Shown here: positions 1-64,000 of the stretch, piece by piece
How the letters are laid out: every line of letters starts with the position of its first letter
Position numbering within the stretch: the first letter of the stretch is position 1
Source of the DNA: Pseudomonas sp. LS44
GTDB lineage: Bacteria; Pseudomonadota; Gammaproteobacteria; Pseudomonadales; Pseudomonadaceae
Reading direction: 5' to 3'
Length of the DNA: 64,000 nt
Assembly: GCF_024730785.1 (NCBI RefSeq)
Contig: NZ_CP102830.1
Coordinates: 62,001 to 126,000 of the forward strand
The notes under the pieces: model-generated
What the model was told of the DNA's origin: nothing
The model's database searches: none
The model's input: the letters and a program-made list of their open reading frames with translations, nothing else
Made by a program: the position numbers and the translations under genes

Positions 1-461
1 CGATCTACGACGTGATGTGCAAGGCGTTCGGCATCAATGGCAAGACCGGCGATGCCTATTCCGGCACGCAGACGGTCGACGAACAACGTCAGGTGCGCGT
101 GCAGTTTCTCGCCACCAACGCCAGCGACATGACTTGGGGCTTCCAGCCCAAGGCGGATGCGCTGATCGTCCATCCGGGGGCGACCAACGAAATGCTGTTC
201 GTCGCCCACAACCCCACTGACAAACCGATGACCGCCCAGGCCGTGCCCAGCATCGTGCCTTCGGCGGCTGCGGCGTATTTCCACAAGACCGAGTGCTTCT
301 GTTTTACCCAGCAGGTGTTGCAGCCAGGTGAGCGCATCGAGATGCCGGTGCGCTTCATCGTCGACCGCGACCTGCCCCAGGATGTCTATCACCTGACGCT
401 CGGTTACACGCTGTTCGACATCACTGCAAGCAAGCCGCCGGTAGCCAAAACCGGTAGCTGA
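1..461 (+). CDS. ctaG: Cytochrome c oxidase assembly protein CtaG/Cox11, 5'-truncated by window edge
   Basis: This is the C-terminal part of the Cox11/CtaG copper chaperone, which delivers Cu to the CuB centre of cytochrome c oxidase subunit I from the periplasmic face of the inner membrane. The reading frame is open from the first base (codons in phase from base 3), so the N-terminal membrane anchor lies outside the window. The family's copper motif CFCF is present (ECFCFTQQ), followed by the usual MPVRFIVD and a short tail. The next gene, 25 bases downstream, is subunit III, as expected for a cox operon. The internal ATG at base 12 or 15 is not a real start, because family similarity continues upstream of it. 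Confidence 0.93.
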   Translation, partial: IYDVMCKAFGINGKTGDAYSGTQTVDEQRQVRVQFLATNASDMTWGFQPKADALIVHPGATNEMLFVAHNPTDKPMTAQAVPSIVPSAAAAYFHKTECFCFTQQVLQPGERIEMPVRFIVDRDLPQDVYHLTLGYTLFDITASKPPVAKTGS

Positions 462-486
462 CGAGCCGCTAAGGAGAACAAGAACA

Positions 487-1374
487 ATGGCAACGCACGA
501 GCAGTATTACGTTCCCGCGCAGAGCAAGTGGCCGATCATTGCCACCATCGGCATGTTGATCACGGTGTACGGACTAGGCACCTGGTTCAACGATTTGAAG
601 GCGGCGCGGCCGGAGTCCCATGGTCCGCTGATCTTCTTCGTCGGCGGATTGATCCTCGCCTACATGTTTTTCGGCTGGTTCGGCGCCGTGGTCAAGGAAA
701 GCCGCGGTGGCCTGTATAGCCCGCAGATGGATCGCTCGTTCCGTTGGGGAATGAGCTGGTTCATTTTTTCCGAGGTGATGTTCTTTGCCGCGTTCTTCGG
801 CGCGCTGTTCTACGTGCGCACCTGGGCCGGGCCGTGGCTGGGCGGCGAAGGCGACAAGGGCGTGGCGAACATGCTGTGGCCGAATTTCCAGTACACCTGG
901 CCGCTGCTCAACACGCCCGATCCAAAGCTGTTCCCCGGCCCCAAGGAAGTCATTGATCCGTGGCACTTGCCGCTGATCAACACCATCTTGCTGGTCACCT
1001 CGAGTTTCACCGTGACCTTCGCCCACCACGCGCTGAAGAAGAACAAACGTGGTCCGCTCAAGGCCTGGCTGGCGCTGACCATCCTGCTTGGCGTGACCTT
1101 CCTGTTCTTCCAGGCCGAGGAATACATCGAGGCGTACCAGGAACTTGGCCTGACTCTCGGCTCGGGCATTTACGGCGCCACCTTCTTCATGCTCACCGGC
1201 TTTCACGGCGCGCACGTGACCATGGGTGCGTTGATTCTGACGGTGATGCTGGTGCGCATCATGCGTGGCCACTTCGATGCCGATCAGCACTTCGGCTTCG
1301 AGGCGGCGAGTTGGTATTGGCACTTCGTCGATGTGGTGTGGATCGGTCTGTTTATCTTCGTCTACGTGCTGTGA
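487..1374 (+). CDS. coxC: Cytochrome c oxidase subunit III
   Basis: Integral membrane subunit III of an aa3-type cytochrome c oxidase (295 aa, the normal size for bacterial CoxC). The start ATG has an AAGGAG-type ribosome site eight to ten bases upstream. Several hydrophobic helices are visible, with the acidic FFQAEEYIEAYQ segment, GFHGAHV and the terminal SWYWHFVDVVW typical of subunit III. It follows ctaG and precedes the assembly genes SURF1, ctaA and cyoE, so the locus covers both oxidase structure and haem A supply. Subunits I and II presumably lie upstream of the window. Confidence 0.97.
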   Translation: MATHEQYYVPAQSKWPIIATIGMLITVYGLGTWFNDLKAARPESHGPLIFFVGGLILAYMFFGWFGAVVKESRGGLYSPQMDRSFRWGMSWFIFSEVMFFAAFFGALFYVRTWAGPWLGGEGDKGVANMLWPNFQYTWPLLNTPDPKLFPGPKEVIDPWHLPLINTILLVTSSFTVTFAHHALKKNKRGPLKAWLALTILLGVTFLFFQAEEYIEAYQELGLTLGSGIYGATFFMLTGFHGAHVTMGALILTVMLVRIMRGHFDADQHFGFEAASWYWHFVDVVWIGLFIFVYVL

Positions 1375-1410
1375 TCGAAGCGGCGTCAACGGGGGTTGGC
1401 GCCGCCGGAT

Positions 1411-1614
1411 TTACCAGGTCACATGGGGTGACAGTTGGCCGCTGTAGAAGCCCCAGGCGATGAGCGCCAGGGTGAGGGCAGCGAGAGTCACCCGCACCAT
1501 CAGGGCGTTGACCACGCGAGAGCCGTGACCTTCGTCCTTGACCAGAAAAAACAGGCCACTGAAAAGACTCACCACAGTGGCTAGCAGTAAAAGGGCGATC
1601 GCGGCCTTGAGCAT
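1411..1614 (-). CDS. DUF2909 twin-helix small membrane protein
   Basis: A 67-residue protein with two hydrophobic stretches (about residues 3-25 and 38-57) joined by a short charged loop containing KDEGHGSR. This matches the DUF2909 family found at the same place in Pseudomonas cox loci. It is read opposite to its neighbours and is convergent with coxC. The open frame extends further upstream to about 2196, but the ATG at 1614 is chosen because the protein starts MLKAAIALLLL and everything upstream is antisense to the SURF1 gene. A role in oxidase assembly is suggested only by position. Confidence 0.8.
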   Translation of the reverse strand: MLKAAIALLLLATVVSLFSGLFFLVKDEGHGSRVVNALMVRVTLAALTLALIAWGFYSGQLSPHVTW

Positions 1615-1683
1615 GGCGAGACTCCGGGGGTAGGGGATGCAGTTCAGTATAACCAGCCAGCAAGGCCAATTCGGGAGGCTCTT

Positions 1684-2424
1684 ATGAGCCATTTCCGTCC
1701 TGGACTGCTGCCGACCCTGATTGTCTTGGCGCTGTTGCCACTGTTGATCGGTCTGGGTGTCTGGCAGTTGCAGCGAGGCGAAGAAAAGCGCCAGTTGCTG
1801 GGCAGTTACGAGGCCCGTCGGAGTGCCCCGGGCGTCGATCTCAACCAGCTGGAACAGAGCAGCGATCCGGCCTATCGGCGTGTGCATCTGCGTGGCCAGT
1901 TCGATAGCCAACACAGCCTGTTGTTGGATAACCGCATCCACGACGGCAAGGTCGGTGTGGAGTTGCTGCAACCCTTCTATGACCAGCCCAGCGGCCGGTG
2001 GGTACTGCTCAATCGCGGCTGGCTGCCGTGGCCGGATCGCCGCCAGGCGCCGCAGTTCGACACCCCGGACGCCCCGCAAACCCTCGATGCGTGGGTCTAT
2101 GTGCCACCCGGCAAAGCCTTTCAGCTCCATGCCGATCAACCGGGCAGCGACTGGCCACGCTTGGTCACCGTGGTCGATCCGCGCGCACTCTGGCAACAGT
2201 TGCGGCGCGATGGTCTGCCTTTCGAACTGCGCATTCAGTCGGGCCCGGCCGCCTACCTAGCCGATTGGCCAGTAGTCGCCATGAGCCCGGAAAAACATCA
2301 GGCCTATGCCGTGCAATGGTTCGCCCTGGCGATCGCCTTGTGTGGCTTGTTCATCTATTTCGGAATCCATAACGCACGGGGAAATTTGCATGGGACTCGG
2401 CATGAATCCAGCCACTCTCTCTGA
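1684..2424 (+). CDS. SURF1 family cytochrome oxidase assembly protein
   Basis: A 246-residue SURF1/Shy1 homologue, an inner-membrane protein that helps insert haem A into cytochrome oxidase subunit I. The N-terminal helix (about residues 8-27) ends in the family signature GVWQLQRGEEKRQLL. The periplasmic domain carries RRVHLRGQFD, LLDNRIHDGKVGVELLQPF and LNRGWLPWPDRR, and a second helix near the C terminus starts with HQAYAVQWFALA. A ribosome site (GGGAGG) lies just before the ATG. The 3' end overlaps the next gene. Confidence 0.93.
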   Translation: MSHFRPGLLPTLIVLALLPLLIGLGVWQLQRGEEKRQLLGSYEARRSAPGVDLNQLEQSSDPAYRRVHLRGQFDSQHSLLLDNRIHDGKVGVELLQPFYDQPSGRWVLLNRGWLPWPDRRQAPQFDTPDAPQTLDAWVYVPPGKAFQLHADQPGSDWPRLVTVVDPRALWQQLRRDGLPFELRIQSGPAAYLADWPVVAMSPEKHQAYAVQWFALAIALCGLFIYFGIHNARGNLHGTRHESSHSL

Positions 2425-2995
2425 ACCGACTGCTGAGCCGTCGACCCCGCGTCGCGGGCGTGGGCGTTTGCAGTTGATCATGTTGCTGCTGCTGGTGATC
2501 GGCCCGATGATTCTCGCGTCGGCGATGTACCACTGGCGCTTCTGGGTGCCGGAAGGTCGCAATTTTCACGGCACCCTGATCGGCGATGGCCAAACCCGCG
2601 CCGACCTCGGCGTCCAGGCTGGCGATGAGGCACGCTGGCAGTTGCTGGTGGTCGCCCCGGCGGACTGCGCCGCGGAATGTCGCGAGCTGGTGTATATGGC
2701 CCGGCAGATCCAGATTGGCCTCGGTCGTGAGGCCGGCCGCGCCACTCACGCACTGTCGGCCGCCAGCCCGCTGGCGGCGGATTACGAGGATCTGTTGCGT
2801 CGCGACTACCCGCAGTTGCAGCGCTACCCGCTCGATCTCGGCGCCTATCGACAAGCGCGGGACAGCGTGCCGGCGGCGCACCTGTGGATCATCGATCCGC
2901 ACGGCAATTTGGTCCTGCGTTACGACACCAAGGTCAAAGGCAAGGCGATCCTCAATGACCTACGCCTGTTGCTGAAACTCTCGAACATCGGTTGA
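2390..2995 (+). CDS. Membrane-anchored Sco-like/thioredoxin-like protein of the cox locus
   Basis: About 201 residues: a basic N terminus, one membrane helix (about 27-47), then a periplasmic thioredoxin-like domain. A CxxxC pair (C93 and C97 in APADCAAECREL) sits where Sco proteins hold their copper cysteines, and the C-terminal half has HLWIIDPHGNLVLRYD, like the last strands of Sco/peroxiredoxin folds. The ATG at 2390, with GGGGA upstream, overlaps the SURF1 3' end; the ATG at 2402 is an alternative. Known homologues at this locus are annotated only as hypothetical or cytochrome oxidase assembly proteins. A role in copper or thiol handling is inference. Confidence 0.8.
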   Translation: MGLGMNPATLSEPTAEPSTPRRGRGRLQLIMLLLLVIGPMILASAMYHWRFWVPEGRNFHGTLIGDGQTRADLGVQAGDEARWQLLVVAPADCAAECRELVYMARQIQIGLGREAGRATHALSAASPLAADYEDLLRRDYPQLQRYPLDLGAYRQARDSVPAAHLWIIDPHGNLVLRYDTKVKGKAILNDLRLLLKLSNIG

Positions 2996-3000
2996 GCAGT

Positions 3001-3018
3001 CCCTCCGCGTGCGGAGGG
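3001..3018 (+). promoter_or_regulatory. Perfect GC-rich hairpin between assembly gene and ctaA
   Basis: CCCTCCGC-GT-GCGGAGGG is a perfect 8-bp inverted repeat with a 2-base loop. It starts five bases after the upstream stop codon and ends just before the AGGAGAGG ribosome site of ctaA. There is no T-tract, so it is not a standard terminator. Its 5' arm contains CCTCC, an anti-Shine-Dalgarno sequence that could also pair with the ctaA ribosome site. Confidence 0.5.
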
Positions 3019-3030
3019 TTAGGAGAGGTT

Positions 3031-4104
3031 GTGGAGACACGCAAGCGCAAGCCCGGCTATTACCTGGCGCTGATCGCCCTGCTACTGGCGGTGCTGGTCG
3101 TCCTGCTCGGTGCCTACACCCGGTTGACCCATGCCGGCCTCGGTTGCCCCGATTGGCCAGGCTGCTACGGTTTCATAGCCGTACCACAGAGCGAGACCCA
3201 GCTGGCGCATGCCGAGTTGCATTTCCCCGAGGCGCCGGTGGAGGCGCACAAGGGCTGGAACGAGATGGTCCACCGCTACTTCGCCGGCGCCTTGGGCCTG
3301 CTGATTCTTGCCTTGGCTGGCCACGCGCTGCTGCGCCGCGGCCGCGACGGCCAACCGCTCAAGTTGCCGTTACTGCTGCTCGGCGTGGTCGTTGCTCAAG
3401 CCGCATTCGGCATGTGGACGGTGACTTTGAAACTCTGGCCGCAGGTGGTCACTGCGCATCTGCTCGGTGGCTTCACCACCCTGGCGCTGCTGTTTCTCCT
3501 GACCCTGCGCTTATCCGGCGGCCCGCTCGTCATGCCGCCGCTGGTACCGCGGCTGCGGCACCTGGCGGCGCTGGGCCTGGTCTTGGTGATCGGCCAGGTC
3601 GCGCTGGGCGGCTGGGTCAGTTCCAACTACGCGGCGGTGGCCTGCATCGATCTGCCCACCTGCCATGGGCAATGGTGGCCGGCCATGGATTTCGCCAACG
3701 GCTTTCACCTCACCCAGCACATCGGCCCCAACTACCTCGGTGGCCAGCTCGATAGCGACGCGCGCACCGCCATCCATATGACCCATCGGCTCGGCGCGCT
3801 GGCCGTCAGTCTGGTCTTGCTCGGCCTCGCCTGGCAGCTCTGGCGTCACGACCTGGGCCGCTTGGCCGGGCTGCTGCTGGCGCTGCTGGCGCTGCAAATC
3901 AGCCTGGGGGTCAGCAACGTGTTGCTGCATCTGCCGCTACCAGTGGCCGTGGCGCACAACGCTGGCGGCGCCGCGTTGTTGTTGAGCATGGTGCTGGTCA
4001 ACTATCGCCTGCGCGCGCTGCCGGTGGCGGCGCGGGTCGAGACGCAAACAACTTCTTCGCGAGCAGCCCTCGCGCCTACACCCATTGTCCAGGTTGGCAA
4101 ATAA
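3031..4104 (+). CDS. ctaA: Haem A synthase (COX15/CtaA)
   Basis: Oxidises the C8 methyl of haem O to give haem A for cytochrome oxidase. About 357 residues with eight predicted membrane helices and the conserved segments [38 protein letters not shown] and [12 protein letters not shown], which supply the haem-binding histidines and the cysteine pair. I chose the GTG at 3031 because AGGAGAGG lies four bases upstream; the TTG at 2992 has no ribosome site and would translate through the hairpin. The last codons coincide with a REP-like palindrome (4055-4079), so the C-terminal tail is probably acquired sequence. cyoE follows after 17 bases. Confidence 0.93.
4055..4079 (-). repeat. REP-like palindrome inside the 3' end of ctaA
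   Basis: On the minus strand this reads GTAGGCGCGAGGGCTGCTCG followed by CGAAG: the 5' GTAG plus the GCGCGAG/CTCGCG palindrome typical of Pseudomonas REP elements. It is translated in frame as part of the CtaA tail [10 protein letters not shown]. Confidence 0.6.
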
Positions 4105-4121
4105 GACCGAGGAGAGACTCT

Positions 4122-5021
4122 ATGGCTACTCTGCTGCGCGCCCACCAGGACCACGCCAGCTGGCGCGATTACCTGGAACTGACCAAACCGAAAGTGGTGG
4201 TGCTGATGCTGATCACCTCACTGGTCGGCATGTTCCTTGCCACCCGGGCTGGGGTGCCGTGGACGGTGCTGTTGTTCGGCAATCTCGGCATCGGCCTGTG
4301 CGCCGGCGGTGCGGCGGCGGTCAATCATGTGCTGGACCGGCGCATCGATTCGATCATGGCGCGCACCCACAAGCGGCCGGTGACGGCCGGGCGGGTGTCG
4401 CCGCTGGCGGCGTTGAGCTTCGCGCTGCTGCTGTCGGTGGCCGGCATGGCGTTGCTGCTGACGTTCACCAACCCGCTCACCGCCTGGCTGACCCTGGCCT
4501 CGCTGCTCGGCTATGCGGTGCTCTACACCGGCTTTCTCAAGCGCGCCACGCCGCAAAATATCGTCATCGGCGGCTTGGCCGGAGCAGCCCCGCCGATGCT
4601 CGGCTGGGTGGCGGTGACCGGCCATCTGGACCCTGGCGCATTTCTGCTGGTGCTGATCATCTTCGCCTGGACCCCGCCGCATTTCTGGGCGCTGGCGATC
4701 CACCGCAAGGAGGAATACGCCAAGGCTGACATCCCCATGCTGCCGGTCACCCATGGCGAGCATTACACCAAGGTGCATATCCTCCTTTATACCTTCGTGC
4801 TGCTGGCGGTGAGCCTGCTGCCGTTCACCATCCACATGAGCGGGCCGCTCTATCTGGCCTGCGCCGTGCTGCTCGGCGGACGCTTCCTGCACTGGGCGTG
4901 GGTGCTGTACCGTGACAGCAAACCGCACGCGGCGATCAACACCTTCAAGTACTCTATCGCCTACCTGTTTCTGCTGTTTATCGCCCTACTCGTCGATCAC
5001 TACTTACTGCTGAGCCTATGA
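4122..5021 (+). CDS. cyoE: Protohaem IX farnesyltransferase (haem O synthase)
   Basis: UbiA-family prenyltransferase (299 aa) that farnesylates haem B to haem O, the substrate of CtaA. The catalytic aspartate-rich motif is visible as [19 protein letters not shown], the second conserved loop as [20 protein letters not shown], and the third as [16 protein letters not shown]. About nine hydrophobic segments follow the usual CyoE pattern. A ribosome site GAGGAGAG lies before the ATG. The stop codon overlaps the first base of a 141-bp inverted-repeat element. Confidence 0.96.
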
Positions 5022-5160
5022 AGCAGCCCTCACAGTGGCTGCGCTCGGCCATGCGGCGTTAAAAATGGCTTCGGAATGCTCATTTACAGCTCGTAAACTC
5101 CGCTTCCTCAGCCATTTTTGCCTTGCCTGACCTTCGCTCGCCGACTTTGAGGACTGCTTC
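5020..5160 (+). repeat. Modular nested inverted repeat, copy 1
   Basis: The ends GAAGCAGCCCTCA (5020-5032) and TGAGGACTGCTTC (5148-5160) are inverted repeats with one mismatch. Inside are a perfect 10-bp stem AAAAATGGCT/AGCCATTTTT (5061-5070 and 5110-5119) and a central palindrome TTTAC...GTAAA (5083-5097). The element fills the entire cyoE-sco gap, from the cyoE stop codon to one base before the sco ATG. Five further copies lie at 27423, 36087, 37285, 50140 and 56764. Confidence 0.85.
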
Positions 5161-5161
5161 A

Positions 5162-5797
5162 ATGACCCGTACCCAGAAAACCGTCTTCGCCCTGGTCGCC
5201 CTGGTCGCCGTGGTATTCGGTTTGACCGTGCATAAAGTGCTCAACGGCCGCAGCCATGGCGATCCGGCGGCGATGATCGACGCCGGCATCATCCTGCTGC
5301 CGCAGAGTCGCGACCTGCCGAGTCTCAGCCTGACCGACCAGAACGGCCAGGCGGTGCAGGTCGATGAGCTCAAGGGCCAATGGAGCCTGCTGTTCTTCGG
5401 CTACACCTTCTGCCCGGACATCTGCCCGACCACCCTGGCTCAGCTACGCGAGCTGAAGACTCTGCTGCCGCCGGAGGCGCTCAGCCGCCTGCGCGTGGTG
5501 CTGGTCAGCGTCGATCCGCAGCGCGATACACCGACCCAGCTCAAGCAATACCTCGGCTATTTCGATCCGGCGTTCCAGGGCCTGACCGGCGAACTGGAGA
5601 ACATCCAGAAGCTCGCCAACGCGGTGAGCATCCCGTTCATTCCGGCCAATACCAGCAAGCCCAACTACACCGTCGACCACAGTGGCAACCTGGTCATCAT
5701 CGGCCCGGACGGCACCCAGCGCGGCTTCATCCGTTCGCCGCTGAACAATCAGAAACTCGCCACCCAGCTGCCCGAACTCCTGAAAAGCGACGGCTGA
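5162..5797 (+). CDS. SCO1/SenC copper chaperone for cytochrome oxidase
   Basis: Membrane-anchored Sco protein (211 aa) that metallates or reduces the CuA site of oxidase subunit II. The N-terminal helix is about residues 6-24. The copper ligands are C84 and C88 (YTFCPDICPTTL) and H173 (YTVDHSGNLVIIGPDG). The ATG at 5162 is preferred over 5123, which lies inside the repeat element. Translation must then start from a ribosome site inside that element (TTGAGGACT). Position after cyoE fits the oxidase assembly operon. Confidence 0.93.
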   Translation: MTRTQKTVFALVALVAVVFGLTVHKVLNGRSHGDPAAMIDAGIILLPQSRDLPSLSLTDQNGQAVQVDELKGQWSLLFFGYTFCPDICPTTLAQLRELKTLLPPEALSRLRVVLVSVDPQRDTPTQLKQYLGYFDPAFQGLTGELENIQKLANAVSIPFIPANTSKPNYTVDHSGNLVIIGPDGTQRGFIRSPLNNQKLATQLPELLKSDG

Positions 5798-5819
5798 GTC
5801 GCGCCGGGAAAGGACGCCC

Positions 5820-6509
5820 ATGCCCGATCTCCCGTATTTCTCGCGGATTGGCGGCATCGCCAGCCTGCTTGGCGTGCTGCTGCTGTTCGTCGCCACCCTG
5901 CTGCATCCGATGCAAACCCCGCCGTGGGACGCGCCGGCGGCGTTCGCCGAGTACGCCGCCGACCGCCACTGGGTCGGCAGTCATCTTGGCCAACTGCTCG
6001 GCGTGCTCCTTGGCGTGATCGGGCTGGCGGCGCTGACCGCGCGCTTGTGTGACGGTCGCGCCGGCGTCTGGGCGCTGCTGGGCTTGTTGCTGGCCACGGT
6101 CAGCCTGGCGCTGGCCTTCGCTCTGCAGGCGGTCGACGGCGTGGCGCTAAAGTTGATGGTCAGCCGCTGGCACGACGCCAGCGAGGCGAGCCAGGCGCTG
6201 GTGTTCGAGGCCGCCTATGGCGTGCGGCAGATCGAGGCCGGTCTGGCCAGTCTGATGGGCATCGGCTTCGGCATCACCATCCTCTTCTACGGGGTGGCGC
6301 TGTGCCTGAGTGCGCGCGCCCCGACCTGGCTCGGCCTGAGCGGTTTGTTGGCCGGCGCCGCCGTGCTGGCTTCTAGCCTGGTGCAGGCGCACACCGGCTT
6401 TTCTGCGTTGGCGATGAACAGCAGCATGCCCAGTTCGCTGTTGCTGATGCTGTGGCAGATCGCCGTCGGCGTGTACCTGCTGCGCGCCGGACAAGAAAAG
6501 GTCATGTAG
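5820..6509 (+). CDS. Hypothetical six-helix membrane protein
   Basis: A 229-residue, very hydrophobic protein with about six predicted helices (near residues 9-30, 53-75, 82-106, 137-160, 169-190 and 200-222). A GGGAAAGGA ribosome site lies upstream, 22 bases after the sco stop. The sequence resembles small DUF4386-like membrane proteins, but I cannot assign a family securely. No catalytic or metal motif is evident. It may be co-transcribed with sco. The gene ends inside a REP pair that carries its stop codon. Confidence 0.7.
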   Translation: MPDLPYFSRIGGIASLLGVLLLFVATLLHPMQTPPWDAPAAFAEYAADRHWVGSHLGQLLGVLLGVIGLAALTARLCDGRAGVWALLGLLLATVSLALAFALQAVDGVALKLMVSRWHDASEASQALVFEAAYGVRQIEAGLASLMGIGFGITILFYGVALCLSARAPTWLGLSGLLAGAAVLASSLVQAHTGFSALAMNSSMPSSLLLMLWQIAVGVYLLRAGQEKVM

Positions 6510-6598
6510 GGCGGGTTAGCCGCAGGCGTAACCCGCCGTTAATGTCAGGACATCGGCCTGTTGGCGGGTTACGCCGCTGCACGGCTAACCCACCCTAC
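6506..6598 (+). repeat. REP pair (GTAGGGCGGGT family)
   Basis: Two facing palindromes: it begins GTAGGGCGGGTTAGCCG and ends GGCTAACCCACCCTAC, each half containing its own GGCGGGTTA/TAACCCGCC stem. This is a bacterial interspersed mosaic arrangement of REP units with outer GTAG/CTAC. The first bases overlap the stop of the upstream membrane protein gene. Confidence 0.75.
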
Positions 6599-6621
6599 CA
6601 ATCGCGATGCGTACAGTCATG

Positions 6622-6650
6622 AAAAAGCCCGCTCATGGAGCGGGCTTTTT
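6622..6650. terminator. Bidirectional rho-independent terminator
   Basis: AAAAAGCCCGCTC-ATG-GAGCGGGCTTTTT: a 13-bp perfect stem with a 3-base loop, an A-tract on one side and a T-tract on the other. It can stop metQ transcripts on the minus strand and the cox-side transcripts on the plus strand. Confidence 0.9.
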
Positions 6651-6667
6651 GCGTTGCGGTCAGGCGA

Positions 6668-7441
6668 TCAGAATGCCGGCACGATCGCGCCTTTGTACTT
6701 CTCGAGGATGAACTGCTTGGCCTCCGGGCTGTGCAGGGCGCTGACCAGCTTCTGCAGGGCGGCGCTGTCCTTGTTGTCCGGGCGGGCGACCAGGATGTTC
6801 ACGTACGGCGAGTCGGCACCTTCGATCACCAGCGCATCCTTGGCCGGATCGAGCTTGGCTTCCAGCGCGTAGTTGGTGTTGATCAGCGCCAGATCGACCT
6901 GGGTCAGCACGCGCGGCAGGGTCGCGGCTTCCAGTTCGCGAACCTTCACGCTCTTCGGATTCTCGACGATGTCCTTCGGCGTGGCGGTGATGCTCTGGTT
7001 GTCCTTGAGCTTGATCACCCCGGCCTTGTCCAGCAGCAGCAGCGCGCGGCCGCCGTTGGTGGCGTCGTTGGGGATTACCACGGTAGCGCCCTGCGGCAGT
7101 TCGGCGAGGCTTTTGATCTTGGTCGAATAGGCGCCGAGCGGCTCGATATGCACGCCAGCGACGCTGACCAGGTTGGTCTTGCGGCTGCTATTGAACTCGT
7201 CCAGATACGGCTGGTGCTGGAAGAAGTTGGCGTCCAGGCGCTTCTCGGCGACCTGCACGTTGGGCTGCACGTAATCGGTGAACACTTTGACGTTCAGCTC
7301 CACGCCTTGCTTGGCCAGGCTCGGCTTGAGGAACTCGAGAATTTCCGCGTGCGGTACGGCGGTGGCGGCCACGCTCAGGGCTTCCGCTTGGGCGGAGAAG
7401 CTGGCGACTACGGCCAGGGCTGCGATCAGTTTCTTCATCAT
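6668..7441 (-). CDS. metQ: Methionine ABC transporter substrate-binding protein MetQ
   Basis: NlpA/MetQ family periplasmic binding protein (257 aa) for D/L-methionine import. It matches the family through VPHAEILEF, FTDYVQPN, KRLDANFFQHQPYLD, IPNDATNGGRALLLLDKAGVI and ALINTNYALEAKLDP. The signal peptide ends SFSAQA-EA with no lipobox cysteine, so unlike E. coli MetQ this copy should be a free periplasmic protein or a non-lipidated variant. A GGAGAG ribosome site precedes the two adjacent ATG codons. It is the last gene of metNIQ on the minus strand and ends at a strong terminator. Confidence 0.95.
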   Translation of the reverse strand: MMKKLIAALAVVASFSAQAEALSVAATAVPHAEILEFLKPSLAKQGVELNVKVFTDYVQPNVQVAEKRLDANFFQHQPYLDEFNSSRKTNLVSVAGVHIEPLGAYSTKIKSLAELPQGATVVIPNDATNGGRALLLLDKAGVIKLKDNQSITATPKDIVENPKSVKVRELEAATLPRVLTQVDLALINTNYALEAKLDPAKDALVIEGADSPYVNILVARPDNKDSAALQKLVSALHSPEAKQFILEKYKGAIVPAF

Positions 7442-7516
7442 TGACTCTCCTTGTGGGATCTACGACGCGGCTCCGCGGGTAGCGGTCGCCGCATGGGTTG
7501 TTGCTTACGGAAAAAG

Positions 7517-8197
7517 TTACTTGCGGGAAAAATGCACCACCAGACGGTCGCCAACGCTTTGCAGCAGCTGCACCAGCACCAGTAGCAGGACCACGGTGAC
7601 CAGCATCACATCCGGTTGATAGCGCTGGTAGCCATAGCGCACCGCCAGGTCGCCGAGGCCGCCGCCACCGATCAGGCCGGTCATCGCGGTATAGGACACC
7701 AGGGTAATCGCAGTGACGGTAATCGCGGCGATGATCCCCGGCCGCGCTTCCGGCAGCAGGGCGTTGAGGATGATCTGCCGGGTCGTCGCGCCCATCGCCT
7801 GGGTGGCCTCGATGATGCCGCGGTCGACCTCGCGCAAGGCGGTTTCCACCAGTCGGGCGAAGAACGGCGTGGCGCCGATCACCAAGGGCGGAATGGCGCC
7901 GGCGACACCCAGCGAGGTGCCGGTGATCAGCACGGTCAGCGGGATCATCACGATCAGCAAGATGATGAACGGCAGCGAGCGCAGCACGTTGGTAACCAGC
8001 GACAGCACCCGATACAGGCCTTTGTGTTCGAACAACTGGCGCGGCCCGCTGAGAAACAGCAGCACGCCCAGCGGCAGGCCGAGGAGTACGGTAAACAGCA
8101 GCGAGCCGCCGAGCATCAACAGGGTGTCGAGCGTCGCCTGCCAGATTTCCAGCCAGTCGATATTAGTGAAGCTCAGGGTGGTGAATAGCTCGTTCAT
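7517..8197 (-). CDS. metI: Methionine ABC transporter permease MetI
   Basis: Inner-membrane permease (226 aa) of the MetNIQ importer with about five helices. The cytoplasmic EAA loop that contacts the ATPase is visible as [20 protein letters not shown], and the MetI signature [14 protein letters not shown] is present. Its ATG overlaps the metN stop by four bases (ATGA), implying translational coupling. metQ follows after a 75-base gap. Confidence 0.95.
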
Positions 8198-9204
8198 CCG
8201 CGCAGCACCTCCATATGCACATCGGCGGCCTGGAAATGCGCCTGCGCGGCGTCCAGATCACCGCCGGTGATGGCCAGGGTCAACTGGCCGTAGGGCGTGT
8301 CCTTGATGCGGTCGATGCGCCCGGCGAGGATGCTGTAATCCACCCCGGTGGCCCGCGCCACGGTGCCAAGCAGCGGCGCGTAGGTGGCCTGGCCCTGAAA
8401 GGTCAGGCGCAGGATGCGCCCCGGGACGTGCGCGAAATCGTCGCGTTGTTCGTGCTCGTCGACCTGCTCGGCCTCGAGCACGAAGCGCCGGGTGGTCGGA
8501 TGCTGCGGATGGAGAAACACCTCGGCGACTGGGCCCTGTTCGACGATCACTCCGCCATCCATGACCGCCACCCGGTCGCAGACCCGGCGGATCACGTCCA
8601 TCTCGTGGGTGATCAATACGATGGTCAGCTTCAGCTCGCGGTTGATCTCTGCCAGCAGCTGCAACACCTGCGCAGTGGTTTGCGGGTCGAGGGCGCTGGT
8701 GGCTTCGTCGCAGAGCAGGATTTTCGGCCGGGTCGCCAGTGCGCGGGCGATGCCGACGCGCTGCTTCTGACCGCCGGAAAGCTGCGCCGGATACTTGTTG
8801 GCGTGCTCGTTGAGGCCGACCCGCTCGAGCAATTCGGTGACCCGTTGAGCGATCTCGACGCGGCTCAATTCGCCGGCCAGCTTGAGCGGCAGGGCGATAT
8901 TGTCGGCGACGGTTTTCGAGGCGAGCAGGTTGAAGTGCTGGAAGATCATCCCGACTTGCTGACGGAAGCGCCGCAGGTCATTGGCGTCGAACGCGGTGAC
9001 GTCTTCGCCGGCGACCACAATGCGTCCGCCGGAGGGTTCTTCGAGGCGGTTGATCAAGCGCAGCAAGGTGCTTTTGCCGGCCCCGGAATGGCCGATCAGA
9101 CCGAACACTTCGCCATCGGCGATGGACAGGTCGGTCGGTTGCAGCGCAGCAATGCTGCGGCCGTTGACGAGGTACGCCTTGTGGACGCGGTCGAATTCGA
9201 TCAC
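8194..9204 (-). CDS. metN: Methionine ABC transporter ATP-binding protein MetN
   Basis: ABC ATPase (336 aa) with Walker [10 protein letters not shown] (about 38-46), signature [15 protein letters not shown], Walker B ILLCDEAT and the H-loop THEMD. The C-terminal domain after about residue 255 is the NIL domain, which binds methionine and causes trans-inhibition. It is the first gene of metNIQ. The 276 bases upstream hold an AT-richer stretch near 9290-9330 that could contain the promoter, and a REP pair. Confidence 0.96.
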
Positions 9205-9354
9205 TGGGACGAACCTTTTGGGCGCGGAATAGTGAGAGTAGGCGGTAGGCCGAAGGCGCGCATTCTAGCCTGCCCGCTTATGCGGTCTTAGCTTTTGTTT
9301 ACTCAATAACTGACTGAAAAAGCATAAGGCGATAAGCGGCCGGTAATAGTCGTC

Positions 9355-9444
9355 GGATGGGTTGAGACGCGCAGCGTCGATACCCGTCGATCCGTGTCGC
9401 ATGGGTATCGCTGCGCTTCGGATAGGCGTCCCCACCCATCCTAC
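9355..9444. repeat. REP pair (GGATGGGTTGAG...CCCATCCTAC family)
   Basis: The stretch starts GGATGGGTTGAGACGCGCAG and ends CACCCATCCTAC; GATACCC and GGGTATC form the inner inverted pair. The same family recurs at 39422, 42544, 43474, 48910 and 55811. It lies in the 276-bp gap between metN and the lipoprotein gene, on either side of which I see no coding region. Confidence 0.7.
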
Positions 9445-9480
9445 GGAGCCCTTACCCGTTAGCGACGACGCTTCAGTCGA

Positions 9481-10335
9481 TTAGCCCTGCGGGCTAAGCA
9501 CCAGGCGCGGCGCCTGATCGGCTTTCAGTGCTTGGCTCAGGCTGGGCACGAAGCCCGGATCGAGGCGCTTGATGCGCGCCGACAACAGCGCGGCGACCCA
9601 CGGGAAATCCTTGGCCTGGCGCACTTCGATGCGCACCGCGCAGCGGAAATTCACCACATCGGCGGCGACGCTGTCGAGCAGGCCGCGCAGCTGTTCGTTG
9701 TCCTGACTGTCGAGCATCGGCAGGGCCACCACGGAGCTGGCGGCGGCCGGGTCGATCAGCCGTGCCTGGGGCGCCGCGGGTGCGCTGACCGGCGCGGCGC
9801 TCGCCACTTGGCTGGCTTGCAGCGCCGCGGCCTGGCGCAATTGCTTGGCTTGCTCGGCGCGTGCGGCGGCTTCCTTGGCGGCGGCTTCGGCCTGGGCTTG
9901 GCTCGCCGCCGCGGTGGCGCGGGCTTGGGCGGCGCTCTGCTCGGCACTGCGCGCCTGGCTGATCGCGCTGTCGAGGCCGGTGGTCAGTGCCGGGGCCTGC
10001 GGCATCATGCTGCGCGCCTGAGCCAGGGCTTGGCTGGCGGTATGCAGATCGCCCTGTTGCAGAGCGCGTTGGCCCTGCAGCAGATAGGCCTCGGCGAGAC
10101 TGCGCTGCAGCGATTCGAGGCGGGTGTCGCCGGCTGCGCGGGTCTTCAGGGCGGCGAGCTGGCTGGCGGAGCTGTCCAATTGGCCGGCGTCGATGCTTTG
10201 CTGCAGTTGACTGAAGGCGCTGACCAGTTCATCGATGGGCAGGTTGGCGGGCTGCTGTTGGGGGGCCTGCTGGCAAGCGGACAAGGCCAGGCTGAGGGCG
10301 ACGAGGGACAGACAACGGCAGGCGAACAGCTTCAT
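9481..10335 (-). CDS. Hypothetical lipoprotein with alanine/glutamine-rich coiled coil
   Basis: A 284-residue protein with a lipoprotein signal (LALSACQQ, lipid cysteine near residue 21). Residues about 35-145 form a TPR-like helical stretch, followed by a low-complexity Ala/Gln/Glu helix (about 145-195) and a C-terminal domain with CAVRIEVRQAKDFPWVAALLSARIKRLDP. The ATG at 10335 is chosen because the lipobox starts there; the longer frame to 10512 is antisense to znuB sequence. The same gene sits between metN and znuB in P. aeruginosa (from memory). Function unknown; envelope-associated. Confidence 0.8.
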   Translation of the reverse strand: MKLFACRCLSLVALSLALSACQQAPQQQPANLPIDELVSAFSQLQQSIDAGQLDSSASQLAALKTRAAGDTRLESLQRSLAEAYLLQGQRALQQGDLHTASQALAQARSMMPQAPALTTGLDSAISQARSAEQSAAQARATAAASQAQAEAAAKEAAARAEQAKQLRQAAALQASQVASAAPVSAPAAPQARLIDPAAASSVVALPMLDSQDNEQLRGLLDSVAADVVNFRCAVRIEVRQAKDFPWVAALLSARIKRLDPGFVPSLSQALKADQAPRLVLSPQG

Positions 10336-10418
10336 TCCGGTGGGTTCTCGAATAGCGCAAAAAACGCGCGAGTCTACACTGCGTGACCCGCGCGACCAAA
10401 TTCGTCCAGGGTCCGCCG

Positions 10419-11207
10419 TCAGGCCAGACGCCGCGGCAGCGCAAAGCTGCAGAGGAACAGCGTGGCCGCGGCGACCACGATCGAGGGTCCGGCCGGGGTG
10501 TCCTGAAACCACGACAGCGCTAGTCCGGCGCCGACTGCCAGCAAGCCGAGCAAACTGGCGCCGAAGGCCATCTGCTCGGGAGTGCGCGCATGGCGCTGCG
10601 CAGCGGCGGCGGGAATGATCAGTAAGGAGGTGATCAACAGCACGCCGACGATCTTCATCGCCACCGCGATCACCACCGCGATCAGCAGCATCAGCGCCAG
10701 GCGCAGGCTGGCGACCGGCAGGCCTTCGACCTTGGCCAATTCCTCGTGCACGGTGACCGCCAGCAGCGGCCGCCAGAGAAACAGCAGGGCCAGCAACACC
10801 AGCGCGCTACCGCCGACAATCCAGGCCAGGTCGGTGGGCGACACCGCCAGCAGGTCACCGAACAGATAGCCCATCAGGTCGATGCGTACATCCTTCATAA
10901 AGCTCAGCACCACCAGGCCAAGCGACAAGGTGGTCGGCGCGAGAATCCCCAGCAGGGTGTCGGAGGCCAGCGGCTGGCGTTGTTGCAAGGCTACCAGCAG
11001 CACGGCGAGGAGCAGACAGCCGGCGGTTACCGCCAGGGTCGGGCTGACGTCGAGGAGCAGGCCGAGGGCCACGCCGAGCAGCGCGGCGTGCGACAGGGTG
11101 TCGCCGAAATAGGCCATGCGCCGCCAGACCACGAAGGAGCCCAGCGGACCGGCGACCAGCGCCAGGGTCAGGCTGGCGATCAGCGCGTTGAGGAGAAAAT
11201 CAGGCAT
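10419..11207 (-). CDS. znuB: Zinc ABC transporter permease ZnuB
   Basis: Membrane permease (262 aa) of the high-affinity Zn importer, ABC-3 family, with about eight helices. Typical segments are [30 protein letters not shown] and [21 protein letters not shown]. It overlaps the znuC 3' end by eight bases and is the last gene of the minus-strand zur-znuC-znuB unit. The downstream boundary is the lipoprotein gene, 83 bases away. Confidence 0.95.
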
Positions 11208-12012
11208 GGTTGCAGCCGTCTCCGTGCATGTGCGGTTGCCCGGAAACTGGGTTGAGAATGGTCAGCCCGCCGCCCGGCGGATTGACCACCGCGCCATGCA
11301 GGTCGTGGGCGTGGTCGTGATGGTGGTGATAGACCGCCAGCGCTGGCGCGGCGCTGCCGAACAGCTCGACGAAGGCCGGGTCGTTGCTGACCTGTTCCGG
11401 GTGGCCGGAGCAGCACACATGCTGGTTGAGGCAGACCACCTGATCGGTGGTGCTCATCACCAAATGCAGGTCGTGGGAAACCATCAGCACCCCGCAGCCG
11501 TGGCGGTCGCGCAAGCGGGTGATCAGCTGGTACAGCTCGGCCTGGCCGGCGACGTCGACGCCTTGTACCGGCTCGTCGAGGACCAGCAATTCGGGCTCGC
11601 GCAGCAGCGCCCGGGCCAGCAGTACGCGTTGCAGTTCACCGCCGGAGATGGTCTGCAGCGGGCTGTCGAGGACCTGTTCGGCGCCGACTTCGGCCAACGC
11701 CGCTAGCGCACTGGTGCGCGTCACCCCGGGCAGCAGGCGCAGAAAACGCAGCACCGAGAGCGGCAGGGTGGCATCCACATGCAGTTTCTGCGGCATGTAG
11801 CCAATACGCAGCTTGGACTTGCGCCACACGCTGCCGCGGTCCGGCTTGAGCAGGCCGAGCACGGCGCGCACCAGGGTGGTTTTGCCGGCGCCATTGGGGC
11901 CGATCAGGGTGACGATCTCGCTGGGTTGCACGCTCAGCTGCACATCGTCGAGCACGGTGTGCCCGGCGAAGCTCACGCCCACGCCGCTGAGTTGGATCAG
12001 CGCGCTGCTCAT
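11200..12012 (-). CDS. znuC: Zinc ABC transporter ATP-binding protein ZnuC
   Basis: ABC ATPase (270 aa) with Walker [10 protein letters not shown], signature [15 protein letters not shown], Walker B LLVLDEP and the H-loop SHDLH. The C terminus carries HHHHDHAHD and [10 protein letters not shown], histidine clusters able to bind zinc; such tails occur in ZnuC homologues. The ATG at 12012 overlaps the zur stop (ATGA), so translation is coupled to the regulator. The longer frame upstream to 12156 is antisense to zur coding and was rejected. Confidence 0.95.
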
Positions 12013-12494
12013 CAGGCTTGCCGGCAGCCGGCGCACACGCCGACTACTTCCACGGTTTGTTGTTCGACGCTGAAACCGACTTCGGCGGCGCCATCGATGA
12101 TCACCTGGCTGATCGCCGGCTGCTGCAGCTCGATAGCCGCGCGGCATGTGCGGCAAATCAGAAACTGACCCTGATGGACATGCGCCGGGTGGTTGCAGCC
12201 GACGAAGGCGTTGAGCGAGGCAATGCGGTGCACCAGGCCGTTCTCGAGGAGAAAATCCAGGGCCCGATAGACCGTCGGCGGCGCGGCGCGGCGGCCGTCT
12301 TCTTCGGTCAGCACGCCGAGAATGTCATAGGCGCCGAGCGGCTTGTGGCTCTGCCAGACCAGTTCCAGCACGCGCTTGCGCAAGGCGGTCAGACGCACGC
12401 CCTGGCGTTCGCAGAGCGCTTCGGCTTCGCTCAGCGCGTTGTGCACGCAGTGGGAATGATCGTGGGGGCGCGAGGCCAGCGGCGTGAGGATCAT
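12012..12494 (-). CDS. zur: Zinc uptake regulator Zur (Fur family; Np20-like)
   Basis: Fur-family repressor (160 aa) that, with Zn bound, blocks zinc-import genes. The DNA-binding winged helix holds [25 protein letters not shown] and [19 protein letters not shown]. The structural zinc site is C114/C117 (CRTC) and C154/C157 (CAGC); H105 and H107 lie in the regulatory site region. It is divergent from znuA, with a palindromic operator between them, and is first in the zur-znuC-znuB unit. Confidence 0.95.
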
Positions 12495-12521
12495 GAGAGT
12501 GGCGACAGGATGAATAAGGAC

Positions 12522-12534
12522 GTTATTCTATAAC
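12522..12534. promoter_or_regulatory. Zur box between zur and znuA
   Basis: GTTATTCTATAAC is a near-perfect palindrome (GTTAT-N3-ATAAC), matching the core of the gamma-proteobacterial Zur operator. It lies 27 bases upstream of the zur start and 24 bases upstream of the znuA start, positioned to repress both. Confidence 0.8.
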
Positions 12535-12558
12535 AATTCCGTCTCCGAGTGCGCGTCC

Positions 12559-13512
12559 ATGTTGCGATCCTTTTGTCTGTTCCTCTGCCTGCTCGCCAGC
12601 GCCGTTCACGCCGCGGACGCGCCGGCCGAAGTGCGCGTGCTGACCAGTATCAAGCCGCTGCAACTGATCGCCGCCGCGGTGCAGGACGGTGTCGGCCAGC
12701 CCGATGTGTTGCTGCCGCCGGGCGCCTCGCCGCATAACTACGCGTTGCGCCCGTCGGATGTGCGACGGGTCGGCGAGGCAAGCCTGCTGTACTGGATCGG
12801 TCCCGATCTGGAAGGCTTCCTGCCGCGCGTGCTGGCCGGGCGCAGTGGCCCGAGCGTGGCGCTGCAGAGCCTGCCGGGTTTGCAGCTGCGGCATTTCGGC
12901 GAAGGCCACGGCGAGGCTGACGAGAATCAACATGAAGAACATCGCGAGCATGACGATCACGACGCTGAGCATGACCACGATCATCGCCCCGGCACCCTCG
13001 ACGCGCACCTCTGGCTGCTGCCGGCCAACGCGCGGGTGATCGCGACCAAGATGGCCACCGATCTGGCCGCTGCCGACCCGCGCAATGCGCCGCGTTACCA
13101 GGCCAACCTCAAGGCCTTCGGCGAGCGCCTGGAAACTCTCGACCAACGCCTCAAGCAGCGCCTGCAGGGCGTGGCCGGTAAGCCGTACTTCGTTTTCCAT
13201 GAAGCCTTCGATTACTTCGAGGCGGCCTACGGGCTGCAGCATGCCGGAGTGTTCAGCGTGGCTGCAGATGTGCAGCCGGGCGCCCGGCATGTTGCGGCGA
13301 TGCGCACGCGCTTGCAGCAGGCCGGGCCGAGCTGCGTGTTCAGCGAACCGCCACTGCGGCCAAGGTTGGCCGAGACGCTGAGCGCCGGGCTGCCGGTCAA
13401 ATTGGCCGAGCTGGATGCCCTAGGCGTGGCCGCGCCGCTCAGCGCGCAGGGTTACGAGCAGCTGCTCGACAACCTCGCCGGGACCCTGGCCGGCTGCCTG
13501 GAACGCCTCTAG
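12559..13512 (+). CDS. znuA: Zinc ABC transporter substrate-binding protein ZnuA
   Basis: Periplasmic cluster A-I zinc-binding protein (317 aa) with signal peptide (cleaved near AVHA-AD). The zinc ligand region [13 protein letters not shown] is present. The long histidine/acid loop that captures Zn is residues about 114-151 and is dense in H, E and [20 protein letters not shown] and [14 protein letters not shown] complete the fold. Divergent from zur-znuC-znuB, with a shared Zur box. Confidence 0.96.
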
Positions 13513-13529
13513 TCCGCCACTCGCCGATA

Positions 13530-13543
13530 TTGATCCGGATCAA
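13530..13543. promoter_or_regulatory. ANR/FNR box
   Basis: TTGATCCGGATCAA is a perfect match to the FNR/ANR consensus TTGAT-N4-ATCAA. It lies 60 bases before the hemerythrin ATG, which suits a low-oxygen activated promoter. It also lies 18 bases after the znuA stop. Confidence 0.8.
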
Positions 13544-13603
13544 TACCGGCGCTGCTGCGTCCACCTAGTCTGCCGGCTTGGCCCGCTCGTTGCGGGCCCC
13601 GGC

Positions 13604-14095
13604 ATGGGGAAGCGCGCAGTGACGCAACTGGTCTGGCAGAACGACCTGAACACCGGGATCGGGGTGATCGACAATCAGCACAAGCGCATCGTCGAGATGA
13701 TCAACCGTCTGTACATCGCCCGTCATGGCAGCGCTGGGCGGCCGGCGGTGGCGGCGGTGATCGAGGAGCTGGTCGACTACACGCAGTCGCACTTCGCCTT
13801 CGAAGAAACCCTGATGGAAGACGCCGGCTACCCGCTGAGCTGCGCGCACAAACGCGTCCACGAACTGTTCATCCGCCGCGTCGATGAGTACCGCCTGCGC
13901 TTCAAGGCCGACGAGGACGTTGCCGAAGAGCTGCAGCAACTGCTCGCCCGCTGGTTGTTCAACCACATCCGCAACGACGACGCCGGCTATGCCGACACGG
14001 TGCGCCAGAGCATGGCCGCGCTGACCAGCGACCGCAGCGAGGGAGGCTGGCTGGCGCGCTCGCTGCGGCGCTTCTTCGGCGGCGTGCCGACCTAG
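13604..14095 (+). CDS. Bacteriohemerythrin
   Basis: A 163-residue single-domain hemerythrin that binds O2 at a non-haem di-iron site. The ligands are visible in order: [35 protein letters not shown] and HIRNDD. This resembles the P. aeruginosa oxygen-carrying hemerythrin that helps microaerobic growth. The ANR box upstream is consistent with that. The last about 35 residues ([19 protein letters not shown]) are a basic amphipathic tail. It is a single-gene unit between znuA and nrdJa. Confidence 0.92.
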
Positions 14096-14100
14096 CGGGT

Positions 14101-14280
14101 TCAGCGCGGCAGGTTGTGGAACGAAGGTGCCGGGATGTAGCAGTGGCCGCCACCGGAGTAGCAGGGCTGGAGGGCGGCGGTGCGCACCGAGAGACTGGGC
14201 TTGAGGGTAGCCGCAGCGAGCAGCGCGACGAGGGCGGCCAGCGATAGGCTGACAAGGAATTTCCGGGCGGAGTGCGGCAT
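14101..14280 (-). CDS. Small hypothetical secreted or membrane-anchored protein
   Basis: A 59-residue protein: MPHSARKFLVSLSLAALVAL is a basic start plus a hydrophobic signal or anchor, followed by a short tail with CYSGGGHCYIP, a possible disulphide pair. GGAG lies upstream of the ATG at 14280; an ATG 39 bases further up is possible. It is convergent with the hemerythrin gene. I do not recognise a family. Confidence 0.5.
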   Translation of the reverse strand: MPHSARKFLVSLSLAALVALLAAATLKPSLSVRTAALQPCYSGGGHCYIPAPSFHNLPR

Positions 14281-14457
14281 ATGGAGCTCCGGCGCCTCGT
14301 AAGGGCGCATCTGTTGTTGTTGTCTAACCACCATAGGCCAGCGCCGGCGCGTTGTTCCTCGTCCAAATGGAGTAGCCGGGGGAAATGCGATGAACGGCAC
14401 CATGGGCGGCCAGCCTGTCTAAGGTGTCTATAACCCTGTTGCACAGGAGGAGTGACC

Positions 14458-16605
14458 ATGCCCAAGTCTGGCCAGGAACCGCAGAACCGCACTTCGGCCG
14501 AGCTGCCGCTACAGCCGGCCTCGCTGGACATCTGGGACAGCAAATACCGGCTGCGCGATCGCCACGGGCAGGCCCTGGATGCCGACCCGGATGCCACCCG
14601 GCGCCGGGTGGCGCGCGCCATCGCCGCGGTGGAGGCGGACGAGTCGCTGCGTAGCCACTGGTACGAGCGCTTTCTCTGGGCCTTGCGCAATGGCGCACTG
14701 CCAGCCGGGCGGATCATCGCCAACGCCGGTGCCGAGGCGCACAAGCCGGCCACCTCGACGATCAACTGCACGGTGTCGGCGACCATCGGCGATTCGATGG
14801 ACGCCATCCTCGGCAAGCTCCACGAAGCCGGCCTGACCCTCAAGGCCGGCTGCGGCATCGGCTACGAATTCAGCACCCTGCGCCCGCGTGGCGCCTACGT
14901 GTCCGGGGCTGGCGCGTACACCAGCGGGCCGCTGTCGTTCATGGATATCTACGACAAGATGTGCTTCACGGTCAGCTCCGCCGGCGGCCGACGTGGCGCG
15001 CAGATGGCTACCTTCGACATCGCCCATCCGGACGTGCGCGAGTTCATCCGCGCCAAGCGCGAAGACGGCCGTTTGCGCCAGTTCAACCTGAGCCTGCTGA
15101 TCAGTGACGATTTCATGCAGGCGGTCGAGGACGATGCCGACTGGCCGCTGCTGCATCCGCTGCCGGCCAGCCAGCGCGACCAGTTCGACCTCGCCGATCC
15201 GGCGCAGGTGCGCTGGCGCGAGTGGCCGCTGCACGACGGCTACCTGGTCGATGAGCAAGGCCAGGTGGCCTGCAAGGTCTACGGCCAGCTGCGCGCGCGG
15301 CACCTGTGGGACATGATCATGGTCGCCACCTACGACTTCGCCGAGCCGGGCTTCATCCTTATCGACCGGGTTAATCAGTGGAACAACAACTGGTGGTGCG
15401 AGGCGATTCGCACCACCAACCCGTGCGGCGAGCAGCCGCTGCCGCCCTACGGTGCCTGCCTGCTCGGCTCGATCAACCTGACCGGCTTCGTTCTCGACCC
15501 TTTCGGTGAGCGGGCGCGGTTCGACTGGGAGCGCTTTCGCGAAGTGGTGCGGGTGTTCACCCGCATGCTTGACAACGTGGTCGAACTCAACGGCTTGCCG
15601 CTCGAGGCGCAACGTCACGAGATCCTCGACAAACGCCGCCACGGCATGGGCTTTCTCGGCCTCGGCTCGGCGCTGTGCATGCTCAAGCTGCGCTATGGCA
15701 GCGCCCAGGCCTGCGTGTTTACCGAGGAGGTCAGCCGCGAGATGGCACTGGTCGGCTGGCAGATCGCCCTCGACCTGGCCCGCGAGAAAGGCCCGGCGCC
15801 GCTGCTGACGCGCGACTTCGAGGTCAGCGCGGCGCTCCTGCGTCAGCGCCCGGAGCTGGCCGCCGATGGCTACCAATTGGGTGACCGAATTCCCGGGCGC
15901 ATCCTCCATGCGCGCTATTCGCGCTACATGCAGCGCCTCGCCGAACATGCGCCGCAACTGGTCGCCGAGCTGGCCGAGGTCGGTGCGCGCTTCACTCACC
16001 ACAGCTCCATCGCGCCGACCGGGACGATCAGCCTGAGTCTGGCCAACAACGCTTCGAACGGCATCGAGCCGAGTTTCGCCCACCAGTATTCGCGCAACCT
16101 GATCCGCCACGGCCGCAAGACCAAGGAGAAGGTCGAGGTGCTCAGCTACGAGCTGCTGGTCTATCGCGCGCAGGTCAACGCCGCCGCCCGGCCGGGTGCC
16201 GACAACGCGGCGCAGCGCTTGCCGGAGTACTTCGTCAGTGCCGACGACATCGGCCCACAGGAGCATGTGGATATCCAGGCGGCGGCGCAAAAGTGGATCG
16301 ATTCGTCGATCTCCAAGACCGCCAACGTGCCCACCGATTATCCGTTCGAGCAGTTCAAGGACATCTACCGCTACGCCTGGCAGCAGGGCCTCAAGGGTTG
16401 CACCACGTTCCGCTTCAACCCGGCGGCGTTCCAGGGCGTATTGGTCAAGCAGAGCGACCTGGAAAACACCCGTTACCGCTTCGAACTGGAGGACGGCAGC
16501 ACGGTCGAGCTGCGCGGCGATGAAGACGTCGAATACGACGGCGAGCTGCACAGCGCCGCGAATTTGTTCGAGGCGTTGAAGGAAGGTTATTACGGTAAGT
16601 ATTGA
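14458..16605 (+). CDS. nrdJa: Class II (adenosylcobalamin-dependent) ribonucleotide reductase, large part NrdJa
   Basis: Catalyses oxygen-independent reduction of ribonucleotides using adenosylcobalamin. About 715 residues carrying the barrel and active-site motifs: STINCTVSATIGDSMD, KAGCGIGYEFSTLRPRG, ATFDIAHPDVREFI, NPCGEQPLPPYGACLLGSIN, SIAPTGTISL and SSISKTANVPTDYP. I chose the ATG at 14458 because AGGAGG ends seven bases upstream; the GTG at 14452 is too close to it. The protein lacks the C-terminal cysteine region, which is encoded by the separate nrdJb downstream. I see no cobalamin riboswitch in the 177 bases upstream of the start. Confidence 0.96.
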   Translation: MPKSGQEPQNRTSAELPLQPASLDIWDSKYRLRDRHGQALDADPDATRRRVARAIAAVEADESLRSHWYERFLWALRNGALPAGRIIANAGAEAHKPATSTINCTVSATIGDSMDAILGKLHEAGLTLKAGCGIGYEFSTLRPRGAYVSGAGAYTSGPLSFMDIYDKMCFTVSSAGGRRGAQMATFDIAHPDVREFIRAKREDGRLRQFNLSLLISDDFMQAVEDDADWPLLHPLPASQRDQFDLADPAQVRWREWPLHDGYLVDEQGQVACKVYGQLRARHLWDMIMVATYDFAEPGFILIDRVNQWNNNWWCEAIRTTNPCGEQPLPPYGACLLGSINLTGFVLDPFGERARFDWERFREVVRVFTRMLDNVVELNGLPLEAQRHEILDKRRHGMGFLGLGSALCMLKLRYGSAQACVFTEEVSREMALVGWQIALDLAREKGPAPLLTRDFEVSAALLRQRPELAADGYQLGDRIPGRILHARYSRYMQRLAEHAPQLVAELAEVGARFTHHSSIAPTGTISLSLANNASNGIEPSFAHQYSRNLIRHGRKTKEKVEVLSYELLVYRAQVNAAARPGADNAAQRLPEYFVSADDIGPQEHVDIQAAAQKWIDSSISKTANVPTDYPFEQFKDIYRYAWQQGLKGCTTFRFNPAAFQGVLVKQSDLENTRYRFELEDGSTVELRGDEDVEYDGELHSAANLFEALKEGYYGKY

Positions 16606-16707
16606 GGCGGCGCTTTGCTCCCCTCGCCCATTGATGGGAGGGGGGCCGGGGGAGAGGGAGCAGCTCGGCGGCGTGGCCGGGATCGGCGATCGGAGCGAAG
16701 AGCCAGG

Positions 16708-16789
16708 GTAGGAGCGAATTTATTCGCGATAGACAGTAGGGCGGGTGCAGCCCGCCAGCCCCATGAGCGGCGGGTTGCACCCGCCCTAC
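16708..16789. repeat. REP units between nrdJa and nrdJb
   Basis: GTAGGAGCGAATTTATTCGCG (16708 on), then a 54-bp palindromic pair from GTAGGGCGGGTGCAGCCC (16736) to TTGCACCCGCCCTAC (16789). A further GC-rich hairpin (CTCCCCTCGCCC...GGAGAGGG) lies at about 16618-16658. The palindrome ends directly before the GGAGGAG ribosome site of nrdJb. Confidence 0.75.
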
Positions 16790-16799
16790 GGAGGAGCGC

Positions 16800-17486
16800 A
16801 TGAGCGTAAAGATCGGCCAGAAGATCAAGGGTTTCGCGATAGTCGACGAAGCAACCGAGCGCGCCCGCCAGAGCGCTGCCGAAGCGGCCGCCGTGGTGCA
16901 GATGGACGAAACCCTGCAACGTCCGGAGACCCTGATCGGGGTCACCTACAAGATCAAGTCGCCGCTGTTCGAGCACGCCCTGTACGTGACGATCAACGAC
17001 ATCGTCCTCAATCCCGGCACCCCGCACGAGCAGCGCCGGCCGTTCGAGATTTTCATCAACTCGAAGGGCATGGAGCATTTTCAGTGGATCGTCGCGCTGA
17101 CCCGGATCATGTCGGCGGTGTTTCGCAAAGGCGGCGACTGCACCTTTCTGGTCGAGGAATTGAAAGCGGTGTTCGACCCGCGCGGTGGCTATCTCAAGCG
17201 TGGCGGGGTGTACATGCCGTCGCTGGTTGCCGAGATCGGCGCGGTGCTGGAGCGTCACCTGATCGCCATCGGCCTGATGCAGGGCCAGCAGGTCGACGAG
17301 GAGCAGCGCCTGTATCTGGCCGAAAAGCGCGCCGCCTACGAAGCGCAGCTGGGGGTGAGCAAGGCCGAGCCCGGCGAAGGCTTTCCGCCTGGGGCGCAGC
17401 TGTGCGGCAAGTGCAATACCCAGGCGGTGGTGCAGATGGAAGGCTGCGCGACCTGCCTGAATTGTGGCTATTCGAAGTGCGGCTGA
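16800..17486 (+). CDS. nrdJb: Class II ribonucleotide reductase, small C-terminal part NrdJb
   Basis: A 228-residue protein matching the split-off C-terminal part of class II reductase (NrdJb of P. aeruginosa). The C terminus has CGKCNTQAVV and CATCLNCGYSKCG, cysteine pairs that re-reduce the active site and/or bind zinc. Neighbouring nrdJa supplies the catalytic barrel; in P. aeruginosa both parts are needed for activity. The ribosome site GGAGGAG is contiguous with a REP palindrome. Confidence 0.92.
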   Translation: MSVKIGQKIKGFAIVDEATERARQSAAEAAAVVQMDETLQRPETLIGVTYKIKSPLFEHALYVTINDIVLNPGTPHEQRRPFEIFINSKGMEHFQWIVALTRIMSAVFRKGGDCTFLVEELKAVFDPRGGYLKRGGVYMPSLVAEIGAVLERHLIAIGLMQGQQVDEEQRLYLAEKRAAYEAQLGVSKAEPGEGFPPGAQLCGKCNTQAVVQMEGCATCLNCGYSKCG

Positions 17487-17508
17487 CCCGCACGACGGCT
17501 GTTCTCGT

Positions 17509-17652
17509 CGCGAATGAATTCGCTCCTACAGCAGTAGGGCGGCCCGGAGCGCCGGCCGCTCAGGAGCGGAGCGCACAGTCCGCCTCGAGCGCTGCGCCCT
17601 ACGTGCAGCCCCCGCCTTACCAATATCCGTTGTAGGAGCGAATTCATTCGCG
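17509..17652. repeat. REP cluster (two facing GTAGGAGCGAATTCATTCGCG units plus one GTAGGGCGGC unit)
   Basis: CGCGAATGAATTCGCTCCTA (from 17509) faces GTAGGAGCGAATTCATTCGC (from 17632); between them lies GTAGGGCGGCCCGGAG...GCGCCCTAC. These fill the 214-bp gap between convergent nrdJb and thrB, where there is no coding sequence. Confidence 0.8.
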
Positions 17653-17700
17653 ATTCCGGCAATCTAACCAGATCGCGGCGATTGCCCTCCGGCAGGCGGG

Positions 17701-18651
17701 CTACAGCGCAAACGGTAACGGCACATGCACCTGTTGGCGCAGCGCCAGTTTGCGGCGGTATTCCTCGGGGTCTTTGATCAGCACGGTCTGGCCAGCGAAG
17801 GCCTCGGCGGCGATCAGGCGCGACAGCCAGAAACGCAGGCAGGCGACCCGCAGCAGGGTCGGCCACAGTTGCGCCTCGGCCGGGGTGAACGGCCGCAGCG
17901 CGGCATAGGCGGCAAGCAGGGCGCGGGAGTGGGCGGCATCCAGGCTGCCGTCGGCTTCGCTGCACCAGTCGTTGAGGGTGATGGCCAGGTCGTAGAGCAT
18001 CGGCCCGGAACAGGCGTTGTAGAAGTCGATCACCCCAGACAGGTGATTGCCGTCGAACAGCACGTTGTCGCGGAACAGGTCGGCATGCAGGTTGGCGCGC
18101 GGCAGGGCGAGAATCTGCGCGTGGCATGCGCCGATTTCCGCCAGCGTGGCGCGCAGCAGATCGACCTCGGCGTCGGCCAGTTTGAGCGCCAGGCTCGGCC
18201 CTTCGGCCAGCATCCAGTCGAGGCCGCGATCGGTTTTGCGTTCGCGCATCTGGCCACGGGTGGCCAGATGCAGATGCGCCAGCCAGCGGCCGACTTCGGC
18301 GCAGTGATGGGCATTGGCCACGGTGACGTGTTTGCCGGGCAAGCGCGGCTGCAGCAACGCCGGTTTGTCCGCCAGGCTGCGCAGCGCTTCGCCGTGTTCG
18401 GTACGCAACGCGTAAGGCACCGGCAGGTTGGCGGCGTGCAGCACATCGAGCAGTTCGATGATGAACGGCAATTCCCCGCGCGGGCCGCGCTCGACCAGCG
18501 TCAGCACGTACTCGCCGCGTTCCAGGCTGATGAAGAAATTGCTGTTTTCGCTGCCGGCGCTGATGCCTTGGAAATTCTTCAGCCGCCCAAGTCCGTAGGG
18601 GGCGAGGAAGGCCTCCAGTTCATGGCGCTCGAGCGGCGTGAATACCGACAT
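17701..18651 (-). CDS. thrB: Homoserine kinase ThrB (APH-type)
   Basis: A 316-residue kinase of the aminoglycoside-phosphotransferase fold used by Pseudomonas for homoserine phosphorylation in threonine synthesis. Motifs: SVFTPLERHELEAFLAPYGLG at the start, NFFISLERGEYVLTLVER (ATP lysine region differs from classic kinases), LPRANLHADLFRDNVLFDG (catalytic HxDxxxxN) and GVIDFYNACSGPMLYDLAI (metal-binding D). It is followed on the same strand, upstream, by the DUF2782 gene 13 bases away. Confidence 0.93.
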   Translation of the reverse strand: MSVFTPLERHELEAFLAPYGLGRLKNFQGISAGSENSNFFISLERGEYVLTLVERGPRGELPFIIELLDVLHAANLPVPYALRTEHGEALRSLADKPALLQPRLPGKHVTVANAHHCAEVGRWLAHLHLATRGQMRERKTDRGLDWMLAEGPSLALKLADAEVDLLRATLAEIGACHAQILALPRANLHADLFRDNVLFDGNHLSGVIDFYNACSGPMLYDLAITLNDWCSEADGSLDAAHSRALLAAYAALRPFTPAEAQLWPTLLRVACLRFWLSRLIAAEAFAGQTVLIKDPEEYRRKLALRQQVHVPLPFAL

Positions 18652-18664
18652 GCTCAGCCCTGCC

Positions 18665-18949
18665 TTACCATTTAAAGATCTCCCAGGCCGGGATCAGCAT
18701 GTCCGGGTAGTCGGAACGCACGAAGTTGCCATCGCTGCCATCGGCACGCACCAGGAAGTAGGGTTTGCCGCCTTTGGGGATGACCTTGATGGCGTAGAGG
18801 AAACCGTTGACCCGGTATTCCTGGATGGTCTTGTCGCCTTCCTGGCGAATGGTGACATCTGGATCGCCGCTCGCCGGCTCTTCGGCGAAAGAGGCCAGTG
18901 GCGCGAGAGCGAGCAAGCCGGCCAGCACCAGGCGGTTGATTGTGCGCAT
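18665..18949 (-). CDS. DUF2782 periplasmic protein
   Basis: A 94-residue exported protein: signal peptide to about residue 22 (PLASFA-EE), then the DUF2782 domain with DPDVTIRQEGDKTIQEYRV, AIKVIPKGGKPYFLV and the C-terminal LIPAWEIFKW. It lies between thrB and polA in Pseudomonas genomes and shares an operon with thrB here. Function unknown. Confidence 0.85.
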   Translation of the reverse strand: MRTINRLVLAGLLALAPLASFAEEPASGDPDVTIRQEGDKTIQEYRVNGFLYAIKVIPKGGKPYFLVRADGSDGNFVRSDYPDMLIPAWEIFKW

Positions 18950-19023
18950 GATAACCTTGTCCCTTTGTCGTCAATGTTCCAGCTAGTTTAGCGCTGGGCC
19001 CGTCGAAAAGGTTGATCCTGCTC

Positions 19024-21807
19024 ATGTCACACGCTCCCCTGGTCCTGGTGGACGGTTCCTCCTACCTGTATCGCGCCTTCCATGCCCTGCCGCCGCTGAC
19101 CACCTCCAAAGGTCTGCCGACCGGTGCGGTGAAGGGCGTGCTGAACATGCTCAAGAGTCTGCGCAAGCAGTATCCGGACAGCCCTTTCGCGGTGGTCTTC
19201 GATGCCAAGGGCGGCACCTTTCGCGATGAACTGTTCGCCGAATACAAGGCCAACCGGCCGTCGATGCCGGACGAGCTACGCGTGCAGATCGAACCGTTGC
19301 ACGCCAGCGTGCGCGCCCTCGGCCTGCCGTTGCTGTGCGTCGACAACGTCGAGGCCGACGATGTGATCGGCACCCTGGCGCGGCGTTGCGCCGCTAGCGG
19401 CCGCGACGTGGTGATTTCCACTGGCGACAAGGACATGGCGCAGCTGGTCTGCCCGCATGTGACCCTGGTCAACACCATGACCGGCAGCGTGTACGACATC
19501 GAAGGGGTGAGAACCAAGTTCGGCGTCGGTCCCGAGCTGATCATCGATTACCTGGCGCTGATGGGCGACAAGGTCGACAACATTCCCGGCGTGCCGGGGG
19601 TCGGCGAGAAGACCGCGCTGGGCCTGCTGGTCGGGGTCGGCGGCGGTCTCGATGTGCTGTATGCCAACCTCGACAAGGTCGCCGAGCTGCCGATTCGCGG
19701 CGCCAAGACGCTGGCCGCCAAGCTCGCCGAACATCGTGAGATGGCCTACCTGTCCTATCAGCTGGCGACCATCAAATTGGACGTCGAACTGAACCTGGAA
19801 ATCGACCAGCTGTACCCTGGCGCGCCGGACAACGCGGCACTGCTCGAGCTGTATCGGGAGCTGGAATTCCGCAGCTGGGTCGATGAAGTACAGCGCCAGG
19901 CGCCCAAGGCCAGCGCCGCGCCGATGCCCAGCGGCGGACTGTTCGACGCAGCCCCCGAGGTGGATGGCGAGGAGCCACCGATCGCGCCGAGTGCCACGGC
20001 CAACTACCAGACGATTCTCGAGCAGGCGCACTTCGATGCCTGGCTGGATAAGCTGCGCAACGCCGAGCTGATCGCCTTCGATACCAAGATTGCCGGCGCC
20101 GATCCCCAGCAGGCGGCGCTGGTCGGTTTGTCCTTCGCGGTCAGCGCCCATGAGGCCGCGTATCTGCCGCTCGGCCATTCCTATATGGGTGTGCCGCAGC
20201 AGCTTGATCGCGATCAGGTGCTCGCCGCGCTCAAGCCACTGCTCGAGGATCCGCGCAAGATCAAGCTCGGCCAACTGGCCAAGGACGACATCAACGTGCT
20301 GGCCCGCTACGGCGTGCAGGTGGACGGCGTGGCGTTCGACAGCATGCTCGAGTCCTATGTGCTGGACTCCACCGCCACGCGCCACGACATGGACAACCTG
20401 GCGCTGAAATACCTCGAGCAACGGCCCACCGCCCTCGAAGACATTGCCGGCAAGGGCGTCAAACAGCTGAGTTTCGACCAGATTGCCCTGGAACAGGCCG
20501 GTCCCTATGCCGCCGAAGAGGCCGATCTGACCCTGCGCTTGCACCACACGCTGTGGGGCAAGCTGCAAGCCATTCCCAGCCTGGCCAAAGTGCTGACCGA
20601 GATCGAAATGCCGCTGGTGCCGGTGCTGGCGCGCATCGAACGCCAGGGGGCGTTGGTGGATGCCAAGCTACTTGGCGAGCACAGCCGCGAACTCGGCGAC
20701 AAGCTGGTGGCGCTGGAGCGTGAGGCCTTCGCGATTGCCGGCGAGGAATTCAACCTCGGCTCGCCCAAGCAGCTCGGGGTGATCCTCTATGAAAAGCTCG
20801 GCCACCCGGTCATCAGCAAAACCGCCAAGGGCCAGGCGTCGACCGCCGAGGCGGTGCTCGCCGAGCTGGCCGAGCAGGATTTCCCGCTGCCCAAGGTGCT
20901 CATGCAGTACCGCAGCCTGAGCAAATTGAAGAGTACTTACACCGACCGCCTGCCGGAGCAGATCAACCCGCGCACCGGGCGCATCCATACCTCCTATCAT
21001 CAGGCGGTGGCGGCGACCGGACGGCTGTCGTCGACCGACCCGAACCTGCAGAACATTCCGATTCGCACCGCCGAAGGACGGCGAATCCGCCAGGCGTTCG
21101 TAGCGCCGCCCGGCTACCAGCTGCTCTCGGCCGACTACTCGCAGATCGAGTTGCGCATCATGGCCCACCTGGCCAAGGACGAAGGTTTACTGGATGCCTT
21201 CCGCAACGATCGCGACGTACACCGCGCGACAGCGGCCGAGGTGTTCGGCGTGGCGCTCGATGAGGTCAGCCACGACCAGCGGCGGAGCGCCAAAGCGATC
21301 AACTTCGGGCTGATCTACGGCATGAGCGCATTCGGCCTGGCCAAGCAGATCGGCGTCGACCGCAAGCAATCGCAGGCCTATATCGACCGCTATTTCGCCC
21401 GCTATCCCGGCGTGCTCGCCTACATGGAGCGCACTCGTGAGCAGGCGGCGCAGCAAGGCTTCGTCGAGACGCTGTTCGGCCGCCGCCTGCACCTGCCGGA
21501 GATCAATGCGAAGAACCCGGCGCTGCGCAAAGGCGCCGAGCGCACGGCGATCAACGCGCCGATGCAAGGCACGGCGGCGGACATCATGAAGCGCGCCATG
21601 GTCGCGGTGGACAGCTGGCTCAGCGCCTCGGGGCTGGACGCCAAGGTGATCTTGCAGGTGCACGATGAATTGATCATCGAAGTTCGCGAAGACCTCATCG
21701 ACCAGGTTCGCGAACAAGTCCGCCCGCTAATGAGCGGCGCTGCGCAGCTGGATGTGCCGCTGCTGGTCGAGGTTGGCGTCGGGGCCAATTGGGACGAGGC
21801 GCACTGA
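19024..21807 (+). CDS. polA: DNA polymerase I
   Basis: About 927 residues with the three Pol I domains. The 5'-3' exonuclease (1 to about 290) holds [26 protein letters not shown] and [18 protein letters not shown]. The 3'-5' exonuclease-like domain (about 340-520) shows substitutions at catalytic positions: FDTK where E. coli has FDTE (E357 becomes K355) and YAAEE where E. coli has YAAED (D501 becomes E499), with D353, D422 and Y495 kept. The polymerase domain is intact: [36 protein letters not shown] and [10 protein letters not shown]. Start at ATG 19024 rather than the ATG four codons upstream, by homology to [13 protein letters not shown]. ErsA follows downstream. Confidence 0.97.
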
Positions 21808-21883
21808 GGAAAATAACGAGCGCTTACAGCCGAAGGGAATGGTCGAAGGCGCTCTTATTGCGAAGAATTGTTAAACGAGTTCT

Positions 21884-21911
21884 GAACTTTCCCGCAAAGC
21901 GTGCAGTCAGA
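21884..21911 (+). promoter_or_regulatory. Sigma-22 (AlgU/RpoE-type) promoter of ErsA
   Basis: GAACTT (21884-21889), a 17-base spacer, then TCAGA (21907-21911), against the AlgU/RpoE consensus GAACTT-N16/17-TCTGA. The expected transcription start is about 21917-21919, which fits the sRNA length. Confidence 0.8.
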
Positions 21912-21917
21912 GTACCT

Positions 21918-22048
21918 GAATGGCTGATGAAGCCCTTCGGTGCTCCTAATGTTGTGTTTAGTGTTGGCAGATCTCTGAACCCCGCCCTAGCGGTTCAGAT
22001 CTTAAACCCCGAGCCTCCCCTCCCCATACGAAGCTCGGGGTTTTTTTT
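21918..22048 (+). ncRNA. ersA: ErsA small regulatory RNA
   Basis: Located between polA and engB, the position of Spot 42 in E. coli and of ErsA in Pseudomonas. From the predicted sigma-22 start to the end of the terminator T-tract is about 131 nt, close to the known ErsA length. It contains two hairpins: GATCTCTGAACC...GGTTCAGATC (about 21970-22001) and the GC-rich terminator. The unstructured 5' part holds GCTCCTAATGTTGTG, a candidate seed region. ErsA is known to be envelope-stress controlled and to regulate algC post-transcriptionally, linking it to alginate and to kinB/algB in this window. The exact 5' end is inferred. Confidence 0.8.
22007..22048 (+). terminator. Rho-independent terminator of ErsA
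   Basis: CCCCGAGC (22007-22014) pairs with GCTCGGGG (22033-22040), followed by eight T residues. It also separates ErsA from the convergent engB gene. Confidence 0.9.
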
Positions 22049-22057
22049 GCCTGCGAT

Positions 22058-22708
22058 TCAGCCTTCTTGGGCTTCCTGCTCGATCTCCTGATCTTCCAGG
22101 CGCAACCACTGCGCCAGTACCGCGTGGGCTTCCTCGATGCCCAGACGCTTGGGCGCCGAGAACAATTGCAGGCTCACCGCGTCGCCCCAGCCTTTGTGCA
22201 AATCCTGGCGGACCTTGAGCAAGGCATTCTTCGCTGCGCCGTAGGCCAGCTTGTCGGCTTTGGTCAGCAGGATATGCATGGGCATGCCGCTGGCCAGTGA
22301 CCAGTCGAGCATCATGCGGTCGAATTCGGTCAGCGGATGGCGGATATCCATCAGCAGGATCAGGCCAGCGAGACTTTCCCGGCTGCCCAGATAAGCCTCC
22401 AAATGCCGCTGCCAGTGCTGTTTCAGCGGGATCGGCACCTTGGCGTAACCGTAACCGGGCAAGTCGACCAAGCGCCGTTCATCATCCAGGCGAAAGAAGT
22501 TCAGCAGCTGGGTGCGCCCGGGGGTTTTCGAGGTACGCGCCAGGCTAGCGTGGGTAAGGGTATTCAGGGCGCTGGATTTGCCGGCGTTGGAACGCCCGGC
22601 AAAGGCCACTTCAAAGCCGCTGTCTTCCGGGCATTGGTCGACCTTGGCGGCGCTGATCTGGAAAGTGGCTTGCTGACACAGGCCAAGAATCGGGTTTTTC
22701 ACTGACAT
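22058..22708 (-). CDS. engB: Ribosome biogenesis GTPase EngB/YsxC
   Basis: GTPase needed for 50S ribosome assembly (about 216 aa). G motifs: G1 [10 protein letters not shown]3 DLPGYGYA, G4 LTKADKL and SAPKRLG near G5. The ATG at 22708 ([11 protein letters not shown]) is preferred; a GTG five codons upstream is possible. It is convergent with ErsA, the usual polA-sRNA-engB arrangement. Confidence 0.95.
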
Positions 22709-22899
22709 TGGAGGGGGTTCCACAGGTGCGACGCGGTGTCGCAGGGGGCGGTTTCGTTTCCGTTTAAGCGGCTCCAGTATATAATGCCGCAGATTTTGTG
22801 TGCGCTTTGTCCCTTAGTCAGGCGGGCGTTCACTGGAACGATTTATAGAGTCTGCGCACTGAGAACGCAGGACGTTCCATCTCTGATGAGGTCAATCTG

Positions 22900-23190
22900 A
22901 TGAAATTGTTGCTGCTTGCAGCCACTAGCATACTGTTGGCCTGCAGTGCCCAGGCGGCCCAAGATCCGCAAGCGGTGTTCAACCGCAGTTGTGGGGCCTG
23001 CCATAATGGTCAACTGCCGACGGCGCCAAAAAAAGGCGACGCGGCGGCATGGAAACCGCGCTTGGATCAGGGCATGGAAACGTTGGTGCAACATGTCACC
23101 AATGGTTTAAATGCCATGCCTCCGCGCGGTATGTGCGCAGACTGTAGTGCCGAGGATTATCAGGCCGTCATCACGTGGATGGCCCGCTAA
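22900..23190 (+). CDS. Cytochrome c5 family protein
   Basis: A 96-residue periplasmic monohaem cytochrome with signal peptide (to about residue 19, SAQA-AQ). Haem attachment is CGACH (C31, C34, H35); the class I c5 features are AMPPRGMCADCSAEDYQAVITWM, with the axial methionine in NAMPP and the extra CADC disulphide. Followed 46 bases later by cytochrome c4; both donate electrons to terminal oxidases. Confidence 0.93.
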   Translation: MKLLLLAATSILLACSAQAAQDPQAVFNRSCGACHNGQLPTAPKKGDAAAWKPRLDQGMETLVQHVTNGLNAMPPRGMCADCSAEDYQAVITWMAR

Positions 23191-23236
23191 TGTCGAGCTG
23201 GATTTTCTCTCCCCTTAGCCGTAATTGGATTAGCTG

Positions 23237-23842
23237 ATGAACAAAGTACTCGTGAGTCTGCTGTTGACCCTGGGCATCGCCGGTACGGCTAATGCCGCAG
23301 GTGATGCCGCCGCCGGTCAGAGCAAAGCTGCTATGTGTGGCGCTTGCCACGGTGCCGACGGTAACAGCGCGGCGCCGAACTTCCCGAAACTGGCTGGTCA
23401 GGGCGAGCGCTACTTGCTCAAGCAGCTGAAGGACATCAAGGACGGTAATCGTCAGGTGCTGGAGATGACCGGTCTGCTGACCAATTTCAGCGATCAGGAC
23501 CTGGCTGATCTCTCCGCCTATTTCGCCGGCCAGAAAATGAGTGTCGGCGCTGCCGATCCGCTGCTGGTCAAGCGTGGCGAAGAATTGTTCCGCGGTGGCA
23601 AGCTGCAGGAAGGCATGCCGGCCTGTACCGGTTGCCACTCGCCGAGTGGCGAAGGTAACGCTGCCGCTGGCTTCCCACATCTGGGTGGCCAGCATGCTCA
23701 ATACGTGAACAAACAGCTGACGGCGTTCCGTGAAGGCGAGCGTACCAACGATGGCGACACCATGGTCATGCGCGCCATCGCTGCCAAGCTGAGCAACAAA
23801 GATATCGCCGCAGTATCCAGCTACATCCAAGGCCTTCACTAA
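23237..23842 (+). CDS. Cytochrome c4 (dihaem)
   Basis: A 201-residue periplasmic dihaem cytochrome: signal peptide to about residue 20 (ANA-AGD), two homologous domains with haem sites CGACH (C34, C37, H38) and CTGCH (C130, C133, H134), and axial methionine segments MTGLLTNFSDQDLADL and MRAIAAKLSNKDIAAV. Known c4 proteins carry electrons from bc1 to oxidases and associate with the membrane. A clear terminator follows. Confidence 0.95.
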   Translation: MNKVLVSLLLTLGIAGTANAAGDAAAGQSKAAMCGACHGADGNSAAPNFPKLAGQGERYLLKQLKDIKDGNRQVLEMTGLLTNFSDQDLADLSAYFAGQKMSVGAADPLLVKRGEELFRGGKLQEGMPACTGCHSPSGEGNAAAGFPHLGGQHAQYVNKQLTAFREGERTNDGDTMVMRAIAAKLSNKDIAAVSSYIQGLH

Positions 23843-23864
23843 GGTCTGCGAGGTGTCAGAATTA

Positions 23865-23887
23865 GGGTGGCCAAGGCCACCCTTTTT
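23865..23887 (+). terminator. Rho-independent terminator after cytochrome c4
   Basis: GGGTGGCC-AA-GGCCACCC followed by TTTTT: an 8-bp perfect stem with a T-tract. Confidence 0.88.
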
Positions 23888-23992
23888 CGTTGTGGGCGCC
23901 GCTACAATATTCGGAACCGGCGCTCTGCGCTGTCGGTCGAAAGCTGGTCCGCCGTCAGCTCGAGCGGGCCTCTAAATGCCAAGGAGTAATGC

Positions 23993-24625
23993 ATGCGTAA
24001 TCTGATTCTGTCCGCCGCACTCGTCACTGCAAGCCTGCTCTGTCTGCCTGCCCAGGCTGCCGAACCGATCGAGGCGGGCAAGCAGTATGTCGAGCTGAGC
24101 AGCCCGGTGCCGGTGGCGAAACCCGGCAAAATCGAGGTGGTGGAGCTGTTCTGGTATGGCTGCCCGCATTGCTACCAATTCGAACCGACGCTCAACCCAT
24201 GGGTGGAAAAACTTCCCGCTGACGTGAACTTCGTGCGCATCCCGGCCATGTTCGGCGGTGTGTGGAACGTGCACGGCCAGCTGTTCATTGCCCTTGAATC
24301 GATGAAGGTCGAGCACAAGGTGCACAACGCCGTGTTCGAGGCCATCCACAAGGACGGCAAGAAGCTGGCGACGCCGGAAGAAATGGCCGAGTTCCTCGCC
24401 ACCCAGGGCGTCGATAAGGATGCCTTCCTCAAAGCCTACAACTCGTTCGGCGTGAAGAGTCTGAGCGAGAAAGCCAAGAAACTCGGCATGGCCTATCAGA
24501 TCAGCGGCGTGCCGAGCATGGTGATCAATGGCAAATACCGGTTTGACATCGGTTCGGCCGGTGGCCCGCAGCAGGCGCTCGAGGTTGCCGACCAGCTGAT
24601 CGCTAAAGAGCGCGCGGCGAAGTAA
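23993..24625 (+). CDS. dsbA: Thiol:disulphide interchange protein DsbA
   Basis: Periplasmic oxidant of cysteine pairs in secreted proteins (210 aa). Signal peptide to about residue 22 (PAQA-AE); active site C57-P-H-C60 in FWYGCPHCYQFEP; cis-proline loop SGVPSMVINGKYRFD. AAGGAG lies before the ATG. It likely supports maturation of neighbouring exported haem and copper proteins. Confidence 0.96.
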   Translation: MRNLILSAALVTASLLCLPAQAAEPIEAGKQYVELSSPVPVAKPGKIEVVELFWYGCPHCYQFEPTLNPWVEKLPADVNFVRIPAMFGGVWNVHGQLFIALESMKVEHKVHNAVFEAIHKDGKKLATPEEMAEFLATQGVDKDAFLKAYNSFGVKSLSEKAKKLGMAYQISGVPSMVINGKYRFDIGSAGGPQQALEVADQLIAKERAAK

Positions 24626-24635
24626 GGCGACCGAG

Positions 24636-25505
24636 ATGCTGCGCCGCTGGGGTAATGAACGCATGGTTGGACTGCATGATCCGCAGATCAACGGCGATAG
24701 TTCAGGGCGCGGCGATTTGCCTGCCGAGGGTCGTCTGCGACTGCTCAGCTTCAACATCCAGGTGGGCAACAGCACCGAACGCTTTCACCACTACCTGACC
24801 CGCGGCTGGCAGCACGTCCTGCCGCACCAAGGGCGTTCCGGCAATTTGCAGCGCATCGGCGCGCTGCTCGGCGATTACGATCTGGTCGCCCTGCAGGAAG
24901 CCGATGGCGGCAGCCTGCGCTCGGGCTATATCAACCAGGTGGAACATCTGGCCCAGCTCGGCGCGTTCCCTTACTGGTACCAGCAGCTCAACCGCAATCT
25001 TGGTCGCCTGGCGCAGCACAGCAATGGCGTGCTCAGCCGTCTGCGGCCGTCCCTGCTGGAGGATCACCCGCTGCCCGGGCCGCCGGGGCGTGGGGCGATT
25101 CTGCTGCGTTTCGGCGCTGGCGCTGACGCGCTGGCGGTGGTGATGATGCATCTCTCGCTGGGCACTCGGACGCGCACGCGGCAGCTGGCGTATATCCGTG
25201 AGCTGATCGGCGGCTACCGCCATCAGGTGCTGATGGGCGACATGAACACCCATGCCAGTGACTTGCTCGAAAACTCGCCGCTGCGCGATCTCGGTTTGCT
25301 GGCGCCGCAAATCGAAGCCACCTTCCCGAGCTGGCGCCCGCAGCGCTGTCTCGACCATATCCTCCTCAGTCCCAGCCTCACCCTGGAGCGCGTGCAAGTG
25401 TTGGCCCAGCCGATCTCCGACCATCTGCCGGTGGCCGTGGAAATTCGCCTGCCCGACTCCTTGGCTGGCGATACACCACCGATGCGGCTGACCGACCCTC
25501 GTTAA
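24636..25505 (+). CDS. Endonuclease/exonuclease/phosphatase family protein
   Basis: A 289-residue EEP-fold protein. Metal and catalytic motifs: [11 protein letters not shown] (N), VALQEADGG (E), MMHLSLG (H), LMGDMNTH (DxN) and [10 protein letters not shown] (terminal DH). Substrate unknown; the fold includes DNases and phosphodiesterases. No signal peptide is evident. Start at the ATG 10 bases after the dsbA stop ([16 protein letters not shown]), as in Pseudomonas homologues. The TAA stop overlaps the ATG of the following cyclase gene. Confidence 0.88.
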
Positions 25506-27340
25506 TGGCGACCATGACCGACGATACCCAGCGCTGGAAGGACAAATACTTCGACAGTCTCGAACAGCAGGAGCAGCTCGAGCGGCGCTGGGATGCGCGT
25601 CTCGACTTGCTGCGCCGTGGCCTGGTGCGCAGTTCGCTGGCGGCCGAGGGTGCCGACAAGGCGGTCGACCAATGCATGCAGGAGCTGCGCGAAATAGTGC
25701 GCGGCGAGCAGATGGATGCCGGTCTGGCCGCGCTGATCCCACGGCTGGAGCGCGCCGTGCTGGATTCCGAGCAGCGCCGCCAACAGCGCAGCGAGCAGAC
25801 CGTCGCCGGCCTCAATGGGCTCGCCCAACAGCTGTTGCAGCTGGACTTGCCGCGCGAGGTGCGCAAAGCGCTCAAGCAGTTCGGCAAACGCCTCGACGAG
25901 CGCGCCCGCCAGTCCCGAGAATTGCCGGTGCTACTCAACGAACTGAGCGACCTGCAGCAGCAAGCGCTGACCAGTCTGGAGCCGGGTGGCGCGGAGGCCG
26001 AGCGGCCCGGTTTGCTGCAGCGGCTGTTTGGTGCACGGGACGAGATGGCCGAGGCACCGCCGTTGACCGTGGCCGCCGCGGCGCTGGAGGTGTCGGCCGC
26101 GCTGCCGCACGCGGCGCCACTCATCGTTCCGGAAGAAGTCGCCAGAGCGCTGCCCGAGCGCCTGCCGGTGGCGGATAGTGCGGCGCTGCTGCCCCGCATA
26201 CCAACGGCCTCCAGCCTCGACAGTCTGCCGCTGGCGGCCAGCGTGTTGCTCGGCGATGGCGACCCCGCCTATGCGCTGCCGCCGCCGGAGCCGGGCTACA
26301 GCGCCATTGCTCCGCATGTGGCCGAGAGCCTGCGCAAGTTGCTCGACGAACTGGAATTACCGGCGTTGCACCAGCCGCAGGCCGATGCCCTGCGCGAGCG
26401 CCTGCAAGGCGGACTGAACTGGTACGAACTGGTCCCCGCCTTAGACGACCTGGCGGTGTTGGTGCTGGCGGTGACCGATGACGGCCAGCGCGAATTTGCC
26501 GGCTACCTGAAGCAGCTCAACGAGCGCCTGGCAACCTTCCTCGGCAGCCTCAGCGAGGCGCACGATGGCTATGCCGAGTCGTTGCAGAGCACCCGCGCGC
26601 TGGACGATCAGTTGCGTGAGCAGGTCAGCGGCCTGCAACAAAGTGTGCAGGAAGCTGCCGATCTGGACAGTCTGAAACGCACCCTGGAAAGCCGTCTGGA
26701 GAATCTGCTCGGCAGCATGGGTGAGTACCAGCGCCAGCGCGACCAGCGCGAGCAGGAAGTCAGCGGCCGCCTGCAGACCCTGGTCGAGCGAGTGACGAGC
26801 ATGGAGGAGGAAGCCCAGGGCTTCCGTCAGCGTCTGGAAATCCAGCGGCAGAAGGCGCTGGTCGATCCGCTCACCGGCCTGCCCAATCGCGCCGCCTGGA
26901 GCGAGCGCCTGGAGCTCGAAGTGGCGCGCTGGCAGCGCTACGGCGGCGAGCTGCTCTTGGCGGTGCTGGATATCGACCATTTCAAGCGCATCAACGACAG
27001 CTTCGGTCATCTGGCTGGCGACAAGGTGCTGAAAATCATCGCCGGCGAATTGGCCCGGCGCCTGCGCAAAACCGATTTCATCGCCCGCTTTGGTGGCGAG
27101 GAATTCGTCCTGCTGCTGCCCGGCACGCCGCTGGACGGCGGCGCGCAGGTGCTCAACACGTTGCGCTTGGCCATTGAAGCCTGCCCGTTCCACTTCAAAG
27201 GCGAGCCGTTGAGCATCACCCTGTCCTGCGGTCTGACGGCGTTCAGCGCCGACGACCAGGCGCCAGCGGTATTCGAGCGCGCCGACCAGGCGCTGTACCG
27301 CGCCAAGCGCGGCGGGCGCAATCGCATCGAGCGCGGCTAG
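25505..27340 (+). CDS. Diguanylate cyclase with long coiled-coil N-terminal region (DgcH-like)
   Basis: A 611-residue soluble protein. Residues 1 to about 440 are largely helical, with coiled-coil heptads around 15-155 and 345-440 and a Pro/Ala-rich spacer near 180-250. The GGDEF domain (about 445-608) has [12 protein letters not shown], the active loop RFGGEEF and an inhibitory RxxD site (RKTD) five residues before it, so it should be an active, feedback-inhibited c-di-GMP synthase. From memory, it matches the conserved gene dgcH (PA5487) next to PA5488. No membrane segment is seen, so the signal input is unknown. Confidence 0.9.
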
Positions 27341-27422
27341 CGCGGAAACCTGCAGTCATAAGCGGGTGGCGCGTTCCTGACTGTGGCCAAGGCGAACAGC
27401 CATGACACTGAACGCATCGCTT

Positions 27423-27592
27423 AGAGCCTGTCTACGATCTGCTGCGCGTCGGCCCTGCTGCGTTAAAAACAGGCTCGAAATGCTCATTTACAGCTCGTAA
27501 ACTCCGCTTCCTCGCCTGTTTTGACCAGCCGGAGGCTGTTACTAACGTAGCGTCTTGCATGGCTCTAGCTCGCGAGATCGTAAACAGGCTCT
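27423..27592. repeat. Modular nested inverted repeat, copy 2
   Basis: The outer arms AGAGCCTGTCTACGATCT (27423-27440) and AGATCGTAAACAGGCTCT (27575-27592) are inverted with one mismatch. The inner stem AAAACAGGC/GCCTGTTTT (27466-27474 and 27514-27522) is perfect, around the shared core TGCTCATTTACAGCTCGTAA. It lies between the cyclase gene and marC, ending 12 bases before the marC start. Confidence 0.88.
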
Positions 27593-27604
27593 CAGGAGTG
27601 CGTC

Positions 27605-28198
27605 ATGGATATCTTCAGCATCGCCTTGCTGCTGTTCTTCGTCATGGATCCGTTCGGCAACATCGCCATCTTTATTGCCGCCTTGAAGAACGTGGCGCCC
27701 GAACGCCGGGTGAAGGTGGCGCTGCGCGAGCTGTTGTTCGCCCTGGTGCTGCTCATGCTGTTCCTCACCTTCGGCGACAAGATCCTTAGCGGCCTGGGAC
27801 TTTCCCGTGAAGCGACGGCAATTGCCGGCGGCATCATTCTGTTTGTCATCGCCATGCGCCTGATCTTTCCGCCGCCGCAAGGTGTACTCGGCGAGCTGCC
27901 CGGTGGCGAGCCGTTGCTGGTGCCGCTGGCCACGCCCGCCGTGGCCGGCCCTTCCGCACTGGCGGTGCTACTGACTCTGCGCAACACGCACCCCGAGCCA
28001 CTCTGGGAGTTGTACCTGGGCCTGTTCCTGGCCTGGGCGGCAACCGCCTTCATTCTGCTTCAGGCGTCCTTCCTGCAGCGCTTTCTCGGCGTGCGCGGGC
28101 TGACTGCGGTGGAGCGCCTGACCGGTATGTTGCTGATCATGCTCAGCGTCGACATGCTCCTCGATAACCTGCAAAGCATCCTGCACATCAGCCCATGA
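27605..28198 (+). CDS. MarC family integral membrane protein
   Basis: A 197-residue, six-helix membrane protein of the MarC/YhgN family. Characteristic segments: FFVMDPFGNIAIFI, ATAIAGGIILFVIAMRLIF, VPLATPAVAGPSALAVLL and LTGMLLIMLSVDMLLD. The family was once linked to multidrug resistance, but its true role is not known. Ribosome site CAGGAG. The stop overlaps the start of the amidase gene (ATGA), so the two are translationally coupled. Confidence 0.92.
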   Translation: MDIFSIALLLFFVMDPFGNIAIFIAALKNVAPERRVKVALRELLFALVLLMLFLTFGDKILSGLGLSREATAIAGGIILFVIAMRLIFPPPQGVLGELPGGEPLLVPLATPAVAGPSALAVLLTLRNTHPEPLWELYLGLFLAWAATAFILLQASFLQRFLGVRGLTAVERLTGMLLIMLSVDMLLDNLQSILHISP

Positions 28199-28974
28199 AG
28201 ACTTTCGCACTGCTCCTCACCCTCGCCCTGCTGGCCGGTTGCGCCGGCGGGTTGCGCATCGACACCTCGCAGCCCTCGGCCAATCACGACAGCCGCGTGC
28301 AGTTCATCGTCCTGCATTACACCTCCACCGACTTGCAGCGCTCGTTGCAGATCCTCACCCAGGACGAAGTCAGCAGCCATTACCTGATCGGCGCGGCGCC
28401 ACCGACCATCTACCGTCTGGTCGAGGAAGACCAGCGCGCCTGGCACGCCGGCGTCAGTGAGTGGCAGGGCCGCACCTGGCTGAATTCCAGTTCGATTGGC
28501 ATCGAACTGGTCAATCCAGGCTTCGAAGACACGCCCAACGGTCGCGTCTGGTATCCCTACTCGGACGAGCAGATCGATGCGTTGATCCTGCTGCTCAAGG
28601 ACATCGTCCAGCGCCACCACATCGCGCCGGAAAACATCATCGGGCATAGCGATATCGCACCGCTGCGCAAGCTCGACCCGGGGCCGTTGTTCCCCTGGCA
28701 ACGACTCGCCGCGGCCGGTTTGGGGCGCTGGCCGGAGGCCGGCGCTGTGGCGCGCGCGCAGGCGCGCTTCGCTCAAGGGTTACCCGAGATCGGCTGGTTT
28801 CAGCAGCAGTTGCAACAAGTCGGTTATGCCACGCCGCACACCGGCGTGCTGGACGACGCCACCCGCCGGGCACTGGCGGCATTCCAGATGCATTACCGGC
28901 CGAGTCGTTTCGACGGGGTGGCGGACGCGCAGACCGCGGCGCTGCTCAGTGTGCTTGCGGTTAGCCGGCCTTGA
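28195..28974 (+). CDS. Outer-membrane lipoprotein N-acetylmuramoyl-L-alanine amidase (AmiD/AmpDh2-like)
   Basis: A 259-residue lipoprotein (lipobox ALLAGC). The amidase_2 domain (about 35-190) has the zinc ligands in FIVLHYTS and IIGHSDIAPLRKLDPGP and the catalytic-site segment SSSIGIELVNPGFED. A PG_binding_1 domain (about 195-250) follows. It cleaves the lactyl-peptide bond of peptidoglycan or anhydro-muropeptides in the periplasm. From memory, the gene order (next to the cyclase and kinB) matches ampDh2 of P. aeruginosa. Its 3' end overlaps the convergent response-regulator gene by 14 bases. Confidence 0.92.
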   Translation: MKTFALLLTLALLAGCAGGLRIDTSQPSANHDSRVQFIVLHYTSTDLQRSLQILTQDEVSSHYLIGAAPPTIYRLVEEDQRAWHAGVSEWQGRTWLNSSSIGIELVNPGFEDTPNGRVWYPYSDEQIDALILLLKDIVQRHHIAPENIIGHSDIAPLRKLDPGPLFPWQRLAAAGLGRWPEAGAVARAQARFAQGLPEIGWFQQQLQQVGYATPHTGVLDDATRRALAAFQMHYRPSRFDGVADAQTAALLSVLAVSRP

Positions 28975-29368
28975 GCAGCTCGCGGACCCGCTCACGCAGC
29001 AGCTCGAGGTTGAACGGCTTGGTGATGGTTTGCGTGGGAATCGCCGCGTCACCGCGCAGGTTGAGCAGGTCGCTGAGCAGATCGCCCTCGGCATAGCCGC
29101 TGGCAAACAGGATGGGCAGCTGCGGGCGCAATTCGCGCGCCGCCTCGGCCAGCTCGCGGCCGCTCATGTCGGGCAGGCCGATGTCGCTCATCAGCAGATC
29201 GATCGACTGTTCGCTGCGCAGCAGGTCCAGAGCATCGCTGGCATCGCCGGCGGCCAATACCGCATAGCCGAACTCCTCAAGGACTTCGACGGTGAGCAGG
29301 CGCACCACATCGTCATCTTCAACCACGAGGATCGACTTGGACTGCTGGCGGGCGGACGGCCTGGGCAT
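28961..29368 (-). CDS. Single-domain response regulator
   Basis: A 135-residue CheY-like receiver with no output domain. Phosphoacceptor D62 in DLLMSDIGLPDMSG, acidic pocket EDDD near 17-20, and the conserved lysine in TITKPFNLELL. The ATG at 29368 (MPRPSARQQS) is chosen because the receiver starts just after it. It is divergent from the remnants of a CHASE3 kinase, with which such regulators are usually paired. It may now answer to the downstream REC-histidine kinase. Confidence 0.85.
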   Translation of the reverse strand: MPRPSARQQSKSILVVEDDDVVRLLTVEVLEEFGYAVLAAGDASDALDLLRSEQSIDLLMSDIGLPDMSGRELAEAARELRPQLPILFASGYAEGDLLSDLLNLRGDAAIPTQTITKPFNLELLRERVRELLKAG

Positions 29369-29528
29369 GCGACGATCTCGGGAGAAGTTGAAGAAGGTCG
29401 GGGCTGCGAGGCGGCGATCTTTCCTCCGTGCGGCACAAACCTCAAGCGCCGCCGCACGGTCAGAATCGCAGCTCCCAGCGTAAATCTGGACTAATCCTAA
29501 TCGTAGTCTTTTGCCCGTGGATTCTTCG

Positions 29529-29882
29529 ATGGCCAATCAGACCGATGAAACCAGCTTTCGCCGCATCCTCAATCGCAGCATCGCCTTACCGCTGGGCTTT
29601 GGCGGGGTCGGAGTGCTGTTCTTCATCGCGTTGTTCGAGCGCGCCCACGTGACCTTCGGCGACCACAGTCTGGCCACCGACAGCGTGTTTGCAGAAACCC
29701 AGCTGATTTCCTGTCGCAACGTGCTGATCTACTTCAACACGGATTTGCAGAACCGCGTACTGGGGCTATTCCGCAACCGTGGCTTTCTCGGCCTGGGCAG
29801 CAAGGAGAGCTTGGATTTCTCCGCCTATGCCAAGCATTTCGAGGCGCTGCTGCGTCCCGAACGGATTTTTCGCAAGCGATGA
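29529..29882 (+). pseudogene. Fused remnant: CHASE3-kinase N terminus joined to CheR C terminus
   Basis: One open frame of 117 codons, built of two unrelated pieces. Residues 1 to about 36 (MANQTDETSFRRILNRSIAL then a hydrophobic helix) look like the start of a CHASE3 sensor kinase. Residues about 37-117 (HSLATDSVFAETQLISCRNV, LIYFNTDL, GFLGLGSKESL) are the C terminus of a CheR methyltransferase. The rest of both genes is missing, so a deletion of several kilobases between them is the simplest explanation. The product could at most be a membrane-tethered CheR fragment without the SAM-binding half. Confidence 0.75.
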
Positions 29883-30024
29883 AGCGCTCTGGCACGTGGC
29901 GGTCGGCCGATGCGCCGGTCTCGACCATGCCGGAGGCGGTGCTGAAGCGCCTGCACCGGACTATCTTCTGAGCATCGCCGCCATGCAGCCCGTACTGGCG
30001 GACTTGGATACCCCATCATGCTGA
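29879..30024 (+). pseudogene. Remnant of a CheB-type methylesterase
   Basis: The start ATGA overlaps the CheR remnant stop, as in intact cheR-cheB pairs. The first 30 codons (MKRSGTWRSADAPVSTMPEA, then VLKRL) contain a CheB-like MPEAVL segment and stop at 29971. The downstream CheB C-terminal tail PDYLLSIAAMQPVLADL is in another frame and runs into the start of the next gene. Deletion plus frameshift has destroyed it. Confidence 0.6.
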
Positions 30025-31247
30025 GAAAGATCGAAGCCAAGCTATTGATCGTCGACGATCTGCCGGAAAACCTGTTGGCTCTGGCTGCCCTGATCCAGGG
30101 CGAGGAGCGCAGCGTCTTCCAGGCCAGTAATGCCGATCAGGCCCTGGCGCTGCTCCTCGAACACGAGTTCGCCCTGGCCATTCTCGACGTGCAAATTCCC
30201 GGCCTGAATGGCTTCGAGCTGGCCGAGCTGATGCGTAGCACAGAGAAGACCAAGCAGATCCCCATCGTCTTCGTCAGCGCCGCCGACCGTGAGCTGGATT
30301 ACGCCTTCAAAGGTTATGAAAGTGGCGCGGTGGATTTCCTCCACAAGCCGTTGTCGCCCCACGAGGTGCGCAGCAAGGTCTCGGTGTTCGTCGAGCTGTA
30401 CCGGCAGCGCAAGGCCCTGCTGTGCCAGCTCGAGTCGCTGGAGCACAGCCGTCGCGAGCAGGAGGCGCTACTCAGCGAGCTGCGCGCCACGCAAAGCGAA
30501 CTGCATCAGGCGGTGCGCATGCGCGACGACTTCATGTCGATCATTTCCCACGAGCTGCGTACGCCGCTCAACGGCCTGATGCTGGAAACCCAGCTGCGCA
30601 AGGTGCGCCTCGAGCAGAACAACACGGAGGCCTTCACCCTCGACAAGTTGCGGGTGATGAACGAGCGCGACGAGCGCCAGCTGCAAAGCCTGACCCGGCT
30701 GATCGAAGACATGCTCGATGCCTCGCGAATCCGCACCGGCAAGTTGTCGATTCGTCCGCAGCGCAGCGACTTGGCCGCCCTGGTGCGGCGCGTGGTGGAA
30801 AATCTTGCCGCGCACATCGCCAACGCTACCGGCACCGTCGAGGTCCATGCGCCCGAGCCGGTGCTGGCGCTGGTCGACGAGTTCCGCATCGAGCAGGTGA
30901 TTGCCAACCTGTTGACCAATGCGCTGCGCTATGGCGCCGACCAACCCGTGCACGTCACGGTGCACGGCAGTCCGCAAGGTGCGTGGATCGAGGTCCGCGA
31001 TCAGGGTATCGGCATTTCGTCGGCGGATCAGCCGCGCATCTTCCAGCAGTACGAACGAGTCGATGGGACCGGCGTGCGGCATGGCTTGGGCCTGGGCCTG
31101 TTCATCACCAAACAGATCATCGGCGCACATGGCGGCAAGATCGAGCTGCACAGCGAGCCAGGTAAGGGTTCATGTTTCTCGGTGTGGTTGCCGGAGGACG
31201 GCTGGCAGGCTGGAGCCCAGCAGCCCGGCAGCGGTCTTGCCGAGTAA
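30018..31247 (+). CDS. Response regulator-histidine kinase (REC-HisKA-HATPase)
   Basis: A 409-residue cytoplasmic hybrid. N-terminal receiver (about 8-125) with D57 in AILDVQIPG and K in FLHKPLSP; a coiled-coil linker (about 130-170); HisKA with H178 in SIISHELRTPLNG; and HATPase with NLLTNALRYG, DQGIGIS, GLGLGLFI and HSEPGKGSCF. This protein usually closes a CHASE3 kinase-cheR-cheB cluster, here otherwise degraded. The ATG overlaps the cheB remnant end. The partner is unknown; the nearby single receiver at 28961 is a candidate. Confidence 0.9.
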   Translation: MLRKIEAKLLIVDDLPENLLALAALIQGEERSVFQASNADQALALLLEHEFALAILDVQIPGLNGFELAELMRSTEKTKQIPIVFVSAADRELDYAFKGYESGAVDFLHKPLSPHEVRSKVSVFVELYRQRKALLCQLESLEHSRREQEALLSELRATQSELHQAVRMRDDFMSIISHELRTPLNGLMLETQLRKVRLEQNNTEAFTLDKLRVMNERDERQLQSLTRLIEDMLDASRIRTGKLSIRPQRSDLAALVRRVVENLAAHIANATGTVEVHAPEPVLALVDEFRIEQVIANLLTNALRYGADQPVHVTVHGSPQGAWIEVRDQGIGISSADQPRIFQQYERVDGTGVRHGLGLGLFITKQIIGAHGGKIELHSEPGKGSCFSVWLPEDGWQAGAQQPGSGLAE

Positions 31248-31371
31248 TGCAAAATGCAATGGCCGCTTGACCGCGGTCGTGCAAAGCGCAACGGCATGGC
31301 GATTTGATTGCAGCTCAAGTGGCTGATTAAGAAGAGAATAATTTAATTTTTTGGCTGGCATGACGGCTGCA
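31248..31371 (+). promoter_or_regulatory. Sigma-54 promoter with upstream TGCA-N3-TGCA boxes
   Basis: TGGCAT (31356-31361) and CTGCA (31367-31371) have the GG-N10-GC spacing of a -24/-12 promoter. Upstream lie TGCAAAATGCA (31248-31258) and TGCAAAGCGCA (31280-31290), about 65-110 bases before the -24 element, the usual position for enhancer-binding protein sites. The gene served starts at 31412. Confidence 0.6.
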
Positions 31372-31411
31372 CTTGAGTTCCTAAAGACTGACTCTGTGCT
31401 GGAGAAATGCC

Positions 31412-31711
31412 ATGACCGTCCGCCAGATTGCCCTGTTTAGCCTGCTCTCCTGCACCGCGCTGCTGGCGGCGCGCGCTGCTGCCGACGACTCCGAAACCGA
31501 TGTCGCAGCGACCGCCACCGAACTGCGGATACCGGTCGAAAGCAGCGTGGTCAACAGTCGGTCCGCCGTCGCGACATTCCAGCAGGCGGCGCAAACCTTG
31601 GGTAACTCCCGCCCCACCCAGCCTAGCGCCAGCGCTGACGGCCAATGGCTGCGCATCGGCGCCGAACCACGCAGCGCGGATGAACCGACCATCCAGCGTT
31701 GGATGTTCTGA
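31412..31711 (+). CDS. Small exported protein of unknown function
   Basis: A 99-residue protein with a signal peptide (MTVRQIALFSLLSCTALLAA, cleavage near ARAAA-DD) and an acidic, polar mature part ending DEPTIQRWMF. No family recognised. A GGAG ribosome site precedes the ATG. Its own sigma-54 promoter and enhancer-like boxes lie upstream. It is convergent with kinB. Confidence 0.65.
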   Translation: MTVRQIALFSLLSCTALLAARAAADDSETDVAATATELRIPVESSVVNSRSAVATFQQAAQTLGNSRPTQPSASADGQWLRIGAEPRSADEPTIQRWMF

Positions 31712-31726
31712 GCCGCTGCGCCCAGG

Positions 31727-31819
31727 TTGTTCAAACTGGCTTGCGGTCTGTGCGCTGGCTGCTTCCTGCTGGCATTGCTGGCCGGCCGGCGGATCACGTT
31801 CGACCCGCTGCTGCGCTGA
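31727..31819 (+). CDS. Possible 30-residue hydrophobic peptide
   Basis: TTG start, then FKLACGLCAGCFLLALLAG followed by RRITFDPLLR: one hydrophobic helix and a basic tail. It lies 15 bases after the stop of the exported-protein gene. The ribosome site is poor, so this is tentative. Confidence 0.25.
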   Translation: MFKLACGLCAGCFLLALLAGRRITFDPLLR

Positions 31820-31843
31820 TCGCTCCTGGCTCTAGAGCGCCGT

Positions 31844-33643
31844 TCAGATGGGTAGGGTGAGATAGAACTGGGCGCCCTGTCCCGGTCGCGAATACACGTT
31901 GATGCGCCCGCCATGCATCTGCACGACTTCCTTGCACAATGCCAAGCCGAGGCCCACGCCTCCCTTCTTGGGGCTGACCTGCACGAACGGCTCGAAAATT
32001 CGCGCCTGTTGGCTGAAGGGAATGCCCTCGCCCTGATCCTGCACGCTGATCACCACACGCTCGCCGTGGCGACGGGCCTGCAGTTCCACCTGATCACCAT
32101 CCTTGCTGTGCCGCAGGGCATTGCTGAGCAGGTTATCGAGCACCCGGTCGATCAGCGCCCGATCGATGCTGATGCGCGGCAAGGAGCCCTGGAAGGCGAC
32201 TTCCAGGCGGATAGCGCGTTGCCCGGCCGCTACGGTGAAACGCTGGCGCGCCTGCTCGAGCAGTTCGCCGGGCTCGTTCGGGGCCAGTTCGACTTTCTGC
32301 ATGCCGTTCTGGTAACGAGAGAAATTCAGCAGGTCGCTGATCAGTTGCACCAGGCGCTGCATTTCTTCATCGACGGTCTGAATCAGATCGGTTTCGCGGC
32401 TTTCGGCGGGGAAATGCAGGCGTTCGCGCAGCAGGCTGAATGCCATGTGCATGCCGGTCACCGGGGTACGCAGCTCATGCGAGGCGCGCAGCACGAACTC
32501 GTTGCGCACCCGTTCGAAGGCCCGCTGTTCGGTGACATCGCGCAGGACCAGCACCGCGCCGATTTTGTCATTGTCGCCGTGCTGCACCGGGGTTAGTGTC
32601 CAGGCCAGCACGCGGTGCTCGCCGAGGCTGTCGATCTGCAGGTCATTATGCGGTTGCTCCAGCGAGGTGCCGCTGAACACCTGTTGCACCGCTTCTTCGA
32701 GCTCTGGATAGGCGAGCACCGCGCCGAGGCGCTGGCCATGCGGGTCGCCGCGCCAGAACAGCTGATGGGTAGCGACCGGATTGGCGTGCTCGATGCGCCC
32801 TTCGGCATCGAGAATCACCAGCCCGTCATCGATGCTGTCGAGCACCGCCTGCAGGCGGTGCTGGCTGGACATCAGCTGGCTGACGTTGCTCAGCTGATGC
32901 TGGCGCAACGCTTCGGTCATTTGCCCGAAGCGTCGGCTGAGCACCGACATCTCCACCACGCTGGAAATTGGCAGGGTGACGTCGTAGTTGCCTTTGCTGA
33001 CGTCTTCGGCAGCCCGCGCAAGCATATCGATGGGCGCGCCGAAGCGGCGAGCGACGCTATTGGCGGTGATAAAGCCGATCAGCAGCACGGTGATGCCTAC
33101 CAAGCCGAGCAATCCGGCGATCAGTTTGGCGCGTTCGCGGGAATCCGCTTCTGCGTCGGTAATGCTGTTAATCGCCTGTTTCTGCACGTTAATGATGTGC
33201 TGGCGCAGTAGCGTAAAGGCCTCGGCGAATTCACCGTTGCCGTGCATGCTCGGCGTTCCTGGGCGGCCATGGTCGATCTGCCGGGCCAGCTGTTCATAGA
33301 GGCTTTCGATATTGCGTAACGCGGGTAAGGTGGTGGCATCACGGTTGGTGCTGATGGCTGTAGCCAGTGCCTCGCGGAACTGCGTTTGGGCCAGCCGCAA
33401 GCGTTTGTTGGCCGGCTCGCTGTCGATCAGGTTGATCAATATGTCGCTCAGGTGCTCGCGCAATTGCTGACTGGTATCGACGATGGCGAAGTTGTACTGA
33501 ATCAACTGTTCTTGATTTCGCGCCATCTGCATCACGCTGATCAGGCCGAGTAGCAGGCCGAGCAGGGCCACGCTGATCAGCGCGGAAATACTCAAGAACA
33601 GCCGGGTGCGCAGCTTCATCGGTAGTTTCACGGGCAACTTCAT
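31844..33643 (-). CDS. kinB: Alginate biosynthesis sensor histidine kinase KinB
   Basis: A 599-residue sensor kinase/phosphatase. First helix about 14-36 in MKLRTRLFLSISALISVALL, periplasmic domain about 40-165, second helix about 170-195, HAMP (about 196-250), PAS domain (about 258-370, LDSIDDGLVILDAEGRIEHA), HisKA with H389 in RASHELRTPVTGM, and HATPase with NLLSNALRHS and DQGEGIPFS. The C-terminal half follows P. aeruginosa KinB closely. KinB acts on AlgB and restrains alginate production. AGGAGG lies directly before the ATG. It is 21 bases downstream of algB on the same strand. Confidence 0.96.
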   Translation of the reverse strand: MKLPVKLPMKLRTRLFLSISALISVALLGLLLGLISVMQMARNQEQLIQYNFAIVDTSQQLREHLSDILINLIDSEPANKRLRLAQTQFREALATAISTNRDATTLPALRNIESLYEQLARQIDHGRPGTPSMHGNGEFAEAFTLLRQHIINVQKQAINSITDAEADSRERAKLIAGLLGLVGITVLLIGFITANSVARRFGAPIDMLARAAEDVSKGNYDVTLPISSVVEMSVLSRRFGQMTEALRQHQLSNVSQLMSSQHRLQAVLDSIDDGLVILDAEGRIEHANPVATHQLFWRGDPHGQRLGAVLAYPELEEAVQQVFSGTSLEQPHNDLQIDSLGEHRVLAWTLTPVQHGDNDKIGAVLVLRDVTEQRAFERVRNEFVLRASHELRTPVTGMHMAFSLLRERLHFPAESRETDLIQTVDEEMQRLVQLISDLLNFSRYQNGMQKVELAPNEPGELLEQARQRFTVAAGQRAIRLEVAFQGSLPRISIDRALIDRVLDNLLSNALRHSKDGDQVELQARRHGERVVISVQDQGEGIPFSQQARIFEPFVQVSPKKGGVGLGLALCKEVVQMHGGRINVYSRPGQGAQFYLTLPI

Positions 33644-33664
33644 CGGACCTCCTGTCGTGAAACA

Positions 33665-35011
33665 CTACAGGTTGAACTGCTTGCGTTTGCGATACAGGGT
33701 CGAGGTGTCGATACCCAAGGTCTTGGCGGCCATGTCGAGCGTGTCGCTATTGGCGAGTACCGCGGCGATATGGGCTTTTTCCAGTTCTTCCAGGCTCATC
33801 TGCGCGCCGATGCGTGGCGTGTTGGTTGCTGGCTGGGCATCAAGGCCGAGGTGGCTGAGTTCGACCTTTTCCTGCGGGCAAATGATGCTCGCCCGCTCGA
33901 TGACATTGCGCAGCTCGCGAATGTTGCCCGGCCAGCGATAAGCCAGCAGTGCGGCCATTGCCTCGTCGCTGAAGCCACGGGCCGGACGGGCGTAGTCCCT
34001 GACGAAGTGGGCGAGGAAGCGCTCGGCCAGCGGGGCGATGTCTTCGTGGCGCTCGCGTAACGGCGGCAGCTTGAGGGTGATGACATTGAGGCGATAGAGC
34101 AGGTCTTCGCGAAAGCGCCCGGAGCGGACCATTTCGTCCAGATCGAGGTTGGTGGCGGCGAGGATGCGCATATCGGCCTGGCGGGTCACCGCGTCGCCGA
34201 CCCGTTCGTATTCCTTGTCTTGGATGAAGCGCAGCAGCTTGGGTTGCAGGCTCAGCGGGAAGTCGCCGATTTCGTCGAGGAACAGCGTGCCGCCATCGGC
34301 CTGGCTGACCCGGCCCATGGTGCTCTCGCTGGCGCCGGTGAAGGCGCCACGGCTATGGCCGAACAATTCGCTTTCCATCAGCTCGGCGCTCAACGACGGG
34401 CAGTTGATGGTCACGCAGGCTTTTTTCGCGCGCCGGCTCCAGCCGTGAATGGCGCGCGCCAATTCGCCCTTGCCGGTACCCGATTCGCCGAGGAGGAGGA
34501 TATTGGCGTCGGTATCGGCGACCTGCAGGGCGGTGGCCAGCACCGCCATCATCGCCGGGCAGTGCGAGTCGAGGCCGTCCTTAGTCTTGCGCACTTCGCC
34601 TTCCAGCGCCTCCAGGCGGGCCGCCAGCTGGCGGACTTCGAGCTGTTTGGCGGCGGCCAGGCGCAGTTGGTCGGGCGTGCACGGCTTGACCAGGTAATCC
34701 ACCGCCCCGGCCTGAATGGCGTCCACTGCGGTATCCACCGCCGAATGCGCAGTGGCGATCACCACGCGCATCCACGGCGCCTGCACGCGCATGGTTGCCA
34801 ATAAGTCGAGGCCGTTGTCTTCGCCCAGGCGCAGGTCGAGGAAGCACAGATCGAATACCTGGCGTTGCAGCAGGTTCTCCGCCTGTGCGGCGCTGGTGGC
34901 GGTAGCCACCAAGTAGCCCTCGTCCTCCAGGCAATAACGAAAGGTGCGCAGAATTGCGGTTTCGTCGTCGACCAGCAGGATTCGGCCATTGTCGGCTGCG
35001 GGCGCTTGCAT
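33665..35011 (-). CDS. algB: NtrC-family response regulator AlgB
   Basis: A 448-residue activator of alginate genes. Receiver with D59 ([16 protein letters not shown]), AAA+ domain with Walker [10 protein letters not shown] and the sigma-54 contact loop GAFTGA kept intact, and a C-terminal helix-turn-helix ([20 protein letters not shown]). The ATG at 35011 has GGGAGAG upstream; the longer frame up to 35314 is intergenic sequence. Divergent from a DUF2383 gene that has a sigma-54 promoter, so AlgB is the nearest candidate activator for it. Confidence 0.96.
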
Positions 35012-35075
35012 TGGTGCTCTCCCAGGTTCAGCGGGGGTGTTGGAGCATGCCTGTGCATTAGTCAGGGGAAAGTCG

Positions 35076-35117
35076 TGCAAGTTGCATGGTGCAATCTGTC
35101 CGATCCTGCATGCTGCA
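35076..35117. promoter_or_regulatory. Cluster of TGCA-N3-TGCA boxes upstream of a sigma-54 promoter
   Basis: Three 11-bp boxes lie between algB and the DUF2383 gene: TGCAAGTTGCA (35076), TGCATGGTGCA (35083; overlapping the first, in TTGCATGGTGCAA) and TGCATGCTGCA (35107-35117). They lie 66-107 bases upstream of the -24 element at 35183. The same motif occurs twice before the gene at 31412. Confidence 0.5.
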
Positions 35118-35182
35118 TGGCAAGGCAGCCTGATATCAGAAACAACTATTTGATTTTGAACATATTTATTATCAGTTAAGAC

Positions 35183-35197
35183 TGGCACAAGGCTTGC
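35183..35197 (+). promoter_or_regulatory. Sigma-54 (-24/-12) promoter
   Basis: TGGCACAAGGCTTGC matches the consensus TGGCAC-N5-TTGC exactly. It lies 74 bases before the DUF2383 start codon. Confidence 0.85.
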
Positions 35198-35270
35198 GAA
35201 AGTAACTCCATGGATCGCCAAGTAATCCCATACAGGGTGCAGGGCGCTCGGAATCGCAAGGAGACTCACC

Positions 35271-35705
35271 ATGAGCAGTAGCACGTCGCAACTGAATGAA
35301 TTGATCGAGATCACCCGTGATGGTCAGCGCTTCTACGAGCACGCCCGTGACGAGGTGAAGGATGAGCAGCTGAAGAGTTTGTTCCGCGACATGTCGCAGG
35401 CCAAGACCCAGGTGATCCAGGCGCTGGCGATCAAAGTTGCCGCCAATCATGAGCAACCGGCTCAAGGTGGAACCATAGTCGGCAAGCTGCGGCAGATCTA
35501 CGCCGATACTCGCGCCACGCTGTCCACCGACGTCAACGCCACCTATGTCGCCCAGCTTGAAGAGGCCGAGGACCGCCTCCTGCATGCCTTCGAAGACGTC
35601 ATGGAAGAGGCTGGGCCGGATGTCCGCGCCGTGTTGTCGGTGGAGATGCCGAAAGTCCGCCAGTGTCATGACCGCATGCGCAGTCTGAATCAGCACCTGA
35701 AATAG
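35271..35705 (+). CDS. DUF2383 ferritin-like protein (PA2169 type)
   Basis: A 144-residue four-helix protein of the DUF2383/TIGR02284 type. It begins with LNELIEITRDGQRFYEHAR, followed by a long helical hairpin and AEDRLLHAFEDVMEEAGPDV. Regularly spaced His/Glu residues resemble ferritin-like folds, but metal binding is not proven. AAGGAG lies before the ATG. Its own sigma-54 promoter suggests control by an enhancer-binding protein, possibly AlgB next door. Confidence 0.82.
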   Translation: MSSSTSQLNELIEITRDGQRFYEHARDEVKDEQLKSLFRDMSQAKTQVIQALAIKVAANHEQPAQGGTIVGKLRQIYADTRATLSTDVNATYVAQLEEAEDRLLHAFEDVMEEAGPDVRAVLSVEMPKVRQCHDRMRSLNQHLK

Positions 35706-35714
35706 GAACGCCCG

Positions 35715-35771
35715 ATGCTGAGCGGCTTGTGGCTGTGCACTGCCGTGCTGGTGCTGTGTATTGGGCTGTGA
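35715..35771 (+). CDS. Possible 18-residue membrane peptide
   Basis: The ATG with AGGAACG upstream encodes MLSGLWLCTAVLVLCIGL, a single hydrophobic helix. It starts nine bases after the DUF2383 stop. Very short, so tentative. Confidence 0.35.
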   Translation: MLSGLWLCTAVLVLCIGL

Positions 35772-35919
35772 GGCAGCGCAGTGATGGTCGGTCGGGTTGG
35801 GTGTGAATGCGGTTATGCCACTGATTTCGCCGCCGGCAATGGGGTCGAACTCACGGGAACCGCTCCTCACTGCGGTGAGCAGTCGAACCCAAGGGAATCA
35901 ATCGTTTAGGAGCATCATC

Positions 35920-36087
35920 ATGCTGAGTTGGGCCGTCACTTTCCTGATTATCGCCATCATCGCAGCGGTGCTGGGCTTTGGTGGTATCGCTGGCGCCGCC
36001 ACGGGCATCGCCAAAATCCTCTTTGTGGTGTTCATCGTGATGTTCATCGTCTCGCTGATCATGGGTCGGCGCGGACGCGGGCTCTAA
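35920..36087 (+). CDS. DUF1328 (UPF0391) small membrane protein
   Basis: A 55-residue, two-helix membrane protein: [20 protein letters not shown], then [20 protein letters not shown] and the basic tail GRRGRGL. This is the UPF0391/YtjA pattern. TTTAGGAG lies upstream of the ATG. The last base of the stop codon is the first base of an inverted-repeat element. Family function unknown. Confidence 0.9.
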
Positions 36088-36284
36088 GAACCTGTTTACG
36101 ATCTCCTGTCCGTTGGCCATACCGCGTTAAAAACAGGCTCGGAAAGCCGCTTGCGGCTAACGCGCTTTAGCGCGGCCCGAAGGGCGAGTGAAACGAGTAA
36201 TGCTCATTTACAGCTCGTGAACTCCGCTTCCTCGCCTGTTTTTGCCTTGTCTGGCTCTAGTCCAAAAGATCGTTTACAGGCTCT
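36087..36284. repeat. Modular nested inverted repeat, copy 3 (long form)
   Basis: Outer arms AGAACCTGTTTACGATCT (36087-36104) and AGATCGTTTACAGGCTCT (36267-36284); perfect inner stem AAAAACAGGC/GCCTGTTTTT (36129-36138 and 36234-36243). An extra internal hairpin of about 55 bases with AACGCGCTTTAGCGCGG is present, shared with copy 5. GCTCTAAG occurs at both borders (36081-36088 and 36280-36287). Confidence 0.88.
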
Positions 36285-36567
36285 AAGCCCTTGCCGATTC
36301 GCAGGGCATTGACCGGCGGCGCGGCAACCAAGAAAGCAGCAGTTGTGCCGCCCTGAAGAGGAACGGCACATGACCACGGGGTCGGGATGCTCTGAACGAT
36401 TCGGGTTCGGAGTGACCTAGGGGTACAGGGAGTACCTCCATAAAGGGCCGGGTCAGGCGCAAGTAGCGACGGCGACGGGTTTCCACCAGGGTGGGCCCGT
36501 TGCCCTCGTGCTTAACGCCAAGCCGTCCGGCACACCGGCGCTTGCGGCGATCCGCTTTGACGAGCGA
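36285..36567. other. Non-coding stretch with several stem-loops
   Basis: No credible gene in 283 bases; the only frame (minus strand, 67 codons) has no ribosome site or family resemblance. Visible hairpins: GCTCTGAAC...GGTTCGGAG (about 36390-36414), GGGGTACAGGGAGTACCTCC (36420-36439) and GGCGGC...GTTGTGCCGCC (about 36313-36346). It could hold a structured RNA, with no direct evidence. Confidence 0.3.
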
Positions 36568-37224
36568 TCAGGGCTTAAAGTGGTGAGCGTCCTTGGCCCA
36601 CACATCAAGCGCCGGCTGGATGTCCTTGAGGCTCAACTGGGTACTGTCGTTCTCTAGGGTCAGGCCGGTGCCTTTGCGTACCACTTGGGCGACCGGTTTC
36701 TGTGTAACGCCATCCAGCACCTGCATCTCCACATAGATTTCGCTGTTCTCGTCGCGCGTGCCCGCGGCGGCGCTGGCGGCTGCCACGACCAAGGCGATGG
36801 GGATCACTTCATAGGCCTTCAGGCCTTCCGGCGAGACGTTCACCGAGGTGATTGCCGAGCGCAGTACCAAGGTATTCGGCCCAGGGTTCTGGACCACTTG
36901 CAGCTCGCCGCCCAGTTCGCGTTGGAAGGCTTGCTGCAGGTAGCCGGCGATCTGGTCGAGGGTCTGTTGACTGACCTGGGCGGACGGCTGTGGGCGCGGA
37001 TAGAACTGTGGCCGCTCGACCATTACCGAGTGGTACTGGGACATGTCCAGCCCCGGCGCGGTCCAGCGCAGCACCGGCACGCCGCTGGCCGAGGTGGCCG
37101 GCTTCAACACCGAATAATCGCTCAAGAAGCCGGAATACTGCTCAGGCTTGGTGACTTTACTGGCACAGCTGCTCAGCAGCACGCAGGCCGCCAGGGCGCA
37201 GGCGCCGAACAATGGTTTGCTCAT
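36568..37224 (-). CDS. DUF3313 lipoprotein
   Basis: A 218-residue lipoprotein (lipobox CVLLSSC, lipid cysteine at about residue 20). The DUF3313 domain has PEQYSGFLSDYSVLKPA, YHSVMVERPQFYPRP, a glycine/alanine helix ALVVAAASAAAGTRDENS and VEMQVLDGVTQKPVAQVV. Outer-membrane or periplasmic location is likely; function unknown. Single gene, no operon partner visible. Confidence 0.87.
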   Translation of the reverse strand: MSKPLFGACALAACVLLSSCASKVTKPEQYSGFLSDYSVLKPATSASGVPVLRWTAPGLDMSQYHSVMVERPQFYPRPQPSAQVSQQTLDQIAGYLQQAFQRELGGELQVVQNPGPNTLVLRSAITSVNVSPEGLKAYEVIPIALVVAAASAAAGTRDENSEIYVEMQVLDGVTQKPVAQVVRKGTGLTLENDSTQLSLKDIQPALDVWAKDAHHFKP

Positions 37225-37284
37225 CCGTGAAACTCCTAATGGTGGGGTAGTGCTTGGTCGTTATTGGTTGGGTTTGGCAGTTAT

Positions 37285-37424
37285 CAGGCTGTTGAAAAAC
37301 TACTGCGCGCGGTTATACCGCGTTGAAATCAGGCTCAAAATGCTCATTTACCACTCGTAAACTGCGCTTTTTCGCCTGATTTCGCCTTGTCTAGCCTTCG
37401 CTCGCTACGTTTTTCAACGGCCTG
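37285..37424. repeat. Modular nested inverted repeat, copy 4
   Basis: Outer arms CAGGCTGTTGAAAAAC (37285-37300) and GTTTTTCAACGGCCTG (37409-37424), one mismatch; perfect inner stem GAAATCAGGC/GCCTGATTTC (37325-37334 and 37374-37383); centre TTTACCACTCGTAAA. It ends one base before the wrbA stop codon. Confidence 0.88.
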
Positions 37425-38021
37425 TTATTGCAGGCGGGTGGTGAGTTTTGCCACATGGGCGCCCTGGTACGTGGCCAGGGCCAGCTCCATGAGGCTCGGC
37501 ATGCGCGAACCATCGCTACCGGCCACCGTGGCCGCCCCATAGGGCGAGCCGCCGCGCAGCTCGCTGATGTCGCTCAGCTCCGCTGCTGAGTACGGTAGAC
37601 CGACGATCAACATGCCATGGTGCGCGAGAGTGTGCCAGAACGAGGTGATGGTGGTTTCCGAGCCGCCGCCGGTTCCGGTGCTGGTGAATACGCTGGCGAA
37701 TTTGCCGATCAATGCGCCTTTGACCCACATGCCGCCGGTCTGGTCGAGAAAGCTGCGCATCTGCCCGCACATGTTGCCGAAGCGCGTTGGCGTGCCGAAC
37801 AGGATCGCGTCGTAGTCGGCCAGCTCCTGCACAGTGGCCACCGGCGCGGCCTGATCGAGCTTGGCGCCGGCCTTGCGGGCCAGGTCCTCGGGCATGGTTT
37901 CGGCTACCCGTTTCACCGTCACCTCGACCCCTGGCACGCTGCGCGCGCCTTCGGCGACCGCCTCGGCCATGCGTTCGATATGGCCGTACATCGAGTAGTA
38001 CAGGACCAGGATTTTCTTCAT
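37425..38021 (-). CDS. wrbA: NAD(P)H:quinone oxidoreductase WrbA
   Basis: FMN flavodoxin-like quinone reductase (198 aa) that reduces quinones by two electrons and avoids semiquinone formation. It begins [20 protein letters not shown] (FMN phosphate loop), then [34 protein letters not shown] and [12 protein letters not shown]. Minus strand; an inverted-repeat element abuts its stop codon and may act as its terminator. Confidence 0.95.
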
Positions 38022-38144
38022 CGTCGACTCCGCTGTTATCCGGGGGCTGGAGCCTGCAAGCCTAGACGCAGCGTGTGACGGCTGCGCGACGGCGAGGGAG
38101 CGGGCCGTTATGATCAGCGCGGCACATATTTTGGGGGAACGACG

Positions 38145-39374
38145 ATGCTTAATGGCTTGTGGCTAGGGTTTTTCCTGGTGGCCGGTGTGGCGGCGCTCAG
38201 CGCCTGGCTGGTCGACGGCGATGCGGCGGTATTCGCGCGCATAGTGGAAAGCCTGTTCGCCATGGCCAAGCTGTCGGTCGAGGTGATGGTGCTGCTGTTT
38301 GGCACGCTGACCTTGTGGCTGGGCTTTTTGCGCATCGCCGAAAAAGCCGGCTTGGTCGATGCGCTTGGCCGCGCCCTCGGCCCGCTGTTCGCCCGCTTGA
38401 TGCCCGAAGTGCCGCGCGGCCATCCGGCGCTCGGCTTCATTACGCTGAACTTCGCCGCTAACGGCCTGGGCTTGGACAACGCTGCCACGCCGATCGGTCT
38501 CAAGGCCATGCGCGCGCTGCAGGAGCTCAATCCGAGCAGCACCACGGCGAGCAACGCGCAGATCCTGTTCATCTGTCTAAACGCCTCGTCGCTGACCCTG
38601 TTGCCGGTATCGATCTTCATGTACCGCGCGCAGCAGGGCGCGGCCGATCCGACCCTGGTATTCCTGCCGATCCTGCTGGCGCATTTCTGCGCCAACCTGA
38701 CGGCGCTGCTGTCGGTGGCGGTGATGCAACGCATCCGTCTGTGGGATCCGGTGCTCCTGGCCTGGCTGCTCGGCGGCATGTTCCTGCTGGGCAGCTTCGT
38801 GGCGTTTCTGTTCACCCTGTCGGCCGTGGCCCTGGCCAGCCTGTCGTCGCTGCTCGGCAACCTCACCCTGTTTGGCGTGATCATGGCGTTTCTGCTGCTT
38901 GGCGCGCTGAAGCGGGTGAAGGTCTACGAGAGCTTCGTCGAGGGCGCCCAGGAAGGCTTCGACGTGGCCAAGAGTCTGCTGCCCTATCTGGTCGCCATGC
39001 TCTGCGCGGTCGGCGTGCTGCGCGCGTCCGGGGCGTTGGAACTGGGTCTGGACGGGATTCGCGCGCTGGTCGAGTGGGCCGGCTGGGACACGCGCTTCGT
39101 CGAGGCGCTGCCGACCGCGCTGGTCAAGCCGTTCTCCGGCAGTGCGGCGCGCGCCATGCTGATCGAGACCATGCAGACCCACGGCGTCGACAGCTTCCCG
39201 GCGCTGGTGGCGGCGACCATTCAGGGCAGCACGGAAACCACCTTCTACGTCCTCGCCGTGTACTTCGGCGCGGTCGGCATCCAGCGCGCGCGGCATGCGG
39301 TGGGCTGCGCGCTGCTCGCCGACCTGGCCGGGGTGCTGGCGGCGATCGGCGTGTGCTACTGGTTTTTTGGCTAG
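38145..39374 (+). CDS. Spore maturation protein A/B-like membrane protein (nucleoside-recognition domains)
   Basis: A 409-residue membrane protein with two nucleoside-recognition (Gate) domains, equivalent to SpmA and SpmB of Bacillus joined in one chain. The N half has [22 protein letters not shown] and [17 protein letters not shown]; the C half has [34 protein letters not shown] and [15 protein letters not shown]. These fusions are common in non-sporulating proteobacteria; the transported substrate is not known. GGGGGAACG lies before the ATG. Confidence 0.9.
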
Positions 39375-39421
39375 GCCGCGCAAGCTCGCGGCCTGCTCCT
39401 TCGCCTATTGATGGGAGCTTT

Positions 39422-39603
39422 GTAGGATGGGTCGGGCCGCGTAGGTTGAGCGCAGCGATACCCATCACCACGTCACGATGGGTATCGACGCTGCGCGTCT
39501 CAACCCATCCTACGGGCGGGCGCCTGATGCATAGGTAATCAACGTAGCCCGGATGCAATCCGGGAACCGCAGGCGTCTTTTCCCCGGATTTCATCCGGGC
39601 TAC
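39422..39603. repeat. Two REP pairs (GTAGGATGGGT and GTAGCCCGGAT families)
   Basis: First pair 39422-39513: GTAGGATGGGTCGGG...CTCAACCCATCCTAC with inner GATACCCATC/GATGGGTATC. Second pair 39544-39603: GTAGCCCGGATGCAATCCGG...CCGGATTTCATCCGGGCTAC. They fill the 256-bp gap between two convergent genes; no coding sequence. Confidence 0.8.
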
Positions 39604-39630
39604 GGCCCTCGGATTTGCAGACCGTCCTGG

Positions 39631-41184
39631 TTAACCCTGCTTCAACCCCAGGCGGCTGGCCAGGCGATGCAGGTTGGCGCGGTCGAGGCCGAGCTGGCGG
39701 GCGGCCGCCGCCCAGTTGCCCTGCTGATCCTGTAGGGCGGCCTGGATCAGCTGGCGCTGGTAGGCCTCCACCGCCGTACGCAGATCCTTTCCGGCCGGTA
39801 GCGGGCTGGCGCTCTGGGTGGCTGCAAGCGCTGCGGCTGGCGTCGTCAGATCCAGATGCTCGGCCTCGATACTGAGGATACGCGGCCGCTCGGCGTGGCC
39901 GGCCAGGGCCTTGAGCGCGGCGCGGCCGATCAGGTGTTCCAGCTCGCGCACGTTGCCCGGCCAGTCGTGTGCCAGCAGCGCGGCCTGCGCCGCCGCGCCC
40001 AAGCGCAGGCTGCGCAGGTGCAGGCGGGTACGGTTCTGTTCGAGGAAGTAGCCGGCCAGCAACAGCACATCGCGGCCGCGCTCGCGCAGCGGCGGCACCT
40101 TCAGCGGGTAGACGCTGAGGCGGTGGTAGAGGTCGGCGCGAAAGCGCCCGGCGCGCACTTCCTCGGCCAGGTCGCGGTTGCTGGCGGCGAGGATACGCAC
40201 GTCGACCCGGTGCTCGCGGTCGGAGCCGAGGCGCTGCAATTGGCCGCTCTGCAGCACGCGCAGCAGCTTGGCCTGCACCGCCAGCGGCAGCTCGCCGACT
40301 TCGTCGAGGAACAGGCTGCCGCCGTCGGCCAGCTCGAACTTGCCGCTGCGCTCGCTGTGAGCGCCGGAGAAGGCGCCGCGCACATGGCCGAACAGCTCGC
40401 TCTCCACCAGCGCCTCCGGCAGCGCCGCACAGTTGAGGCTGATCAGCGGCCGCGCGGCGCGGGGCGAACGGGCGTGCAGGGTCTGCGCCACCAGTTCCTT
40501 GCCGACCCCGGTCTCGCCGCCGATCAGCACGGTCAGGTCGCTGCCGGCGACCGTGTCGATCTCCGCCAGCAGGCGCTTGTGCGCCGCGCTCTGGCCGATC
40601 AACTCGGGGCTTTCAGCCTGCCCGGCGACCGCGCGGTAGCGCTCGGCCAGCTGGTGCTCGGCTTCGGCGCGGCGGGTCAGGCTGGTCAGCCGGCCGTTGG
40701 CCTTGACCGTGGCCGCGGCCAGGCGGGCGAAGGCTTCGAGGTTGTCCAGATCGGCCTGGGCGAAGCGCGCCGGGTCGAGGCTGTCGAGGGTCAGCAGGCC
40801 CCAGGGCTGGTCGTCGATCAGCAGCGGGCAACCCAGGCAGTCGTGCACCTCCAACTGGCCGCTGTGCGCTTCGACCAGGCCGTCGTAGGGGTCGGGCAGG
40901 CCGCTGTCGGCGGCGAAACGGGTCGGCGTCGGGCTCGCCAGCAGGGCCATGAAGCGCGGGTGTTCGGCGAGGGTGAAGCGCCGGCCGAGGGTATCGGCGC
41001 TCAGGCCGTCGACCGCCAGGGGGATCAGCTGCTCGCCATCCAAACGCAGCAGCGCGGTGGCGTCGCAGGGGATCAGGCCGCGCAAGGCACTGAGCAGGCG
41101 CCGGTAGCGTTCGCCTTCGGCCAGCTCGCGACTCAGGTCGTCGACCAGCGGGAGCAATGCCTGGAGCAGTGGATTGGTTGTCAT
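39631..41184 (-). CDS. norR: Nitric-oxide-responsive sigma-54 activator NorR (FhpR-like)
   Basis: A 517-residue enhancer-binding protein: N-terminal GAF domain (about 20-170) that senses NO at a non-haem iron, AAA+ domain with Walker [10 protein letters not shown] and the sigma-54 loop written GAFSGA rather than GAFTGA, Walker [12 protein letters not shown], and a C-terminal helix-turn-helix ([22 protein letters not shown]). Divergent from hmp, with two inverted GT-N7-AC boxes in the shared 147-bp region. Resembles FhpR of P. aeruginosa, which controls the flavohaemoglobin gene. Confidence 0.93.
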
Positions 41185-41198
41185 TAAGACTCCACGTT

Positions 41199-41235
41199 GT
41201 GGTTATGACACAGATTCGTATGTTGTCATAACTAC
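41199..41235. promoter_or_regulatory. Two inverted NorR boxes
   Basis: GTGGTTATGAC (41199-41209) and GTCATAACTAC (41225-41235) fit GT-N7-AC. Extended, GTTGTGGTTATGACA and TGTCATAACTACAAC are inverted repeats with one mismatch. They lie 42-78 bases upstream of the -24-like element at 41277. Confidence 0.8.
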
Positions 41236-41276
41236 AACCAAGTGCATAAGTTACTGATTTATATAGGGGTAAAAGT

Positions 41277-41292
41277 TGGCACGGATTCTGGA
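41277..41292 (+). promoter_or_regulatory. Probable sigma-54 promoter of hmp
   Basis: TGGCACGGATTCTGGA: a perfect -24 half (TGGCAC) with a degenerate -12 half (CTGG instead of TTGC) at the correct spacing. It lies 40 bases before the hmp ATG. Confidence 0.55.
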
Positions 41293-41331
41293 AAGGTCAA
41301 GGCAGAATTTCACCGACTGAGGATTGCCCCG

Positions 41332-42513
41332 ATGCTATCTGCCGACCATCTTGCCCTGATCAAAGCCACCGTGCCGCTGCTGGAAAGCGGTGGCGAAGCG
41401 CTGACCACGCATTTCTACCAGCTGATGCTCAGCGAGCATCCCGAGGTGCGCCCGCTGTTCAACCAAGCCCACCAGGCCAGCGGCGATCAACCGCGTGCGC
41501 TGGCCAACGGTGTGTTGATGTACGCCCGGCATATCGACCGCCTGGAGGCGCTTGGCCCGCTGGTCGGGCAAATCATCAGCAAGCATGTGTCGTTGCAGGT
41601 CCTGCCCGAGCATTACCCGATCGTCGGCAGCTGCCTGTTGCGGGCGATCCGCGAGGTGCTCGGCGCCGAGATCGCCACCGATGAGGTGATCGCCGCCTGG
41701 GCCGCTGCCTATGGGCAGCTGGCCGCGCTGCTGATCGGCGCCGAGGAAGCAGTCTACGCCGCTAACGAACAGGCTCCCGGCGGCTGGCGCGGCGGCCGGT
41801 TGTTCCGCGTGGCGCGCAAGGTGGCGGAGAGCGAGGAGATCAGCTCCTTCTACCTGCAACCGAGCGATGGCGGCGCCGTCGCCGACTACACGCCCGGCCA
41901 GTACATCGGCCTGCGCCTGCAGCTGGACGGCGAGGAGGTGCGCCGCAATTATTCGCTGTCCGCCGCGCCGAATGGCCGCGAGTACCGCATCAGCGTCAAG
42001 CGCGAGGCCGGCGGGCGGGCGTCCAACTATCTGCACGAGCGGGTCAAGGAAGGCGACGAACTGGAGCTGTTCGCCCCGGCCGGCGACTTCGTCCTGCGTG
42101 CGTCGGCCAAACCGCTGGTGCTGATCAGCGCCGGGGTCGGCATCACCCCGACGCTGGCCATGCTCGAAGCCAGCGCCGCCAGCGGCCGGCCGATCCACTT
42201 CGTGCATTGCGCGCGGCACGCCGGCGTGCAGGCCTTCGCCGAGCGGGTCGAGGAATTGAGCGCGGCGCATGCGCAGGTGCGGCGCTTCTTCTGCTACAGC
42301 GAGCCGCGCGCCGGCGATCGCGGCGATGCGCACGGCTTGCTCAGCCGCGAGCAACTGGCCGATTGGTTACCGGAGAGCCGCGATGTCGACGCCTACTTCC
42401 TCGGGCCCAAGCCGTTCATGGCCCAGGTCAAGCGCCACCTGCGCGAGCTGGGCGTGCCGGAAAGCCAGAGCCATTACGAGTTCTTCGGCCCGGCGATGGC
42501 GTTGGAGGGCTGA
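41332..42513 (+). CDS. hmp: Flavohaemoglobin (nitric oxide dioxygenase)
   Basis: Converts NO and O2 to nitrate using NAD(P)H (393 aa). Globin domain (1 to about 140) with proximal H85 in IISKHVSLQVLPEHY; FAD domain (about 150-255) with RNYSLSAAP; NAD domain (about 260-393) with LVLISAGVGITPTLAM and FLGPKPFM. The ATG at 41332 is chosen by homology (MLSADHLALI) over one 90 bases earlier that overlaps the promoter. Controlled by divergent norR. Confidence 0.96.
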   Translation: MLSADHLALIKATVPLLESGGEALTTHFYQLMLSEHPEVRPLFNQAHQASGDQPRALANGVLMYARHIDRLEALGPLVGQIISKHVSLQVLPEHYPIVGSCLLRAIREVLGAEIATDEVIAAWAAAYGQLAALLIGAEEAVYAANEQAPGGWRGGRLFRVARKVAESEEISSFYLQPSDGGAVADYTPGQYIGLRLQLDGEEVRRNYSLSAAPNGREYRISVKREAGGRASNYLHERVKEGDELELFAPAGDFVLRASAKPLVLISAGVGITPTLAMLEASAASGRPIHFVHCARHAGVQAFAERVEELSAAHAQVRRFFCYSEPRAGDRGDAHGLLSREQLADWLPESRDVDAYFLGPKPFMAQVKRHLRELGVPESQSHYEFFGPAMALEG

Positions 42514-42543
42514 TTCGGAGGCGCCTTCCCGGCAGGCACCTGG

Positions 42544-42641
42544 GTAGGATGGGTTGGGCCGCGCAGGTTGAGCGCAGCGATACCCATCGCGCCTGTTTTG
42601 GGTATCGCTGCGCTCAGGCTAGGCGCCCCCACCCAACCTAC
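42544..42641. repeat. REP pair (GTAGGATGGGTTGGG...CCAACCTAC)
   Basis: GTAGGATGGGTTGGGCCG at the left, CCCACCCAACCTAC at the right, inner GATACCCATCGCG/GGGTATCGCTGCG. Lies between hmp and the PfpI-family gene; no coding sequence in the gap. Confidence 0.75.
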
Positions 42642-42755
42642 GGCTCGGCGTGATCAGGCCGTGATCGCCGGCTGTCGCCCGTGGCGCTGGTGGCACGATC
42701 TCGGACCGAAATGCTTGTCCTATCATGACCAGACCACCGACCCGAGGAAGCCGCG

Positions 42756-43436
42756 ATGAAGATTCTCATGGTGCTGACGTCTCACGACCAGCTCGGCAAT
42801 AGCGGGCAGAAGACCGGCTTCTGGCTGGAAGAATTCGCCGCCCCTTACTACCGCTTTCTGGATGCCGGTGCCACGCTGATCCTGGCCTCGCCCAAGGGTG
42901 GCCAGCCGCCGCTCGACCCGAAGAGCGATGCCGCCGATGCGCAGACCGATGCCACCCGGCGTTTCGCCGAGGATCCTGCGGCGCAGCGGGTGCTGGCGCA
43001 GACCAGAATCCTCGCTGAGGTAAATGCGCGCGACTACGACGCGCTGTTCTATCCCGGCGGCCACGGCCCGCTGTGGGACCTCGCCGAGGACGCGGTGTCC
43101 ATCGCCCTGATCGAAGCCTTCATCGCCGCCGGCAAGCCAGTCGCAGCGGTCTGCCACGCGCCGGGCGTGCTGCGCCACGTCAAGGGCGCCGACGGTCACC
43201 CGCTGGTGCAGGCCAAGCGGGTCACCGGCTTCGCCAACAGCGAGGAAGCCGCGGTGCAGCTGACCGAGGTGGTGCCCTTCCTGGTCGAGGGCATGCTCAA
43301 GGCCAATGGTGGCCACTACAGCAAGGCGGCCGACTGGCAGGCGCACATCGAACAGGATGGCCTGCTGATCACCGGGCAGAACCCGGCCTCTTCCGCGGCT
43401 GCCGCAGATGCGCTGCTTGATCTTTTACGGGGCTGA
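42756..43436 (+). CDS. DJ-1/PfpI family protein (type 1 glutamine amidotransferase-like, Hsp31 type)
   Basis: A 226-residue protein with the nucleophile elbow C133-H134 (AVCHAPGVL), E25/E26 in KTGFWLEEFAAPYY, and YPGGHGPLWDLAEDA, the pattern of the Hsp31/YhbO group that includes glyoxalase III and protein or DNA deglycases. Substrate not predictable. GAGGAAG lies upstream of the ATG. Single gene near stress genes norR-hmp. Confidence 0.92.
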   Translation: MKILMVLTSHDQLGNSGQKTGFWLEEFAAPYYRFLDAGATLILASPKGGQPPLDPKSDAADAQTDATRRFAEDPAAQRVLAQTRILAEVNARDYDALFYPGGHGPLWDLAEDAVSIALIEAFIAAGKPVAAVCHAPGVLRHVKGADGHPLVQAKRVTGFANSEEAAVQLTEVVPFLVEGMLKANGGHYSKAADWQAHIEQDGLLITGQNPASSAAAADALLDLLRG

Positions 43437-43473
43437 TCAGACTCGACCAGCGGGTAGGATCGCACGCACCTTT

Positions 43474-43508
43474 GTAGGATGGGTATCGCTGCGCTCGATC
43501 CATCCTAC
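43474..43508. repeat. Short REP (GTAGGATGGGTATCGC...CCATCCTAC)
   Basis: A single palindrome bounded by GTAGG and CCTAC, same family as the units at 9355, 39422 and 42544. Confidence 0.7.
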
Positions 43509-43542
43509 GGCCGCAGGAAAGGGGAACTGCGGTTGGCTAGGG

Positions 43543-44562
43543 CTAGGGGGTGACTTCGAAGCGCAACACGCCGATCAGCTGGCCGTTATCGGTGATCACC
43601 CGCACCTGCCAGTTGCCGACCACTTGTTCGGGGAAATTCCGCTTGTGGGTCCAGGCGCGGTAACCGGCCTTGCGTCCGCCCTGGATATCCAGGGCGATGC
43701 GCTCTTCGTCGCCGCCCTCGCGCCGCCAGACGTGGTAAATGCGTTCCTGCAGACCGCGCGGTGCATTGATCGCCGTGTAGGCGTACAGACCGCTCTGGCG
43801 CAACTGGCTGGCACTGACCTGAGTGAGAGTTTTGCCCGGCGTGCGGTTTTGTCCGTCGACCTGAGTGGTGACCGTGGCCTCGGTCAGCCACAGGGTCGCC
43901 GGCGGCACCCAGGAACGCAGCAGGAAGCCGGCGCCACCCAGGGCCAGGGTGACGCCGATCAGCGCCAAGCCGCGCCACCAGCGCTGCACCGGAAAGGTCA
44001 CCAGCAGACTCGGGAACGACAGCAGCACGGTAATCCCCAGCGCCAGGTTGTAGCTCTGCGTGGTGGTCAGGTGAAAGATGATCGGCAGCGCCGTGAGCAT
44101 CGCCGCGAACAGCGCCAGGGTGTGCAGGGCGATGTACAGCCAGCGGCGTGGCGCCAGCCATTTGAAATACAGCGGGTCGACGATCGAGACCAGCGCGATT
44201 AGGCCTAGCAACCCGGTAAACAGCGCCTGGCCGCTGTTCCAGGTGGTGGTGATGAAGAAGAATGGCAGGACGAAGAACAGACTTTCCTGATGGATCATCT
44301 GGGTGACGTAGCGCAGCAACGGCTCGGGAATCTTGCGTCCGAAAGAGCGCGCGAACACCCGCGTCGCCAGGCCTTCGAACATCAGCCAGACCCAGCTGAG
44401 CAGAAGGATGCCGGCGATCACCGGTGCCAGGGTGGCCTGGCGATCGACCAGCACGAAACTCGCCAATCCGGAAATGAACCCGAAGGCCGCGACGATCCCC
44501 GGATAGCGCTGGATCAGCGCGATCACGCTGGCGAGGCGGGATTTCCAAACGGCGACAGTCAT
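43543..44562 (-). CDS. DUF5924/DUF2914 membrane protein
   Basis: A 339-residue protein. The N-terminal two thirds (about 1-215) are hydrophobic, with six to seven helices (DUF5924). The C-terminal soluble part (about 235-339) is a DUF2914-like domain with YAYTAINAPRGLQERIYHVW, RAWTHKRNFPEQVVGNWQVR and GVLRFEV. Known homologues are conserved in gamma-proteobacteria without assigned function. No operon partner. Confidence 0.85.
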   Translation of the reverse strand: MTVAVWKSRLASVIALIQRYPGIVAAFGFISGLASFVLVDRQATLAPVIAGILLLSWVWLMFEGLATRVFARSFGRKIPEPLLRYVTQMIHQESLFFVLPFFFITTTWNSGQALFTGLLGLIALVSIVDPLYFKWLAPRRWLYIALHTLALFAAMLTALPIIFHLTTTQSYNLALGITVLLSFPSLLVTFPVQRWWRGLALIGVTLALGGAGFLLRSWVPPATLWLTEATVTTQVDGQNRTPGKTLTQVSASQLRQSGLYAYTAINAPRGLQERIYHVWRREGGDEERIALDIQGGRKAGYRAWTHKRNFPEQVVGNWQVRVITDNGQLIGVLRFEVTP

Positions 44563-44866
44563 GGGCGGCAGTCAAGCAAGGCGGGTGCGCAGAATACTGC
44601 CCATCCCGCGGGTGGAGAAGCGCTTATGGCCGGCAGTGCGTCGCGAGAACGTGGTCGTGGCGGTGGGGGGAGCTCCTGACTGGCGCTTATCCGCACCTCG
44701 CGACTCGCATGGGCGAGGACCATGGCAGCGATGGCGATGGTTCCCACGCTCCAGCGTGGGAACGATCAAAGACCGGTGGCTGGCGTGAAGAGTTCGCCGC
44801 TTTTGTCGGCTCACCGCGCATCGCTCTGGCTAGCCTCGGGAAGGCGCCGAGCCTGCGCTCCCGGCG
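44563..44866. other. Intergenic region with one short palindrome
   Basis: 304 bases without a convincing gene. The only clear structure is GGTTCCCACGCT-CCAGCGTGGGAACG (44739-44764), a short repeat type common in Pseudomonas. It separates two minus-strand genes; no typical terminator is seen. Confidence 0.5.
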
Positions 44867-46747
44867 TCAGGTCTGGACGAGCTCGTTGGCGCAGATCACC
44901 CGATCGCGACCCTGCGCCTTGGCTCGATACAGGGCGACATCGGCTTGGGCAATCAGGGTTTGACTGCTGACGGCCAAGTCCGGGACTTGCACCACCAGGC
45001 CGATGCTGGCGCTGATGCGCACCTCGCCGCCTTTATGGGCGAGGCGCAGGGCGGCGATGTCGGCGCGGATCAGCTCGGCACAATGCCGCGCGCCGACCGG
45101 GCCGGTATCGGCGAACAGCAGGATGAACTCCTCGCCGCCGTAGCGCGCCGCCACATCGCCGGCGCGTTGGCTATGCGCATGCAGTACGGCGGCGACCCGG
45201 CGCAGGCATTCGTCGCCGAACGGATGGCCGAAGCGGTCGTTGATTGATTTGAAGTGGTCGATGTCGACCATCAGCACGGCCAGGGTCGAGCCGGCGCGTT
45301 TGGCGCGGCACAGCTCCTCGCCCATGCGCGTCTCGAAATGCCGGCGGTTGAACAGGTGGGTCAGCGGATCCAGGCTGCTCAAACGCTCCAGCTGCACATT
45401 CAACCCGGCCAGCTCGCGGGTGCGCTCGTCGACGCGCTGTTCCAGCTCCTCGTTGGCCTTGCGCTGAATGCGCAAGGCCTGCTGCTGGGCGTGCAATTTT
45501 TCTTCGCGCTCGCGGGCCAGGCGCCCGGAATAGTCCAGCGCGGCCTGTTGCGCGCGCAGGCGCTCGCTGCGCTCCTGGTTGATGTGTTCGACCAGGGCAA
45601 TGGCCAGCAGGATGAATTCCACGGTCATGCCCAGCACCTGACTGTTGAGGGTGAAGTCATTGCTCGGCAGGTGGCCAGCCAGCGCCAGGAGCATGATCGT
45701 CGACAACACCATCAGCAGGCCCCAGGCATAGATGAATAAGCGTGCCGAGCGGTAGCCCTTACGCCACAGATGGATGCACGAGATCAGGGCTATGAGGGCG
45801 CTCAGCGGGGCGACTTCTTTGGGGCACATCCAGTGCAGCAATTTGCTGGAGGGCGCGATGAATATCAGTACGGTGAACACACACCAGTAGCCAATGAAGA
45901 AGCGGTTTGTCCAGTCGACCCAACCGCCGATCCGCCCGAGGTGGAGGAAATTGCGCAGATACAAACCGGCCAGAATCAGCACGCAGCCTGAACTCACACC
46001 GAACAAACGGACCCCCAGCCAGGGTGACGCCCAGTCGAAATACAGCTGGCCAAGGCCGGTGACGACCAGCGCGTAAAACAGCGCCGCGGCGATGTACAAG
46101 ACGTAGAGCAGGTAGCTGCGTTCGCGGGTGAACAGGCTCAGGCAGGCGTTGTACAGCAGCATCACCAGCATGGCGCCAAAGAACAGACCGATCAGGAGGG
46201 TAGCGTGCATCTCGCTCTGCTGTAGTTGCGCCTCATCCATCAGCTCCAGCGGCAGGATCACCGGCTCGAAGGAGCGCACGCGCAGATAGGCGGTGGCCTG
46301 CTCGCCCGCTGCCAGGGGCAGCGGGAACACCAGATAGCGGCTGGCTATCGCGCGAGTGGCGGCCGGCACACCGTCGCCGGCGAGCTGGGCGGGACTCCAG
46401 CGCCCCGTTTGCGGGTAATACAGGCGCAACTCGACGTAATCGAGCAGCGGCCACTTGATCACCAGGTGCCAGAGGCGCTGCATGTCCGCCGGCTGGCGCA
46501 CGTCGAAGCGCAGCCACACGTCGCTGCGCTGGACACCGAGATTGAGTGGGGTCCGCGTGCTGTCTTGCCAGGTGCCGGGCGACTCGCCGGCGGCGATCTG
46601 TTCGAAACTCTGGTCCGGCGCGTCGAGCAGGTACTGAACTTGTGACTCCAGCGGCATACTTCCTGCGGTCGGCAGCTGCACCACAGGCGAGGCAGCAGAC
46701 AGCGACGGCAGCAGATAAAGCCAGAACATGACGAACAAAAGGCGCAT
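44867..46747 (-). CDS. 7TM-DISM diguanylate cyclase
   Basis: A 626-residue membrane protein. Signal or first helix (MRLLFVMFWLYLLPSLSAAS), periplasmic 7TMR-DISMED2 domain (about 35-165, RSDVWLRFDVRQPAD, YYPQTGRWSP), 7TM-DISM domain with seven helices (about 180-385), a coiled coil (about 395-455) and a GGDEF domain (about 460-622) with DPLTHLFNRRHFE, the active loop RYGGEEF and an RxxD inhibitory site (RAGD) five residues earlier. It should make c-di-GMP in response to a periplasmic ligand, often a carbohydrate in this family. Start at ATG 46747, where the signal sequence begins. Confidence 0.92.
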   Translation of the reverse strand: MRLLFVMFWLYLLPSLSAASPVVQLPTAGSMPLESQVQYLLDAPDQSFEQIAAGESPGTWQDSTRTPLNLGVQRSDVWLRFDVRQPADMQRLWHLVIKWPLLDYVELRLYYPQTGRWSPAQLAGDGVPAATRAIASRYLVFPLPLAAGEQATAYLRVRSFEPVILPLELMDEAQLQQSEMHATLLIGLFFGAMLVMLLYNACLSLFTRERSYLLYVLYIAAALFYALVVTGLGQLYFDWASPWLGVRLFGVSSGCVLILAGLYLRNFLHLGRIGGWVDWTNRFFIGYWCVFTVLIFIAPSSKLLHWMCPKEVAPLSALIALISCIHLWRKGYRSARLFIYAWGLLMVLSTIMLLALAGHLPSNDFTLNSQVLGMTVEFILLAIALVEHINQERSERLRAQQAALDYSGRLAREREEKLHAQQQALRIQRKANEELEQRVDERTRELAGLNVQLERLSSLDPLTHLFNRRHFETRMGEELCRAKRAGSTLAVLMVDIDHFKSINDRFGHPFGDECLRRVAAVLHAHSQRAGDVAARYGGEEFILLFADTGPVGARHCAELIRADIAALRLAHKGGEVRISASIGLVVQVPDLAVSSQTLIAQADVALYRAKAQGRDRVICANELVQT

Positions 46748-47012
46748 GAACGAATACCGGAGTGATGTTCTGGTGAAATCGGCCGGTTGCGCCGACCTTG
46801 CAGGACGCTCCGATGGAAGGCAGGGCGAAGGCCAGCAGTGATGGCTATTCAATATCAATCGCCTGCGCCCCGCAACGACTGTAGATGCTCCCGGTAGCGG
46901 CGGCGCCCCAGGCGTTTGTCGCGATCCGCCACCCGCACTGGCCGGCACTGCCACTGTTGCGCCGCCACGCGCGGATTACCCTTCGTGCCATCAAAATAAG
47001 AGAAGCCTGTCC

Positions 47013-47927
47013 ATGAACTACGACGAAAGCCACCAGTTGATCCTCGGCCTGGTCCTGGCGCTGATGATCTTCGGCGTCTCGCTGGAGTTGCGCGTGACGC
47101 AGTTCGCCAGCGTGCTGCGTCGCCCGTTACCGGTGCTCGCCGGGCTGTTTGGTCAATGCCTGATCCTGCCCTGGGCGACCCTGCTGGTGACCCTGCTGGT
47201 CGATCTGCACCCCGGCCTGGAACTCGGCCTGTTGCTGGTGGCGTGCTGCCCGGGCGGTAATCTGTCTAACGTGATGACCCATCTGGCGCGCGGCAACGTG
47301 GCCCTGTCGATGAGCATGACCGCGTTGTCGAGCCTGCTCGCCTTGGTCCTGTTGCCGCTGAACTTCGCCCTGACCAGCTCGCTGAATCCCGAGGCCTCGA
47401 CCTATCTGGCCGGGCGCCTGCATGCCTTGCAGGTCGACCAGGGCAGCATCGTGGTCAGCCTGATCTTCCTCCTCGGCGTGCCGCTGCTGCTCGGCATGCT
47501 GGTCGGCAATCTCTACCCGTTGTTCGCCGAGCGGGTCATGCCCTGGTTCAAGCGCTTCGCCCTGCTGGCCTTCGCGGTGTTCGTGATCGGTGCGGTGGCC
47601 GGTAACTGGCGGATGTTCGTCGCCAATCTCGGTCTGGTGTTTCTCATCGTCGTGCTGCACAACCTCAGCGCGATCATCCTCGGCTGGCTGATGGCCAAGC
47701 TGGCGCGGCAGCACGGCGCCAACCTGCGGGCGATGGTGATCGAAATCAGCATGCACAACTCCGGGTTAGCGCTCGGCTTGATCTTCGCCCAGTTCGGTGG
47801 CGAGCCGAACATGGCCCTGGTCGCGGCCTTCTGGGGCACCTGGCATCTGGTCAGCGGCGGCTTGTTGGTGCTGTTCTGGCGCAAGCGTCCATTGCCGACG
47901 CAGGAGGCTCTGCCATGCGTGTCCTGA
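47013..47927 (+). CDS. Bile acid:sodium symporter family transporter (SBF-like)
   Basis: A 304-residue, nine- to ten-helix transporter. Typical crossover motifs are ACCPGGNLSNVMTHLARGN and EISMHNSGLALGLIFAQFGG. Such SBF/BASS proteins couple organic anions to sodium; the substrate here is not predictable. AAGAGAAG lies upstream of the ATG. It overlaps the next gene by 13 bases, so the two form an operon. Confidence 0.92.
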   Translation: MNYDESHQLILGLVLALMIFGVSLELRVTQFASVLRRPLPVLAGLFGQCLILPWATLLVTLLVDLHPGLELGLLLVACCPGGNLSNVMTHLARGNVALSMSMTALSSLLALVLLPLNFALTSSLNPEASTYLAGRLHALQVDQGSIVVSLIFLLGVPLLLGMLVGNLYPLFAERVMPWFKRFALLAFAVFVIGAVAGNWRMFVANLGLVFLIVVLHNLSAIILGWLMAKLARQHGANLRAMVIEISMHNSGLALGLIFAQFGGEPNMALVAAFWGTWHLVSGGLLVLFWRKRPLPTQEALPCVS

Positions 47928-48895
47928 TTACCGGTGCGGCCGGCTTCATCGGCCAGCAGGTGCTCGCCGATCTCAGTGCCCACTATCCCGACTGGACCCT
48001 GATCGCCGCCGACATCCGCGCCTTGGGCCAGCAGTGGCTGAAACCCAATCTCGAGAGCGTGACCCTGGACATCAGCCAGCCGCAGCAGGTGCATGATTGC
48101 ATCGCCGCCTGGCAGCCGCAGGCCATCGTCCACCTGGCCTCGGTGGTGACGCCGCCGCCGGGCATGAACGAAGCGCAGCTGCATGCTATCGACGTCGGTG
48201 GCACCCGTGCGGTGCTGAAGGCGGCGCTGGCCAATGGCGTCGAGCAATTGATCGTCACCAGTTCCGGCGCGGCCTATGGCTATTTTCCGGAGAACGCCGA
48301 ATGGATCGACGAGGAAGATCCGTTGCGCGGCCATGCGCAGTTCGCCTACGCCAAGCACAAGCGCGAAGTCGAACAGTTGCTGGCCCAGGCGCGCCGCCAG
48401 CAGCCAGAGCTCAAGCAGTTGGTGCTGCGCCCGGGGACCATCCTCGGCAAGCGGGTCAACAACCAGATCACCGACATGTTCAAGAAGCATTCGGTGATGG
48501 GCATCCGCGGTAGCGACAGCCGCTTCGTGTTCATCTGGGACCAGGATGTGGTGAGCATTATTCGCCAAGGCCTGGAGCGCTCATCCGCGGGCATCTACAA
48601 CCTGGCCGGCGACGGTGCGCTGAGCTTGCGCGAGATCGCGCAGATTCTCGGCAAACCCTATCGGGCGTTGCCCGCCTGCCTGATCGCCGGCGCGCTGCGG
48701 GTGCTCAAGCCGCTCGGCCTGACCCAGTACGGTCCCGAACAGCTGGATTTTCTGCGCTATCGCCCGGTGCTGGCCAACCGGCGCCTGAAGGAAGAATTCG
48801 GCTATCGCCCGCGCTACACCAGCCGCGAAGCGTTTATGGCCTTTTTGGCGGCGCAGGGTGTGGAGGCATATGGCGCCCTGGTCCCCCGGCTATAG
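47915..48895 (+). CDS. NAD-dependent epimerase/dehydratase family protein
   Basis: A 326-residue extended short-chain dehydrogenase. Cofactor loop GAAGFIGQQVLADL, IVHLASVVTPP, catalytic SSGAAYGYFPE and Y-x3-K in FAYAKHKREVE, then RPGTILGKRVNNQI. Substrate unknown. The 13-base overlap with the SBF transporter gene suggests they handle the same compound. Confidence 0.9.
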   Translation: MRVLITGAAGFIGQQVLADLSAHYPDWTLIAADIRALGQQWLKPNLESVTLDISQPQQVHDCIAAWQPQAIVHLASVVTPPPGMNEAQLHAIDVGGTRAVLKAALANGVEQLIVTSSGAAYGYFPENAEWIDEEDPLRGHAQFAYAKHKREVEQLLAQARRQQPELKQLVLRPGTILGKRVNNQITDMFKKHSVMGIRGSDSRFVFIWDQDVVSIIRQGLERSSAGIYNLAGDGALSLREIAQILGKPYRALPACLIAGALRVLKPLGLTQYGPEQLDFLRYRPVLANRRLKEEFGYRPRYTSREAFMAFLAAQGVEAYGALVPRL

Positions 48896-48909
48896 AGAGA
48901 CGCGCACCC

Positions 48910-49068
48910 GTAGGTTGGGCTGAGCTCCGCGATGCCCAACGGCACCGTTCGGCGTGGCTTAGATGTTGTGCCCGCCACCGCAAGTTGGGCTTCGTTGCAG
49001 GCTCCTCAGCCCAACCTACGAATAGATGGGTATCGCTGCGCTCGACCCACCCTACGAACTCAACCTAC
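48910..49068. repeat. Cluster of three REP half-pairs
   Basis: GTAGGTTGGGCTGAG (48910) faces CTCAGCCCAACCTAC (49005-49019); within it GATGCCCAAC and AAGTTGGGC form smaller stems, and after it come GATGGGTATCGCTGCGCTCG, ACCCACCCTAC and TCAACCTAC. No coding sequence in the 177-bp gap between convergent genes. Confidence 0.7.
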
Positions 49069-49072
49069 GAAC

Positions 49073-50104
49073 TTAAACCTGGCCGCTATAGCGCGCGCGG
49101 TATTCGCCCGGAGTCAGGCCAGTCCAGTGGCGGAAGGCGCGAAAGAACACGCTGGGTTCGGAATAGCCGAGCAGCACGGCGATCTCGGCCGCCGGCAACT
49201 GGCCGTCGCGCAGATGGCGTTCGGCGAGCTGGCGGCGGGTGTCGCTGAGCAATTGCTGATAGCTGCTGCCCTCGTCGGCCAGGCGCCGCTGCAGCGTGCG
49301 CTCGCTGAGGTTGAGGTTACGCGCCAGCTCAGCGCGGTCCGGTTCGCCATGTGCCAGCTGCGCGCCGAGCAGGGTCACCACCCGGGCGATCAAGCCTTCG
49401 CTGGGCAGTCGCGCGAGCAGCGCTTCGGCATGCTGGCGGAGCAGCTGCTGCAGCGGTGGATTGGCCTGGATCAGCGCCACCGACAGCAGCCGCGCCGGCA
49501 GCACCAGGGCGTAGTCCACGGCCTGGAAGCGCAGCGGACAACCAAATACTTCGGCATACGGCATCAGCTGCTCCGGCTCGGCATGCACGAACTCGGCGCG
49601 CAGCAGCTCGAAGTCATCCAGCAGTGGCACCATCATCTGCACCCAGAACGCCATCAACGCCAGTACCCGCGCTCGGGTAGCCGGCAGCTCGGCATGCAGC
49701 GGCCGATAGACCAGATGCAGTTCGGCGCCGCGTTCGCTCAGTAGCAGTTCGCCGCCTTCACCGACCAGGCGCTGATAACGCAGGCCGGCGGCCAGGGCGT
49801 CGCCCAAGGTGGCGCTGCTTTGCAGCAGATAGCCGAGCACGCTGAACGGCCCCGGCGCCAGATGCTGGCCCAACGCCAAGCCCGGCTCGGCCAGCGCCAG
49901 ACGGCTGGACAGCTGCTGCCAGAGTTGCTCCTGGACGGCGAAGGGCACGCGGGCATCCGGGTCGCTCAATTGCTGCTCGGTCAGGCCGCAGGCGCTGAGC
50001 AACTCGTCGCGCGCCACGCCGAGGCGCTGCCCGGCATGCAGCACGGCAAGGGTCAGGCTGGCGCTGACGGAAACATGCTGGTTATCGATCGGGGACGTGC
50101 TCAT
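49073..50104 (-). CDS. AraC family transcriptional regulator (OruR-like)
   Basis: A 343-residue regulator: N-terminal Arabinose_bd-type domain (about 20-205, LGQHLAPGPFSVLGYLLQSS, AELHLVYRP) and a C-terminal double helix-turn-helix (about 245-340, LNLSERTLQRRLADEGSSYQ, IAVLLGYSEPSVFFRAFRHW). The ATG at 50104 is preferred over the TTG at 50122. Convergent with the SBF-epimerase operon, which is a plausible but untested target. Confidence 0.9.
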   Translation of the reverse strand: MSTSPIDNQHVSVSASLTLAVLHAGQRLGVARDELLSACGLTEQQLSDPDARVPFAVQEQLWQQLSSRLALAEPGLALGQHLAPGPFSVLGYLLQSSATLGDALAAGLRYQRLVGEGGELLLSERGAELHLVYRPLHAELPATRARVLALMAFWVQMMVPLLDDFELLRAEFVHAEPEQLMPYAEVFGCPLRFQAVDYALVLPARLLSVALIQANPPLQQLLRQHAEALLARLPSEGLIARVVTLLGAQLAHGEPDRAELARNLNLSERTLQRRLADEGSSYQQLLSDTRRQLAERHLRDGQLPAAEIAVLLGYSEPSVFFRAFRHWTGLTPGEYRARYSGQV

Positions 50105-50139
50105 TTCTCGGATTCTGCCCAAGCGCGGGCCATCCGGGT

Positions 50140-50340
50140 AGCAGGCCGTTGAAAAATTACCTGCGTTGCCGATCCGGCGTTAAAAATGGCCTCACAGCCG
50201 AAGGCTGAACGCGCTTTAGCGCGGCCCCGAAGTGGGTGAGCGGAGCGAATCAAGTGCTCATTTACAGCACGTAAACTGCGCTTTTCCGGCCGTTTTTGCC
50301 TTGTCTCGGCTGCCTCGCCTACATTTTTCAACGGTCTGCT
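50140..50340. repeat. Modular nested inverted repeat, copy 5 (long form)
   Basis: Outer arms AGCAGGCCGTTGAAAAAT (50140-50157) and ATTTTTCAACGGTCTGCT (50323-50340), one mismatch. Inner stem AAAAATGGCC/GGCCGTTTTT (50182-50191 and 50288-50297), where the single non-Watson-Crick position is a T/G pair. It contains the same extra hairpin (AACGCGCTTTAGCGCGG) as copy 3. It lies 35 bases upstream of the araC start. Confidence 0.88.
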
Positions 50341-50399
50341 AGGGGCACGCGTGTCGGCCCGGCCGCGCGGCGGGTCGCTGGGCCATGGGGTGGTCGAAC

Positions 50400-52070
50400 C
50401 TAGCTTGACGATGGCACGCCCTCGCTGGCTTCGTCGCGTGCTCCGCTGGCTAGCGCGCCGGTGTCGTGGCCTTCCAGCACCGCATAGGCACTGCTGCAGA
50501 ACAGCGAATTGAGGCGCTTCATCTCGGCGATCAATTCCAGGTGCAATGAGCTGGTTTCGATGCTCTGCAGATTCTGATGATGCAGGCGGCTGACGTGCGC
50601 GTGCGCCAAGCGCCGTTCCTGGGCACGGAAGCGGCGCTTTTCGCGCAGCAGCTGGCGCGCGCTTTCGTGATCGCCATAGACGAACACCGCCAGGCCCAGA
50701 TGCAGGTTGGCGATCAGCTGCACGTGCAGGGTCGCCAGCTCCTCCAGGCCGTGCGCGGAAAAATCGCGCCGCTGCGCGGTCTTCTGGTCTTGCACCTTGC
50801 ACAGCATGCGCTCGATCAGGTCGCCGGCCTGTTCCAGGTTGACCGCCAACTCGATGATTTCCGCCCAGCGGCGCTTCTCCCGCTCGCTCAGGCTCTCTTG
50901 GTCGATACGCGCCAGGTACAGTTTCACCGCGCTATACAGCGCGTCGACCTCATCGTCGAGGCGCCGTAGCTCGCGGCTTAGCGCCGGCTGGCCACCGCGC
51001 AGCACCTCGAGGAAGTTGCTCAGCATGGCGTCGATCAGGTCGCCGATCCGCAGGGTTTCGCGCACCGCGTTGGCCAACGCCAGACCCGGCAGCTGCAGGG
51101 CGGTGGGGTCGAGGTAGCGCGCTTTGGACATGTCGTTGAGCGGCGCGCGTTCCGGCAGCAGCCAGGTGCAAAAACGCGCCATGGCCCGCACTGTGGGCAG
51201 CATCAGCACGCAGCGCAGGCTGTTGTAGAGCAGGTGAAAGCTGATCACCAGACCTTGCGGACTGAGCTTCAGACCGTCCATCCATTGCGCCAGGGGATGC
51301 AGCACGGGAATGATCAGCAGCAAGCCGATCAGCTTGTACAGCAAGCTGCCCAGCGCCACCCGGCGACCGGCGGCGGTCTGCATGCCGGCGCTGAGCAGCG
51401 CCAGCACGCCACTGCCGATATTGGCGCCGATCACCAGGCCGATGGCCACTGGCAGGCTGATCAGCGAGGCGCCGGCCAGGGTCGCGGTGAGCAGCACGGC
51501 GGCCAGGCTCGAGTAGGAAATCAAGGCGAACAGGGCGCCGACCAACGCATCGAGCAGCAGGTCACCGGTCAGCGAGGCGAACAGCACCTTGATGCCTTGG
51601 GCCTGGGTGATCGGTGCGGCGGCCGCGACGATCAACTCCAGGGCCAGGATGATCAGCCCCAAACCGATGGCGACCCGGCCCAGCTGTCCGGCGCGGGTCT
51701 GCTTGCGCGAGAGAAAGAAGATCACCCCGAGGAAGATCAGCAGCGGTGACAGCCACGACAGATCGAGGGTCAGCACCCGCGCCATCAACGCGGTGCCGAC
51801 GTCGGCGCCGAGCATGATCGCCAGCGCCGGGGTCAGGGCCATCAAACCCTGGGCGGCAAACGAGGTGACCAGCAGGGCGGTGGCGTTACTGCTCTGCACC
51901 AGCGCGGTCACGCCGATACCGGCGACAAACGCCAGCGGCCGCTTGTTCATGGTGTGGCTGAGGGCGCGCCGCAGCTGTGTGCCGAACACCCGCAGGATGC
52001 CGGTCCGGACGATGTGCGTGCCCCAGATCAGCAGAGTCACGGCAGACAGCAGATTGAGCAGGGTCAGCAT
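50400..52070 (-). CDS. Na/Pi cotransporter family protein with PhoU-like domain
   Basis: A 556-residue protein. Two Na_Pi_cotrans repeats (about 1-290) with the signature GVTALVQSSNATALLVTSFA and the matching QSS-like repeat ISYSSLAAVLLTATLAG; about eight helices. The C-terminal soluble part (about 330-530) is PhoU-like, helical and charged (LDDEVDALYSAVKLYLARID). Similar to E. coli YjbB and NptA-type phosphate transporters; direction of transport not predictable. No operon partner. Confidence 0.9.
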   Translation of the reverse strand: MLTLLNLLSAVTLLIWGTHIVRTGILRVFGTQLRRALSHTMNKRPLAFVAGIGVTALVQSSNATALLVTSFAAQGLMALTPALAIMLGADVGTALMARVLTLDLSWLSPLLIFLGVIFFLSRKQTRAGQLGRVAIGLGLIILALELIVAAAAPITQAQGIKVLFASLTGDLLLDALVGALFALISYSSLAAVLLTATLAGASLISLPVAIGLVIGANIGSGVLALLSAGMQTAAGRRVALGSLLYKLIGLLLIIPVLHPLAQWMDGLKLSPQGLVISFHLLYNSLRCVLMLPTVRAMARFCTWLLPERAPLNDMSKARYLDPTALQLPGLALANAVRETLRIGDLIDAMLSNFLEVLRGGQPALSRELRRLDDEVDALYSAVKLYLARIDQESLSEREKRRWAEIIELAVNLEQAGDLIERMLCKVQDQKTAQRRDFSAHGLEELATLHVQLIANLHLGLAVFVYGDHESARQLLREKRRFRAQERRLAHAHVSRLHHQNLQSIETSSLHLELIAEMKRLNSLFCSSAYAVLEGHDTGALASGARDEASEGVPSSS

Positions 52071-52413
52071 GTGCAGCGCCCCCTAAACCAACGTGGCGGC
52101 GCTCTGGCCCAACGGCACGATAGGCGGGCGTCGCTCGATCAAAAATCGACGCACGCGCAGCGGATTGGTTGGTTTGCTTGATCACTGCGTCGTGGCCGTC
52201 TCTGTAGCTGTAGTTGCGGTTCGATGACCGCGCCAGTCGTGCCGGTAAATAGCGCCGTTGTGGGTCAGGCGAACTGCCCTGTGCAGCTGCGCCAGATCTT
52301 GCGCACTGGCCCCGCGAGATGTGATCCAGCCCCGCAATCGCGGTGCGGCAGTTGCCTGCTGCGGCGCGCTGCGGCATGGTCTGCGCCCGACTTTTACCGA
52401 TAAGGAGATTGGT
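52071..52413. other. Intergenic region before the type VI effector gene
   Basis: 343 bases without a convincing gene. It presumably holds divergent promoters for the phosphate transporter (minus) and the effector (plus). A frame runs into the effector gene from 52258, but it has no ribosome site, while AAGGAG lies directly before the ATG at 52414. I see no vgrG or tssD fragment. Confidence 0.5.
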
Positions 52414-54309
52414 ATGTCCGGTCAACCCGCAGCGCGCCTGAGCGATGCCGTCAGCTGTCCGAAATGCAAACCCAACACCATCGCCAGCGGCTCTGCCGAT
52501 GTGCTGTTCGATGGCCTGCCCAGCGCCCGCCAAGGTGACCGCTGTGCCTGCGGCGCGGCGCTGAGCGGCAAGCTGATCAGCAATGTGCTGATCAACGGCC
52601 GTGCGGCTGCCGTGCAAGGCAGCACCGGCGAGCACGGCAATGTGGTGATCGGCGGCTCCGGCACGGTGATCATCGGCACCCAGTTCAGCCCCGCCTCGTT
52701 CACTGCGCCTAGCCCGTTGTTGTTTACCGGCGCCACGTCGGCATCGACCTCGCCGCAGGCGCTGCAATCCCCGCAGGCGCGCATCTGGCAGGAACAGCCT
52801 GGCGACTCCGCGCCCTCGCCTGTGGAGGAAGAAGAGGAGGAGGAAGAGCTGGAGGAATCGGTCGAGCAGCTCATCACCCTGCGCGTCGGCGTGTTCTTCG
52901 ACGGCACTGGCAACAACCTCGCCAACTCCGCGGCCACCGAACAATGCCGGCGCGACGACCTGCAGCTGCTGGATGAGCGCACTTTGCAGGAGACCGCCCG
53001 CCACTGCGCGGCCTTTGGCTATCGCGACAACGGCGTCGATGGACTACTGCCGCCGGACAATAGCTACGCCAATAGCGCCAGCAACGTGGCGCTTCTGCAT
53101 GGGCTGTATAAGGACCAGGCTTCTGAGCAGTTGTCCGCCGATACTAAAACCGCGCATGTGAAGATTTATCTGGAAGGTATTGGCACCAGTAGCGGTGGGT
53201 CAGATTCCATTATTGGTTCAGGTACTGGGAATGGTGAGACGGGGATAGTGGCGCGGGTCAGGCAGAGTCCGGCCAAAATTCGGGAGCAGTTGATACGGCT
53301 CGTCAGTAGGAACGCCGCTTTAAAAATTTCCCATGTCGAGTTTGATATTTTCGGCTTCAGCCGCGGCGCGGCAGCGGCCCGGCATTTCGCCAACGAGTTG
53401 CTCAAGCCGCACGGTGGACTGTTGGCCGAAACTCTCAATGCTGACACTCCCGGATTTGCTCCCACATTCGACTGGCAATCAGCAGCGACCATCAACTTTA
53501 TCGGCCTCTTCGATACGGTGGCTGCGGTTGTCGATTTCAGCCGCAACGATTGGAGCCCAGCCGACGAATCTAATCCCGGCATCAACCTGTATCTGCCAGC
53601 CGGTTGCGCGCGCAAGGTGGTCCACCTAACCGCGAAGGACGAGAAGCGCTGGAATTTTTCCCTTAGCTGTGTGACACCGACGCCCGGGCATACGGAGCTG
53701 ACGGTACCCGGCGTGCATTCGGACATCGGTGGCGGCTACCCGCCGAACATGATTGAGAAGCTGCTGCTCACCAAGCCGCTTAGCGTTTTGGTCACGCCGG
53801 GCCGACCTCTGCAGTCCACCAGTGCCTGGCAAGGGCTCGAGCGTGAGCAGCTGGTTCTGGAACGAGCCGGTCTACCCGGTAAAGGCACCTTGCGCCCGGT
53901 GTATTGGCGGGCTAATCAGCCAGCAGGTCATCCCTTCCAGCGGGACATCCATCAACGCTTCACCCTTTCCTTGAGCATCGAGCGACAAGTGCGAGGTGAA
54001 TTGGCACTGGTCTATCTGCGTCTCATGCGGGAATTGGCCGTGGGTCATGGGGTGCCGTTTGACAGCATCGATGAAACGGACAACCGCACAGCCATTCCGA
54101 AAGACCTGCAAGCCATCGCCGAAAAGCTCATGGGTATTGCAGCAGGGCGCAGCGGAGAATTGAGCCCCACGGAACAATGCTATTTGCGGGAGCGCTATAT
54201 CCATCTGTCCGCGCATTGGACACCTACTTACGGCCTGTTAATCAATAAGCCTGCACCCAACATTCGACTGACCTATAACAACAAACCGCAAGAGGGCTAT
54301 CCGGAATGA
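52414..54309 (+). CDS. PAAR-domain type VI secretion effector with DUF2235 (Tle1-like) lipase domain
   Basis: A 631-residue two-part protein. Residues 1 to about 88 are a PAAR domain (MSGQPAARLSDAVSCPKCK, VLINGRAAAVQGS, GNVVIGGSGTVIIG), the tip of a type VI spike. Residues about 90-135 are a Ser/Pro/Ala linker, then a glutamate run (about 138-148). From about 153 the DUF2235 domain begins (LRVGVFFDGTGNN), with candidate catalytic residues S316 (FGFSRGA), D367 (GLFDTV) and H435 (VHSDIGGG). Tle1-type phospholipases share this domain. From about base 53100, codons are more AT-rich than in neighbouring genes, suggesting transfer. No other type VI gene is in view. Confidence 0.88.
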   Translation: MSGQPAARLSDAVSCPKCKPNTIASGSADVLFDGLPSARQGDRCACGAALSGKLISNVLINGRAAAVQGSTGEHGNVVIGGSGTVIIGTQFSPASFTAPSPLLFTGATSASTSPQALQSPQARIWQEQPGDSAPSPVEEEEEEEELEESVEQLITLRVGVFFDGTGNNLANSAATEQCRRDDLQLLDERTLQETARHCAAFGYRDNGVDGLLPPDNSYANSASNVALLHGLYKDQASEQLSADTKTAHVKIYLEGIGTSSGGSDSIIGSGTGNGETGIVARVRQSPAKIREQLIRLVSRNAALKISHVEFDIFGFSRGAAAARHFANELLKPHGGLLAETLNADTPGFAPTFDWQSAATINFIGLFDTVAAVVDFSRNDWSPADESNPGINLYLPAGCARKVVHLTAKDEKRWNFSLSCVTPTPGHTELTVPGVHSDIGGGYPPNMIEKLLLTKPLSVLVTPGRPLQSTSAWQGLEREQLVLERAGLPGKGTLRPVYWRANQPAGHPFQRDIHQRFTLSLSIERQVRGELALVYLRLMRELAVGHGVPFDSIDETDNRTAIPKDLQAIAEKLMGIAAGRSGELSPTEQCYLRERYIHLSAHWTPTYGLLINKPAPNIRLTYNNKPQEGYPE

Positions 54310-54965
54310 AGCGACCATTGCTGGTTTCTTTGACCCTATTATTGGCCGCGTGTGCCACAGGCCAGGAGCGCCCAAAGCTCCCCTATGATGCCTGGGAGGT
54401 GGGTGTGTTTGCTCCCAGCTACATGGAGGCCTGGATTGAAAGCGTGGATGTGATCGATCAGCGCGGCCTGGTGTTCGAGCACGTGCATGGCGGTGTGGCC
54501 TCCATTACCAACCCCGCGAACAGCAAGGGCAATCCGGCCGGTTGGCCGAAAAATCCGGGCGGCAGTACTAAATCGGTAGGCGGTGTCGATCTGCCGGAAA
54601 TTATCTTCGTGCGTTGGCAGTCGTTGGCGGAACCGCAGACCTATAACGTGCGCATCAATATCTCCAAGGAAATGCGCAATGCCATGGTGAGTAGAGGACC
54701 GGTGGCTTGTCCTTGGAAAGGTGATTGGGGGAAAGAGGTAACCACTGGTTACCGTAAATTCATCAGCATTGGTTTGGCGCCTGGGGGTATTGCCAAGGTG
54801 TGGTTGCAAGGAAGCTGTATGGAGTCCATTGAAGTCGGCCGCTTCGAAGCCGCGATCAGCAAAGTAGGCCCCTACGACGGAACTTCAGGCGGCAAGCATC
54901 GCCCTCTATCCAAGGAGGCAAAGGGCTACATCGACAAGTACGGAATCCCCTACGGCAGTTGGTAA
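54306..54965 (+). CDS. DUF2931 lipoprotein, candidate immunity protein
   Basis: A 219-residue lipoprotein (LLLAAC lipobox, cysteine about residue 16). DUF2931-like: LPYDAWEVGVFAPSYMEAWI, LPEIIFVRWQSLAEPQTYNV, GLAPGGIAKVWLQGSC, KGYIDKYGIPYGSW. The ATG overlaps the effector stop (ATGA), and the base composition is similarly AT-shifted. Established for other Tle effectors: cognate immunity proteins are periplasmic or lipoproteins encoded next to the toxin. Immunity function here is inferred from that. Confidence 0.8.
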   Translation: MKRPLLVSLTLLLAACATGQERPKLPYDAWEVGVFAPSYMEAWIESVDVIDQRGLVFEHVHGGVASITNPANSKGNPAGWPKNPGGSTKSVGGVDLPEIIFVRWQSLAEPQTYNVRINISKEMRNAMVSRGPVACPWKGDWGKEVTTGYRKFISIGLAPGGIAKVWLQGSCMESIEVGRFEAAISKVGPYDGTSGGKHRPLSKEAKGYIDKYGIPYGSW

Positions 54966-55112
54966 TTCCAACCCCAGATCGCGCCAATGTTCGGTCTTGG
55001 ACTTTTTGCCGTTTGTACGGTCTGAGCTAGAGATGTCCCGACGCCAGCCCGGAGCCGTAGTGAGTAAGTGAGGTGCAGCGTCCCGGTAGCCGACCGTCTG
55101 GAGGAACCGTTC

Positions 55113-55814
55113 ATGCACAACGTCCTGTCCCTACCCCCACTATTGATCCTGCTTAGCACCCTCGCTGCTTGCGCCAGTAGCTCGTCTACTCCGTCGGGGG
55201 AAATTCTCCCGGATCGGGCTGCCGAGCGGGTCGGCACCAAGGTTTCGCTGTATACCGACCGCTTTGGCTGCCTGCCCGGCCCCTTCGATCCGGCCAGCGT
55301 GCGCAACCCGGTCGGCCCCGGCCAGCCCGGCGAATTCATCGCCGGCTACACCAACCATGTCGAGCTCGGCGCACCCTGCAGCACGCAGATCAGCCATGCC
55401 TACAACGGCGTGTTCGGCTTCAATCTCGACGATCTGCAAGGCGCCACCATCGTCTCCGCCGAGCTGCTCCTCGACCGGCGCAACACCGCGCTCAGCAATC
55501 GCGTGGGCGGCGGCGACCAATGCGCGCTGCCGCTGCTGATGGCCAGCGAGACCGTCGAGAGCGGCAGTGGCTTTGCCGTGGTGGCCGGCACCCCGTTGCC
55601 CGGTGCGCCCAAGCGGGTGGCGCAAAGCAGCATGACCACCACAGTCAGCCTGCCGGTGACCGCCGAAGTGCAGCAGTGGGTGCTCAACGATCATCCCAAT
55701 TACGGCTTCGTCCTCGCGCCGCCCGAAGGTGCGCTGAACAAGAACGAGGACAGCTGCACCGGCTACTGGTCGAAGCCGCGACTGAAGATGCAGGTGATCC
55801 CGGTTGCCCAGTAG
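55113..55814 (+). CDS. Putative lipoprotein with beta-sandwich domain
   Basis: A 233-residue lipoprotein (LLSTLAAC). The mature part has GFNLDDLQGATIVSAELLLD and VTAEVQQWVLNDHPNYGFVL, a pattern like DNRLRE-type beta-sandwich domains, with two to three cysteines likely in disulphides. CTGGAGGAA lies upstream of the ATG at 55113. Codon use returns to the GC-rich norm here, so it is probably not part of the effector module. Function unknown. Confidence 0.65.
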   Translation: MHNVLSLPPLLILLSTLAACASSSSTPSGEILPDRAAERVGTKVSLYTDRFGCLPGPFDPASVRNPVGPGQPGEFIAGYTNHVELGAPCSTQISHAYNGVFGFNLDDLQGATIVSAELLLDRRNTALSNRVGGGDQCALPLLMASETVESGSGFAVVAGTPLPGAPKRVAQSSMTTTVSLPVTAEVQQWVLNDHPNYGFVLAPPEGALNKNEDSCTGYWSKPRLKMQVIPVAQ

Positions 55815-55889
55815 GTTGGGCTGAGCCGCGTAGCGGCGATACCCAAGGCTGATCCTCTGTTGAGTATCGCTGCGCTCGACCCAACCTAC
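55811..55889. repeat. REP pair (GTAGGTTGGGCTGAG...CCAACCTAC)
   Basis: GTAGGTTGGGCTGAGCCG at left and CTCGACCCAACCTAC at right; inner GATACCC/GAGTATCGC. It overlaps the last codon of the upstream lipoprotein gene (CAGTAG) and lies before recC. Confidence 0.75.
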
Positions 55890-56005
55890 GCCCCCATGCC
55901 ACCCAGGCGGCGTCCTGCCTCGTACGCGATACCGGCTGTCGCGCCTGCCCGCCCTCCCGAGCGAGCTGATACGCTAACGCCCTCGACAGGACGCCGGCTC
56001 GCCCC

Positions 56006-59000
56006 ATGCTCAACCTCTACCACGCCCCCGATCTGGAAACCCTCGGCGCCCTGGCGACCGCCCTGCTCGCCCAACCGCAGCGCGACCCGCTGGCGCCGGC
56101 GCGGGTGGTGGTGCCGAGTCAGGGGATCGGTCGCTGGCTGAGCCTCGAGCTGGCGCGCGAGCAAGGCATTGCCATGCATCTGGACGTGCAGCTGCCGGCC
56201 AAGTTCGTCTGGGAACTGACCCGTCAGGTGCTCGGTCAGTTGCCCGAGCAATCGGCCTTTTCCCCGCAGACCCTCGCCTGGCGCCTGTATGACTGGTTGT
56301 GCGAACCGGCCAACCTCGACCGCGCGCCGCGTCTGGCCCAGTACCTGGAAGGCGGCGACGAACGCCGGCGGCTGTCCCTGGCGGCGCGGATAGCCGATGT
56401 GTTCGACCAATATCTGTTGTACCGCGACGACTGGCTGGCTGCCTGGGAACGCAACGAACTGCTCGAGCTGGGTCGCGACGAAGCCTGGCAGGCGCTGCTG
56501 TGGCGCGAGCTGACTGCCGAGGGCCATCCGCATCGCGCGCGCCTGCTCGACGATCTGCTCCAGCGCCTGCATGACCCGGCGCCGCTCGCCGGCCTGCCCG
56601 AGCGCCTGCTGGTGTTCGGCATCAGCAGCCTGCCGCCGCACCACTTGCGCGTGCTGGACGGCCTGGCGCGGCATACCGAGGTGGTGATCTTCGCCCTCAA
56701 TCCGTGCCGCGAGGCGTGGGGCGAAATCCGCGACGTTCGCGAGTTGGCCAAGGGGGCGTTTGGCGGGCGAGCGGAAAGCGTCGCGAGCGCAGAGCAGGCA
56801 AGGCAAAACCAGGAGAGGGAGCGGAGTGTACGAGTAGTACATGAGCATCCCGAGCCTGGTTTTAACGCAGCCTCCTCAAGCGCAGCAGCTTCTCCGCCGC
56901 TCGCCCCCGACGACTGGTACCTCGACGTCGGCCACCCGTTACTGGCCAGTCTCGGCAAGCAGGGCCGCGACTTCTTCGACAGCCTGTTCGCCCTCACCGC
57001 CGAAGAAGGCGGGCAGGACACCGGGTTGTATTCCGAAGACGCCGACCTGCACGACGACAGCCTGCTGCACGCCCTGCAACACGACATTCTGCGCCTGCGC
57101 ACCCGGCTGCCGGAGGAACGCGTGCAGCTGCGCGACGACGACCGCTCGCTGGAACTGCACATCGCCCATTCGCCGTTGCGCGAAGTGGAGATCCTCCACG
57201 ATCAGCTGCTCGCCCGCTTCGCCGCCGACCCCAGCCTGAGCCCCGATCAGGTGGTGGTCCTGACCCCCGACATCGAGCGCTACGCGCCCTATATCGAAGC
57301 GGTGTTCGCGTCCCGCCAGGGCACCCCGCGCGATGGCGTGCCGCGGGCCGTGGCGCCGCGCATTCCGTTCAGCCTGGCCGACCGCAGCCTGCGCAAGGAA
57401 GTGCCGCTGCTGGAGGCCTTCCTCGAACTGCTAGGCCTGCCAGAAAGCCGCTTCGCCGCCGAAGAGGTGCTCACCTGGCTGGAGCAACCGGCCATCGCCC
57501 GCCGTGCCGGCATCGAAGCCGAAGACCTACCGCTGCTGCGCGACTGGCTGCACGAAGCCGGCGTGCGCTGGAGCCTGGATGCTGCGCATCGCGGCCGCCT
57601 GGGTCTGCCGGAAGATGCCGCGTTCAGCTGGCGCCAGGGTCTCGACCGCTTGCTGCTGGGTTTCGCCGCGCCGCCGCAACTGGCCGGTGACGGCCTGCCG
57701 CTGCTCGGCGGCAATTGGCCACTGGATGCGGTGGAAGGCGGCCGTGGCCAGCTGCTCGGGCGTCTCGCCGCGTTCATCGAGCGCCTCGCCAGCTGGGCTG
57801 AACAGTTGCAACGGCCGCGACCGCTGGCCGAGTGGGCCGACAGCCTGCAACTGCTGATCGACGGCCTGTTCGACGAGCGCGAGGCCGGCGACAGCCTGTT
57901 GCTGCTCAGCCAGGCCTGCGCCGCGCTGCGTGACCAGGCCGAGGCGTCCGGCATTCAGCGTCCGCTGGAACTCGCCCTGTTGCGCCAACAACTCACCGGC
58001 CAGCTGGAACAGGGCGGCAGCGCCTCGGGATTCCTGACCGGCGCGGTGACCTTCTGCACCATGGTGCCGATGCGCAGCCTGCCGTTTCGCTGGGTCTGCC
58101 TGCTCGGCCTGGATGACGGCGCGCTGCCGCGCCGCGCGCCGGCCGCCGGCTTTGACCTGATCGCCCAGCGCCCGCGACGCGGCGACCGCGCGCGGCGCCT
58201 CGACGACCGCTACCTGCTGCTGGAAACCCTGCTCTCGGCGCGCGACGGCCTGTACCTCAGCTATGTCGGCCGCGACCCGCGCGACAACGCCCACCTGCCG
58301 CCCTCGGTGCTGATCAGCGAAGTGCTCGAAGCCGTCGACCTCACCGCCGTGGGTAGGAGCGGATTGATCCGCGATCCAGGCAGCGCAGAAGCATCGCGAA
58401 TGAATTCGCTCCTACCAGAAGAGCAGAAAGCCAGCGCGCAGATCACCATCGCCCATCCGCTGCAGCCGTTCGCCGCTGGCAACTTCCAACCCAGCGGCGC
58501 GCATCAGGGTTTCGCCGCGCCATGGTTCCGCGCCGCCCAGCGCCTGGCCGAAGCGCCGCTGCGGCAAGCCCCGGCGTTTATCGAACGGCTGCCGGAGCCG
58601 GCCGCCGACGGGCCGGGCGGCGCTCCGCTGATCATCGAGCCGGCGCAACTGTTGCTGTGCTTCCGCCAGCCGGCGCGCTTCCTGCTCGAACAGCGCTTGG
58701 GGTTGCGCCTGGCCGATGCCGACGAAGCCATCGCCGCCGATGAACCCTTCGCCCTCGAAGGCTCGGCGCGCCGCGGCCTGCGTCTGCTCGCCCTGGATTC
58801 CATCGAGCGCGGCTGGAGCGAGCACGCCGAGCGCCAGGTAGCCCGCGCCGCCGGCTGGCTGCCGTCCGGTGAACTCGGCCACGCGCTCTGGGGCCAGCTG
58901 CGCGGCCCGGTGCGCGCGTTCGCGCCCAAGCTGTTCGAGTTGCGCCCGGCCGAGGCGCCACAGCCGTTGCTGGTGGATATTCAGCTGGCCGGCGTACGCG

Positions 59001-59539
59001 TGTACGGCTGGCTCGATGGGGTGACCAGCGAGGGCCTGTTCGACTGGCGCCTGTATGCGCCCGGCGCCTGGGACTTGCCTGGCTTCTGGCTGCGCCACCT
59101 GCTGCTCAACTGCGCCGTGACCGCGGGTGCCGCGCCGCTCGGCATCGCCCGCCACAGCCGGCTGATTTCGCCGACTGGCGACTGGCAACTCGGCCCGCTG
59201 GACAACCCGACCGCGCTGCTCGAAGCCTGGCTGGTCGGCTACCGCGAGGCGCTCTGCGCGCCGCTGCCGTTCCTCACCCGCAGCAGCTATGCCTTCGCCA
59301 AATCGCTGTGCACGCCAAGCGCGCGCAGCAAGAAGGAGCCGATCGACGCCGCCCGCGGCGCCGCGCAAGCCGCCTGGCTCGGCGCTGACTTCAGCCCGAT
59401 CCCCGGCGAGAGCCTCGATCCCTGGTACGCCCTGGCCTTCCGCGACCGCGACCCGCTGGACGCGCGCTTCGAAACACTCGCCGAACAACTGCTCGGCCCG
59501 GCGCTGCGTGCCCTGGCCAGCGACGAGGACGACGCATGA
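56006..59539 (+). CDS. recC: Exodeoxyribonuclease V subunit RecC
   Basis: A 1177-residue subunit of RecBCD, the double-strand-break processing enzyme; RecC splits the DNA ends and recognises Chi. It starts MLNLYHAPDLETLG as in E. coli RecC (MLRVYHSNRLDVLE). Conserved stretches: GIGRWLSLELAREQGIAM, LNPCREAWGEIRDV, GHPLLASLGKQGRDFF, LPLGFD-like AAGFDLIAQRPRRGDRARR and YISYIGR-like LYLSYVGRDPRDN. Two dispersed repeats are read through in frame: an inverted-repeat element (residues about 253-301) and a REP pair (residues about 783-804). The stop overlaps the recB ATG. Confidence 0.95.
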   Translation: MLNLYHAPDLETLGALATALLAQPQRDPLAPARVVVPSQGIGRWLSLELAREQGIAMHLDVQLPAKFVWELTRQVLGQLPEQSAFSPQTLAWRLYDWLCEPANLDRAPRLAQYLEGGDERRRLSLAARIADVFDQYLLYRDDWLAAWERNELLELGRDEAWQALLWRELTAEGHPHRARLLDDLLQRLHDPAPLAGLPERLLVFGISSLPPHHLRVLDGLARHTEVVIFALNPCREAWGEIRDVRELAKGAFGGRAESVASAEQARQNQERERSVRVVHEHPEPGFNAASSSAAASPPLAPDDWYLDVGHPLLASLGKQGRDFFDSLFALTAEEGGQDTGLYSEDADLHDDSLLHALQHDILRLRTRLPEERVQLRDDDRSLELHIAHSPLREVEILHDQLLARFAADPSLSPDQVVVLTPDIERYAPYIEAVFASRQGTPRDGVPRAVAPRIPFSLADRSLRKEVPLLEAFLELLGLPESRFAAEEVLTWLEQPAIARRAGIEAEDLPLLRDWLHEAGVRWSLDAAHRGRLGLPEDAAFSWRQGLDRLLLGFAAPPQLAGDGLPLLGGNWPLDAVEGGRGQLLGRLAAFIERLASWAEQLQRPRPLAEWADSLQLLIDGLFDEREAGDSLLLLSQACAALRDQAEASGIQRPLELALLRQQLTGQLEQGGSASGFLTGAVTFCTMVPMRSLPFRWVCLLGLDDGALPRRAPAAGFDLIAQRPRRGDRARRLDDRYLLLETLLSARDGLYLSYVGRDPRDNAHLPPSVLISEVLEAVDLTAVGRSGLIRDPGSAEASRMNSLLPEEQKASAQITIAHPLQPFAAGNFQPSGAHQGFAAPWFRAAQRLAEAPLRQAPAFIERLPEPAADGPGGAPLIIEPAQLLLCFRQPARFLLEQRLGLRLADADEAIAADEPFALEGSARRGLRLLALDSIERGWSEHAERQVARAAGWLPSGELGHALWGQLRGPVRAFAPKLFELRPAEAPQPLLVDIQLAGVRVYGWLDGVTSEGLFDWRLYAPGAWDLPGFWLRHLLLNCAVTAGAAPLGIARHSRLISPTGDWQLGPLDNPTALLEAWLVGYREALCAPLPFLTRSSYAFAKSLCTPSARSKKEPIDAARGAAQAAWLGADFSPIPGESLDPWYALAFRDRDPLDARFETLAEQLLGPALRALASDEDDA
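56764..56906 (-). repeat. Modular nested inverted repeat, copy 6, in frame within recC
   Basis: Minus-strand orientation. Core stem AAAACCAGG (56805-56813) and CCTGGTTTT (56855-56863); centre (minus strand) TGTACTACTCGTACA in place of TTTACAGCTCGTAAA; outer arms GGCGAGCGG (56766-56774) and CCGCTCGCC (56897-56905). No stop codon in the recC frame. The encoded stretch includes RAESVASAEQARQNQERERS. Confidence 0.8.
58353..58415. repeat. REP pair (GTAGGAGCG...CGCTCCTAC) in frame within recC
   Basis: GTAGGAGCGGATTGATCCGC at left, CGCGAATGAATTCGCTCCTA plus C at right: two facing REP units, 63 bp, exactly 21 codons. Translated as part of GRSGLIRDPGSAEASRMNSL. Same family as the units at 16708 and 17509. 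Confidence 0.85.
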
Positions 59540-62500
59540 GCCTCGACCTGCACACCTCATCGTTCAGCGGCCGCTCGCTGATCGAAGCCAGCGCCGGTAC
59601 CGGCAAGACCTGGACGCTCACCGCGCTGTATGCGCGGCTGTTGCTCGAGCAGCAGCTCAGCGTCGGGCAGATCCTGGTGGTCACCTACACCACCGCGGCC
59701 ACCGCCGAACTGCGCGAACGCATCCGTGCGCGCCTGGCCGAACTGCTGGCGATCTATGCCGGCACGCCCAGTGAGGATGCTTTCCTCAGCGAATTGCACC
59801 GCCGCCATCCCGGCGAGGACGCGCGCCGACGCTTGCTGCTGGCGGTGCATGGTTTCGATGAGGCGGCGATTTTCACTATCCACGGCTTCTGCCAGCGCGC
59901 CCTGCAGGACGCCGCGTTCGAGGCCGGTGGCGACTTCGACAGCGAGCTCACCCAGGACGACCGCGAAGTGCTCGACGCGCTGCTCGCCGACGCCTGGCGC
60001 CACGAACTGGTGGCCGCCGAACCGGCCTGGGCGCGCTTTCTGGCCAAGCAGAAGATCACCCCGGCGACCTTGCGCCAGCAGTTGCGCAGCCATCTGGGCA
60101 AACCCTATCTGCGCATCGAGCCGCGCGAGCTGCTGGCCGGCGATGAGTTGAGCGCCGCCGGCGCCGCCTGGGAACAGGCCGCGCAACTCTGGCACCGTGA
60201 CGGCCAGGCCTGGCTGGCCAGTCTGTTGGCTCACGGCGGCCTGAGCCAGAGCACCCACAAGCTGAGCAAGCTGGCGCTCTGGGGCGCCGAACTGGACGCT
60301 TATTTCGCCGACCCGGCGGCGCTGTTCGGTGCGCCCGAGGCGCTGGCCAAACTCGGCAACGCCGTACTGCACAAGGCCAGCAAGAAAGGCTTTGAGGCGC
60401 CGCACAGCCCGCTCGGCGAAGCCTTCGATGCGCTGGCCACGACCCTCGAGCTGGCGCTGCCGGCCGGGCAACAGCAATTCATCGCCCTGCAGGTCAGGCT
60501 GCTCGATCACCTGAATGCCGAATTGCCGACGCGCAAGGCGGCGCAGCGCCTGCTGGCCTTCGACGACCTGCTCAATCGTCTCGATCAGGCCTTGCAGGGT
60601 CCGGTCGGCGACGACCTGGCGAGCACCCTGCGCAGCCAGTATCCGCTGGCGCTGATCGACGAGTTCCAGGACACCGATCCGGTGCAGTACGCGATCTTCG
60701 AGCGCATCTACCGCGACGGTGGCGACCTGTGTTTCGTCGGCGATCCGAAGCAGGCCATCTACGCATTTCGCGGCGCCGATCTGGCGACCTATCTGCAGGC
60801 CCGCGATGCCGCCGCACGGCGCTACGACCTGCCGTTCAACTACCGCTCCACGGCCCAGCTGATCGCCGCGCTGAACCGCTTGTTCGACCGTCCGCAGCCG
60901 TTCGCCGAACGCGGTCTGGACTATCCACCGGTGAGCGCCGGGAGCAAGTCGCGGGCGCAGCTGGTGTTGCCGGCCGAGCAAGGCGAGGCGCCGCTGGCGC
61001 TGGTCTGGCTCGCCGACGAAGGCTTGAACAAAGGCCGCGCGGGTGAACTGGCGGCGCTGGATACCGCGCAGCGGATTGCCGGGTTGTTGGCGGCCAGCGT
61101 GCTGGGCCAGGCGTATTTCGACCAGGACGGAGAGCGCACCCCGCTCAAGGGCGGCGATATCGCTGTACTGGTCGCCAGTCATCGTGAGGCCGCCAGCATC
61201 GCGGAGGAATTGGCCATGCGCGGCGTCCCCAGCGTGCGCCGCGGCCGCGACAGCGTGTGGCATAGCGAGGAGGCCGGCGAACTCGGCGCAGTGCTCGCCG
61301 CGTATGTCGAGCCGGGTCGTGAGGGCTTGCTGCGCTACGCCCTGGCGACTCGCCTGCTCGGTCGCGACGCCGCGCAACTGGCGCGTTGCCAGGACGACGA
61401 GCACGCCTGGGACAAGGAGCGCAGCGATGCCGAGCACTATCACCAGCTCTGGCAGCAGCACGGGTTCATGCGCCTGTTCCGCGCCTGGCTGGATCAGGAG
61501 GCGGTTGCCGAACGCCTGCTGGCTGGGCTCGACGGCGAGCGGCGGCTGACCAATCTGCTGCACCTGGCCGAACTGCTGCAGGCCGAAAGTCTCCAGCGTC
61601 CGGGCCTGGAGGCGCTGCTCGCCTGGCTCAACGCGCAGCGCGGCAGCGAAGGCGCCGGCGAAGATGCCCTGCTGCGCCTGGAAAGCGATGCCGAACGCGT
61701 GCAGATCGTCACCATCCACACCTCCAAGGGCCTCGAATACCCGCTGGTGTTCTGCCCGTTCCTCTGGGACGGGCGCCTGCTCGGCCCACATACCAGCAGC
61801 GCGCGTTGCCACGACGAAGACGGCCAGCCGCTGCTCGATCTGGGCAGTGCGCGGCTCGACGAACGCCTGCAGCAGGCGCGCCGCGAAGTGTTCGCCGAGA
61901 AACTGCGCCTCACCTACGTGGCGCTGACCCGCGCGCGGGATCGGCTGTGGCTGCACTGGGGGCCGGTCGCGGTGCCCAAGGCCAAGAAGGATGGCGGGCT
62001 GCCCGAGGAAGGCCTGCACAGCAGCGCCCTGGCCTGGCTGCTGCATGGTCGCCATGCGCTCGGCGCCGATCCGCTCGGCGAACTGGCCGCGCACCTGCAG
62101 GACAACCACGGCGCCCAGCTGGCCGCCGAAGTCGATGCCCTGGCGGCCAGCAGCGAGGGTTTGATCGCCCGCCTGCCGCTGCTCGGCCACGAAGCCAGCG
62201 CCGCCGGCGAACAACGCGGCGCTGCGCCGGCGCTGCTGCAACGCTTCACCCGCAGCCTGTCCAGCGCCTGGCGCATTGGCAGTTTCTCCGGGCTGGCCGC
62301 CGGCCTGCACATGGAGGCACCGGACCGCGACCATTTGGTAATGCCGGATGCCAGCGAGCCGGGCCTGGGCTTCTTTGCCTTCCCGCGTGGCGCGCGCGCC
62401 GGTACCTGCCTGCACGCGATTCTCGAAGACTGGGCGCGCGGCAAAGGCGCCCTGACCGAGCTGGTCGAGCCGGCGCTCAGCGCCCACGGCATCTCCGCCG

Positions 62501-63081
62501 AACTATGGGGCGCGATCGCTGTCGAGCAGCTGCAGCAGGTGCTCGACAGCGACCTCGACGGCCACGGCCTGCGCCTGAGTGCGCTCGCCCCGGCGCGGCG
62601 TCTGCCGGAGCTGGGCTTCACCTTCCCGGTCGGCGGCCTCGACGTACTGCGCCTGCGGGCAATCCTCACTGATCCGGCGATGGGTCTGGCCGAGCCGCTG
62701 CGCGAGGCCGCCGGACGTCTGGAGTTCGACAGTTTGAAGGGCTTTCTCAAAGGCTTTATCGACCTGACCTTCGAGCATGACGGGCGCTGGTACATCGCCG
62801 ATTACAAGTCCAACTGGCTGGGTCCGGATGTCAGCTACTACGGCGGCGACCGCCTGGTGCAGGCGCTGGCCGGCGAGCATTACTACCTGCAGTACCTGAT
62901 CTACCTGGTGGCACTGCGGCGCTTTCTGCGCCAGCGCCTGGCGGATTTTCGCGACGAGCAATTGGGCGGTGCGTTCTACCTGTTCCTGCGCGGCATGCCG
63001 ACCGCCGGGGTTTATTTCGCCCGCCCCAGCGAGCGCTTGCTGGATGCGCTGGACGACCTATTCGAGGAAGGCCGCCGATGA
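59536..63081 (+). CDS. recB: Exodeoxyribonuclease V subunit RecB
   Basis: A 1181-residue helicase-nuclease, close to the E. coli length. Walker A EASAGTGKTWT (about 17-27), Walker B/motif II ALIDEFQDTDP (about 372), GDPKQAIYAFRGAD, NYRSTAQLI and TIHTSKGLEYPLVF. C-terminal nuclease domain with catalytic IADYKSNWLG (about 1087-1097). The ATG overlaps the recC stop (ATGA), so RecC and RecB are translationally coupled. recD follows 246 bases on. Confidence 0.97.
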   Translation: MSLDLHTSSFSGRSLIEASAGTGKTWTLTALYARLLLEQQLSVGQILVVTYTTAATAELRERIRARLAELLAIYAGTPSEDAFLSELHRRHPGEDARRRLLLAVHGFDEAAIFTIHGFCQRALQDAAFEAGGDFDSELTQDDREVLDALLADAWRHELVAAEPAWARFLAKQKITPATLRQQLRSHLGKPYLRIEPRELLAGDELSAAGAAWEQAAQLWHRDGQAWLASLLAHGGLSQSTHKLSKLALWGAELDAYFADPAALFGAPEALAKLGNAVLHKASKKGFEAPHSPLGEAFDALATTLELALPAGQQQFIALQVRLLDHLNAELPTRKAAQRLLAFDDLLNRLDQALQGPVGDDLASTLRSQYPLALIDEFQDTDPVQYAIFERIYRDGGDLCFVGDPKQAIYAFRGADLATYLQARDAAARRYDLPFNYRSTAQLIAALNRLFDRPQPFAERGLDYPPVSAGSKSRAQLVLPAEQGEAPLALVWLADEGLNKGRAGELAALDTAQRIAGLLAASVLGQAYFDQDGERTPLKGGDIAVLVASHREAASIAEELAMRGVPSVRRGRDSVWHSEEAGELGAVLAAYVEPGREGLLRYALATRLLGRDAAQLARCQDDEHAWDKERSDAEHYHQLWQQHGFMRLFRAWLDQEAVAERLLAGLDGERRLTNLLHLAELLQAESLQRPGLEALLAWLNAQRGSEGAGEDALLRLESDAERVQIVTIHTSKGLEYPLVFCPFLWDGRLLGPHTSSARCHDEDGQPLLDLGSARLDERLQQARREVFAEKLRLTYVALTRARDRLWLHWGPVAVPKAKKDGGLPEEGLHSSALAWLLHGRHALGADPLGELAAHLQDNHGAQLAAEVDALAASSEGLIARLPLLGHEASAAGEQRGAAPALLQRFTRSLSSAWRIGSFSGLAAGLHMEAPDRDHLVMPDASEPGLGFFAFPRGARAGTCLHAILEDWARGKGALTELVEPALSAHGISAELWGAIAVEQLQQVLDSDLDGHGLRLSALAPARRLPELGFTFPVGGLDVLRLRAILTDPAMGLAEPLREAAGRLEFDSLKGFLKGFIDLTFEHDGRWYIADYKSNWLGPDVSYYGGDRLVQALAGEHYYLQYLIYLVALRRFLRQRLADFRDEQLGGAFYLFLRGMPTAGVYFARPSERLLDALDDLFEEGRR

Positions 63082-63086
63082 TTTGC

Positions 63087-63294
63087 GTAGGGCGGGTGCA
63101 ACCCGCGTGGTTGGATGCCGCGATCCCTTCGGCGGGTTGCCCCCGTCCTACCGATGCGCGCATCCCGCGTGGCCGAACTGTGCGCGGGCGTTCCCTCGGA
63201 TGGGCGGAGGCGCTCGACCCAACCTACGTAGCCCGGATGAAATCCGGGGTTAACTGGACCCGATTTCCATGGCCCCGGATGGCATCCGGGCTAC
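63087..63294. repeat. REP units between recB and recD
   Basis: 63087-63151: GTAGGGCGGGTGCAACCCGC...GGCGGGTTGCCCCCGTCCTAC. 63228-63294: GTAGCCCGGATGAAATCCGG...CCGGATGGCATCCGGGCTAC. Between them lies a lone CGCTCGACCCAACCTAC (about 63211-63227). These fill most of the 246-bp recB-recD gap; no gene in it. Confidence 0.8.
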
Positions 63295-63327
63295 GGGTTA
63301 CTGCCGCCGCTATCGGGAGGTTGGCCG

Positions 63328-64000
63328 ATGAATCTCGCTGATTTGCCGCTCGGCCCGCTGGAACGCGCGCTGCTGGACAGCCTGCACCGCCTCGACCCGC
63401 AAGCCGAGGTCGGCGTGTTGGCCGCAGCCGCGCTGTGTTGCGAAGCGCTGGGGCGTGGCGACGTGTGCCTGCCGCTGGCCCGCTGGGCGGGGCAACGGCC
63501 CTGGCCGGAGGTGGCGTTCAATCTGCCGCCGCTGCAGCGCTGGCGCGAACAGTTGCAGCACTCCTCGCTAGTCGCCGGCGCAGGTGGTTTCGCGCCGCTG
63601 ATCCTCGACCGCGAACGCCTCTATCTGGCCCGCTATCAGGCCTACGAAGCGCAGCTGGCGGCGCAGTTGCTGGCCCGCGCGGCGCAGCAGCCGCTGGTCG
63701 ACGAGGCGCAGCTGGGCGACAGCCTGACGCGCCTGTTCGCCTTCAACACGACCGCGCCGGACTGGCAGCGCCTGGCCGCCGCGCAGGCAGTGCGGCGCAA
63801 TCTGGCGGTGATTTCCGGCGGCCCTGGCACCGGTAAAACCACCACCGTGGTGCGCCTGCTCGCGGCGCTGCTTGAACAGTCGGGCACCAGCCTGGCTATC
63901 GGTCTCGCCGCGCCGACCGGCAAGGCGGCGGCGCGGATGGCCGAGGCGATTCGCCAGGCCAAGGCCGCGCTGCCGGTCAGCGAGGCGATCAAGGCCGCGC
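63328..64000 (+). CDS. recD: Exodeoxyribonuclease V subunit RecD, 3'-truncated by window edge
   Basis: First 224 codons of the 5'-3' helicase subunit of RecBCD. Starts MNLADLPLGPLERALLDSLH after a CGGGAGG ribosome site. N-terminal RecB-binding region, then helicase domain 1 with Walker A ISGGPGTGKTTTVVRLLAAL (about 160-180) and motif Ia APTGKAAARMAEA. The frame is open to the end of the window. Confidence 0.96.
   Translation, partial: MNLADLPLGPLERALLDSLHRLDPQAEVGVLAAAALCCEALGRGDVCLPLARWAGQRPWPEVAFNLPPLQRWREQLQHSSLVAGAGGFAPLILDRERLYLARYQAYEAQLAAQLLARAAQQPLVDEAQLGDSLTRLFAFNTTAPDWQRLAAAQAVRRNLAVISGGPGTGKTTTVVRLLAALLEQSGTSLAIGLAAPTGKAAARMAEAIRQAKAALPVSEAIKAA

Follow-up and report, generated by a model that had tools for sequence, protein, structure and literature searches.

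The 64-kb window analysed here, the whole stretch of Pseudomonas sp. LS44 DNA to which the positions in Table 1 refer, carries a short nested inverted repeat in several places, and the question is what kind of element this is and why its paired parts change together. The first-pass annotation had taken the compensatory changes as a sign that a folded RNA or single strand is under selection, or that the element moves by a hairpin-dependent mechanism, and had not recognised a named family. We propose, with a probability of about 0.7, that the repeats are non-autonomous mobile palindromes that form the Pseudomonas branch, sister to ERIC, of a phylum-wide superfamily including the sX9-containing elements, with varied outer arms and a conserved, strand-specific core.

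A pattern built on the core found exactly six copies in the window, where they had been placed before, and none in 100 shuffles. The copies were scored with R1, a covariance model of the 86-nt core built without any ERIC sequence (Table 1). When the sequences were re-read, the changes in the inner stems and at the centre were as originally stated, and the outer arms were of four unrelated sequences: copies 2 and 3 have a common type, copies 4 and 5 have another, and copies 1 and 6 each have their own. The greater length of copies 3 and 5 is due to inserts of 56 to 57 nt at one fixed internal position, and that of copy 2 to extra sequence in its right arm. The first duplicated TAA of copy 3 is also the stop codon of a short open reading frame that starts at 35920. 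Copy 6 lies within recC, and the reading frame is open throughout it. It is absent at the same place in two relatives (G013 and G014) whose recC matches on either side, and the linker differs in length there so that an exact empty site is not definable from this comparison. An Rfam scan of the window returned two families at cut-off, ErsA and ivy-DE.

Table 1. Repeat copies and other features in the 64-kb window, with arm types, flanking duplications and model scores.
Feature	Position	Strand	Arms, flanks and inserts	Score
Copy 1	5020..5160	-	own arm type GAAGCAG.../...CTGCTTC; folded core 5047-5132	R1 104.7 bits
Copy 2	27424..27591	-	arm type A, GAGCCTGT...; flanks TTA / TCA, non-identical; right arm with extra sequence	R1 75.0 bits
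Copy 3	36088..36283	-	arm type A; target duplication TAA at 36085-36087 and 36284-36286; 56-nt insert in left arm	R1 36.9 bits
Copy 4	37285..37425	-	arm type B, CAGGCTGTTGAAAAA...; target duplication TAT at 37282-37284 and 37426-37428	R1 99.2 bits
Copy 5	50142..50339	-	arm type B; target duplication TAG at 50139-50141 and 50340-50342; 57-nt insert in left arm	R1 28.8 bits, partial match, positions 27-59 of 86
Copy 6	56765..56906	+	own arm type; within recC ORF	R1 96.7 bits
recC ORF	56006..59539			TIGR01450, 924.6 bits
ErsA (Pseudomon-1)	21940..22056			Rfam, at cut-off
ivy-DE	36371..36463			Rfam, at cut-off

Each element is an imperfect palindrome of about 140 bp in which outer arms surround an 86-nt core with four nested stems and conserved internal loops. 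On the folded strand, the order is S4 (8 bp), the loop CAAGGC / AACGCN, S3 (10 bp), GA / GA, S2 (4 bp), GCGSAG / TGAGCA, S1 (5 bp) and a terminal loop of 4 to 6 nt; the first C of the CAAGGC / AACGCN loop is paired as the end of S4. Pairing was tabulated for the 139 of 222 copies with standard spacing, the other 83 being left out. Watson-Crick pairs occupied 688 of 695 cells in S1, 538 of 556 in S2, 1328 of 1390 in S3 and 886 of 1112 in S4. No pattern or filter had fixed the letters of the GA x GA loop (TC x TC when read on the opposite strand), and 22 of its 278 cells were Watson-Crick. For the remaining two loops the figures were 0 of 834 and, one constant G-C pair aside, 8 of 556, with a constancy that is partly by construction since the letters of GCGSAG/TGAGCA were fixed by the collecting patterns and those of AAGGC/AACGC by a later filter. 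RNAalifold placed extra pairs within the GCGSAG/TGAGCA loop, shifting it by one base, and one of these pairs (columns 30 and 55) is compensatory in distant copies, being GC, CG (L323, L328 and L330) or AT (L312). S3 is wholly missing in two copies (L324 and L331).

Close to the GA/GA loop there are two fixed places, one per arm, where some copies carry inserts of about 56 nt with many small hairpins (about 36143-36200 and 50195-50254 in the window, as well as L017, L021, L036 and others). Among 79 parsed copies from the LS44 genome, the left place was occupied in 11 and the right place in 18. Inserts of about 16 nt were seen at the left place in copies from other genomes.

The covariation of the stems was examined in a wider set of copies. 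From the 139 copies, 129 had a 5-nt terminal loop, 66 remained at less than 93% identity and 65, from LS44 and other genomes, were aligned after a second L170 copy was left out. Both sides had changed in 23 of the 27 pairs. There were 349 cells with a double change compared to 107.2 ± 9.4 after shuffling, and 93.4% of cells were paired compared to 75.1% after shuffling and at most 48.0% when the partner was slid by one column; the shuffle control ignores the kinship of the copies and these figures are not probabilities. In 29 more distant matches, all 27 pairs had changed on both sides, with 234 double-change cells against 65.4 ± 8.3 shuffled, in an alignment that was fitted to the model and hence is biased towards it. 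The nested covarying stems of the first-pass annotation are real, but they number four inner stems plus the outer arms rather than three.

The mismatches within the stems indicate which strand folds. On the strand that reads TGAGCA, G·U outnumbered A·C by 36 to 10 (p = 1.6e-4) with the outermost S4 pair omitted, and by 40 to 24 with it included. Since mutation of double-stranded DNA gives G·T as often as A·C over both strands, the G·U excess marks one strand. Over all columns, A·G outnumbered C·U by 70 to 1 on the same strand; 38 of the 70 came from one column, and 32 to 1 remained in the stems once two columns were omitted. The loop that is TC x TC on the other strand reads GA x GA on this one, and tandem G·A is a common motif. 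As the mismatches are mostly G·U and G·A on one strand, that strand is the folded one. Fold prediction likewise favoured the TGAGCA strand, which was the more stable one in 64 of 66 copies under RNA parameters and in 65 of 66 under DNA parameters. A single strand of TGAGCA sense thus appears to be under selection, be it as RNA or as single-stranded DNA, and the covariation and the strand-specific mismatch bias together support the original suggestion to this effect.

Matched arms can also arise from copying errors, since template switching in quasi-palindromes rewrites one arm from the other in the absence of any selection. Such a process makes matched arms quickly, and it fits single copies that by eye have outer arms of their own which nevertheless match (L001, L006 and L075). 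However, it would tend to erase the internal loops, of which GA x GA is so rarely Watson-Crick, and it predicts no strand bias in the mismatches, against the 70 to 1 ratio of A·G to C·U. We consider it very unlikely as the source of the pairing in general, and propose that template switching may act on the outer arms.

A strand-specific fold could instead belong to the host, as a regulatory RNA structure in its transcripts that affects, for instance, mRNA stability. In Yersinia, ERIC is reported to alter mRNA decay in an orientation-dependent way (PMC2229807, citing De Gregorio 2005). The folded-strand signature of the core would suit this explanation, and a cruder count in the LS44 genome found 29 copies in the same sense as the tandem genes around them and 17 in the other (p 0.10). 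The wider count of gaps between tandem genes, over LS44, named and related loci, gave 35 copies in the same sense and 41 in the opposite one, and the number of copies ranges from 0 to 90 per genome within the genus; both argue against a host regulatory role, which we regard as improbable for the family as a whole. Since the elements show no orientation bias to neighbouring genes, the fold is probably of use to the element itself rather than to the adjacent host gene. A minority of copies may have effects on host mRNA.

The distribution of the family was examined at the level of the genome, the genus and the phylum. In the 4.46-Mb LS44 genome, the core pattern had 91 matches (77 of them exact), split 43 to 48 between the two strands, while a reversed control pattern had none. 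These copies are dispersed over the chromosome with no array, and 87 distinct copies could be parsed from the matches; two copies of the sX9 type were missed by the pattern. Within the genus, 34 of 59 sampled genomes, LS44 included, had core matches. Across the phylum, R1 had matches at E ≤ 0.001 in 95 of 299 genomes, and in 59 of 239 when good-quality genomes were considered. The named hosts among the pattern matches listed included Pseudomonas, Stutzerimonas, Halomonas, Marinobacter, Nitrosomonas, Rahnella and metagenome-assembled genomes (MAGs) labelled Desulfobacterales. Among the distant R1 matches, the outer arms vary between lineages and CAAGGC, GCGSAG, TGAGCA and AACGC are mostly kept. 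Copies in Nitrosomonadales and Gallionella MAGs (L091, L094, L104, L198 and L199) were seen to have the same core between arms with TTACTGTGTCACAAAGCG, quite unlike the other arm types. A different repeat was noticed by eye at three LS44 loci (L033, L244 and L249); it has CTAGTGGCCTGT arms, CAAGGC / AACGC motifs and another centre, and looks like a more distant cousin.

The conserved core relates this family to ERIC. R1 found all 11 ERIC sequences examined (10 ERIC copies and one ERIC-like match). In every case the top match in the locus fell on the centre of ERIC, and its strand was the one expected. The E values ranged from 1.2e-6 to 0.12, seven of them at E ≤ 2.6e-4. The scores were 29.7 bits for Lelliottia (E 1.2e-6), 29.0 for Enterobacter, 25.0 for Klebsiella michiganensis, 22.2 for Rahnella, 21.9 for the ERIC-like match, 21.5 for K. 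aerogenes and 21.3 for Citrobacter. The ERICs of E. coli itself scored weakly, with 20.0 bits (E 0.004, the first of 14 matches in 40 kb) for a copy in K-12 and 11.2 and 10.4 bits (E 0.07 and 0.12) for two further copies; Kosakonia gave 13.6 bits (E 0.038). In the reverse direction, the ERIC-only model R2 ranked copies 1, 4, 6 and 2 as the first four of 24 matches in the window (E 0.0017, 0.013, 0.73 and 0.99, respectively), and its matches did not include copies 3 and 5, the two with inserts. At the nucleotide level, the ERIC core with up to 3 mismatches was absent from the LS44 genome and present in one of 369 genomes of the class.

The two families have much in common. ERIC (also IRU or RU-1) is 127 bp long, with TA ends, duplications and in-frame fusions to genes according to the accounts in PMC2229807, PMC10969869, PMC2759123 and PMC2267715. 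Both it and the Pseudomonas element of about 140 bp are imperfect palindromes with TA at the ends that are mostly intergenic and sometimes in frame within genes. Both have the core motifs AAGGC, GA, GGAG-stem-TGA, GA and AACGC in this order on the same strand, and R1 and R2 find each other's targets. They differ in that the outer arms of the Pseudomonas family are unlike those of ERIC and of several kinds, that S3 is a full 10-bp helix in the Pseudomonas family and only partly formed in ERIC, and that TNA duplications flank the type-A Pseudomonas copies. The hosts are likewise different, Pseudomonas and other lineages of the phylum compared to the Enterobacteriaceae and Vibrionaceae in which PMC10969869 places ERIC. 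ERIC cores were present in 275 plasmid records and in 29 from the phage collection, whereas copy 4 of the window was found by nucleotide similarity on 8 of 72,556 plasmid records and had no match in the phage collection or in E. coli. We conclude that the Pseudomonas family is an ERIC-like mobile palindrome, similar to ERIC in how it works and homologous to it, but not ERIC in the strict sense.

A second relation is to the Rfam family sX9 (RF02228), named for Xanthomonas. Its consensus runs from the hairpin centre into the right arm, where it ends, and is read on the opposite strand. Of 369 genomes of the class, 11 contained sX9, with 29 matches in all, and 13 of these scored above the Rfam cut-off. 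R1 overlapped 23 of the 29 (E ≤ 0.009), including all 13 above the cut-off, and in each case lay on the strand opposite to sX9. The LS44 genome has two of the matches above the cut-off (270946-271020 and 3180668-3180742 in genome coordinates, 61.9 and 60.9 bits), and R1 overlapped both. The window had no sX9 match at the cut-off, copy 4 reaching 20.1 bits against the required 44. The sX9 family differs from the present one in that it covers only half of the hairpin, on the other strand, and is annotated as a small RNA (sRNA) rather than a repeat. It is listed among the most numerous bacterial sRNA annotations in PMC9029176, a number that fits sX9 being a repeat. These results suggest that sX9 in Rfam represents one half of an element of this kind. 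The description of the family as unnamed thus needs to be amended in that it is homologous to ERIC and sX9, and stands in that it is neither of them in the strict sense.

The outer arms vary much more than the core. By loose clustering they fell into 16 groups, and the two arms agreed at a minimum of 12 out of 14 bases in 135 of 242 copies, compared to 22 of 242 when arms were taken from other copies. Two copies (L075 and L194) seem by eye to lie inside a terminator-like palindrome of the host, whose sequence extends the arms. The ends were readable in 39 type-A and 34 type-B copies of the 87 parsed from LS44. In type A (GARCCTGTTTACGATCT arms), 31 of 39 copies had TNA on both sides. The 3 bp were the same on the two sides in 26 of 39, a number that averaged 9.2 and never exceeded 18 over 5000 permutations. 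In type B (CAGGCCGTTGAAAAA arms), TAN was identical in 21 of 34 copies, where the permutations averaged 10.6 and reached 19 at most. TA was present on both sides in 26 of 34 type-B copies, which hardly exceeds the permutation mean of 23.9 because nearly every flank is TA. Ends with 3-bp target duplications are what DDE transposases leave, and the hairpin-dependent movement considered at first is not supported.

These duplications also bear on a further explanation, that the family consists of single-stranded-DNA elements like those of REP/RAYT or integron attC, recombined in the form of a folded strand. In attC sites one strand folds and the loops are conserved, as in the present elements. Target duplications, on the other hand, are to our knowledge not left by Y1 transposases or integron integrases. 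There was no replication-strand bias in the LS44 genome either (51 versus 40, p 0.29, with the origin near base 1 as judged by eye from dnaA and the terminus near 2.2 Mb from sampled GC skew), and the protein clusters listed showed no gene family that recurred in linkage with the copies, the large clusters looking like common superfamilies from one sequence read of each. We find it hard to credit this explanation.

A source of transposition was sought as well. No linked transposase gene was found among the loci examined. Searches of the LS44 genome with type-A and type-B ends revealed no autonomous element among the 100 of 122 and 100 of 112 places listed, respectively; the ends listed belonged to element copies, deletion derivatives in the form of palindromes of 38 to 80 bp, or lone ends, with no facing pair at the distance of an insertion sequence. 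Twelve of the type-A places without a known core were fetched and 170 bases around 11 of them inspected, and at L242, L244, L251 and L252 palindromes of type-A ends, 38 to 80 bp long, were seen with the core mostly deleted. Longer, gene-carrying versions were also sought among 255 cores, of which 200 had matching arms nearby and 42 had neither; the 13 distant candidates were judged to be due to chance. In 59 genomes, the number of copies was not correlated with that of PF01609 transposases (rho 0.04, p 0.78), a domain that does not cover all transposases, and three genomes (G028, G041 and G054) had 17 to 25 copies each and zero PF01609 transposases. When 32 PF01609 loci of the genus (29 new and three from LS44) were scanned for nine arm types, there was one clear case amid scattered matches with 1 to 3 mismatches, which included a type-E palindrome in L339 away from the transposase. 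The clear case, at 738-2410 of L240 in the LS44 genome, is an IS1182-family element with its transposase split over two reading frames, and its ends resemble an arm type of repeats in relatives such as L226 and L232.

It could be argued that such an element is an ordinary MITE, the leftover of an insertion sequence with a functionless core in which arm matching is the sole constraint. This is suggested by the resemblance of the arms to insertion-sequence ends, by the 3-bp duplications beside them and by the IS1182-family element in the same genome with ends like one arm type. Yet conservation over the phylum is in the core and not in the arms, and inner stems far from the ends covary with a strand bias. 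An ordinary MITE is in our judgment a poor account of the family, with little chance of being correct. Known bacterial MITEs with TA ends, namely RUP and Correia/NEMIS, are similarly short and non-autonomous with terminal inverted repeats, target duplications and hairpin transcripts (PMC2229807). These families are described through their ends and in a single host group each, whereas the Pseudomonas family keeps its core over the phylum and varies its ends. REP, BIME and REPIN sequences resemble the family as abundant intergenic palindromes in Pseudomonas; the family differs from them in having target duplications and in being several times the length of a REP (20-40 bp, PMC3733652).

We favor the reading of the family as non-autonomous mobile palindromes whose arms and core have separate roles. 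A DDE transposase supplied in trans, such as an IS5-, IS630- or IS1182-like enzyme, would act at the arms. The core may be kept because some factor that aids the persistence or spread of the element recognises the folded strand, in the form of either RNA or single-stranded DNA. A more specific version, which is conceivable though rather unlikely, would see the folded core as the dedicated recognition RNA or single-stranded DNA of a phylum-wide, SINE-like bacterial parasite of transposases. Its one ancient core would ride on insertion-sequence ends present locally by swapping its outer arms, and would be kept by a conserved factor that binds the G·A-rich loops, with ERIC, the elements of the sX9 'sRNA' and the Pseudomonas family as three branches.

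What is new here is how broad the superfamily is, that differing arms surround a fixed core, that the fold is strand-specific and its stems covary, and that the family is linked to sX9. In the literature searched, no link of a Pseudomonas repeat to ERIC or sX9 was found, and a prior description is possible. ERIC is widely used in strain typing. Its mobility is still described as unresolved in the accounts of PMC2229807 and PMC2759123. Our results place ERIC in a family that spans the phylum and whose fold is well supported, with one strand likely to be the active one and a few conserved loop bases, and this makes its mobility and function testable: the conserved loops tell what to mutate and the folded strand tells what to look for. 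They further suggest that one of the sRNA families in Rfam represents half a mobile repeat, a point that matters for the interpretation of sRNA counts per genome.
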